A stretch of DNA of 36,701 nucleotides from Chloroflexota bacterium (GTDB lineage: Bacteria > Chloroflexota > Anaerolineae > Anaerolineales > Anaerolineaceae), in assembly GCA_021779955.1 (NCBI GenBank), contig JAJXZS010000050.1, positions 225,237 through 261,937 of the forward strand, read 5' to 3'. This document shows positions 1 through 36,701 of this stretch, piece by piece (position 1 is the stretch's first letter; each line of letters opens with the position of its first letter). Under the pieces are notes generated by a model. The model was not told the origin of the DNA and searched no databases. It saw only the letters and a program-made list of their open reading frames with translations. The position numbers and the translations under genes are program-made.

Positions 1-696
1 CCGCCCTGGCTCGATGGCGGCGCGGTGCATTACCGGCTGCCGGACGGCGCCACGCAGCTTGCCGCTTATCGTGGCCATCGCTGGGTGGCACCGCCCTCGC
101 AACTGCTTGCCCAGCGCCTGCAATTGCTTGGCGACCGCACATTTGGCAATTTCAGCCTGCGTGAACCGGAGCATTTGGCACCCGAAACACAGTTGAGCCT
201 CGAGAAGGCTTTCAGGGCGGCCCAGGAGTTCGCAGAGCGCCCTAAAGGGTGGTTGATGATACTTGGCGGCTATGGCACCGGAAAAACCCACCTGGCGGCC
301 GCCATAGGCAATTACCGCAAGGGAATGGGTGACGATCCCATCTTCGCGGTTGTTCCCGATTTGCTCGACCATCTGCGGGCTACATTCAGCCCAAGCAGTA
401 ATGCCTCTTACGATGAAATGTTCAACCGCGTCCGCTCTGCCCCGCTGCTTATCCTCGACGATTTGGGAACCCAGAGCGCAACTCCGTGGGCGCGTGAGAA
501 GCTCTACCAGATTTTCAACGAGCGGTACAATGCCAGGCTGCCAACGGTGATCACCACATCCGGTTCGCTCGAGGAACTCGACGCAAGGATTCGCAGCCGC
601 ATGATGGATAACCGCCTTTGTAGCATCTACGCGATCATCGCCCCGGGTTATCGTGCAACAGCCAAACCCGAGCGTACAAGGCGCTCCGGTAAATAA
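1..696 (+). CDS. DnaC/IstB-like AAA+ ATPase, 5'-truncated by window edge
   Basis: This is an ATP-binding protein of the DnaC helicase-loader/IstB family, expected to load the replicative helicase or assist replication initiation in the cytoplasm. The frame is open from base 1, so the true N terminus lies outside the window; the GTG at 25 is probably internal. Counting from that GTG, a Walker A motif (GGYGTGKTH) lies near residue 82 and a Walker B motif (LLILDDLG) near residue 140. These are followed by a sensor-1-like ITTSGS segment and an arginine-rich IRSRMMD segment. The stretch reading VPDLLDHLRATFSPSS is characteristic of the DnaC-like proteins often annotated in Anaerolineae. IstB of IS21 is related, but no transposase or terminal repeats are seen nearby, so a chromosomal loader is preferred. 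Confidence 0.85.
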   Translation, partial: PPWLDGGAVHYRLPDGATQLAAYRGHRWVAPPSQLLAQRLQLLGDRTFGNFSLREPEHLAPETQLSLEKAFRAAQEFAERPKGWLMILGGYGTGKTHLAAAIGNYRKGMGDDPIFAVVPDLLDHLRATFSPSSNASYDEMFNRVRSAPLLILDDLGTQSATPWAREKLYQIFNERYNARLPTVITTSGSLEELDARIRSRMMDNRLCSIYAIIAPGYRATAKPERTRRSGK

Positions 697-730
697 CCCC
701 CTTATTACATCAACCAATGAAACAAATCAG

Positions 731-757
731 TGCCCGGAGAAAATGCTCCGGGCATTT
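731..757 (-). terminator. Terminator between dnaC-like gene and mscL
   Basis: A perfect 9-bp inverted repeat (TGCCCGGAG / CTCCGGGCA, loop of 6) lies between two convergent genes, 5 bases beyond the mscL stop. It is followed by TTT on the plus strand and by a T-rich stretch on the minus strand, so it may act in both directions. Confidence 0.65.
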
Positions 758-759
758 GA

Positions 760-1260
760 CTATGCCAGGGGTTGAATTTCGCTCGTGCAGTTGGGGCAGC
801 GGTCAGCCTTGTTCGAGATGGTGGTGTGGCAATGGGGGCATTCGCGCGTGTCCGGCTCGACCACTGGGGCGGGTCTCTTTAGCTTGTTGATGGCTTTGAC
901 AATGAAGAAGATAACCAGGGCTATGATGATGAACTGAATGATCGTTGTGATGAACACGCCTATGTTGATGGTTGGCGCTCCTGCAGCCTGAGCATCGGCC
1001 AGGCTGGCGTAGCTTGTGCTGCTGAGATTGATGTAAAGATCTGTGAAATTAACTCTGCCAAGCACCAGCCCAATCGGCGGCATAATGATATCGTTCACCA
1101 AAGACGTGACGACCTTGCCTAATGCAGCACCGATGATCACACCGATGGCCAGGTCGACCACGCTTCCGTGCATGATGAATTCTCTGAATTCCTTGAACAC
1201 TTTTGCCTCCCTCTTGATAATCTTGCCTGCGGTCGAATTCTCAAAAGTAGACTCACCCAT
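760..1260 (-). CDS. mscL: Large-conductance mechanosensitive channel MscL with C-terminal zinc ribbon
   Basis: MscL is a homopentameric inner-membrane channel that opens under membrane tension and releases solutes during hypo-osmotic shock. The protein (166 aa) has the family N-terminal helix, TM1 at about residues 33-62 containing the GVIIGAALGKVVTSLVNDIIMPP pore segment in broken form (GVIIGAALGKV, then VNDIIMPP), a periplasmic loop and TM2 at about 98-124. Unlike the usual cytoplasmic helical bundle, the C terminus holds a CPHC-x10-CPNC zinc ribbon (C141, C144, C155, C158). The ATG at 1260 is chosen because AAGGCGG lies just upstream; an in-frame GTG at 1284 would add eight residues. It is monocistronic with its own promoter and terminator. 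Confidence 0.93.
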   Translation of the reverse strand: MGESTFENSTAGKIIKREAKVFKEFREFIMHGSVVDLAIGVIIGAALGKVVTSLVNDIIMPPIGLVLGRVNFTDLYINLSSTSYASLADAQAAGAPTINIGVFITTIIQFIIIALVIFFIVKAINKLKRPAPVVEPDTRECPHCHTTISNKADRCPNCTSEIQPLA

Positions 1261-1339
1261 GAAGCCGCCTTGAATTTGGATCACGATAATCCATACCCGT
1301 AAACTGCCTGACTGGATACCGAACTATCGCTTGATTCTC

Positions 1340-1368
1340 AATTTAAGTCGAATACATCCCTTTGTCAA
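1340..1368 (-). promoter_or_regulatory. Sigma-70-type promoter for mscL
   Basis: On the minus strand a perfect TTGACA -35 box (1363-1368) is separated by 17 bases from TAAATT (1340-1345). The predicted start near 1333 gives a leader of about 70 bases to the mscL ATG. Confidence 0.65.
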
Positions 1369-1402
1369 CTGGGAACTTCTCTTCACTTGATTGTTTAAAA
1401 AC

Positions 1403-1434
1403 CTGACAATTAAAATAGCTGTAAGTGATAGAAT
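1403..1434 (+). promoter_or_regulatory. Extended -10 promoter for the first MFS gene
   Basis: TGaTAGAAT (1426-1434) forms an extended -10 element; a CTGACA at 1403-1408 lies 20 bases upstream, longer than ideal. Transcription would start at about 1441, essentially at the GTG at 1442, which predicts a leaderless mRNA. Confidence 0.45.
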
Positions 1435-1441
1435 AATCGAC

Positions 1442-2662
1442 GTGGAAATCCCCGTGCGCAAGATCATCAACAGCTATCCCCGGCAGTTCTGGCTCATCTC
1501 GGTGGTGATGATGCTTGCCTACATGTTCCACTCGATGCTGTGGCCTTTTCTCATCATCTACACCAGCCAGAAGCTGGCCCTGCCGCTTACCGTTATCACA
1601 GGCCTGCTAACCCTGAACTCGCTTGTCGGTCTGGCGACGACATTTCTTGGCGGGGCAATTGCCGACCGGTTCGGTCGCAAATGGGTGATGGTGATTTCGC
1701 TCTTTCTTTGCGGATTTTCATGGTTCCTCTTTCAATTTGCCGACCATTTCTCGCTTTTCGCGTTGCTGATGGCATTCAACGGAGCCACGACTCCGATCTA
1801 CCGCCTGGCAGCCGACGCGATGATGGCTGATGTGGTGCCCGCTGAAAAGCGCATCGATGCTTATTCGATCCTTCGCCTTGGCAACAACCTTGGGGTTGCC
1901 CTGGGCCCTGCGATTGGCGGATTTCTCTCCGCAATTTCCTACGATATTTCATTCACAGCCGCCGGCGCTGGCATTTTCATTTGCGGGTTACTGGTGGCTC
2001 TCTTTTCGATCGAGACCATCCCTGCCCATAGGGAAAAGCTCATTACTCCTGGCGAAGCCGGTGGCTATGCCCGCATCGTCCGCGATTCGAAGTTTATGAG
2101 CCTTGTCGGTTCGTACTCGTTAAACCGAATCTGCTCATCCACGCTTTGGATGCTGCTCGCCGTTTACGCCAAGCAGAACTTTGGGATTTCTGAATCGCTA
2201 TACGGTTTCATCCCAACAACGAATGCGGTGATGGTGATCCTGTTCCAGATGGCGATCACTTCGGTGGCGAAGAAGCGGCGTCGCGAATCGAACCTTGTGC
2301 TTGGCGCCGTCTTCTATGCTGTAGCCGTGTTTGGAGTCGCCTTCGGGCAGGGGTTCTGGGCATTCTGGTTGTGCATGGTGGTGGCGACGATCGGAGAAAT
2401 GATCCTGGTACCCACCTCAACGACCTATGCGTCTTTGCTGGCGCCAGAAGACATGCGCGGCAGATACATGAGCATCTATACGCTTACCGGCGGCCTGGGT
2501 ACCGGCATTGGACCGCTGATCGGCGGTGTGATGAACGATACCTTTGGCCCGCAAACCATCTGGTATGGTGGAGGTCTTATCGGTGGTCTGGCGGCGTTTA
2601 CTTTCTATATCAGTTCCAAGCGTAAATTGAATACGATTCCCAAACCCTCTCTGCAGATCTAA
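1442..2662 (+). CDS. MFS transporter (drug/sugar exporter type), first of tandem pair
   Basis: This is a 12-helix major facilitator superfamily permease, expected to export or exchange a small molecule using the proton gradient; the substrate cannot be told. The MFS loop 2-3 motif is clear (GAIADRFGRKWVMVIS), and the C-terminal half carries the equivalent MRGRYMSIYTLTGGLGTG segment. It is clearly homologous to the next gene throughout (shared PRQFWL start, WPFL, GRKWVM, GRYMSIY). The start is uncertain: a TTG at 1391 gives a longer protein, but that region overlaps a likely promoter. GTG at 1442 makes the N terminus match the paralogue in length, both placing the YPRQFW motif about 12 residues in. 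There is no Shine-Dalgarno sequence, consistent with leaderless initiation. Confidence 0.85.
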   Translation: MEIPVRKIINSYPRQFWLISVVMMLAYMFHSMLWPFLIIYTSQKLALPLTVITGLLTLNSLVGLATTFLGGAIADRFGRKWVMVISLFLCGFSWFLFQFADHFSLFALLMAFNGATTPIYRLAADAMMADVVPAEKRIDAYSILRLGNNLGVALGPAIGGFLSAISYDISFTAAGAGIFICGLLVALFSIETIPAHREKLITPGEAGGYARIVRDSKFMSLVGSYSLNRICSSTLWMLLAVYAKQNFGISESLYGFIPTTNAVMVILFQMAITSVAKKRRRESNLVLGAVFYAVAVFGVAFGQGFWAFWLCMVVATIGEMILVPTSTTYASLLAPEDMRGRYMSIYTLTGGLGTGIGPLIGGVMNDTFGPQTIWYGGGLIGGLAAFTFYISSKRKLNTIPKPSLQI

Positions 2663-2675
2663 ACCCATCACAACC

Positions 2676-3911
2676 ATGCTATCTTCATTCCGCAACGCCA
2701 TCAAAGTCTATCCTCGCCAGTTCTGGCTGCTTTTTATCGGCATGCTTATCAGCTCCGCGGGCTCATCAATGATCTGGCCGTTCCTGCTGCTATATGTCTC
2801 CAAACGGCTCAACCAGCCTTTGACCGAAATTGCGACATTGCTGACGATCAGTGCATTGATGGGCATGATCTTTTCCTTCGTTGCTGGGCCGATTACAGAC
2901 AAGCTCGGACGCAAATGGGTGATGGTCATCAGCCTTGCGGTGAACGGCATCTCTTATATTTTCATGAGTTTTGCCGACAGCTACATGGCATTCGCGATCA
3001 TCCAGGCCTTGATGGGTGCTTTCAACCCGCTGTACCGCGTGGGTTCCGATGCCATGACAGCCGATCTCATCCCTCAGGAGAACCGCCCCGAAGCTTATTC
3101 GTTCATGCGCATGAGCAACAATGTTGGCGTGGCGATTGGTCCGGCCCTGGGGGGATTCCTGGCGACCCATTCCTACACCACCGCCTTCTATCTGGCTGCC
3201 GGCGGTATGATTTTCTACTCGCTTCTTTTGTTGTTCAAAGCCCATGAGACACTTCCGGAACTCGGCGCCGAGAGCCTGGGCGGAATCAAGCTGCTCACCA
3301 GCTACTCGAAGATCTTTTTGGACGGCAGATTCATGGGTTTTGTCGTTGGTATGACCCTGACATCGATGATGGCATCCCTCATGTGGACGATCCTGCCAGT
3401 TTACACCAACACGCAGTTCGGTTTGCCTGAGAATCTCTACGGTTTGATCGCCACTACCAATGCAGTGATGGTTGTGGTTTTCCAGTACTTCGTCACCCAG
3501 CAGACTCGCAAGTACGCTCCTCTGCCCGTCGTCGCGGTTGGTGCGGTATTTTATACCGTAGCGGCAATCATGATCTCCTTTTCAACCGGATTCCTGGGAT
3601 TTTGGTTCTGCATGGTCGTGAGCACGATTGGTGAGCTGATCCTTGTTCCAACAGGCACCACTTACGCTGCCAACCTGGCTTCGCCGGATATGCGTGGCCG
3701 GTATATGAGCATTTACGGCCTCACCTGGAGTGTAGCTTCGATGCTCGCACCCTTATTCGGCGCTTTCCTAAGTGATAATTTTGGTCCACGAACCACATGG
3801 TATGGGAGTGGCGTGATCGGTTTGTATGCGATTGCGGTTTATCTGCTGGTCATGGTCATCTTCAGGCGAAAGACGCAAGCTGCAGCAATGAGTGTGGAGA
3901 GACGGGAATAG
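2676..3911 (+). CDS. MFS transporter, second of tandem pair
   Basis: This is a second 12-helix MFS permease (411 aa) lying 13 bases after the first and probably co-transcribed. The loop 2-3 motif reads GPITDKLGRKWVMVIS and the second-half equivalent MRGRYMSIYGLTWS. Aligned by eye with its neighbour, it shares the same helix order, the same start (YPRQFWL) and several identical blocks, so the pair came from tandem duplication and then diverged. No Shine-Dalgarno sequence precedes the ATG, so translation may depend on coupling to the upstream gene. The pair could work as a heteromer or on different substrates; nothing in the sequence decides this. Confidence 0.88.
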   Translation: MLSSFRNAIKVYPRQFWLLFIGMLISSAGSSMIWPFLLLYVSKRLNQPLTEIATLLTISALMGMIFSFVAGPITDKLGRKWVMVISLAVNGISYIFMSFADSYMAFAIIQALMGAFNPLYRVGSDAMTADLIPQENRPEAYSFMRMSNNVGVAIGPALGGFLATHSYTTAFYLAAGGMIFYSLLLLFKAHETLPELGAESLGGIKLLTSYSKIFLDGRFMGFVVGMTLTSMMASLMWTILPVYTNTQFGLPENLYGLIATTNAVMVVVFQYFVTQQTRKYAPLPVVAVGAVFYTVAAIMISFSTGFLGFWFCMVVSTIGELILVPTGTTYAANLASPDMRGRYMSIYGLTWSVASMLAPLFGAFLSDNFGPRTTWYGSGVIGLYAIAVYLLVMVIFRRKTQAAAMSVERRE

Positions 3912-4006
3912 AAAACTGAGAACCGCATCTTACTGTTAGCCCAAAACTGCGAGTTGAATCTCTGGAGCCACGGGAAGATCAGTATAAAGACTGCTTTCCG
4001 TTCTAA

Positions 4007-4035
4007 TTGCGAATAGTCATAAATGATCGTATACT
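4007..4035 (+). promoter_or_regulatory. Promoter for exported FGxPI-repeat protein
   Basis: TTGCGA (4007-4012), a 17-base spacer, then TATACT (4030-4035). The predicted start at about 4042 leaves only about four bases before the ATG at 4046, so the message is nearly leaderless and has no room for a Shine-Dalgarno sequence. Confidence 0.6.
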
Positions 4036-4045
4036 TTAATACGAG

Positions 4046-4996
4046 ATGAAACTCTTCCGATTCGTCATCGTCTTGATCTTGCTTGTTGCGTCGATCGCCG
4101 TAATCTTTCGCCCTGCCGCAGCGCAGACGACCGACTCCGTTTACGTCACTGAAACCGGCCATTGGATTTGGGGGGAATTCCTGCGCACCTATAACAGTGT
4201 GAGCGATCCACTTCTCTACTTTGGCTATCCCATTACCGACGATTTTACTGACCCCGTGACCAAACAGCATGTTCAGTACTTTCAACGCGCCCGCTTCGAT
4301 CTTATCGAAACCGATGGGGTGAGCCAAATCAAGATCGCGCCTTTGGGTACCTTGCTGCATGAGGATGGCGTGCCCCTCGCCGACATACCGAACGAAGGTC
4401 CTACTTGCCGTGCATTCAGCACAGGATATTCCGTTTGCTACGCTTTTCTTCAGTTCTATGATGCCTATGACGGAGCCAATCATTTCGGGAACCCTGTATC
4501 TTCACTCGAAGTGGTGGACGGGCGCTATATGCAATACTTCGAGTATGCGCGCATGGAATGGTGGCCTGAAAAGCCCGAAGGGCAGCGCGTGGTTCTAAGT
4601 GATATCGGGCGCATCTATTTTGACAAAGTGGTAGCCGATCCGCAGCTGCTCAAGCCAAGCCCACCGACCGACGTTTCAAACAACCTGCTCAATCCCAGGG
4701 TACACGTCTTTACCCGCAATGCGCTCATTCGCACGGGCAGCCAGCAAACGGTTTATGTTGTGGTTCAGGATCAATACCTCCGCCCCATGGCCAAAAGCCA
4801 GGTCAGTGTTACGGTGACCTATCCCGATCAAACCCAAGAATTCTACCGTCTGCCTGAGACAAACGAATTTGGCATCAGCCAGTTCAGTTTCACGGTGCCT
4901 GCCTATGATGTCCGCTCGGTTATCGATGTCAAGGCGGAGATTACTTTGCGCGGGGAGATGGTCAGCGGAACCTCGTGGTTCAGACTATGGTATTGA
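4046..4996 (+). CDS. Exported protein with two FGxPI/QYF repeats and an Ig-like C-terminal domain
   Basis: The function is not known. The N terminus is a clear signal peptide (basic start, hydrophobic residues 6-21, likely cleavage after AAA near residue 26). Two copies of a repeat seen in many Chloroflexota exported proteins follow: FGYPI at 59-63 with VQYFQRARFDL at 76-86, and FGNPV at 147-151 with MQYFEYARMEW at 162-172. Two cysteines (121 and 131) could form a disulfide between them. The C-terminal 100 residues (about 218-316) look like a beta-sandwich/Ig-like domain (VYVVVQDQYLRPM, VSVTVTYPD, WFRLWY end). The protein is likely secreted or surface-displayed and might bind the cell wall or a glycan, by loose analogy with LGFP repeats. 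It is monocistronic and ends at a strong terminator. Confidence 0.75.
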   Translation: MKLFRFVIVLILLVASIAVIFRPAAAQTTDSVYVTETGHWIWGEFLRTYNSVSDPLLYFGYPITDDFTDPVTKQHVQYFQRARFDLIETDGVSQIKIAPLGTLLHEDGVPLADIPNEGPTCRAFSTGYSVCYAFLQFYDAYDGANHFGNPVSSLEVVDGRYMQYFEYARMEWWPEKPEGQRVVLSDIGRIYFDKVVADPQLLKPSPPTDVSNNLLNPRVHVFTRNALIRTGSQQTVYVVVQDQYLRPMAKSQVSVTVTYPDQTQEFYRLPETNEFGISQFSFTVPAYDVRSVIDVKAEITLRGEMVSGTSWFRLWY

Positions 4997-5013
4997 TGAA
5001 TTTTGCAGAATCA

Positions 5014-5049
5014 ATAAACAACGGACATCGAAAGATGTCCGTTGTTTAT
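5014..5049. terminator. Bidirectional terminator with 16-bp perfect stem
   Basis: Left arm 5014-5029 and right arm 5034-5049 are perfect reverse complements around a GAAA tetraloop. The arms' outer ends are A/T-rich (ATAAACAAC / GTTGTTTAT), so each strand ends in a U-rich segment. It sits between the convergent stops at 4996 and 5067. Confidence 0.85.
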
Positions 5050-5066
5050 GACAATACCATTATGAA

Positions 5067-7394
5067 CTAGATCGAAGCCTTGAGCTGCGTGTACAACTGG
5101 TTGTAATCTACGACATTTGCGGGCGCTAAATCGATGATCGACTGGATCGCAGCCAGGGAAGCTTCCTTGTTGCCTTCACCGAGCAACCGCTCCGCGAGGC
5201 CGTCCAGTTTCTCGACCGCAATCTTTCTCTGTTCGTGCTGCACATAAAATTGCACCATCCGCTTTTGGAGCGATTGATTCTCGGGGCGGTCTTTGAGCAG
5301 TTCGTCCAGGAACTGCGCGGCTTTGGCATATTGGCGCGCACCTTCGAGAAGCTTCAGATAATCTTCCATTTCTATAGCAGCAGCGTTCAATTGACCTGTG
5401 CGCAGGTGCAGATCGATGAGGGTTGCGCGTGGAGAAATGTCCTGCGGCTGTAGGCTGCGGATTTGTTCGAAGATGCGGACCGCAGATTTGAAGTCGAGAC
5501 TTTGAACCTCGAGATCGGCCATCTTGCCAAGGATTTTGACTACCCACTGGCGAGGCGTGCTCGACTGTTTGGAGAGGGCAAGCGCCTGGTCGTAGGTCTT
5601 GCGCGCGGTCTCCAGGTCTGCCAGCAGGTAATAGGTGTTGGCAAGATCCATGAACTGGGCGAGCGCATCGTCCACCCTGCCGCTGGCCTTGTACAGGTCG
5701 ATCAACGTGTTGCGCACCTTCATATCCATGGGTGCCATCCTGGACACCCGTTCTAGCAAATGTACCGCTTGCGATGTATCGCCCCGAAGATTATAAAGGT
5801 TGGAGACCAGCAGGAATTTCTCCACCGCTTCCATCAGGCGTCCCTCGGTGATGAGCAATTCGCCCATCTGGATATGCAACGGTAAGTAAGTCGGTGCGAA
5901 GGTGATCGCCCGGTAGGCTTCTTCCATGGCGGTGCGGTATTTGCCCTCTGACGTGAGCCTTCGAATCGTACCTAATGACTCGACCACCTGGCTGTTCGAT
6001 GTTTCGAGAAGCAATTCGGCAAGCGGAAGTGGCGGGCTGCCTTCGGGTTGCAGGGGCAGTTGCTTGCGTGCAGCTTTGAGATAATCGCGCCAATCCGGGC
6101 GCTCAAGTTGTTTGTTGATTACCTGGTAAAGGTACTGCAGGTCGTCTTCCTTGGTGACATGCGTCTGACTCTCGAAGATGGGTTCGTAGAGCTGTGCCAA
6201 CTCTTGAGCCTGTTCAGGCGGCACTGACTCAGAATCGGCGACTTTCAATGCTTTCAGCGCAGCGGCGCTTGCCTCTTTGTACTGCGCAAGCCCGTAGAGT
6301 GTATCGGCGATCAACAGGTAAGATGCCAGTTCGTAATCCGGATTTTTGACCGAGCGTTCGAGGTATTTGAGAGCTTTATCGGGGCTCTTGGCGCGCATGA
6401 TCAGGCCGAGGACGTAGAATACCGCAGGCTGTTGGAGCCCGAGTTCGACTGCGCTCTCCAATTCGACGGCGGCAAGTTCGTCCTGTCCGCTGGTTTGATA
6501 ATCGATTGCCTGGCTCAAGTGTAATTGAACGCGGGCGCGTTCTGCTTGTTCGGGGGTCAGACCTTCGGGATTGCGGGTCAGTGAATCGATGGCCTGTTTG
6601 TTTCCGCTATCGCCCGATGGATTTTCTTCGTTTTGCTCGAAGAGATAGCCGGCCATCTGTTTCAATGCTTTGAGGCGTGTCTCGGTGACCGGGTCATAGA
6701 GTGGCTGGGGTTCTTCGACTTCTTCTTTCTCCTTCACCGGCTCTACCTGGATTGCGCTGGCGTAGCGCTCTTCTTGATTAGCCTGGCTGAAATCGGCAAG
6801 GGATTTTCGTTCTTTGATGAGTTCCATAGCCTTGAGGGCGCTGGTGTTATTCGGGCTAAGGCCCAGCGTGTATTGCACCACCTGCTGCGCCTTCTGATAT
6901 TCCCCATTTTCTTCCATCAACGCTGCCGTGTAGAGGTATTCGCTGACCGCGTCGTCCTTACGGCCCATCTTATCGAAGACCATCGCCAGGCGGGTGTGGA
7001 CGGTGAGATTATCAGGCTTCAGGTGGATGGCGTTCTTGAAATCTTCGATCGCGCGATCCACGTCGTGCAGGCGCAGTTGCATTTCAGCGCCCTGCATGAA
7101 TGATTGGGTTGCCTCGTCCAACATACCGACGCGCTCGTAAATACGGGCGCTCTTTTCGAATGGCATCGGGTCGCTTGGGTTGAGCACAGAAAACCGCTGG
7201 TAGAGCTTGAGGGCTTCGTCGTACTGGTTGAGCTGGAAATAGGCCAGTCCAAGGCTGGAAAGGGCCATCGGATGATCTGGGACCTCTTTCAGCGCTTCAT
7301 CATAATATTGCGCAGCGGACTCCCATTTGAGTTCCCAGGCTGCGTTATGCCCTTTTGTCATCAATGTTTGAAATTTTGCAGAGTCGCCCGTCAT
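5067..7394 (-). CDS. Large tetratricopeptide-repeat protein
   Basis: This 775-residue soluble protein is built almost wholly from TPR units, a helical scaffold for protein-protein contacts. Recognisable repeats start at residue 15 (AAWELKWESAAQYYDEALKE), then LGLAYFQLNQYDEALKLYQR, and the pattern resumes in the middle and at the end (for example LYKASGRVDDALAQFMDLA). A charged, Glu-rich insertion around residues 210-275 separates two TPR blocks. There is no signal peptide or membrane helix. It follows polA by 13 bases with AGGTGG before the ATG, so it is the last gene of the receiver-polA-TPR operon. Its partner is unknown; a scaffold for the signalling protein two genes upstream is a guess. 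Confidence 0.85.
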   Translation of the reverse strand: MTGDSAKFQTLMTKGHNAAWELKWESAAQYYDEALKEVPDHPMALSSLGLAYFQLNQYDEALKLYQRFSVLNPSDPMPFEKSARIYERVGMLDEATQSFMQGAEMQLRLHDVDRAIEDFKNAIHLKPDNLTVHTRLAMVFDKMGRKDDAVSEYLYTAALMEENGEYQKAQQVVQYTLGLSPNNTSALKAMELIKERKSLADFSQANQEERYASAIQVEPVKEKEEVEEPQPLYDPVTETRLKALKQMAGYLFEQNEENPSGDSGNKQAIDSLTRNPEGLTPEQAERARVQLHLSQAIDYQTSGQDELAAVELESAVELGLQQPAVFYVLGLIMRAKSPDKALKYLERSVKNPDYELASYLLIADTLYGLAQYKEASAAALKALKVADSESVPPEQAQELAQLYEPIFESQTHVTKEDDLQYLYQVINKQLERPDWRDYLKAARKQLPLQPEGSPPLPLAELLLETSNSQVVESLGTIRRLTSEGKYRTAMEEAYRAITFAPTYLPLHIQMGELLITEGRLMEAVEKFLLVSNLYNLRGDTSQAVHLLERVSRMAPMDMKVRNTLIDLYKASGRVDDALAQFMDLANTYYLLADLETARKTYDQALALSKQSSTPRQWVVKILGKMADLEVQSLDFKSAVRIFEQIRSLQPQDISPRATLIDLHLRTGQLNAAAIEMEDYLKLLEGARQYAKAAQFLDELLKDRPENQSLQKRMVQFYVQHEQRKIAVEKLDGLAERLLGEGNKEASLAAIQSIIDLAPANVVDYNQLYTQLKASI

Positions 7395-7407
7395 CCAGCC
7401 ACCTGTA

Positions 7408-10209
7408 TCAGCCTTTGTATTGTTTCGGTAATGGGGTCATACTCCCCCAGTTTACACCACTTTTCGCTTCGGTAAGCAGTGGAATGGAAAGTGTTGCAGC
7501 TTCGCTCATGGTCTTCTGCACAACGAGTGCTGTTTCTTCCAGTTCTTTCTCGGGAACTTCGAGCACGAGCTCGTCGTGCACCTGCAGGAGCATCTTTGCT
7601 TTGAGCTTGGCCTTCTCCAATGCAGGTGGAACGTTGATCATGGCAATCTTCATGATATCTGCTGCAGTGCCTTGTAACGGAGCGTTCACTGCCTCGCGTT
7701 CTTCGCTGCGCCTAATATTGACGTTCGAGGTGGTAGCCAGGTTGGGGAAGTAACGCCTGCGTCCCATCATCGTTTCGACGTATCCCTGCTTTGCTGCCTG
7801 GACACGCAGGCCATCGAGGAAGCTCTTGACCTTGGGGAAATGTTCGAAGTATTCGCGAACGAAGTTCTCTGCTTCACCCAATGTCAGATTGGTACCGCGG
7901 CTCAGGCCAAAACTGCTCATGCCGTAGATGAGGCCAAAATTGACAGCCTTGGCATGGCGCCGCTGTTCCGGGGTGACCTTGTCCAGGGGGATGCCGTTGA
8001 CGGCAGCTGCGGTTGTGGCGTGGATGTCTTGACCGGCGCGGAAGGCATCGAGCATCGCCTTGTCGCCCGAAAGGTGTGCCACGATACGCAGTTCGATCTG
8101 CGAATAATCCACCGAAAGGAGCACCGAGCCAGGGTCGGCGATGAAGGCATTGCGAATGCGCCTGCCAATTTCAGTGCGCACCGGGATGTTCTGAAGGTTC
8201 GGGTCGTTGGAAGCCAGGCGGCCTGTCACCGAACCGGTCTGATTGTAACTCGTGTGCACTCTTCCGTCTTTGGGGTTGACCGCTTCCGGAAGCGAGTCAA
8301 TGTAGGTTGATTTGAGTTTGGCAAGTTCGCGATATTCCAGGATCTTGTCCACAACGGGATGCTGCCCGCTAAGCTCGTCCAAAACAGCTGCCGACGTGGA
8401 ATAGTGACCGCTGGAGGTCTTCTTGCGTGCATCGGGAGGGGTGAGCTTGAGCGTTTCGAAGAGGACCTTGGAGAGCTGCTGGGTCGAATTCAGGTTGAAG
8501 GAGTAACCAACTGACTCAAACACGTCCTTTGCGATTTCATCAAGACGTTTTCCGAACTCGCCGCCCATTTTCTTGAGGTATGGAATGTCCAGGGCGATCC
8601 CGGCGCTCTCCATGTGCATCAGCACAGGCACGAGGGGCATTTCGATCTTGTCGAACACATTGGAGGTCTTGGTTTCATCGAGCTTTTCCCGCAGTACCGG
8701 CACGAGGCGGAGTGAGACCTCTGCATCAGCCGCGGCGTATGGAGCAGCATTTTCGATTGCCACGGTGTCCATCGTGGTCTGATTCTTACCGCTGCCGATC
8801 AACTCTTCGATATGCGTCATCGACAGATCGAGGTAGGTGCCGGCCATGTCTTTCAAGCCGAACGCGCGCGATGCTGGGTCGATCAACCAGCCGGCGATCA
8901 TGGTGTCGAATTTGATCGGGCTGACGCTCAACCCGTTTTGCTCGAGGAGCAGGCCGTCATACTTCAGGTTGGCGCCCACCTTGGCTTTTTGGGAATCCGT
9001 CAGCACAGGGCGGAGCGCATCGAGCACCTGGTCGATCGGTAACTGAGCCTTTGCGTTCTTGTGTCCGAGGGGGATGTAATAGCCTGTACCTTCTTTGACT
9101 GAGAGGGACATTCCCACAAGCTTTGCGAGCAGCGGGTCGATGGAGGTAGATTCGGTATCCAATGCGATCACGTCCGATTTATCCAACAGTTCGACGAGTT
9201 CTTTGAGTTTTTCAGGCGAATCGACGACGATCGTCTCCAACTGATAGGAGGTTGCCAGGCCGACTTTCTTGACCTCTTCACCAAAAAGATTGAGCTGACC
9301 ACGGGCGCCTGTGCTTTTGGAAAGGGGCGCCAGGACGGTGTGCAGCCTGGGGGCAAGTGAGCGGAATTCGAGTTCGCGGAAGAGCGCTTCGATGGCAGGG
9401 GCATTGATATGGTCGGTGCGTGCATCGTCAAGCTTGAGGGTAATGGATACGTTGGTACGGATGGTGGCCAGGTTCTGGCTCAGGTATGCCGAGTCCTTGC
9501 CGCTTTCAAGTTTGGAGGCAAAGCGGGCAGGAATCTCGGAAATATGCGCATAGATGTTATCGAGGGTGTGGTATTGCTCGAGCAATGAGACGGCGGTCTT
9601 CTCGCCGATCCCTGGCACGCCAGGAATGTTATCTGAATGATCGCCAACCAGGGCTTTGTAATCGATCACCTGGTTTGGCTCGACGCCCAGGCTGGCTTTG
9701 ACATCTGCGGCTGTGAAATTCTTGGCTTCCGAAAGCTTGTTGCCTGCGAGGTTGATGACGATTCGGTCGTCCACCAGTTGCAGCAAGTCGCGGTCCCCGG
9801 TGATAATCTTTACCCCAAATCCTTCAGCCACTGCCTGTTTTGCGATGGTCCCGAGGATGTCATCGGCTTCAACGCCTTCCTTTTCCAGTCTTGGCACGTG
9901 GAAAGCATCCACAAGTTGGCGAATGCGTTCCACCTGAGGGCGCATGTCGTCTGGCATCTTGGCGCGGGTGGCCTTGTATGCCGGGAAGAGGTCGTTGCGG
10001 AAGGTTTTACCCGTATCGAAGGCAACTGCCAGGTATTCGGGTTTCTCCTGCTCCAATAAGCGCAGCAGCACCGATGTAAATCCATAGACAGCTGCAGTGG
10101 GTTCTCCCTTGCTTGTGGACAGCCGCGTATTTGGCTGCCCGGCGGTAAGGGCAAAATAGGTTCGATAAGCCAGTGCATGGCCGTCAATTAAGTACAGAAT
10201 AGGAGGCAT
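7408..10209 (-). CDS. polA: DNA polymerase I
   Basis: PolA fills gaps, removes RNA primers and works in excision repair. All three domains are present in 933 aa. The N-terminal 5' nuclease (about 1-290) has the GDRDLLQL and YKALVGDHSDNIPGVPGIGEKTA-type region (GDHSDN then GIGEKTA). The 3'-5' exonuclease keeps its metal ligands: D351 and E353 in LDTES, Asp in NLKYD, and the Tyr/Asp pair in YAAADAE. This proofreading domain therefore looks active, unlike that of Taq. The polymerase domain has motif A (DYSQIELR), motif B (RRHAKAVNFGLIYG) and motif C (VHDE, H878-E880). AGGAG lies about 7 bases before the ATG. It is the second gene of an operon, 21 bases after the receiver protein. Confidence 0.98.
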   Translation of the reverse strand: MPPILYLIDGHALAYRTYFALTAGQPNTRLSTSKGEPTAAVYGFTSVLLRLLEQEKPEYLAVAFDTGKTFRNDLFPAYKATRAKMPDDMRPQVERIRQLVDAFHVPRLEKEGVEADDILGTIAKQAVAEGFGVKIITGDRDLLQLVDDRIVINLAGNKLSEAKNFTAADVKASLGVEPNQVIDYKALVGDHSDNIPGVPGIGEKTAVSLLEQYHTLDNIYAHISEIPARFASKLESGKDSAYLSQNLATIRTNVSITLKLDDARTDHINAPAIEALFRELEFRSLAPRLHTVLAPLSKSTGARGQLNLFGEEVKKVGLATSYQLETIVVDSPEKLKELVELLDKSDVIALDTESTSIDPLLAKLVGMSLSVKEGTGYYIPLGHKNAKAQLPIDQVLDALRPVLTDSQKAKVGANLKYDGLLLEQNGLSVSPIKFDTMIAGWLIDPASRAFGLKDMAGTYLDLSMTHIEELIGSGKNQTTMDTVAIENAAPYAAADAEVSLRLVPVLREKLDETKTSNVFDKIEMPLVPVLMHMESAGIALDIPYLKKMGGEFGKRLDEIAKDVFESVGYSFNLNSTQQLSKVLFETLKLTPPDARKKTSSGHYSTSAAVLDELSGQHPVVDKILEYRELAKLKSTYIDSLPEAVNPKDGRVHTSYNQTGSVTGRLASNDPNLQNIPVRTEIGRRIRNAFIADPGSVLLSVDYSQIELRIVAHLSGDKAMLDAFRAGQDIHATTAAAVNGIPLDKVTPEQRRHAKAVNFGLIYGMSSFGLSRGTNLTLGEAENFVREYFEHFPKVKSFLDGLRVQAAKQGYVETMMGRRRYFPNLATTSNVNIRRSEEREAVNAPLQGTAADIMKIAMINVPPALEKAKLKAKMLLQVHDELVLEVPEKELEETALVVQKTMSEAATLSIPLLTEAKSGVNWGSMTPLPKQYKG

Positions 10210-10230
10210 GATCTTTCTCCTGGGAAATCC

Positions 10231-11769
10231 TTATCGTGTTTCCTGAGAATCAGAGTTCTTCTGACTTCTGAACCTGAGGAATTGTTCGATCACCCTGCCC
10301 GAAGGCGGTTGGCCGCCGCTCAAAATCCAGTACCCGGGTGCCCAAAATGGAACATTCCCGCCGACGATCTCCGGGAAATCGGCCGCCAGTTGCTGGCTGG
10401 TTGCACCTTTGACTGCATCGATCACTTTGGCCGGGCTGTTTTCAACAGGCAGGCGCACCGTCCAAAAAGCGTATAACGGGCGGACGGTGAGGTGGGCCAG
10501 CAGCCATCCCTGGTTCAAGTGGATTTCGCGTATGAGGGCTGATGTCGTCTCCCCGAGTTTTGGCGTGAGCAGGATCTTGCCATCGGCGGGCACGATCAAA
10601 CAGTGGTAGGTCGATAGCAATTCATCCGGCGTTGCTGCTTCGGGCAATTCTTCAGCTTGAGTAGCCGCTTCGTCAGCGGCTGCGGACTCGGCAACCGGTT
10701 CGCTTACTTGCTCGATCGTCATCGCCGGTTGGGCAGTTGATTGTGCAAACCGCACCGGTATGGGTTGGGTATCTGCAAGCGAAGCTTGAAATGGATTTGA
10801 AGGTGCGGGTTCTTGACTGATCTCGACATCGTTGAATTCGAGGATCCACTGCGCGTGATCCTCGGTGGGAGGGGTTGCCGGGGTTTCGAGGTCAGACAAA
10901 TCGGTAATGCCCCCGTCCTCTTTTTCAATTCCTTCTTCAGGTAAGATTTGTGAGACCGCGAGGGTGTGGTTGGCATCTTCGCTCTTGGTCCGGGCATAGC
11001 GCCCGATCATATAGGCATCACGCACTTTCGAGGTTTCGCGGCGGATCGTAGGCAAGTCCACACTGGCAGGGTAAGTAAAAACGAGGAGTGCGTCGCCGCC
11101 GAGTGGAAGCGCGTAAGTAAGCTGCGCTCCAAGCTCTCCATCGACTCGCATGAAGCGGCAGATTTCACAGTTCTTGAAGGTTTTCCATTGCTCCGATATG
11201 TAGTCGATCACCCTTTGAGCCTCGGCGGGCGGGAACCCCGCACTCTGGCTGACCAGATCACCCTTTTGAAAAATCATGCACGAAGCGGCGCTCGTCTTAG
11301 CAAGCAGATGCGACATTTCCTCCAGGCTGTCTTCAGGAACCGGGGCAATATCCCTGGAGATCGACTGCTGCAGCGATTCTCCATCGTTCGTCAAACTTTC
11401 GGGTGGCAGGGATTTCAAAAGAGTCTTCAGAAGGTCAGAGAGTTCTGGGGCAAAGAACGGCTTCTTGAGAATGCCATCGATCGGCAATTCATTGATCTCA
11501 GACACAATTGCGGAGCCTTCAGGCGAGTAGATGAGGATTTTGATTTCAGGTTGGATCTTCTTGAGATTGTAAACCAGCTGGGTTGCAGTAAGCTCGCTCT
11601 GATCCAGGTCGATGATTGCCACGTCGAAAACGCGATGGCGTACCATCGCCAGGGAACCATGAGCAGAGGTCACCCCTTGAACGTAATAACGTCCGCCTTC
11701 TTCAAGATTCGAGCGGATCTGTTCAATCAGGTTCGTATTCTTCGAGAGAGTTAGAATTGCTTTCTGCAT
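10231..11769 (-). CDS. Receiver-like/roadblock protein with degenerate IS200-type (Y1) transposase domain
   Basis: This is a 512-residue multidomain protein of unknown role. Residues 1-120 resemble a CheY receiver: D54 (IIDLD) sits at the phospho-acceptor position and K104-P105 (KKPF) at the conserved lysine. The acidic pair near the N terminus is missing (LTLSKNTN), so ordinary phosphorylation is doubtful. Residues about 148-255 look like a roadblock/LC7 fold (SCMIFQKGDLVSQSAG, LTYALPLGGDALLVFTYP). An acidic, Ala/Pro/Glu-rich linker follows. Residues about 388-502 align by eye with the TnpA domain of IS200/IS605: the KGATSQQLAADFPEI and FWAPGYWILSGGQPPSGRVIEQF blocks match. The HUH position reads LYAF (about 432-435) and the catalytic Tyr is Phe497. 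It heads the polA-TPR operon. Confidence 0.75.
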   Translation of the reverse strand: MQKAILTLSKNTNLIEQIRSNLEEGGRYYVQGVTSAHGSLAMVRHRVFDVAIIDLDQSELTATQLVYNLKKIQPEIKILIYSPEGSAIVSEINELPIDGILKKPFFAPELSDLLKTLLKSLPPESLTNDGESLQQSISRDIAPVPEDSLEEMSHLLAKTSAASCMIFQKGDLVSQSAGFPPAEAQRVIDYISEQWKTFKNCEICRFMRVDGELGAQLTYALPLGGDALLVFTYPASVDLPTIRRETSKVRDAYMIGRYARTKSEDANHTLAVSQILPEEGIEKEDGGITDLSDLETPATPPTEDHAQWILEFNDVEISQEPAPSNPFQASLADTQPIPVRFAQSTAQPAMTIEQVSEPVAESAAADEAATQAEELPEAATPDELLSTYHCLIVPADGKILLTPKLGETTSALIREIHLNQGWLLAHLTVRPLYAFWTVRLPVENSPAKVIDAVKGATSQQLAADFPEIVGGNVPFWAPGYWILSGGQPPSGRVIEQFLRFRSQKNSDSQETR

Positions 11770-11776
11770 CTTAAAA

Positions 11777-11805
11777 AGTGTATCACGTGGCTAAATTGGG
11801 TGCAA
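11777..11805 (-). promoter_or_regulatory. Promoter of the receiver-polA-TPR operon
   Basis: TTGCAC (11800-11805), a 17-base spacer, then TACACT (11777-11782), preceded by TG for an extended -10 element. The predicted start is at about 11770, directly before the ATG at 11769, giving a leaderless message. Confidence 0.65.
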
Positions 11806-11836
11806 GTAAAGTGCCGCCAGGGCAATCCGTTTTTAC

Positions 11837-11865
11837 TCGTCAACCTCACGTTCTTGTGGGATAAT
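11837..11865 (+). promoter_or_regulatory. Probable promoter of the wecC-wecB cluster
   Basis: TCGTCA (11837-11842), a 17-base spacer, then GATAAT (11860-11865). It lies divergent to the polA-operon promoter in the same 120-base intergenic region, and starts a leader of about 20 bases with AAAGGA before the ATG. Confidence 0.45.
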
Positions 11866-11890
11866 CGTACCTATCTACGTTGCAAAGGAT

Positions 11891-13171
11891 ATGCCTGTGA
11901 GATTCTCTTCCATTTGTGTTATCGGATTGGGTTATATTGGTCTGCCAACGGCGAGCACTTTCGCTACCCACGGAATACGGGTGTTCGGCGTGGACAGCAA
12001 TCCCGCTGTGATCAAATCTCTACAAAATGGCCAGGTACATATCTATGAGCCGGGCTTGAATGAAGTCGTCAGCCAGGCGCTGACTTCAGGCAACCTGAAG
12101 ATCTCAGCTAAGCCCGAGGTTGCCGATGCATTCATCATCGCCGTTCCAACCCCCTTTTACGACGACAAGAAAGCCGATATGCGTTTCGTCACTTCGGCGG
12201 CAGAATCCATTGTGCCTGTGCTGCGCGAGGGTAACCTGGTGGTGCTGGAATCCACATCGCCTCCGCTGACTACACGCGATCTTGTCCTGCCAATTCTCGA
12301 AAAATCAGGTCTCAAGGCAGGCAGGGATTTCAAACTGGCATACTCGCCCGAGCGGGTTCTCCCCGGGCAGATTATGCGTGAGCTGGTCGAGAATGCACGC
12401 GTCATTGGCGGTATCGACGCGGCATCTGCAGAAGCCGGACGCGACCTCTATGCGACGTTCGTGCGCGGTGAAATTGTGCTTACTGATTCGACCACTTCCG
12501 AAATGGTCAAGTTGATGGAAAACACTTACCGCGATATCAACATCGCAATTGCCAATGAATTCTCGAGGCTTGCTGATCGCTTCGGAGTTGATGTGTGGGA
12601 AGCGATCCAGATTGCCAACAGGCATCCGCGGGTGAAGATCCTGAATCCCGGGCCTGGGGTGGGTGGCCATTGTATCAGTGTGGATCCGTGGTTCTTCGTC
12701 GAAGCCGCACCCGATATCACGCCTTTGATCCTCACGGCGCGCAAGGTGAACGACGGCCAGCCCAGGTTCGTGGTCAAACTGGTCGAAAAAGCCATGCTTC
12801 AGGCCAAGTCGAAGAAGATCGCCTGCCTTGGACTTGCCTTTAAACCTGATGTCGATGATTTGCGTGAAAGTCCCGCCGTTGACGTTGCGAGGCTTCTTGC
12901 CGAAGCGGGCAGCGAAGTGACGGTTTTAGAGCCTTTCAATACGAATTTCGAGGTAAAAGGTGCACATAACTGCGCAACACTCGAGGAAGCCATCAAGGAT
13001 GCCCAGGTGATCGTTCTGCTGGTGAACCACTCGCAATTCAGAAATATCGATCCCGCTGCTCTGGCAAAACTGACCGCTGCCCGGACCGTGGTGGACACCG
13101 TCAATGCCTGGAATGCAAATGCATTCTCTGCAGCCGGATTCAAAGTGTTCAGGCTGGGTGTTGGCAAATAG
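11891..13171 (+). CDS. wecC: UDP-N-acetyl-D-mannosamine dehydrogenase
   Basis: WecC oxidises UDP-ManNAc to UDP-ManNAcA with two NAD+, supplying a uronic acid for surface polysaccharide. The 426-residue protein has an N-terminal Rossmann motif (VIGLGYIGLPTA, residues 10-21), an AVPTPF segment, the YSPERVLPG signature (151-159), and the catalytic cysteine C261 in GPGVGGHCISVDPWF. A C-terminal UDP-binding domain follows (LGLAFKPDVDDLRESPA). The VDPWF end of the cysteine motif favours the ManNAc enzyme over UDP-glucose dehydrogenase. AAAGGAT precedes the ATG closely. It lies 24 bases before wecB, whose product makes its substrate, so the pair forms one pathway unit. Confidence 0.93.
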   Translation: MPVRFSSICVIGLGYIGLPTASTFATHGIRVFGVDSNPAVIKSLQNGQVHIYEPGLNEVVSQALTSGNLKISAKPEVADAFIIAVPTPFYDDKKADMRFVTSAAESIVPVLREGNLVVLESTSPPLTTRDLVLPILEKSGLKAGRDFKLAYSPERVLPGQIMRELVENARVIGGIDAASAEAGRDLYATFVRGEIVLTDSTTSEMVKLMENTYRDINIAIANEFSRLADRFGVDVWEAIQIANRHPRVKILNPGPGVGGHCISVDPWFFVEAAPDITPLILTARKVNDGQPRFVVKLVEKAMLQAKSKKIACLGLAFKPDVDDLRESPAVDVARLLAEAGSEVTVLEPFNTNFEVKGAHNCATLEEAIKDAQVIVLLVNHSQFRNIDPAALAKLTAARTVVDTVNAWNANAFSAAGFKVFRLGVGK

Positions 13172-13195
13172 CTCGCAGTTCCCGGAGGTCCTTAC

Positions 13196-14332
13196 GTGAC
13201 AGATCAACTGCGCGTCCTCTCGATTTTCGGCACACGTCCGGAAGCGGTTAAGATGGCTCCGGTGGTCAAGGCGTTGGCGGCCGAGAATTCGATCGAATCA
13301 CGCATCTGCGTGACCGCTCAGCATCGTGAGATGCTGGACCAGGTGCTTGGTTTATTTAGCATTCATGCAGATATTGATCTCAACCTGATGCGTCCGAATC
13401 AATCGCTGGCAAAACTGACTGCCAGCATTCTGACCCACCTGGAACCTGTGCTGAAGGATGAGAAACCCCATTGGGTGCTCGTCCAGGGCGATACAACGAC
13501 TGTGATGGCCACTGCCCTTGCAGCTTTCTACCAGGGAATCCGCGTTGGCCACGTCGAAGCAGGATTGCGGACCGGCGACAAGCGCCAACCTTTCCCGGAA
13601 GAGATCAACCGCCACATCGCCAGCGTGATTGCGGATCTCCATTTTGCGCCAACCGAACGTAGCCGCAACAACCTGCTCGCCGAGGGCGTGGAAGAATGGC
13701 GCATCAAGGTGACTGGGAATACTGTCATCGATGCACTCCACCAGATTTCCGAGACACCCATGCCTGAAGAAGTGACCCGCTGGTTGTTCGAGTGGGGCAT
13801 TTCCACCGGGGGGCGCAGATTGATCCTGGTGACTGCTCACAGGCGCGAAAACTTTGGCGAGCCCATCGAACATATCTGCGCTGCGCTCAAGCAGCTCTCT
13901 GAAAGATACAACGGAAAGATATCCATCGCTTATCCTGTGCACCTCAACCCGAATATCCAAAATCCGGTCCGCCGGTTGTTGGGTAATGTGCCGGGAATTT
14001 ATCTGCTTCCACCGCTCGAATATATCAGCCTGGTGCATCTGCAGAAGCAGGCGGCTGTGGTGCTGACGGATTCGGGAGGCATCCAGGAAGAAGCGCCTGC
14101 CTTTGGCAAGCCCACCTTGGTGTTGCGCGAAAAGACCGAGCGGCCTGAAGGGGTGACTGCCGGGGTTCTCAGACTCGTCGGCACTGACCCTGGCCGGATT
14201 GTTGCTGAAACTGCACGATTGCTGGATGACGCAGTCGCATACAATGAAATGGCGCACGCGTCCAATCCCTTTGGGGATGGACATGCTTCCGAGCGGATTG
14301 TCAAAGCCCTGCTCGATTACCAGGAAAGATAA
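13196..14332 (+). CDS. wecB: UDP-N-acetylglucosamine 2-epimerase (non-hydrolysing)
   Basis: WecB interconverts UDP-GlcNAc and UDP-ManNAc, the step before WecC. The 378-residue protein begins at GTG with GGAGG about 9 bases upstream. Family signatures are all visible: FGTRPEAVKMAPV (11-23), the QHREMLDQVL segment, VLVQGDTTTVMA around Asp99, GHVEAGLRTGD around Glu121, PFPEEINRH around Glu135-136, and LTDSGGIQEEAPAFGKP with LREKTERPEGV near the C terminus. It is placed between wecC and a glycosyltransferase, consistent with a surface glycan cluster; ligase, flippase and polymerase genes are not in the window. Confidence 0.96.
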   Translation: MTDQLRVLSIFGTRPEAVKMAPVVKALAAENSIESRICVTAQHREMLDQVLGLFSIHADIDLNLMRPNQSLAKLTASILTHLEPVLKDEKPHWVLVQGDTTTVMATALAAFYQGIRVGHVEAGLRTGDKRQPFPEEINRHIASVIADLHFAPTERSRNNLLAEGVEEWRIKVTGNTVIDALHQISETPMPEEVTRWLFEWGISTGGRRLILVTAHRRENFGEPIEHICAALKQLSERYNGKISIAYPVHLNPNIQNPVRRLLGNVPGIYLLPPLEYISLVHLQKQAAVVLTDSGGIQEEAPAFGKPTLVLREKTERPEGVTAGVLRLVGTDPGRIVAETARLLDDAVAYNEMAHASNPFGDGHASERIVKALLDYQER

Positions 14333-14380
14333 GCGCATCGGGGTAACTCTTCGATGGTTTATATTTTCATGAAATAATTC

Positions 14381-15424
14381 ATGGATGGCCCAATGGAAGA
14401 GCCTGTATCGAAGAGAATGATTTGCATGGTACCGCAAGCGCTTGGGCTTGGCGGCCCGGCATCGTTTCAGGCCCGGATGGCAGCAGGTCTGATTCGGCGT
14501 GGCATCGAAGTGAATCACGATCCGCTCGATCCTGCGGTAAGCGCTGTGCTTGTGATCGGCGGAACGAAAAAACTGGGTGAGCTCATGCGAGCTAAAAGGC
14601 GGGGTGTGCGGATCATTCAGCGCTTGAACGGCATGAATTGGGTCCATCGCAGGCGTTTCACAGGCATCCGGCATTTCGTCAGGGCGGAAACAGGCAACTG
14701 GCTGCTCGCATTTATTCGCAGTCGCCTGGCCGATGCGATTGCTTACCAGAGCGAATTCTCGCAACGCTGGTGGAATGATGCGCGAGGTGACGTAAAAGCC
14801 GCAGGGGTTGTCATTCACAACGGGGTCGATCTGTCCATCTACACGCCTTCAGGTCCACAGATCCCTCCAGCGGATAGATACAGGGTGCTGGTTGTGGAAG
14901 GCCACCTGGGCGGGGGATATGACCAGGGTCTGGCGACTGCGGTCAGGCTGGTCGATCTGCTCAACCGCCGCATGGACAAACCCGTCGAGTTATGTGTAGC
15001 GGGTGATACCCCGGAGTCGTTGAAAGCGCAGGTTGCGATGCCAGGGGTACAGATCCAATGGCTGGGAGTGGTCAGGCTGGATGAGATTCCTGCGCTCGAC
15101 CGGTCTGCGCATTTGCTCTTTTCGAGCGATATCAACGCTGCCTGTCCCAATTCGGTGGTCGAAGCCCTGGCTTGCGGGCTGCCCGCGGTCAGTTTTGATA
15201 CGGGTGCGCTGAGCGAACTGGTGACGCCTGAAGCGGGCTGCACTGCCCCATATGGCGGTGACCCCTGGAAACTCGAATTGCCGGATGTCCATGCCCTGGC
15301 AGACTGTGCTCAACAAATACTTGCAGCGCAGGGCAGTTACCGTGCCGGCGCAAGAGCGCGGGCCGAACAGGTGTTCAGCCTGGATTTGATGGTCGATAGG
15401 TATCTGGAAGTCTTGCTTCCGTAG
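14381..15424 (+). CDS. Glycosyltransferase, GT4-like
   Basis: This is a 347-residue retaining glycosyltransferase with a GT-B fold, probably adding a sugar to a lipid- or protein-linked glycan at the cytoplasmic membrane face. The N-terminal domain shows the Gly-rich acceptor loop (ALGLGGPASFQARMAAGL). The C-terminal nucleotide-binding domain has VVIHNGVDLSIYTP at the domain junction, then the EX7E-type region PNSVVEALACGLPAVSFDTGALSELV with its conserved Glu residues. It lies 48 bases after wecB on the same strand, so ManNAcA transfer is possible but unproven. The start is uncertain: ATG codons at 14381 and 14393 are both plausible, and there is no strong Shine-Dalgarno sequence. Confidence 0.85.
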   Translation: MDGPMEEPVSKRMICMVPQALGLGGPASFQARMAAGLIRRGIEVNHDPLDPAVSAVLVIGGTKKLGELMRAKRRGVRIIQRLNGMNWVHRRRFTGIRHFVRAETGNWLLAFIRSRLADAIAYQSEFSQRWWNDARGDVKAAGVVIHNGVDLSIYTPSGPQIPPADRYRVLVVEGHLGGGYDQGLATAVRLVDLLNRRMDKPVELCVAGDTPESLKAQVAMPGVQIQWLGVVRLDEIPALDRSAHLLFSSDINAACPNSVVEALACGLPAVSFDTGALSELVTPEAGCTAPYGGDPWKLELPDVHALADCAQQILAAQGSYRAGARARAEQVFSLDLMVDRYLEVLLP

Positions 15425-15445
15425 CGAACGGAGGCTTATTACTTT
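15415..15445 (+). terminator. Terminator of the wecC-wecB-glycosyltransferase cluster
   Basis: An 8-bp stem with one G-U pair (15415-15422 with 15428-15435, loop AGCGA) is followed by TTATTACTTT. It overlaps the last codons and stop of the glycosyltransferase and lies directly before the tandem stop codons of the convergent phosphoribosyltransferase. Confidence 0.6.
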
Positions 15446-15945
15446 CCCGGTAAGATTCCCTCGGGACCGCGCGAAATCTCCCACGGATAAACGATATATG
15501 CATCGGTGATCGCTGCGTAGTAATTCGGGCGGGAAGGCGCAAATAAGTTGCGATGCGGATTGAAGTGCAGCACGCAGGTCAAGGGCATGGCCGCCATTCC
15601 ACTCAACCGGCTGCGCACGGCATTGATCGTCCGCCCAGACCCCCAAACATCATCCACAATGAGGATTCTCTTGCCACGCACCAGGCTCTCTTCGGGAAAT
15701 TGTAAAAAATAAGGCCAGGCGGCCATCTTGTGCTTGCTGGCATCAGAGGGCGTGTGTATTTCGGAGGGAAAATCGACCGATGCAGTCAATATCTGATTGA
15801 TATGCATGGCCTCGGCAAGCATTCCCCCTGGAATGATCCCCCCGCAAGTGATCATCAACAATGCATCGAATTCCTTGTCGAATTGAGGCATCAGGTGATC
15901 GATCAGTTGGTCAACCTGATTCCAGGTGATGATTTCTTGGCGCAT
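15439..15945 (-). CDS. Purine/xanthine-type phosphoribosyltransferase
   Basis: This type I phosphoribosyltransferase (168 aa) transfers ribose 5-phosphate from PRPP to a nucleobase, as in purine salvage. The PRPP-binding motif is clear (RILIVDDVWGSGRTI, about residues 93-107), and the first loop reads ITCGGIIPGGMLAE near residue 33. The distant resemblance is to hypoxanthine or xanthine-guanine phosphoribosyltransferases; the base specificity cannot be read. ATG at 15945 is chosen because GAGGG lies just upstream and a perfect TATAAT lies 30 bases before it. The longer frame back to 16023 would run through that box and overlap the divergent gene. Tandem TAA stops end the gene. Confidence 0.8.
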   Translation of the reverse strand: MRQEIITWNQVDQLIDHLMPQFDKEFDALLMITCGGIIPGGMLAEAMHINQILTASVDFPSEIHTPSDASKHKMAAWPYFLQFPEESLVRGKRILIVDDVWGSGRTINAVRSRLSGMAAMPLTCVLHFNPHRNLFAPSRPNYYAAITDAYIVYPWEISRGPEGILPGK

Positions 15946-15975
15946 GAAGCCCTCGAACTCTGGATTTAGATTATT

Positions 15976-15981
15976 ATTATA
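15976..15981 (-). promoter_or_regulatory. TATAAT -10 box for the phosphoribosyltransferase
   Basis: A perfect minus-strand TATAAT sits 30 bases before the chosen ATG. No convincing -35 box was found at 16-18 bases. The same A/T-rich run (15971-15982) may also serve the divergent phosphodiesterase gene. Confidence 0.45.
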
Positions 15982-16016
15982 GCGTGTTTTGGACTCGCAG
16001 GATGAGGTAGGGGAAG

Positions 16017-17306
16017 ATGACATCGACTTTATCAGAAACGATTATTCGAGAGGTTACCTCATACCGCCTCCCGGATCTCCCCATCGATGCGGAGATGGTA
16101 GCTCCTCACTATGCAGGGCTGGGTATAGCGAATATTCCCGCGTCCATTGCAAACTGGCTGGGCCTGGAAATACCATCAATAAGTGCTCTCGACCGGCGGA
16201 TCGCGGGTAAATTTGCCCCGGCCTACCATCAGGTTATTCTGCTGGTGGTGGATGCGCTTGGGTGGGAACAGTTTCAGCGGCTTTCGCAATTTGACACGCC
16301 CGAGAACGAACTCCTGGCCCGCCTTGTTCCGGCAGGCAACGTTTTTCCGCTCACATCTGTTGTGCCATCGACGACATCGGCTGCGCTGACCACCTATTGG
16401 ACCGGCGTCACCCCGTCCACGCATGGCATTACCGGCTACGAAATGTGGATGCAGGAATACGGTGTCGTTGCCAACATGATCCTGCAAACGCCTGCCTCTT
16501 TCTTGTTTGGCCCCGGAAATCTTGCTTCTGCCGGATTCACGCCCGATCAATTCCTCAACATGCCTGCTCTAGGCACTGTTTTCAAAAAACAAGGGGTCGC
16601 CAGTTATGCCTTCCAGCCAGAAGCGATCAATGGTTCGGGGTTATCACAATCATTGCTGGCCAGTGTCGAGTCGTTGCCTTATGCTGGCCTTCCCGGGCTC
16701 TGGCAGACTCTCGAACACATGTTGGCGCAGCCTGCTTCTCGAACCCGCTATTTCTATATCTATTGGCCGAACCTGGATGGCTGGCAGCACATGTACGGTC
16801 CTGATGACGATCATATACGAGAAGAATATTTCATTTTCATGCGAGAAATGCTTCGCTTTTTGGAACTCGCCAGGCGAAACGGCCGGGGAGATACACTCTT
16901 GCTGTTGACTGCGGATCACGGCATGCTTCCAACAGCCAGGCCGCCAGAAGCCGAGATCCGCCGCTACCCTGAACTGCTTTCGATGCTCCATCTCCTGCCC
17001 ACCGGTGAAGCTCGAATGCCTTACCTTTATCTTAAGCCCGGCTGCGAGCAGAAAGCGCTCGGCCTCATCGAGACATTGTTCCCAGGGCAGTTCATCCCCG
17101 TCGATTCGCAAAAAGCAGTCGATTCAGGACTATTCGGACCTCCTCCTTATCATCCGCAGTTGATCACACGCCTGGGTGATGTGATTTTGCTAGCCCGCGA
17201 TAACCATTTCCTTTACTGGCAAAACAAGGAAAACATGATGAACGGCCGCCACGGCGGGATGAGCCGTCAGGAGATGTTGGTACCGCTGCTCATACTTCCT
17301 ATTTGA
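16017..17306 (+). CDS. Alkaline-phosphatase-superfamily phosphodiesterase/nucleotide pyrophosphatase
   Basis: This 429-residue protein belongs to the type I phosphodiesterase/nucleotide pyrophosphatase group, which hydrolyses phosphodiester or phosphoanhydride bonds with two metal ions. The first metal-ligand Asp is in LLVVDALGW. The catalytic Thr is in PSTTSAALTTYWTGVTPSTHG. Later ligands are in LTADHGML and NGRHGGMS near the C terminus. There is no signal peptide, so it is predicted to be cytoplasmic and its natural substrate is unknown. The start is supported by GAGGTAGGGG about 6 bases upstream. It is divergent from the phosphoribosyltransferase, a possible nucleotide-salvage pairing, though that is inference. 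Confidence 0.85.
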   Translation: MTSTLSETIIREVTSYRLPDLPIDAEMVAPHYAGLGIANIPASIANWLGLEIPSISALDRRIAGKFAPAYHQVILLVVDALGWEQFQRLSQFDTPENELLARLVPAGNVFPLTSVVPSTTSAALTTYWTGVTPSTHGITGYEMWMQEYGVVANMILQTPASFLFGPGNLASAGFTPDQFLNMPALGTVFKKQGVASYAFQPEAINGSGLSQSLLASVESLPYAGLPGLWQTLEHMLAQPASRTRYFYIYWPNLDGWQHMYGPDDDHIREEYFIFMREMLRFLELARRNGRGDTLLLLTADHGMLPTARPPEAEIRRYPELLSMLHLLPTGEARMPYLYLKPGCEQKALGLIETLFPGQFIPVDSQKAVDSGLFGPPPYHPQLITRLGDVILLARDNHFLYWQNKENMMNGRHGGMSRQEMLVPLLILPI

Positions 17307-17313
17307 GAATCCA

Positions 17314-17348
17314 AACAAAAAAACGGTGCAGTCCAAGACTGCACCGTT
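17314..17348 (-). terminator. Intrinsic terminator of the M42 operon
   Basis: A perfect 12-bp stem (17322-17333 with 17337-17348, 3-base loop) is followed on the minus strand by an uninterrupted T run and then GTTT. It lies 16 bases after the last stop of the minus-strand operon and may also stop the convergent phosphodiesterase transcript. Confidence 0.88.
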
Positions 17349-17363
17349 CGCAATTTCGCTTGA

Positions 17364-17678
17364 TTACTTCTTTTTCAGCGATGGATAGAGTGCCACGATC
17401 GTGCCGGCGACCAGGATCAGCATCACAGAAGCAGCCCCAATGATGACGCCGTCTGTCTGGTTGCTGGTCGGGAGTTCTTCATCAGATGCAACCACTGGGT
17501 GCAGAGGGAAGGCCGTGGGCACGGGAGTGTGAGCAGGAGGAACAGGCACCACTGTGTCATCTGTAGGTCCGGTGACCATGATGGCGTAGGCGATGGCTGC
17601 AAGTACGAGTATTCCCAATAACACCTGTACCGGGAAGCGGAATTTCTTTGAGAGGGGTTTGCCTTGAGATTTCGTCAT
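17364..17678 (-). CDS. Small two-helix membrane protein
   Basis: The family is not recognised. The protein (104 aa from ATG 17678) has a basic N terminus, a first membrane helix at about residues 17-38 (VQVLLGILVLAAIAYAIMV), a Pro/Thr-rich extracytoplasmic loop of about 40 residues, and a second helix at about 79-98 followed by a KKK end. Both termini are predicted to be cytoplasmic. AGGTGG lies about 7 bases before the ATG, which is one base after the stop of the solute-binding lipoprotein gene. The two are therefore translationally linked, and the protein may anchor or partner the lipoprotein. Confidence 0.7.
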   Translation of the reverse strand: MTKSQGKPLSKKFRFPVQVLLGILVLAAIAYAIMVTGPTDDTVVPVPPAHTPVPTAFPLHPVVASDEELPTSNQTDGVIIGAASVMLILVAGTIVALYPSLKKK

Positions 17679-17679
17679 T

Positions 17680-19065
17680 TCATCCACCTGATGGGGGAGC
17701 GATCAATTGGAGATCCTTGATACTGTTATCGAGAGCCTGCAAGTAATTGATTTGCCCACGAACCATGCCCAACACCCCTTCCTGCAGGATTGGGCTGATC
17801 GAGGACAGGTATTCATTCGAAGGAATGATTCTTGCCGATGTGGCGATTTCATCGAGAACAGAAATGCCGGTTTGGTTCTGCCATTGAGTGAGAATATTTT
17901 TGCTGGCCGGAAGGACATCTGCGGCTTCCGTCCACTGCGCCAGGAATTGAGGATCGGTGAGATATTCTGCCAGAGCCACGATTAGCTGGCGTTTTTCCTC
18001 TGAAGCGTTGGGCAGAACCCACATCCAACCGTTTGCCAGTGTGAAAGACCCTGCATTGACGCCAGGCAAGGGGGCTAACTCGGTGTTTTCCGGTAGATGG
18101 TTGATCACACTGGAGGCCCATACAACGGCATAATTGGCTTTGATATCCAAAAATGCCTGGTAACCCTTATCGAAAGTATCGTAATCGGCCAGCCAATAGG
18201 GAAAGACCTGATTGGTGACGCCTTGATTGATCGCCAGGTAGCTCTTTTTTAGGTCTTCCTGATTGACAACAGTCTTTCCATCGGAGGCTGCCTCCCCTGT
18301 ATCGAGCGAGAGGAGCATCTGTGTTGCCACCAATGCCTGTGGATCGCCCGCTGGAAAGATGACTGGATATCCGCGCGACGTATATTCATTCCACGATTCA
18401 GGCGCGTAACCCACCTGAAGCGGACGGTAAATCATCACCAGAGCGTCTCCGGCAAATACCAGGCCGTAAGTCATCTTCTGGATGCTGCCCAGGTCGCTTG
18501 CATAAGGATATAGCTGCTGGGTAAAGTCTGTGCCGATCAAACCGTCCCAGGGAAGGATCAATCCTTTCAAGACGGCGGTTTCCATGTCAAGGCGGCCCAA
18601 TGCCACCAGGGACGGGATCGCGGAAGGCGCTGCAGCGCTGGTCGTCGAGAGTGAATCAAGCAGTCCTCCCTGCCCGGACTCAGCCTTGACGCGGACCTCG
18701 ATGGTCAGCCCCGGATGCACGTTGATGAACTCATCCAGGCGTTCTTGCAGCAAACGACCTGATTCCGAATCGGATTTTGGGTCGAATTGCGGGGGAACCC
18801 AGACGATCAGATTGTTCTGCTCGCTCTGAAGGGTACTTGTAGTCGATGGCGCTGTTACAGCCTGGGTCGGACTGGATTGTGGCGGTTCAGTGTTGGATGG
18901 AGAGGGATTGGGCGAAGTCGGCAGCAGACTCAAGCCCGATAAGATCGAGCACCCGCCTAAAAGCAGAATGCCAAAGACAGCCCCCGCGAACCTGAACAAT
19001 CGTTTTCCGGCTCCGGCATTGCGGATTCGTGAATCCGCCTGCGGAGCCTTATCCAGGAGCATCAT
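17680..19065 (-). CDS. Extracellular solute-binding lipoprotein (family 1)
   Basis: This is a 461-residue periplasmic-binding-type lipoprotein, expected to capture a sugar, oligosaccharide or peptide for an ABC importer. A hydrophobic segment ends in a lipobox (LLGGC, Cys at about 39), followed by a Ser/Thr/Pro-rich tether of about 45 residues and then the binding fold (NNLIVWVPPQFDP, FINVHPGLTIEVRVKAESG, and so on). Its start overlaps the preceding M42 stop by four bases (ATGA), so it is translationally coupled. No permease or ATPase gene is nearby, which is unusual for a transporter component. It may use permeases encoded elsewhere or serve as a sensor. Confidence 0.82.
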   Translation of the reverse strand: MMLLDKAPQADSRIRNAGAGKRLFRFAGAVFGILLLGGCSILSGLSLLPTSPNPSPSNTEPPQSSPTQAVTAPSTTSTLQSEQNNLIVWVPPQFDPKSDSESGRLLQERLDEFINVHPGLTIEVRVKAESGQGGLLDSLSTTSAAAPSAIPSLVALGRLDMETAVLKGLILPWDGLIGTDFTQQLYPYASDLGSIQKMTYGLVFAGDALVMIYRPLQVGYAPESWNEYTSRGYPVIFPAGDPQALVATQMLLSLDTGEAASDGKTVVNQEDLKKSYLAINQGVTNQVFPYWLADYDTFDKGYQAFLDIKANYAVVWASSVINHLPENTELAPLPGVNAGSFTLANGWMWVLPNASEEKRQLIVALAEYLTDPQFLAQWTEAADVLPASKNILTQWQNQTGISVLDEIATSARIIPSNEYLSSISPILQEGVLGMVRGQINYLQALDNSIKDLQLIAPPSGG

Positions 19066-20060
19066 TTTAATTGCACCGGTCCACCGATCAGTTTTAGCAG
19101 CAATTGTACCGAGCTTTCCAGATCTTTGACATCCACAACTTCAGATGGCGAGTGGACATAGCGGCATGGGATCGAAATTGCGCCGGTTGGCACGCCGGAG
19201 CGGCTGGTTTGGATGACATAGGCATCCGTGCTTCCCTGCCGTAAAATCTCCATCTGGTGAGGGATCGAGGCTTTTTCGGCTGTTTCACGCATCCAGCGAA
19301 CCACGCGCGGGTCGCAGAGCATTCCCGAATCGCGAATCTTGATTGCAGCGCCTTTGCCCAAACCAACTTCCATTTGCTTTGCAGAGGGGGTATCGCCAAC
19401 GCTGGTAACATCCACTGCGATTCCCAGGTCGGGGTCGATGGCGTAAGATGCCGTGACTGCTCCGCGGATGCCCACTTCCTCCTGCACGCTGAAGAGGAAC
19501 ACCAGTTCGTGCGGTGATTTCTTGAGCTGCCGCAGGGTTTCGATCAGCACTGCGCATGAAGAGCGGTTGTCCATTGCCTTGGAGGCGACGCGGGTTCCCA
19601 TATCCATGAATGGACGTTCGAAAACGCCGACATCTCCGATCTTTACAGGGCAATCTTCCGGCGAACTCGCGCCGACATCGATATAGCTTTGGTCGATGGT
19701 CGAGACTTTAGTGTTGTCTTCTCTCGGCTCGCTGTTGATTACACCCCGCGTGCCGTTCAGGAATAACACCCTGCTGGCAGGCAGATACCAGGGGAAGGCA
19801 GCGCCAAGGTTGCCAAAGCGGACAAAGCCCGTTTTTTCCACATGGGTCACGATGACTCCGATCTCATCCATGTGAGCGGAGATCAGGATACGCAAGCCTC
19901 CCTCAGTTTTCTTGCCCTTGCGCACCATCAGGTTGCCCAGCGGGTCCACTTCGATGGAATCGGCGTAAGGCGTCACCTCTTTTTTGATTGCTTCGCGGAT
20001 ATTGTTCTCGTAACCCGAAGGTCCTGAAATCTCGCATAACTTTTGGATGAGTTCTTTCAT
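19062..20060 (-). CDS. M42 family metalloaminopeptidase (third of three)
   Basis: M42 enzymes are cytoplasmic di-metal aminopeptidases that usually form dodecameric tetrahedra and degrade peptides. The protein (332 aa) keeps the family's metal and catalytic residues: SAHMDEIGV, KAMDNRSSCAVL, the Glu pair in VQEEVGIRGA, the Asp in AVDVTSVG, and the His in SIPCRYVHSPSEVVD. ATG at 20060 is chosen because AGGAGTAGGA lies directly upstream; a longer frame would begin at 20087. It lies 42 bases after the preceding M42 gene and overlaps the lipoprotein gene by four bases. It is clearly paralogous to the two upstream genes. Confidence 0.9.
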   Translation of the reverse strand: MKELIQKLCEISGPSGYENNIREAIKKEVTPYADSIEVDPLGNLMVRKGKKTEGGLRILISAHMDEIGVIVTHVEKTGFVRFGNLGAAFPWYLPASRVLFLNGTRGVINSEPREDNTKVSTIDQSYIDVGASSPEDCPVKIGDVGVFERPFMDMGTRVASKAMDNRSSCAVLIETLRQLKKSPHELVFLFSVQEEVGIRGAVTASYAIDPDLGIAVDVTSVGDTPSAKQMEVGLGKGAAIKIRDSGMLCDPRVVRWMRETAEKASIPHQMEILRQGSTDAYVIQTSRSGVPTGAISIPCRYVHSPSEVVDVKDLESSVQLLLKLIGGPVQLK

Positions 20061-20102
20061 TCCTACTCCTGCATTGATGGAAAGCATATGGCTTGCATTT
20101 TA

Positions 20103-21194
20103 TCAGTTACGATCCGGCGCAAGGATAGCGGGGGTCAGGTCGTTCAAGGCAGCATAGATGAGTTTGAGGGTGTTTTCCCAATCGGCAAGGCGCGCAAGCA
20201 ATACCGGTGTATGGGCATACCTTCCGGGTATGGAAACCGAGACCACAGGGATGCCGCCGAGCACTTTGTGGATGACTCCTGCATTTGTTCCGCCGCCCCC
20301 AGGCTGGCGATATTGAAATGGAATGGCGTATTTTTCAGCAGTCTGCGCGAGAAACCGGATCAGCCGCGGGTCGGAGATCGTCCCTGCATCAGCAACATAG
20401 ATGGCGGGTCCCTCATCCAGCTTGCAGTTGTATACGCTGTTTTCCTTCTGGTCCGGTCTGGGCAGGTCGATCGCCGGAGTCGAGTCGATGGCAATGGCAA
20501 GATCGGGATGCAGCGCGACCGCTGCGATCTTGGCCCCGCGCAGGCCAAGCTCTTCCTGGACGGAAAAGGACGCCAGTAATTCGATCTGGTTGGGATGACG
20601 TTTGATCAGTTCGATCAGGGTTGCCACGCCAAGGCGGTCGTCGAGTGCCTTGCCCATCAAGCTTGGTCCGGCCTGCACGAACCTCGTGGCGAAAGTTCCC
20701 ATGTCGCCGGGGTTCACCTTGCCCGCATTCCCTGGGCCGAGATCGACCCGCAGGCTCTTCTGAGGAATCGCAGCGTGAAGTTCGTCGGTATCGGCGAGAT
20801 GGATGGGCTTTGCGCCGATGATGCCTGCCAGATGGTCTTTGCCGACCAAAACGGCCTTCCCCGGCAGCTGACGTTGGTCAACGCCGCCCAGCATTTCGAA
20901 GGAATAGATACCGTCGCCTTCGTCTTCGACGATCATGAATCCTACTTCGTCCATGTGCGCGTCGAGCATCACCCGAATCGGGTGATCAGACTTTGACTTA
21001 CACGTGACCAGCACATTCCCCATCGCATCGACAGTGATGTCATCGCTGTAGGGCTTTACGGAATCGATCACGATTTGGCGAACTTCTCGTTCGTCTCCAG
21101 ATACGGAAACGGCGTTGCTCAATCTTTCCAGAAGGGAGATTTGGGAGGAGTCGATCGTAGGCAGTTCGAGGTTTGTTTTGATTTTCGGATTCAT
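20103..21194 (-). CDS. M42 family metalloaminopeptidase (second of three)
   Basis: This 363-residue M42 peptidase has the complete residue set: DAHMDEVGFMI, KALDDRLGVATL, VQEELGLRGAKIAA with the catalytic Glu pair, IDSTP, and SIPGRYAHTP. Its N terminus is longer than that of its neighbours (about 25 extra residues before LLERLSNAVSVSGDE). The start overlaps the upstream M42 stop by four bases (ATGA), indicating translational coupling. Substrate preference (Glu, Leu, Lys or other N-terminal residues) cannot be told from sequence by eye. Differences from the neighbours around the Asp ligand (DSTP versus DVTF and DVTS) suggest the three copies do not share one specificity. Confidence 0.9.
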   Translation of the reverse strand: MNPKIKTNLELPTIDSSQISLLERLSNAVSVSGDEREVRQIVIDSVKPYSDDITVDAMGNVLVTCKSKSDHPIRVMLDAHMDEVGFMIVEDEGDGIYSFEMLGGVDQRQLPGKAVLVGKDHLAGIIGAKPIHLADTDELHAAIPQKSLRVDLGPGNAGKVNPGDMGTFATRFVQAGPSLMGKALDDRLGVATLIELIKRHPNQIELLASFSVQEELGLRGAKIAAVALHPDLAIAIDSTPAIDLPRPDQKENSVYNCKLDEGPAIYVADAGTISDPRLIRFLAQTAEKYAIPFQYRQPGGGGTNAGVIHKVLGGIPVVSVSIPGRYAHTPVLLARLADWENTLKLIYAALNDLTPAILAPDRN

Positions 21195-22270
21195 GCTTTC
21201 CGCTCCCCGAAGATTTTTTCCATTGTATCCGTTTCGAGTTGAGTGATGAAACGAGCCAGCAGACGTCCGGTTCGCTGGATATCTTTCAACACCACCATCT
21301 CAAGCGGAGTGTGCATGTATCTGAGCGGGATGCCCAATACTGCGCAGGGAATGCCTTCTTCAGAGACCTGAATGGCCATTGCATCCGTCCCGGAAGACTT
21401 GGGCATATATTCCATGGCGTAGGGCAAATCCATCTCGTCTGCAAGCGTTTTGAAGTATTTGCCCAATGCAGGGTGCATGTTCGAGCCGACGCCAATCGTC
21501 GGGCCTTTGCCCGCTGCGAATGTATGATAATCGGTCACGCCGGGACCTTTGGCAAATGTGACATCGACAACCACCGCAATATCGGGTTTGATCTCGTATG
21601 CCGACGTACGGGCGCCGACCAGGGTTTCTTCTTCCTGCGTGGTAGCGACTGCCCAAACGTCCCAGGCAAGGTTGAACTTGCGGATCTCTTCGAGGCACAA
21701 TGTGAGTGCGGCCACCGATGCCCTGTTGTCCAGCGAGTGACCTGCCAATGCCCCTCCGCTCATTTCTTGAGGAGGCGTGGCAAAAGAGACCAGATCACCC
21801 AGTTTGACAAGGTCGCTTACTTCATTTATTGGGAGACCCGTATCGATGAAGAGGTCGGTAATGCCTGGCGGACTGCCTGCCTTCGACTTGTCCTGCAGCC
21901 TGTCTGGGATCATCTGCAAAATTCCGGGGAGTTCGCGCTTCCCATGCACGGTGACCATTTGGCCAACCAGGATGCGAAGATCGAGGCCGCCGATGGACAT
22001 GACCCGCAGCAGCCCATCGTCCAGACCGGCGACCATCAATCCGATGGCGTCCATATGCGTTGCGATCAGCACCGAATGATGGTCCCCTTTGACGTTTGCC
22101 CGGCGTAATCCATGCAGACTGCCGAGTTTGCTTACGCTCAATTCATCGACCAGCGGTTGCCAGGTTCTGGCTATCGGCTCTCTCACGGGGCTTTCGTATC
22201 CTGAAAGTCCGGGCAGGCTGATCATTTCTTTGAGGAACGTTGATAGATCGATCATGGTTTTGATGTGCAT
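21191..22270 (-). CDS. M42 family metalloaminopeptidase (first of three)
   Basis: This is the first of three tandem M42 peptidases (359 aa). The motifs are ATHMDAIGLMV, HSLDNRASVAAL, the Glu run in TTQEEETLVGARTS, VVDVTFAKGPG, and GIPLRYMHTPLEMV. The residue after the first Asp is Ala rather than the Glu seen in the other two copies (HMDA versus HMDE), and its QEE motif is followed by ETLVG rather than the usual LGxRG. The frame is open upstream to 22519, but that part is a Pro/Arg/Gln-rich shadow of the preceding gene. ATG at 22270, one base after that gene's TAG, is preferred; ATG at 22255 is an alternative. Confidence 0.88.
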   Translation of the reverse strand: MHIKTMIDLSTFLKEMISLPGLSGYESPVREPIARTWQPLVDELSVSKLGSLHGLRRANVKGDHHSVLIATHMDAIGLMVAGLDDGLLRVMSIGGLDLRILVGQMVTVHGKRELPGILQMIPDRLQDKSKAGSPPGITDLFIDTGLPINEVSDLVKLGDLVSFATPPQEMSGGALAGHSLDNRASVAALTLCLEEIRKFNLAWDVWAVATTQEEETLVGARTSAYEIKPDIAVVVDVTFAKGPGVTDYHTFAAGKGPTIGVGSNMHPALGKYFKTLADEMDLPYAMEYMPKSSGTDAMAIQVSEEGIPCAVLGIPLRYMHTPLEMVVLKDIQRTGRLLARFITQLETDTMEKIFGERKA

Positions 22271-22271
22271 C

Positions 22272-22679
22272 CTAGGGAGTGGAATTGGCGGTTCCTGTGC
22301 TTTGAGGGCTTGGAGATGGGGTTGCAGTAGGTGTGTCTGTAGGGGTATGCGTAGGCGTAAGTGAAGGCGTGGGGGTCTTTGATGGCGTCGAGGTAGGGAT
22401 AAAATACGTGGCTGTAACGGTGAAAGTGGCCGTTGGGGTTGGTGTTTCGGTGATCGTGGGGGTAAATAACGTGGCCGTGGGAGTGTAAAGAGTGGGAGTT
22501 GCGCTTGCTGATACTGCACCCTCGGTCTGCGTTACGGTAGGAGTAGCCGTTCTTGCCGCGAGCGCGGCATTCCCCACCCAAAGCACAATCAATCCCAGTA
22601 GATAGAATGGAATGGTCGCCAAAATGATGATCAGCAGCGCAGTTTGAAGGCGCGATCGCTTAGGTTTTTCTTCCGCCAT
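22272..22679 (-). CDS. Membrane-anchored Thr/Pro-rich protein
   Basis: No family is recognised. The 135-residue protein has a short basic cytoplasmic N terminus (EEKPKRSR), one membrane helix at about residues 13-38, and a tail of about 95 residues that is nearly all Thr, Pro, Ser and Ala. That composition is typical of an extended extracytoplasmic stalk and a candidate for O-glycosylation. It is the first gene of the M42 operon, with a strong promoter just upstream. The tail lacks any globular domain, so it may tether or space something at the membrane. This tail type recurs in the lipoprotein and small membrane protein at the other end of the operon. Confidence 0.7.
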   Translation of the reverse strand: MAEEKPKRSRLQTALLIIILATIPFYLLGLIVLWVGNAALAARTATPTVTQTEGAVSASATPTLYTPTATLFTPTITETPTPTATFTVTATYFIPTSTPSKTPTPSLTPTHTPTDTPTATPSPSPQSTGTANSTP

Positions 22680-22702
22680 GTTGGGTTGGAATCTCCGGTA
22701 CC

Positions 22703-22731
22703 ATCATAACACGGGGGGTATTGGGTGACAA
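22703..22731 (-). promoter_or_regulatory. Promoter of the M42 aminopeptidase operon
   Basis: TTGTCA (22726-22731), a 17-base spacer, then TATGAT (22703-22708), with TG one base before the -10 box (extended -10). The predicted start is at about 22696, some 17 bases before the first ATG. The -35 box abuts the chelatase terminator. Confidence 0.7.
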
Positions 22732-22756
22732 GGAAAGGGAGGAGCGAACCCCTCCC
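22728..22756 (-). terminator. Terminator of the chelatase locus with UUCG tetraloop
   Basis: On the minus strand an 8-bp stem (22749-22756 with 22737-22744, one G-U pair) closes a UUCG tetraloop (22745-22748). It is followed by TTTCCTTGT. It lies 26 bases past the VWA stop and immediately before the next operon's -35 box. Confidence 0.75.
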
Positions 22757-22782
22757 GATCCCATCTGCATAATTATAAGGGA

Positions 22783-23784
22783 TTACTTGCCCGACTTGTT
22801 GAAATCGAGTGCCACTGCGCTCTGAACCTGGCGAATCTCTTGCTGCACGGTTACCACCAGGCTCTCAGCCTTAAGGTCGGTTATCGTGTAGCACGGGCTG
22901 TCGAGGTGGTCTGCAAGCGTCTGCGCGAAACCCTGGTCGAAGGCGGCGTGTTCCATGTTGATCACCACGCTGTGGATGTTTTCCTTGCAGATTAGTTCGG
23001 CGACGTAATGAGCTTCTTCCTGCGGCGGCATGTGACCCATCGAAACGTTGCCTGCGCCGTCGGTCAGGATGATGAGCAGCGGCATGATATCCGGGTGGAG
23101 GATCTTTTCACGCCGCAGCACTTCATAGGCCATCATCAGGCCGGCGCTCAAGGGTGTCTTACCCCCCACGGGGATGTCTGAGAGGGCTTCCTGGGCCAGC
23201 AAGACCGAGTTCGTCGGCGGCAGCACCAGCGTTGCCTGCGACTTCTGGAAGACGATCAACCCCACCCTGTCGCGGCGTTGATAAGCGTCCGTCAGGAGGG
23301 AAAGGATGGCGCCCTTGGTGGCTGCCATTCGCTCGGCGACTGCCATCGACCACGAAGCATCCACGAGAAACAGGATAAGGTTGGCAGCACGCCGAACCCG
23401 GATCTTCTTCATGTAATCCGAAGGGCGGATAGCGAAGGCGACTTTGTTGCGGTGCTTGATCTCGCCGCGTTCTCGCTGGAAGGGCGCCGCTGCACGCAAG
23501 GTGGCGTCAAATGCCAGGTCGTTGGTCTTACCGCCGGCCGGGCGGGCTTGAATGTAACGGCCGCGCTTGCGTTCGGTATGGGTGACCGAACGGCGGCCGG
23601 CGTACGAACGCATCATCTTGTCCAGCGGAGTATCCAGCTTACGCGGATTGAATTCCTCCCCGTTGGGCATTCGCTGCCCCCCGGTCCACCAGTTGGCGTT
23701 GCCTTGTTCGAATACGTTTTGGGGAGCAGGCTCGGGATTACCTTCGTCAGGCCGTTGCTCGCCGGACTCTTCCGGCGTTACACT
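22783..23784 (-). CDS. VWA-domain half of metal chelatase (ChlD/CobT-like), read by -1 frameshift
   Basis: This is the C-terminal half of a cobalto-/magnesium-chelatase medium subunit, which binds the insertion complex through a VWA/MIDAS domain. The MIDAS motif DASWSM is followed by the Thr in GGKTPLS and the Asp in LTDGAGN. An ATG at 23670 could start a 295-residue protein, but the frame is open and protein-like well upstream (acidic Pro/Glu linker, then NANWWTGGQR). It reaches exactly to the A7 run at 23784-23790, where the preceding AAA+ gene ends one codon later in the 0 frame. Slipping back one base there joins the two halves into a 699-residue protein, the normal size for the fused chelatase subunit. 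The ATG at 23670 has only a G run upstream and no convincing Shine-Dalgarno sequence. Confidence 0.82.
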   Translation of the reverse strand, partial: SVTPEESGEQRPDEGNPEPAPQNVFEQGNANWWTGGQRMPNGEEFNPRKLDTPLDKMMRSYAGRRSVTHTERKRGRYIQARPAGGKTNDLAFDATLRAAAPFQRERGEIKHRNKVAFAIRPSDYMKKIRVRRAANLILFLVDASWSMAVAERMAATKGAILSLLTDAYQRRDRVGLIVFQKSQATLVLPPTNSVLLAQEALSDIPVGGKTPLSAGLMMAYEVLRREKILHPDIMPLLIILTDGAGNVSMGHMPPQEEAHYVAELICKENIHSVVINMEHAAFDQGFAQTLADHLDSPCYTITDLKAESLVVTVQQEIRQVQSAVALDFNKSGK

Positions 23785-23807
23785 TTTTTTGAGGAACTGC
23801 CTTCTTC
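23760..23807 (-). promoter_or_regulatory. Programmed -1 ribosomal frameshift signal (candidate)
   Basis: In order on the minus strand: a Shine-Dalgarno-like GAAGAAGG (23807-23800); 9 bases; the slippery heptamer A AAA AAA in 0 frame (23790-23784); a 6-base spacer containing the 0-frame TAA (23778-23780); then a perfect 7-bp stem CGCCGGA / TCCGGCG with loop AGAG (23777-23760). This is the same arrangement as the E. coli dnaX frameshift site. Confidence 0.8.
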
Positions 23808-24881
23808 ATCGCCCAGTTCAGACTGCGATTCCTGCCTGGTTTGTGAGGCTGCTTGCTTTTGCAGTTGCTCGATGCGTTCCTGCAGTTCTTCCATGCCCAT
23901 TTCTTCGCGCTGGAAGGGCCCGCTCTTCAGGCGGTGCGGCAGCGCCAGTTCAGCAGCCAGGGCGATGTCGCGGTCGGTGATCGAGGTGCGGCCTTCGAAT
24001 GCAGCCTGGGCGCGGGCAGCCTTGAGGATCACCAGGTCAGCCCGGTGACCATCGACATTGAGCGAAGACGTAAGAGCAGCGATTGAAAGCAGGTTGCTGC
24101 TGGTATAGCGGACTTCGTCCACCAAATAGCGGCCTTTGTCGATCTGTTCGGAGAGCTCTTTTTCTTTGCTCATCCATTCGTCTCTGAAATGGCCCGGATC
24201 GGCTTCATAAGCCAGGTTGCGTTCCATGATCTGAACGCGGTCGCGTGCATCGCGGATGCCGCGAATCTCGACTGAAAGCGCAAACCGGTCGAGCAATTGC
24301 GGGCGTAGATCGCCTTCCTCTGGATTCATCGTTCCAACGAGGATGAAGCGTGCAGGGTGGGTAAACGAGATGCCCTCGCGTTCGACAATGTTCATGCCCA
24401 TCGCGGCGGCATCGAGAAGCACATCGACCACATGATCGTCGAGCAGGTTGACTTCGTCGATATAGAGCATGCCGCGATTCGCTGCAGCAAGCACGCCCGG
24501 CTCGAACGCGCGTACACCCTTCTGGATCGCTTTCTCGATATCGAGCGTTCCAACAACGCGGTCTTCAGTGGCCGAGACGGGCAGGTTGACGAATGGGGTC
24601 ACCCGCATCGCCACGGGCAGGCTTTCACCGCGGTCGTGCCGTTCCCGGCACTCGGTGCACCACTGCGCCGGCCGGTCGGGATCGCAGCCGAAGCGGCAAT
24701 CTGCAACGACTTTGACCTGGGGCAGCAGCGCGGCAAGCGCCCTGGCTGCGGTCGACTTGGCAGTTCCGCGTTCTCCACGGATGAGCACACCCCCGATGCG
24801 GGGATCAACGGCGTTTAAAACCAGGGCTCGGCGCATACGCTCCTGCCCTACAATTGCGGTAAACGGATAGATAGCTGGCAT
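23778..24881 (-). CDS. AAA+ metal chelatase subunit (ChlI/BchI/CobS-like)
   Basis: In the 0 frame this gene gives a 367-residue AAA+ ATPase like the small (I) subunit of magnesium and cobalt chelatases, which drives metal insertion into a tetrapyrrole. Walker A is GERGTAKST (36-44) and Walker B is GMLYIDEVNLLDDH. A cysteine cluster (DCRFGC, then WCTEC, about residues 61-80) is typical of the cobaltochelatase-related group. ITDRDIALAAELALPHRL marks the C-terminal lid. It ends in a charged tail cut by TAA right after an A7 run. With a -1 shift there, the same ribosome would continue into the VWA half. One gene could therefore supply both I-type and D-type subunits. AGGA lies about 9 bases before the ATG; no clear promoter was found. 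Confidence 0.9.
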   Translation of the reverse strand: MPAIYPFTAIVGQERMRRALVLNAVDPRIGGVLIRGERGTAKSTAARALAALLPQVKVVADCRFGCDPDRPAQWCTECRERHDRGESLPVAMRVTPFVNLPVSATEDRVVGTLDIEKAIQKGVRAFEPGVLAAANRGMLYIDEVNLLDDHVVDVLLDAAAMGMNIVEREGISFTHPARFILVGTMNPEEGDLRPQLLDRFALSVEIRGIRDARDRVQIMERNLAYEADPGHFRDEWMSKEKELSEQIDKGRYLVDEVRYTSSNLLSIAALTSSLNVDGHRADLVILKAARAQAAFEGRTSITDRDIALAAELALPHRLKSGPFQREEMGMEELQERIEQLQKQAASQTRQESQSELGDEEGSSSKKV

Positions 24882-24971
24882 TTTTGCAGTCCTGAGACGA
24901 AATTTTACCCAGTAAGTTTACCACAAGAGTACAATTCGGAGTAATATGGTAATAATTTCACGTTCAAGGCG

Positions 24972-25002
24972 AAAAAAACAGCACAGAAGATGATCTGTGC
25001 TG
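24972..25002 (-). terminator. Intrinsic terminator of the DUF4190 gene
   Basis: A perfect 9-bp stem (24979-24987 with 24994-25002, 6-base loop) is followed on the minus strand by seven Ts (24972-24978). It lies 29 bases beyond the DUF4190 stop. Confidence 0.9.
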
Positions 25003-25031
25003 CCTTTTGATCAAGATAGAACCTGTGTGGT

Positions 25032-25361
25032 CTAGTAATAGCCGATTTGAGACGAAATCGCGGGGAACAGCGCGGCGCCAAATGCCAGGAGGCATAATCC
25101 GCCAAGCACGATAACCCCAATTTGCACGTACCCCAGGATCAATCCTGCAAGAGCCATTCCATCGCCTGAAAGCGTGCCGTTGCTTTCGCGAATTTCCTTC
25201 TTCGCCAGGTGGCCGCAAATGATTGCAGCGATGGCTCCAAAGAACGGGATCAGGATCCACGCCACGATCCCTGAAACAAGGCTGACGATTGCCAGCGTGC
25301 TGTCTCGCCTCATCGGAGGCATCATTGGGCTGGGGACCATGTTCGATTCCGGTGTTGTCAT
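25032..25361 (-). CDS. DUF4190 small membrane protein
   Basis: This is a 109-residue membrane protein of the DUF4190 type, whose function is not known. A Pro/Met-rich cytoplasmic start is followed by a first hydrophobic segment (about 22-49: LAIVSLVSGIVAWILIPFFG and on). The family-typical ICGHLAKKEIRESNGTLSGDGMALAGLILGY connecting region (here split as ICGHLAKKEIRES and GDGMALAGLILGY) leads into a second helix at about 71-98. GAGGAG lies about 7 bases before the ATG. The gene is monocistronic, bounded by a strong terminator, and divergent from the mutase-subunit gene. Confidence 0.85.
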   Translation of the reverse strand: MTTPESNMVPSPMMPPMRRDSTLAIVSLVSGIVAWILIPFFGAIAAIICGHLAKKEIRESNGTLSGDGMALAGLILGYVQIGVIVLGGLCLLAFGAALFPAISSQIGYY

Positions 25362-25498
25362 TCTATTCTCCTCTTCTTATCTTGTGAACCGTTTGTAGAA
25401 TCATTTTATACCTATTTATACGTTCCTGCCCCTAAAAAGGTTCCATAAGGGTTGGCTTTTTATCTATACGCCGCTGACTGAATTTGTCGCCACTTTCA

Positions 25499-25527
25499 TT
25501 TAATGAGCAGACGTTCGAGGGTATAAT
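25499..25527 (+). promoter_or_regulatory. Promoter of the mutase-subunit/meaB pair
   Basis: TTTAAT (25499-25504), a 17-base spacer, then a perfect TATAAT (25522-25527). The predicted leader is about 30 bases and holds GGAG before the ATG at 25564. Confidence 0.6.
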
Positions 25528-25563
25528 CAAGAGTGACATCAATTTGCAGGATTGGAGAAGCCT

Positions 25564-25965
25564 ATGCAAGAACAGAAAATTCGCGTGCTGGTTGCAAAAC
25601 CGGGTCTCGACGGCCATGATCGCGGCGCCAAAGTCATCGCACAGGCGCTTCGCAATGCAGGCATGGAGGTCATCTACACGGGTCTGCGCCAGACCCCCGA
25701 GATGATCGCAGAGGCAGCTTTGCAATAGGACGTGAATGTCATTGGCATTTCCATTCTTTCCGGTGCGCACATGGCCCTGGTGCCTAGGATCGTCGATCTG
25801 GTTCGCGCGAATGGCCAAAGCGACGTGAGCATTTTTGTGGGCGGCATCATTCCCGAGGAAGATATACCTCTCTTGCTCGAAAAAGGAGTCCGCGCGGTTT
25901 ACGGACCTGGTACTCCGACGTCTAAAGTAATCGAAGATATCCGCCGGGAATTCGCCGCGGCTTAA
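25564..25965 (+). pseudogene. Methylmalonyl-CoA mutase B12-binding subunit, broken by one in-frame TAG
   Basis: The reading frame encodes a complete small cobalamin-binding subunit of (R)-methylmalonyl-CoA mutase type (132 coded residues), interrupted once. The first 54 residues hold the B12-ligand motif DGHDRG (16-21) and run to [15 protein letters not shown]-type sequence (here [15 protein letters not shown]). TAG follows at 25726-25728, and the same frame resumes with DVNVIGISILSGAH and GGIIPEEDI to a normal TAA. Homologues usually have Glu at the stop position, and GAG to TAG is one change. Promoter, Shine-Dalgarno sequence and all other motifs are intact, so the break is recent, a sequencing error, or suppressed. 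GTG at 25732 could restart translation but would give only part of the fold. The large catalytic subunit is not in the window. Confidence 0.85.
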
Positions 25966-25984
25966 CTGCATAGATTGGTTTGTG

Positions 25985-26995
25985 ATGACTGCTGCTGAAT
26001 CCATCCTTGCCGGTGACCGCCTTGCCCTGTCCAGGCTGTTGACACAAGTGGAAAACGGGACGAAAGAAGGGGAAGCCGAGCTGGATTTGCTCTTTAAAAA
26101 CACAGGACACGCCCACCTTGTTGGCATTACCGGCGCTCCGGGCACCGGTAAATCATCACTGGTCAACCAGATTGCCCTGGCTGCCCGCAATCCAGGGGAG
26201 GGGGTGCAGCGCAGCGTCGCCATCGTCGCTGTGGATCCCTCGAGTCCATTCAGCGGAGGGGCTGTACTTGGCGACAGGGTGCGCATGCGCGATCTATCGG
26301 GTGATCCTGGCGTCTTCATCCGTTCGATGGCCACGCGGGGCGCTTTGGGCGGACTGGCCCGCAAGACAGCAGGCGTGGTGCAGGTGCTCGATGCTGCCGG
26401 CTTCGACCTCATCCTGATCGAAACCGTGGGCGCGGGTCAATCAGAGGTGGATATTGCGCGCCTTGCGCACACCACTATTGTGGTCGAAAACCCTGGCATG
26501 GGCGACGATATTCAGGCCATCAAGGCAGGCATTCTCGAAATCGCCGATATCCTGGTCATCAACAAAGCCGACCGCCCCGGCGTGGATAACACCGAACGCG
26601 CTTTGCGCGTCAACCTCGAACTTGGATACCCGCAGGGAGAGCGCAATCATGTCTTCCTGGAAGCAGGCCACGTTCCCGAGGCTCTGACGGGTACTGCACA
26701 AATTGAAGGGAAGTGGATTCCGCCAGTGCTGAAGACCATCGCGATCCAGCCCAGCGGAATCGAGGAATTGGTGAAGGCGATCTGGCAGCACCGTGAGTAT
26801 CTGGTCAGGTTCGGTTTGCTGGCAGCGCGAGATCAGGAACGGCTTGCCCATGATTTCGAGCTCGCCCTGCAGGCGCGCTTGAAGCATGATTGGCGGCGGC
26901 GCACCAAAGATGCAGATTTGAAGCATGTGATGAACGAATTGTATTCAAGGAAGATATCGCCAAGACAGGCTGTCGATCGCCTGATCGAACGATAA
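25985..26995 (+). CDS. meaB: Methylmalonyl-CoA mutase-associated GTPase MeaB
   Basis: MeaB is a G3E-family GTPase chaperone that gates cobalamin loading and protects methylmalonyl-CoA mutase. The 336-residue protein shows Walker A in TGAPGTGKSSL, the VDPSSPFSGGAVLGDRVRM signature of the ArgK/MeaB group, the switch region ILIETVGAGQSEVDIA, and NKAD for guanine specificity. Residues near the C terminus (HVMNELYSRKISPRQAVDRLI) form the dimerisation arm. It lies 19 bases after the broken mutase subunit, which fits a shared operon. The start is GTG 25982 or ATG 25985, with no strong Shine-Dalgarno sequence; coupling to the upstream gene is likely. Confidence 0.93.
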   Translation: MTAAESILAGDRLALSRLLTQVENGTKEGEAELDLLFKNTGHAHLVGITGAPGTGKSSLVNQIALAARNPGEGVQRSVAIVAVDPSSPFSGGAVLGDRVRMRDLSGDPGVFIRSMATRGALGGLARKTAGVVQVLDAAGFDLILIETVGAGQSEVDIARLAHTTIVVENPGMGDDIQAIKAGILEIADILVINKADRPGVDNTERALRVNLELGYPQGERNHVFLEAGHVPEALTGTAQIEGKWIPPVLKTIAIQPSGIEELVKAIWQHREYLVRFGLLAARDQERLAHDFELALQARLKHDWRRRTKDADLKHVMNELYSRKISPRQAVDRLIER

Positions 26996-27002
26996 ATGAC
27001 CG

Positions 27003-27031
27003 TTGATATAATGCTCAGGCAATTGTATGAT
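27003..27031 (+). promoter_or_regulatory. Promoter of the aspS-GNAT-prs-mutM run
   Basis: TTGATA (27003-27008), a 17-base spacer, then TATGAT (27026-27031). A second TATAAT at 27007-27012 overlaps the -35 box and may mark another start. The leader is about 26 bases and contains GGAGAG. Confidence 0.65.
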
Positions 27032-27063
27032 GGTTAGATTATAGATCGGCATGGAGAGAGAAG

Positions 27064-28383
27064 ATGGAAAGAACTTACGTTGGAGACCTGAAAGAAAACA
27101 TCGGAAAAACGGTCAAACTTGAGGGCTGGCTGCAAACCCTGAGAGATCAAAAGAAAATGCAGTTTCTCATCCTGCGCGATCCCACGGGACTTGCCCAGGT
27201 AGCCAATTTCAAACCCAATGACGAAGAGTTGGCTGCCCGTATTTCCCAGGTCAATCCTGAATCTGCGATCATTGTCACCGGAAAGGTCGTCGAGAACCCG
27301 GTCGTCAAACTTGGCGGGATTGAAGTGCAGTTGGAGACTCTGACCGTCGACAACCTGGCGGAATCGCCCCTCCCATTCGATCCATTCGGTGAAACGCTGC
27401 CGATGCTGGACTACCGCCTCGATTGGCGCTACATGGATCTGCGCCGTCCCATTAATTCGCTCTTGTTCAAGGTGGAAACCCTTGTCCAGCAGGCGATGCG
27501 TGAATACTGGTCTCAAAAGCACTTTGTCGAGATGCATTCACCCAAGCTCACAAGTTCTCCAAGCGAGAGCGGAGCCGAACTCTTCTCGCTGGATTATTTC
27601 GATCGCAAAGCTTATCTTACCCAGTCGCCCCAATTCTACAAGCAGATGGCCATGGCAGCCGGTTTCGAGCGCATTTTCGAGATCGGTCCCGTCTTCCGCG
27701 CCGATCCATCCTTTACCGCCCGCCACATGACCGAGTTCACCGGCGTCGATGTCGAGATTTCATGGATCGATTCGCATGAAGATGTCATGGAGTTCCAGGA
27801 ACGCTGGCTCCAATATGTCTATCAGCGCGTCAAGGATGAATATGGCGACGAGATCAAGGAAATCTTTGGTGTCGACATTGTTGTCCCTGAAGTACCCTTC
27901 CCCCGCATTCCGATGGCTGAAGCGGTCAGGATTCTAAAAGAGCGCGGATATACGATTCCAGCGGAAAAGAAGGGCGACCTCGATCCCGGTGGTGAACGTG
28001 AGATCGCAGCATACGTAAAGGAAAAGTTCAACCACGATTTCGTCTTCCTCACTGATTGGCCTGCCACTGTGCGCCCCTTCTATCATATGCGCCTTGCGCC
28101 GGATTCTCCCCTCACGCGTAGCTATGACTTGATTGCCAACGGTCTCGAGATTACCACAGGCGCCCAGCGCGAGCATCGTGCTGATATCCTTGCCAAACAG
28201 GCGCTTGAAAAAGGTCTGCATCTCGAACCCATCCAGTATTACATCGATTTCTTCCGTTACGGCTGTCCCAGTCACGGCGGTTTTGGTCTCGGTCTTGCCC
28301 GCTTGATGATGGTACTGCTCAATTTGAACAACATCCGCGAGTCGGTGTACATCTTTCGAGGACCAACGCGTTTGAACCCATAA
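27064..28383 (+). CDS. aspS: Aspartyl-tRNA synthetase, archaeal type
   Basis: This 439-residue class II synthetase charges tRNA with aspartate. It is of the short archaeal type: an OB-fold anticodon domain (1-100, with EGWLQTLRD) joined directly to the catalytic domain, without the GAD insertion of ordinary bacterial AspRS. Motif 2 is FRADPSFTARHMTEF, the amino-acid pocket has GAQREHR, and motif 3 is GGFGLGLARLMM. Bacteria with this type often use it as a non-discriminating enzyme that also makes Asp-tRNA(Asn) for GatCAB amidation. The OB-fold position that separates the two classes appears to be Gln here, so the specificity cannot be called. GGAGAG precedes the ATG. Confidence 0.9.
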   Translation: MERTYVGDLKENIGKTVKLEGWLQTLRDQKKMQFLILRDPTGLAQVANFKPNDEELAARISQVNPESAIIVTGKVVENPVVKLGGIEVQLETLTVDNLAESPLPFDPFGETLPMLDYRLDWRYMDLRRPINSLLFKVETLVQQAMREYWSQKHFVEMHSPKLTSSPSESGAELFSLDYFDRKAYLTQSPQFYKQMAMAAGFERIFEIGPVFRADPSFTARHMTEFTGVDVEISWIDSHEDVMEFQERWLQYVYQRVKDEYGDEIKEIFGVDIVVPEVPFPRIPMAEAVRILKERGYTIPAEKKGDLDPGGEREIAAYVKEKFNHDFVFLTDWPATVRPFYHMRLAPDSPLTRSYDLIANGLEITTGAQREHRADILAKQALEKGLHLEPIQYYIDFFRYGCPSHGGFGLGLARLMMVLLNLNNIRESVYIFRGPTRLNP

Positions 28384-28399
28384 CCAGTCAGGAGCAGAT

Positions 28400-28945
28400 A
28401 TGATTACCGGAGACAAAGTAAGGCTGCGAGCCATCGAACGGACCGATATTCCGAGCTTCGTACGCTGGCTGAATGATCCCGAAGTGACAGAAAACCTGCT
28501 CATCCACTCACCGCTTTCAAAAGCGATGGAAGAGGGTTGGTTCGATCGGCACCTTGCCCAGAATCCGAACGAAGGTGAAGTGCTGGGAATCGAAGTGATG
28601 GTCGGCTCCACCTGGGTTCACGTTGGAAATACCGGCCTGCACGGCATCGAGCCTGTACATCTCGTGGCTGAATTCGGCATTTTTATCGGTGAAAAACAGT
28701 ATTGGAACCTGGGTTTTGGGCGTGAAGCCACCCGCTTGATGCTCAAGCATGGGTTCGAAGATATAAACCTCCACCGCATTTACTTGCATGTCTACGAGCC
28801 TAATCTTCGCGCAATCAAAGCCTATGAAGCAGCCGGCTTCAAGCGCGAGGGCGTTATGCGCGAGGCGGTTTATAAGAACGGGAAGTATCTCAATGTGATC
28901 CTGATGAGTATGCTCCATTCAGAATGGATCGCGGCGAACAGATAA
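28400..28945 (+). CDS. GNAT family N-acetyltransferase (RimJ/RimL-like)
   Basis: This 181-residue acetyltransferase moves an acetyl group from acetyl-CoA to an amine. It has the GNAT acetyl-CoA loop (YWNLGFGREATRLMLKHGF, about residues 101-119) and the C-terminal LHVYEPNLRAIKAYEAAGFKREG segment typical of the RimJ/RimL branch. That branch includes ribosomal-protein N-terminal and spermidine acetyltransferases; the substrate here is unknown. AGGAG lies 6 bases before the ATG. It sits 16 bases after aspS and 12 before prs, in an evident operon. Confidence 0.88.
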   Translation: MITGDKVRLRAIERTDIPSFVRWLNDPEVTENLLIHSPLSKAMEEGWFDRHLAQNPNEGEVLGIEVMVGSTWVHVGNTGLHGIEPVHLVAEFGIFIGEKQYWNLGFGREATRLMLKHGFEDINLHRIYLHVYEPNLRAIKAYEAAGFKREGVMREAVYKNGKYLNVILMSMLHSEWIAANR

Positions 28946-28957
28946 AGGAGTACTCAA

Positions 28958-29953
28958 ATGCCGATCATTCACTCCACCCGCCACGAGCGGATGAAATATG
29001 GCGATATCAAGCTATATGCAGGGACTGCCTGCCCGGAACTGGCGCTGCGCATATCCACCCATATGGGCATCGCCCTTTGCGACCGCGATATCATCACTTT
29101 TCCGAACGATAATCTCTTCGTCAAATTGCATTCCAGTGTTCGCGGGCAGGATTGCTACGTCATCCAAACCACGTCAGCCCCGGTGCATCGCAACCTGATG
29201 GAACTGCTCATCCTGCTGCAAACGCTGCGGCTTGATTCGGCAGCGCGTATCACAGCAGTCGTGCCCTATCTTTGTTATGCCCGCTCGGATAAAAAGGATC
29301 AGCCGCGCATCCCGATTACCGCCCGACTCGTCGCCGATATGATCGAGGTCGCAGGCGCAGACCGCTATATGACTCTCGATCTGCATGCCGGCCAGATCCA
29401 GGGTTTCTTCTCCATCCCGGGAGACGTGCTCAGCGCCTTCTATAATATCGTCGATTACTTCAAAGCCAAACGATCTTCTTTAAAAAATCCGGTCGTCGTT
29501 ACTGCCGACCTGGGATTTGCGAAGAAGGGACGCAACTATGCTGTTGCCCTGGATGCCCCGCTTGCCTTCATCGAGAAGCGCCGTCTCAGCAACGACGCCA
29601 GGGCTCAAGCCCTTACTTTGATCGGCGAATGCCAGGACCGCGATGTGATCATTGTGGACGATGAGGTCGATACGGGCGGATCGATCGTTCAGGCCGTCAA
29701 CCTCGTCAAGGAACGCGGCGCCCGCGACGTTTACGTCTCGTTCATTCACCCTGTGCTTTCCGCCAATGCGGCTGAACGATTGTCCGTTTTGCCGGTGAAC
29801 GAATTTGTGACCACCGATACAGTGCCCATCGGTCCGGAAAAACTCAAGCTTTTTGGCGGCAGGCTGACCACCCTATCGATCGCACCGCTCCTCGGTGAAG
29901 TGATCGCAAGGGCAAACGCAGGCCGTAGCGTGGGTGAGCTCTTCAACGAATGA
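28958..29953 (+). CDS. prs: Ribose-phosphate pyrophosphokinase
   Basis: Prs makes PRPP from ribose 5-phosphate and ATP, feeding nucleotide, histidine and tryptophan synthesis. The 331-residue protein has SVRGQDCYVIQTTSAP, NLMELLILLQTLR, the catalytic flexible-loop region YARSDKKDQPRIPITARL, DLHAGQIQGFF, and the PRPP-binding loop VIIVDDEVDTGGSI. Some positions are off the usual bacterial pattern: the ATP loop reads ARSDKKD where RQDRK is common, and NDN appears where SDGE is usual. It is therefore a divergent class or a second copy rather than the textbook enzyme. AAAGGAG lies 7 bases before the ATG. It is third in the aspS-GNAT-prs run. Confidence 0.92.
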   Translation: MPIIHSTRHERMKYGDIKLYAGTACPELALRISTHMGIALCDRDIITFPNDNLFVKLHSSVRGQDCYVIQTTSAPVHRNLMELLILLQTLRLDSAARITAVVPYLCYARSDKKDQPRIPITARLVADMIEVAGADRYMTLDLHAGQIQGFFSIPGDVLSAFYNIVDYFKAKRSSLKNPVVVTADLGFAKKGRNYAVALDAPLAFIEKRRLSNDARAQALTLIGECQDRDVIIVDDEVDTGGSIVQAVNLVKERGARDVYVSFIHPVLSANAAERLSVLPVNEFVTTDTVPIGPEKLKLFGGRLTTLSIAPLLGEVIARANAGRSVGELFNE

Positions 29954-29997
29954 TGCGCCTGTGAATTTGAAAGGAAAACGCTCTTTGGGCGGATTGT

Positions 29998-30858
29998 TTG
30001 CCCGAACTTCCTGAAGTCGAAACCATCGTAAATGCGCTCAAGCATCCCATCGATTGGCCTTTTCCCGCAGATACAGGGCTTGCGCTGCAACCAGGCGTTG
30101 TGGGGCGTCGGATTGCCTTTGTCGATGTGCTCTGGGATCGCACAGTGGCAACTCCTGGCGTGGACGAGTTCAAATCCCGTGTCCGGGGGCTTGCTATTTG
30201 CGGTGTTGCGCGTAGGGGGAAATTCGTCTTGATCGACCTGCCGCCCTTGACCATGCTGATCCATCTGCGTATGAGCGGCGACCTGCGTGTTGTGGAGGCT
30301 GGAACACCGCTTTTAACGCATGATCGCCTGCGCATTACCTTCGAAGACGGCGCAATGCTCGTCTTCAACGACACGCGCAAGTTCGGCAGGGTTTGGCTCG
30401 TCGACGATCCGGATGAGATACTTCACAACCTTGGCTTGGATCCTTTTGCCGCTGAACTCACACCCGGTGCATTCTATGATGCGCTGCATAAGAAACACTC
30501 GCGCATCAAGCCCCTTTTACTCGATCAAAGATTTATTGCAGGGCTGGGCAATATCTACTCTGACGAGGCATTGTTCAGGGCAAAAATCCATCCTTTGACC
30601 CTTTCGAACCAACTGACGCCAGTTGAAGCCGCCAACCTTCTTCAAGCCATCCGGGATGTCCTTGTAGAATCAATTGCCCGCAACGGCTCAAGCATCGACT
30701 GGGTCTACCGCGGCGGATCGTTTCAAAATCACTTCAAGGTCTATCAATGCACCGGTGAGCCCTGCGAGATTTGCGGAACACCCATCGAAAGGATCGTTTT
30801 GGGGCAGCGCAGCACCCACTTTTGCCCCAATTGTCAATTGTTAAAGCCCTTTGCCTGA
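29998..30858 (+). CDS. mutM: Formamidopyrimidine-DNA glycosylase
   Basis: MutM (Fpg) removes 8-oxoguanine and formamidopyrimidines and cleaves the abasic site. The start is TTG at 29998: it makes the protein begin Met-Pro-Glu-Leu-Pro-Glu, placing the catalytic Pro at position 2 (N-terminal after Met removal) and Glu at 3, which fixes the start. Lys75 in RRGKF matches the catalytic lysine of E. coli. The H2TH region contains DQRFIAGLGNIYSDEALF. The C-terminal zinc finger is complete (CEIC, then 16 residues to CPNC). GGGCGGA precedes the TTG. The protein is 286 aa, slightly longer than usual. It lies 44 bases after prs. Confidence 0.96.
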   Translation: MPELPEVETIVNALKHPIDWPFPADTGLALQPGVVGRRIAFVDVLWDRTVATPGVDEFKSRVRGLAICGVARRGKFVLIDLPPLTMLIHLRMSGDLRVVEAGTPLLTHDRLRITFEDGAMLVFNDTRKFGRVWLVDDPDEILHNLGLDPFAAELTPGAFYDALHKKHSRIKPLLLDQRFIAGLGNIYSDEALFRAKIHPLTLSNQLTPVEAANLLQAIRDVLVESIARNGSSIDWVYRGGSFQNHFKVYQCTGEPCEICGTPIERIVLGQRSTHFCPNCQLLKPFA

Positions 30859-30874
30859 CAAAAATGTTCGTTTG

Positions 30875-30897
30875 GTTGCGTTAATGCAACTTTTTTT
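30875..30897 (+). terminator. Short intrinsic terminator after mutM
   Basis: A 5-bp stem GTTGC / GCAAC (30875-30879 with 30886-30890) is followed by seven Ts (30891-30897). The stem is weak but the T run is perfect. The same bases serve as -35 box and spacer of the next promoter. Confidence 0.6.
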
Positions 30898-30904
30898 GTA
30901 TAGT
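30876..30904 (+). promoter_or_regulatory. Promoter of the Ala/Glu/Pro-rich membrane protein gene
   Basis: TTGCGT (30876-30881), a 17-base spacer, then TATAGT (30899-30904). The predicted start near 30911 gives a leader of about 60 bases. The promoter core overlaps the mutM terminator almost completely. Confidence 0.65.
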
Positions 30905-30970
30905 AGTTAAATCAATCGTTAGCGGTAGTTTGCCAATTGCACACCGGAATTTTCAACAGCGAGGTGACAC

Positions 30971-31846
30971 ATGCCTGTACTCTCGAACACGATCTTTCTT
31001 GTCATGGTCGGGATCGTTGGGTTACTCGTCGGTTTATTGATCGGGTACCTTTTTGCAGACCGTGAGCCCAAGAAAGCCAAAGAAGACGGAATCCCGGCCG
31101 ACCTGCGCAAGGACGGTTTTTCTGACGTTGCGCGGCTGCTGTATTCACCTTTGAAAAAAAGGATCATCACAGGCATGGACGGGGGATTCTTCCGCGAAGC
31201 GCGGGAGCTTACCTCTGATCAACAAACCCGCCTGGCCAAGGTCATTCGAATCTGGGGTGATTGGGCGAACCGGGTGACCGAGCAACCGGTCGAAGCGCCT
31301 GTGCAGGCCGAACCTTCAACACAAGAAGTTGCACTTCAAGCAGAAGCTGCTGTCGTAGCTGAGTCGGCTGCATTCGCTGCTGAACCCGAGCCTGCTCAAG
31401 CCGAATCTGCACCAGAGCCATTCGATGCGTCCTCGCTTTACACACCCGAAGAAGAGACTGGCGCAGCTTCCGAAAGCACCATGGCTGCACGCCCCGTGGT
31501 CGACCTTGTGAATGAAGAAGCCCGGACTACTGAGACACAAGCTCCTGAAACGCCTGCAGAGGTTGCTGAACCTGAAACGGCCCCTGAACCGCCGGCGGTC
31601 AAGAATCAAACGATTGTCGAACAGATCAACGACGTCTTGCAGGGAAAACTCGCGGGCACTCAGTATGAGCACCGCGCTTTGGTCCTTCAGGATGATATGA
31701 ATAATGGCGTGATCGTGTATATCGGAAGTGAAAAGTATGCCGGAATCGAGCTCGTCCCATATCCTGATGCCCAGGAATTGATCCGCGATGCGGTTGCGGA
31801 ATGGGAACAAAAATACGAAGCAGGGCAGAGCGCTCCAGCGCAGTAA
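30971..31846 (+). CDS. Membrane-anchored protein with Ala/Glu/Pro-rich linker
   Basis: The family is not recognised. The 291-residue protein starts with one membrane helix (about residues 7-29, with short DRE/KK stop-transfer charges after it). A small globular segment follows (about 40-105: LRKDGFSDVARLLYSPLKKRIITGMDG, then LTSDQQTRLAKVIRIWGDWA). Residues about 110-215 are a low-complexity Ala/Glu/Pro-rich linker. A second compact domain ends the protein (about 216-285: IVEQINDVLQGKLAG, LVLQDDMNNGVIVYIGSEKYAGIELVP). The bulk is probably cytoplasmic given the positive charges after the helix. GAGGTG precedes the ATG, and the gene has its own promoter. Confidence 0.75.
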   Translation: MPVLSNTIFLVMVGIVGLLVGLLIGYLFADREPKKAKEDGIPADLRKDGFSDVARLLYSPLKKRIITGMDGGFFREARELTSDQQTRLAKVIRIWGDWANRVTEQPVEAPVQAEPSTQEVALQAEAAVVAESAAFAAEPEPAQAESAPEPFDASSLYTPEEETGAASESTMAARPVVDLVNEEARTTETQAPETPAEVAEPETAPEPPAVKNQTIVEQINDVLQGKLAGTQYEHRALVLQDDMNNGVIVYIGSEKYAGIELVPYPDAQELIRDAVAEWEQKYEAGQSAPAQ

Positions 31847-31954
31847 ATTCGGAAGGCACAACCGGTAAGTCTGTCCCGGATCGACCGCATGGGGCAGGTT
31901 CTTGATTGTAGGTTGCGTCCATTCCTTGGTTTCAGACAATCGAATTGATCTCTA

Positions 31955-31967
31955 GAGGAGTGTCCTC
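31955..31967 (+). promoter_or_regulatory. Hairpin sequestering the ribosome binding site of the hydrolase gene
   Basis: GAGGA (31955-31959) pairs perfectly with TCCTC (31963-31967) around a GTG loop. The left arm is the Shine-Dalgarno sequence and the right arm ends one base before the ATG at 31969. Confidence 0.45.
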
Positions 31968-31968
31968 A

Positions 31969-32742
31969 ATGCAGACTGCCGAGGGCTATTATTACACGGA
32001 TACTCTGGGGGAGATGAGCAAAGATCCAGTCGTTTTAATCCACGGGATCGGCGGTAGCCATTCGAGTTGGCCGGCTGCCATGCGCAAACTCCAAGGACGG
32101 CGCACCATTGTTCTCGACCTGCCGGGACATGGACATTCGGAATGCAGTGCCTGCCAGACGGTGGCTGCGTATGCCCGCTCGGTCGAGAGCGTTTTGCGCG
32201 CTGCGCATATCTATAGGGCCGTCCTTGTAGGTTACTCGCTGGGTGGGCAGATCGCTCTGCAATTTGGAATCAACCATCCCAACCAAGTTGCTGGCCTCGG
32301 GTTGATCGCCTGCAGCTCAGAGCCGGCAATTCCCACAAAACTCTTCGAACTCCTCAACGATCCTTCAGCTGCGCAAGCGGTGAGGAGTATGGTCTCTTCG
32401 CTCATGTTTGTCCTGGAAACCTCATCGCTCAAGATCGAAGAAATGGAGAAGGTTCTCTTTTCCGCGCGTAAAGGCACAATATCTGCCGACTGGCGGGCTT
32501 TCCACGAATACCGCTTCCCAGATCTCGAACACGATTTGCGAGAAGTTCCTCTTTGGTTGTGTAATGCCACAGACGATCGGCTGATCTCAGGCCGAACACT
32601 CCGCGAACTCAAACGCCGCCGGCCATCTTCCATCTGCACGTTCATTGATCGCTGCGGACATGGCATCCTTGCTGAACAACCCCTCCTTCTCGCTCGTGCT
32701 CTTGAAATGGCATTTCTCCAGGTTGAAAACTCCCCTGCTTGA
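31969..32742 (+). CDS. Alpha/beta hydrolase
   Basis: This is a 257-residue alpha/beta-hydrolase-fold enzyme of the small esterase/peptidase/dienelactone type; the substrate is unknown. The oxyanion-hole motif is LIHGIGGSHSSW (24-34), the nucleophile elbow is GYSLGG with Ser90, the acid is likely Asp in NATDDRL, and the catalytic His is in RCGHGIL. A helical cap lies between about residues 120 and 200. ATG at 31969 is chosen over a TTG at 31945 because GAGGAG sits 8 bases upstream. The stop lies inside the loop of the terminator hairpin shared with the convergent sigma-factor gene. Confidence 0.87.
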   Translation: MQTAEGYYYTDTLGEMSKDPVVLIHGIGGSHSSWPAAMRKLQGRRTIVLDLPGHGHSECSACQTVAAYARSVESVLRAAHIYRAVLVGYSLGGQIALQFGINHPNQVAGLGLIACSSEPAIPTKLFELLNDPSAAQAVRSMVSSLMFVLETSSLKIEEMEKVLFSARKGTISADWRAFHEYRFPDLEHDLREVPLWLCNATDDRLISGRTLRELKRRRPSSICTFIDRCGHGILAEQPLLLARALEMAFLQVENSPA

Positions 32743-32758
32743 GCAGGGGAGTGATTTT
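32729..32758. terminator. Bidirectional terminator between hydrolase and sigma factor
   Basis: A perfect 10-bp stem (32729-32738 with 32743-32752) encloses a TTGA loop that contains the hydrolase TGA stop. It is followed by GATTTT on the plus strand and by TTTC on the minus strand. Confidence 0.8.
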
Positions 32759-33938
32759 ACAGGTATTCTCGCAGTTGGCGCGAGCGGCGCGGGTGGCGCA
32801 GCCGTCTCAAGGCTTTGCTTTCGATCTGGCGGATCCGCTCGCGGGTAAGCCCGAACTTCTCGCCAACTTCCTCAAGCGTATAGTTGTGGCCGTTTTCCAA
32901 ACCAAAGCGCAATCTCAAGATGCGGGCTTCGCGTGGAGGTAGAGTATCGAGCACTTCTTCGATTTTTTCACGCAGAAGCTTGGAATAGGCGCTTTGAATG
33001 GGCGTGGGTGTTGTCTGATCTTCCACGAACTGCCCCAATTCTGAATCTTCCTCATCGTCGTTGATCGGGCTTTCGAGCGAGAGCGGCAGCCAGGAGACCC
33101 GGGTCATCCATTCCACCTTTGAAGTGGGCACTTCCAGTTTTTCGGCCAATTCTTCGCTGGTGGGCATGCGGCCGAGATTCTGTTCGAGTTCATGGGTCAA
33201 TTTATACAGCTGGCGGATGCGATCCACCATGTGCACAGGCACACGGATGGTTCTGCCCTGATCGGCAATCGAACGGGTGATTGTCTGGCGGATCCACCAT
33301 GTGGCATAGGTCGAAAAGCGAAAACCGCGGTGATAATCGAACTTTTCGACGGCTTTCATCAGGCCCAGGTTGCCTTCCTGGATGAGATCCAGGAAAGGAA
33401 CGCCGCGGCCGATGTACCGCTTGGCAACGCTGACGACAAGCCTGGTATTGGCTTTGATCAGGTGTTCGCGCGCCAAAATACCGTCTTCGATCTCGCCTTC
33501 GAGCTCACAGCGGCGATCGGGTGGAGTATTTCCGTTCGAGCGGTCCAATTCCGTCTTGCTGCTTCGCCCGGTTTCGATACGTCGCGCGATGTCGAGTTCT
33601 TCGTCCATGTTCAAAAGTGGAACTCGCGACATTTCTTTCAGGTAGAGCCCGATGGTATCGTCGCTTGAGATATTTTCCAGATTGGAAAAAGATTCGAGTT
33701 CGGAATTGAGAAGCGAACTATCACTATCGCTAAAGTCGCTTTCGACATCCCCGTCGAAAATATCCACGCCATGACGGCGTAGAGCCACCACCACTGCCTC
33801 GATGTGCTCGGCATCTTTGCTGACGTCGGGATAGAATTCCATCAAGTCTTCGGTGGTGAGATATCCCTGAACATCGGCTTTTTCGAGAAGCATGTTCAGG
33901 ATTTCAACATTACGTTTCCGCCTTCCAGGGTTCGCCAC
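32757..33938 (-). CDS. sigA: Primary-type RNA polymerase sigma factor
   Basis: This 393-residue group 1/2 sigma-70 factor directs RNA polymerase to -10/-35 promoters of the kind seen throughout the window. A short region 1.1-like segment and an acidic Ser/Asp-rich stretch (about 65-90) come first. Region 1.2 is DDTIGLYLKEMSRVPLL. Region 2 has NTRLVVSVAKRY, GLMKAVEKFDY and FSTYATWWIRQTITRSI (2.3-2.4). Region 3 starts at RTIRVPVHM. Region 4 is LPPREARILRLRFGL with the helix-turn-helix TLEEVGEKFGLTRERIRQIE. The start is GTG with GAGGAG 8 bases upstream. It follows yceD by 90 bases, probably in one transcript. Whether it is the sole housekeeping factor cannot be told. Confidence 0.93.
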   Translation of the reverse strand: MANPGRRKRNVEILNMLLEKADVQGYLTTEDLMEFYPDVSKDAEHIEAVVVALRRHGVDIFDGDVESDFSDSDSSLLNSELESFSNLENISSDDTIGLYLKEMSRVPLLNMDEELDIARRIETGRSSKTELDRSNGNTPPDRRCELEGEIEDGILAREHLIKANTRLVVSVAKRYIGRGVPFLDLIQEGNLGLMKAVEKFDYHRGFRFSTYATWWIRQTITRSIADQGRTIRVPVHMVDRIRQLYKLTHELEQNLGRMPTSEELAEKLEVPTSKVEWMTRVSWLPLSLESPINDDEEDSELGQFVEDQTTPTPIQSAYSKLLREKIEEVLDTLPPREARILRLRFGLENGHNYTLEEVGEKFGLTRERIRQIESKALRRLRHPRRSRQLREYL

Positions 33939-34028
33939 TTGCGATTCTCCTCAGAACTGAAAGCGTGCACTGGTCACTCGGATGTGTCCCGGCATCCTCC
34001 AACCGGCAACAGTTATTCAAATTCGAAT

Positions 34029-34508
34029 TTACTCGATCATGATTCTCGCCTGGTGTTCGCAGGTCGAGAGATTAAGATTTTCTCCACAAATGACGCAGAG
34101 TCCCTGGCAATCCGGCTTGCACAACGGTTTGATCGGCATGGCAACGGTGAGGTATTCCCTGACGAGCGGTCCCATGTCGATATTGCCATCATCCGGCACA
34201 TACAGGCCCGATTCCGTGAAGTTGCGCGACTTATATGCGAAGACTTCGAAGAAGTCTGCATCTAATTTTTGATCGAATGGTTCCAAACAGCGCACGCATT
34301 CCATGGGGGTAATTGCTTCAACTTTGCATTCGAATAAGAGCCCCTGTGGAGTACGTGAGATATGAGCGGCTGCTGTGAAGTCTTTTAGACCTAAATCTGG
34401 TGGTAGTTCGAGAGTCGGATATTCAAATTGAAAATCGCGATAGCTACCAATAGGAAGGTTTTGAAAAAACCCCACATTGATGAGTAATGGTAAGCGTTGC
34501 GTGGTCAA
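34029..34508 (-). CDS. YceD/DUF177 family protein
   Basis: YceD proteins are linked with 23S rRNA and ribosome maturation and are usually encoded next to rpmF. The 159-residue protein has the family's C-x2-C in ECVRCL and the end motif CKPDCQGLCVICGENLN. TTG at 34508 is chosen as start: it gives TTQRLPLLINVGFF at the N terminus, which matches the family, and lies downstream of a strong promoter. The longer frame back to 34577 would begin inside that promoter's -35 box. No rpmF follows; the next gene, after 90 bases, is the sigma factor. A 12-base palindrome (AAATTCGAATTT, 34019-34030) overlaps the stop. Confidence 0.82.
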   Translation of the reverse strand: MTTQRLPLLINVGFFQNLPIGSYRDFQFEYPTLELPPDLGLKDFTAAAHISRTPQGLLFECKVEAITPMECVRCLEPFDQKLDADFFEVFAYKSRNFTESGLYVPDDGNIDMGPLVREYLTVAMPIKPLCKPDCQGLCVICGENLNLSTCEHQARIMIE

Positions 34509-34548
34509 GGTTTTTGCACTTCTATAGGGATATAATTCTAACGAGAAG

Positions 34549-34577
34549 ATTATAGCATAGCCATATAATGAAGTCAA
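34549..34577 (-). promoter_or_regulatory. Strong promoter of yceD-sigA
   Basis: On the minus strand TTGACT (34572-34577), a 17-base spacer, then a perfect TATAAT (34549-34554). The predicted start is near 34542. It is one of the two closest matches to consensus in the window and rules out translation starts upstream of 34542. Confidence 0.8.
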
Positions 34578-34610
34578 GTTTAGTTAATAAATAAGATAAA
34601 AATATAAAAT

Positions 34611-35219
34611 ATGTCTCCAAGATTACTTATCGCCACGACCAACCCTGGAAAACGTGAAGAGTTGACCGATCTCCTGTCCAGCCTTCCGATTTCGCTTGTC
34701 TTCCCCGACCAACTCGGTCTCTCCCTCTCTGTAGATGAGACCGGCGCCACTTACGCCGAAAATGCCCTCCTGAAGGCTCGCGCATTCTTTGAACAGTCCA
34801 GAATCCCAACCCTGGCTGACGACACCGGTCTTGAGGTGGATGCGCTCGACGGCAGGCCGGGGCTCCATTCTGCACGCTACGTTCCGGGAATTGGCGTCTC
34901 AGATGCCGAGAGACGCCGCAAATTGGTTGCAGATCTTGCCGGAAAGCCGCGCCCCTGGACAGCTCATTTCCACTGCACCGTTGCACTCGTTCTCTCGCCA
35001 GGCCTGGTGCATCTTGCCGGTGGCGACGTCTTTGGCGAGATCCTTCCCGAGGAACGCGGGGAGGGCGGCTTCGGTTACGATCGGCTTTTTTACATTCCCG
35101 AATACCGGAAAACCATGGCCGAATTGAGTCTGGCGGAAAAGAACATGTGCAGCCATCGTGCCAGGGCTGTCAAAGTGGCAATCCCTTACCTGCTCGAGCA
35201 TCTTAGGCCCGGTAGTTGA
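34611..35219 (+). CDS. rdgB: XTP/dITP pyrophosphatase (RdgB/HAM1)
   Basis: RdgB hydrolyses non-canonical purine triphosphates (dITP, XTP) to monophosphates and so keeps them out of DNA and RNA. The 202-residue protein shows ATTNPGKREEL (8-18), ADDTGLEVDALDGRPGLHSARY with the catalytic Asp, GGFGYDRLFYIPE, and SHRARAVK at the end. The ATG has no Shine-Dalgarno sequence. It is preceded by a very A/T-rich stretch (34578-34610) with TATAAA at 34603-34608 and GATAAA at 34595-34600. A promoter is therefore probable, with a leaderless or very short leader. The stop codon abuts the stop of the convergent histidine phosphatase. Confidence 0.94.
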   Translation: MSPRLLIATTNPGKREELTDLLSSLPISLVFPDQLGLSLSVDETGATYAENALLKARAFFEQSRIPTLADDTGLEVDALDGRPGLHSARYVPGIGVSDAERRRKLVADLAGKPRPWTAHFHCTVALVLSPGLVHLAGGDVFGEILPEERGEGGFGYDRLFYIPEYRKTMAELSLAEKNMCSHRARAVKVAIPYLLEHLRPGS

Positions 35220-35828
35220 TCAAGCCTGGAAATCTCCGGGTAATCCGTTCAACTTAAGCAGCATATTTCGCCTTTGATTGAGAAGCACCACGCTGATACT
35301 TCCGGTTTCGGCAGTCAGCGAGTGGAATGCGTCCAAAGGCATGCCGATCACCCATGCAACGGCCAGACGGATGACGTCGCAATGGGAAAAACAAGCGATA
35401 GCCGTTTTCTCCCCTGCTGCTGACGCAATCTTAAGTAGCGCATCTACAACGCGCTCCTGAGCCGATGCGTAGCTTTCTCCATTGGGAAATTGCATTCGAG
35501 ATGGACTTATCTGCGCCAGCTTGAACAGTTCGAGTTTGCGCATCTTCTGCACCGTGTACCCCTGCCAATCCCCAAAATCGACCTCTTCCAGACCTTTATT
35601 TGGCTGGACGGGCAGGTTCAACGCCTTGCTGAGCGGCAATGCCGTCTCATAGGCACGCTCTAGCGGGCTCGTGTAGATGAGCTTGATATTCTTCGTTGAC
35701 AGGGCCTTTGCCACGGCTTCTGCTTGCTCGATGCCTTTTTCATTGAGATGTACACCGGGTGTTCTGCCCACCAATCGTTTTCCTGTAAAATCGTTTTCCC
35801 CATGCCTTACCAGGTAGATCGTAGTCAT
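35220..35828 (-). CDS. Histidine phosphatase family protein (phosphoglycerate-mutase-like)
   Basis: This 202-residue protein has the histidine phosphatase fold. The phospho-accepting His is in VRHGEND (7-13), and the second site is FSHCDVIRLAVAW near residue 148, with the acid Glu in GLEEVDFGDWQG. The family ranges from cofactor-dependent mutases to alpha-ribazole and sugar phosphatases; the length and motifs fit a phosphatase rather than a glycolytic mutase. An alpha-ribazole phosphatase role would fit the nearby B12 genes but is only a guess. Its start overlaps the rarA stop by four bases (ATGA), so it is translated from the rarA message. Confidence 0.85.
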   Translation of the reverse strand: MTTIYLVRHGENDFTGKRLVGRTPGVHLNEKGIEQAEAVAKALSTKNIKLIYTSPLERAYETALPLSKALNLPVQPNKGLEEVDFGDWQGYTVQKMRKLELFKLAQISPSRMQFPNGESYASAQERVVDALLKIASAAGEKTAIACFSHCDVIRLAVAWVIGMPLDAFHSLTAETGSISVVLLNQRRNMLLKLNGLPGDFQA

Positions 35829-36701
35829 TTCTTCTCCACTGAATCTGGCGGCTTTTCTTGTCCAAGAGCTTGATCTTGAGCTTTACGCCAGCGCTGGACG
35901 CGTTCTGCGATCTGCTTCTCGTATCCCTCTTCAGAGGGTTTGTAGAAATGTGAGCCCAACACTGAAGTGGGCAGGTATTGCTGAGGGATGAAATGCCCTT
36001 CGAATTCGTGCGGATAGAGATATCCCTTCCCATGACCGAACCCCTTAGCATCCCGGTTGGCGTCCATCAGATGGGCAGGCACAGGTCCGGTGCCCTCGGT
36101 TTCGATCTTTGCCTGCGCCTCGAAGAATGCGCCAGCCGAGTTCGATTTTGGCGCGGTTGCCAGGTAGAGCGTAGCTTCGACGATCGGGTAGATTCCCTCT
36201 GGCAGACCGATGTATTCATAAGCATACGCAGCCGATGCGGCGACAACGATACCTTGTGGATCCGCCAGGCCGATATCCTCGCCGGAGAGGACGATCAAAC
36301 GGCGCAGAATGAACCGCGGATCTTCACCAGCCAGGATCATCTTCGCCAGCCAATACAGCGCGGCGTCGGGGTCAGACCCTCGCACCGACTTGATGAATGC
36401 CGAGACGGAGTCGTAATGCGCATCTCCCAAGCGGTCGTAAATCACCGCCCGCTTCTGGATCGATTCTTGCGCCACGTCCAGCGTGATGTGAATGCTTCCG
36501 TCGGCTTCCGGCGGAGTGCTCTCAACGGCCAGTTCAAGCGCGTTGAGTAGGTTGCGTCCGTCGCCCCCTGCGATTGCGAGCAGGTGCTTTCGGGCATCTT
36601 CGTCCAGTCGGATGTCCTTATTGCCATATCCAACTTCCTTGTCATCCAGCGCACGCTGCAGGATCGTATTCAGGTCGTCCTCAGTCAGCGGTTTGAGTAC
36701 G
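35825..36701 (-). CDS. rarA: Replication-associated recombination protein A, 5'-truncated by window edge
   Basis: RarA (MgsA) is an AAA+ ATPase of the clamp-loader/RuvB group that acts at stalled replication forks. Only the C-terminal 291 or so residues are in the window. The frame is open to the last base, so the GTG at 36475 is internal and not a start. Visible parts are the lid domain (LKPLTEDDLNTILQRAL, then AIAGGDGRNLLNALE), the tetramerisation region (YDSVSAFIKSVRGSDPDAAL, YWLAKMILAGEDPRFILRRL, SGEDIGLADP) and the C-terminal block (GYLYPHEFEGHFIPQQYLP). The Walker motifs lie beyond the edge. The histidine phosphatase follows with a four-base overlap. Confidence 0.93.
   Translation of the reverse strand, partial: VLKPLTEDDLNTILQRALDDKEVGYGNKDIRLDEDARKHLLAIAGGDGRNLLNALELAVESTPPEADGSIHITLDVAQESIQKRAVIYDRLGDAHYDSVSAFIKSVRGSDPDAALYWLAKMILAGEDPRFILRRLIVLSGEDIGLADPQGIVVAASAAYAYEYIGLPEGIYPIVEATLYLATAPKSNSAGAFFEAQAKIETEGTGPVPAHLMDANRDAKGFGHGKGYLYPHEFEGHFIPQQYLPTSVLGSHFYKPSEEGYEKQIAERVQRWRKAQDQALGQEKPPDSVEKK

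Follow-up and report, generated by a model that had tools for sequence, protein, structure and literature searches.

Frameshifted chlD genes (fs-chlD) consist of an AAA+ half and a VWA half, and a -1 shift at a poly-A site followed by RNA structure connects the two; the earlier main paper on them is reportedly that of Antonov, published in 2020 in Mol Biol Evol. Genes of this class, with Anaerolineaceae included, are described in the available parts of PMC9227772 and PMC3711429. According to the same part of PMC9227772, they also occur in bacteria that lack a chelatase large subunit or the B12/chlorophyll pathways, Brevefilum among them, and four Anaerolineaceae named there have a separate ChlI-like gene. 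In dnaX of E. coli an A heptamer (A_AAA_AAG) is followed by a hairpin a few nucleotides downstream and one gene gives two AAA+ proteins, the shifted product being the short one (PMC5009743, in the part available). Such domains also make up the small and medium subunits of the CobNST cobaltochelatase and the ChlIDH magnesium chelatase (TIGR02442; PDB entries 1g8p and 2x31).

The window (the whole stretch of DNA analysed, 36,701 nucleotides) contains a chlD-like gene that belongs to this already published class. Its halves lie in frames offset by -1, an A-rich slippery site marks the junction, and RNA structure lies downstream. It differs from the published fs-chlD genes in the selection on the stem at synonymous sites, in a link between short runs and strong helices across its relatives and in the lack of a separate ChlI-like gene in this genus among the matches listed. 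With dnaX it shares the heptamer, the nearby hairpin and a predicted output of two AAA+ proteins, but the heptamer reads A_AAA_AAA, the shifted product would be the long one and no listed SD sequence was found upstream in the window. The small and medium subunit domains of CobNST and ChlIDH are present, whereas the large subunit (PF02514) was not found in this genome. The coordinates are given in Table 1.

Table 1. Features of the chlD-like gene and its frameshift junction (positions in the window).
Feature	Position	Strand	Basis or remark
Zero-frame ORF, ChlI-like AAA+ subunit, 367 aa (short product)	23778..24881	minus	TIGR02442, PDB relatives
-1 frame part: linker and VWA with DASWS (333 aa beyond the slip)	22783..23784	minus	VWA_2, TIGR02442
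SD-like GAAGAAGG	23807-23800	minus	letters present; weak, probably no essential stimulator
Slippery heptamer AAAAAAA, A_AAA_AAA	23790-23784	minus	sequence; zero-frame reading TCA AAA AAA GTG TAA
Spacer GTGTAA between run and stem	23783-23778	minus	sequence
Zero-frame stop TAA, one codon past the run	23778..23780	minus	sequence
Hairpin CGCCGGA-AGAG-TCCGGCG, starting 6 nt after the run	23760..23777	minus	7/7 pairs
Stem arms CGCCGGA and TCCGGCG; loop AGAG	23777-23771 and 23766-23760	minus	

The sequence-only reading had given the layout as SD-like letters, 9 bases, A AAA AAA, a 6-base spacer with the TAA and a 7-bp stem. Re-reading of the minus strand confirmed this order, 9 bases separating GAAGAAGG from the A7 run. 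Translation likewise bore out the proposed fusion of a ChlI-type and a VWA half, in which a -1 slip gives 366 + 333 = 699 residues with the junction peptide SSKKSVTP. A bare A7 run is common (5 in the window versus 6.4 expected) and was rejected as evidence in itself. The stretch downstream folds moderately better than its shuffles (z of -2.01 and -1.6 in two computations), and the helix anchored downstream of the run has p 0.03 against shuffles. The junction stands above chance because the run is conserved in all 185 -1 splits described below and the synonymous sites of the stem are invariant.

Both halves are conserved as proteins. The zero-frame half, with GERGTAKS at residue 36, matches positions 1-348 of TIGR02442 (putative cobaltochelatase) with 513.7 bits; its PDB relatives are ChlI (8osf, 6l8d) and the 38 kDa magnesium chelatase subunit (1g8p). 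The -1 half matches positions 354-640 with 265.4 bits, contains a VWA_2 domain match and has the 60 kDa magnesium chelatase subunit (2x31) as its PDB relative. Only the joined product scores above the TIGR02442 cut-off (791 versus 779.45 bits); each half alone falls below it. The ChlI/ChlD equivalog cut-offs are not reached by the joined product (435.3 versus 466.95 bits for TIGR02030; 443.4 versus 499.55 bits for TIGR02031), and the zero-frame half scores 437.8 bits against TIGR02030, also under 466.95.

Conservation was assessed on two sets. In a contig scan, the best 80 of 329 loci were used, all from Chloroflexota and many from Anaerolineaceae or Anaerolineales; an A7-A10 run is present at the junction in all 80 and in the window. 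The set was then widened with stretches from genomes of the order and family of the window to 244 loci or stretches. Both halves were present in 239, and L161, L162, L164, L165 and L242 were dropped since one half was absent. A further 47 of the 239 were dropped as repeats of the same junction, leaving 192 distinct junctions with the window included. The -1 split is found in 185 of these 192, every one with an A7-A10 run (A7 25, A8 5, A9 124, A10 31). Among the 116 distinct -1 splits of an earlier set, the two frames overlap by as little as 13-16 nt, so the shift is pinned to the run. Isolates with the -1 split include Anaerolinea thermolimosa, Longilinea arvoryzae and Leptolinea tardivitalis. 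In the clade that forms the genus of the window, A7 and the split are common to all 14 distinct sequences. In the comparison of orthologues proposed with the sequence-only reading, the run is kept at all 185 distinct -1 junctions and the stem in the 14 genus sequences.

The seven exceptions are L027 (A10) and L232 (A11), both +1; L133 and L247, in frame; L158 and L159, +1; and L160, in frame. L158, L159 and L160 are diverged copies with about 50% and about 40% identity in the two halves and no A run at the junction. The junctions of L247 (G293), L027 and L232 (G327), with A10 or A11 and in frame or +1, are possibly one-base assembly errors in the run and possibly real. L133 (G013:C2:93100-95600) is a second gene copy with a single open frame of 703 codons, and its junction lacks the A run. 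An uninterrupted orthologue had been named in advance as evidence against the frameshift. One such frame does exist in the genus, yet its genome (G013, of the same genus, with a contamination estimate of 6%) also carries a normal frameshifted copy. L133 is therefore better accounted for by duplication and fusion than by a mistake in the sequence of the window.

Selection on the hairpin was examined at fourfold-degenerate columns of the VWA half, 117 of which are shared by all 14 distinct genus sequences. Those within the stem are invariant (4/4), compared with 1 of 113 elsewhere. The 14 sequences were chosen by CGCCGG after the stop, which fixes the 5' arm and hence two of the four stem columns; the two columns of the 3' arm are independent of this filter. 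The same 14 form one complete and fully supported clade of 14 tree rows, from which no distinct member was dropped. Since synonymous sites are held invariant, the hairpin is, judged from this alignment, selected at the RNA level. The perfect 7-bp stem-loop of the sequence-only reading is well supported.

The upstream element fared differently. It had been claimed that every stimulatory element is present, but GAAGAAGG contains none of the tested SD sequences listed in the available part of PMC4066793, and none of these occurs in the window at 6-17 nt upstream of the run. By the same list an SD sequence is missing at this place from 7 of the 14 genus sequences, that of the window among them. 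About 14% of the in-frame positions of the gene pair with the anti-SD as well as or better than GAAGAAGG. Being unlisted, unconserved and within this background, the element was rejected as a conserved stimulator at the window site, and a complete dnaX-like cassette is not a safe label, given the unlisted GAAGAAGG and the seven genus sequences without an SD. As a group, short-run sites are enriched in listed SD sequences (16/30 versus a control rate of 9%), as are long-run sites (38/155 versus 8%); the enrichment may partly be explained by the codons of the acidic linker.

The length of the run was compared with the RNA structure that follows it. A site was counted as having a helix when one of -10 kcal/mol or better started 4-12 nt after the run; this anchored measure was adopted after the fold z-score results had been seen. 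Such a helix is present at all 30 A7/A8 sites and at 14 of the 155 A9/A10 sites. Compared with 40 shuffled versions of its own stretch, the anchored helix reaches p 0.05 at 26/30 short and 15/155 long runs. The short-site helices are of about seven unrelated sequence types as judged by eye, for example CTCTGGCGAG/CTCGCCAGAG in L032 and CTGAGGG/CCCTCAG in L020. Mean fold z-scores by run are -2.73 for A7, -2.38 for A8, -0.14 for A9 and -0.82 for A10. The z-score was rejected as the measure of the stem, as a cut-off of -1.64 missed sequences holding the CGCCGG stem. The published hairpin rule was rejected as a discriminator: it is passed by 30/30 short runs, 86/155 long runs and about 75% of control positions, and is too permissive to separate the sites from the controls.

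The register follows the same division. All 25 A7 sites are in the sole register that reads A_AAA_AAA and all five A8 sites contain it, whereas A9 runs occupy all three registers; in 29 of the 30 A7/A8 sites the stop starts 3 nt downstream of the run. The Fisher and rank tests count relatives as if they were independent, and their p values are not taken as probabilities. The tree needs only seven changes between short and long runs, that is, few independent lineages. Paired tests on it gave no direction with the z cut-off (1.9 for, 2.1 against) and 3-4 for and none against with the anchored helix (five pairs, p 0.125, the pairs being too few to reach 0.05). When genes of this family were tested in E. 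coli, frameshifting was 10% for A7, 40% for A9 and 63% for A11 (PMC3711429, in the part available). The short-run helices and the A7/A8 register, taken with the 10% for A7 against the 40% for A9, fit ribosomal slipping in which the helix offsets the weaker run. The relation between run length and helix may be new: it was absent from the literature consulted, although the 2020 chlD work may hold it.

The split, its conservation, the run in its register and the selection on the stem are established from sequence; that ribosomes slip in vivo, how often they do so and how the products assemble is what we infer from them. The gene very probably encodes two proteins, of 367 and 699 aa, through programmed -1 ribosomal frameshifting. 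Without a slip, translation would end at the TAA and release the 367-aa ChlI-like AAA+ subunit. Some ribosomes, delayed by the hairpin while lysine tRNAs occupy A_AAA_AAA, would move back one base and continue in the -1 frame, producing the 699-aa AAA+/linker/VWA (ChlD-like) subunit. The two forms would share the AAA+ core and most likely assemble at a ratio set by the slip rate, like gamma and tau of dnaX. The -1 shift between the AAA+ and VWA halves, as the sequence-only reading had it, agrees with the split in 185/192 junctions and the run in 185/185.

The same two products could arise from slippage of the RNA polymerase, in which transcripts that gained one A would bring the VWA half into the zero frame, as happens at the A9/T9 run of Thermus thermophilus dnaX. 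The long runs suit this explanation: A9 or A10, a length known for such slippage (PMC5009743 and PMC3711429, in the parts available), is found in 155/185 junctions, and only 14 of these 155 are followed by a strong helix. The run of the window is A7, however, all 25 A7 sites keep a ribosomal register of which the polymerase has no need, and the stem is under selection; for this gene we regard polymerase slippage as unlikely. An explanation by two separate genes, with the VWA half made alone by re-initiation after the zero-frame stop, draws on the overlap of the halves, the closeness of the stop to the shift site, an ATG in the -1 frame of the window with 295 codons left to its end, and a first start codon that precedes the end of the overlap in 16/116 of the earlier set. 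Against it, the earliest possible start codon (ATG, GTG or TTG) in the -1 frame of the window is this ATG at 23670, about 110 nt past the stop, and initiation there would omit linker sequence that is conserved in the relatives. In the other 115 sequences, too, the first start codon often lies at least 50 nt past the stop. As re-initiation accounts for neither the conserved A run nor its register, it is highly improbable.

Two frames at an A run would also result from a miscounted homopolymer in the assembly or from a pseudogene. The genome is in 56 contigs, runs are prone to error and L027, L232 and L247 may themselves be one-base errors of this kind. On the other hand, A7 and the split occur in all 14 genus sequences, isolates also have the -1 split and both halves are conserved. 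Because 185 of the 192 junctions keep the -1 split, all with A7-A10, an error is so very unlikely as to be negligible. We retain programmed ribosomal frameshifting for this gene.

The identity of the product as a metal chelatase, assumed earlier, did not hold up as well. CobN/ChlH (PF02514) was found in 0/61 genomes, that of the window included, while the same search was positive in 5/14 control genomes. Across the class it was detected in 18/199 genomes, 17 of which scored above the cut-off, and the order of the window is not represented among the 18. CbiC was not found in the genome of the window and is present in 5/61. With CobN/ChlH in 0/61 genomes, the classical metal chelatase function is not supported. 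A separate ChlI-like gene, with 36-42% identity, is present in 28/45 relatives outside the genus and in 0/16 genomes of the same genus, that of the window included, in both cases among the matches listed. In this genus the frameshifted gene thus looks, from gene content, like the only source of both subunits. In the two relatives examined for it, the separate gene is about 400 aa long and below the ChlI cut-off; it lies beside rsmD in L261 (2729-3976) and one gene from rsmD in L262 (2553-3746), with a URO-D/MtaA-like gene between. From the absence of CobN/ChlH, the AAA+/VWA machine probably acts on something other than the classical chelatase partner, and the pair might be a candidate MoxR/VWA-like activator of another enzyme. 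The available part of PMC9227772 also leaves open the target of fs-chlD proteins in bacteria without the large subunit.

The gene neighbourhood was surveyed in 81 loci, 57 of them with at least 5 kb on both sides. Among the matches listed for these 81 loci there is no constant partner that would explain the function, and the neighbours seen in the window recur in a minority. Three consecutive M42-type aminopeptidase genes lie downstream of the chelatase-like gene (window 19062-22519, minus strand), and M42 peptidase relatives are nearby in at least 19/81 loci. Directly downstream, a 135-aa ORF (22272-22679, minus strand) has a hydrophobic stretch and no Pfam match; its relatives are at the same place in at least 13/81 loci.

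Within one order, the same gene may have taken two routes, a scenario that we consider possible but on balance doubtful. A9-A10 runs would work without structure, perhaps through RNA polymerase slippage, and A7-A8 runs through the ribosome with unrelated helices acquired repeatedly. The output of two proteins would be kept throughout, for an AAA+/VWA machine that serves another target without the large subunit. As an example of programmed frameshifting in a cellular gene the locus is clean and well conserved, and its hairpin is selected at synonymous sites. Its relatives form a natural series for the trade-off between run length and RNA structure, and they widen a published puzzle, the role of ChlI/ChlD-like proteins where the chelatase large subunit is missing.
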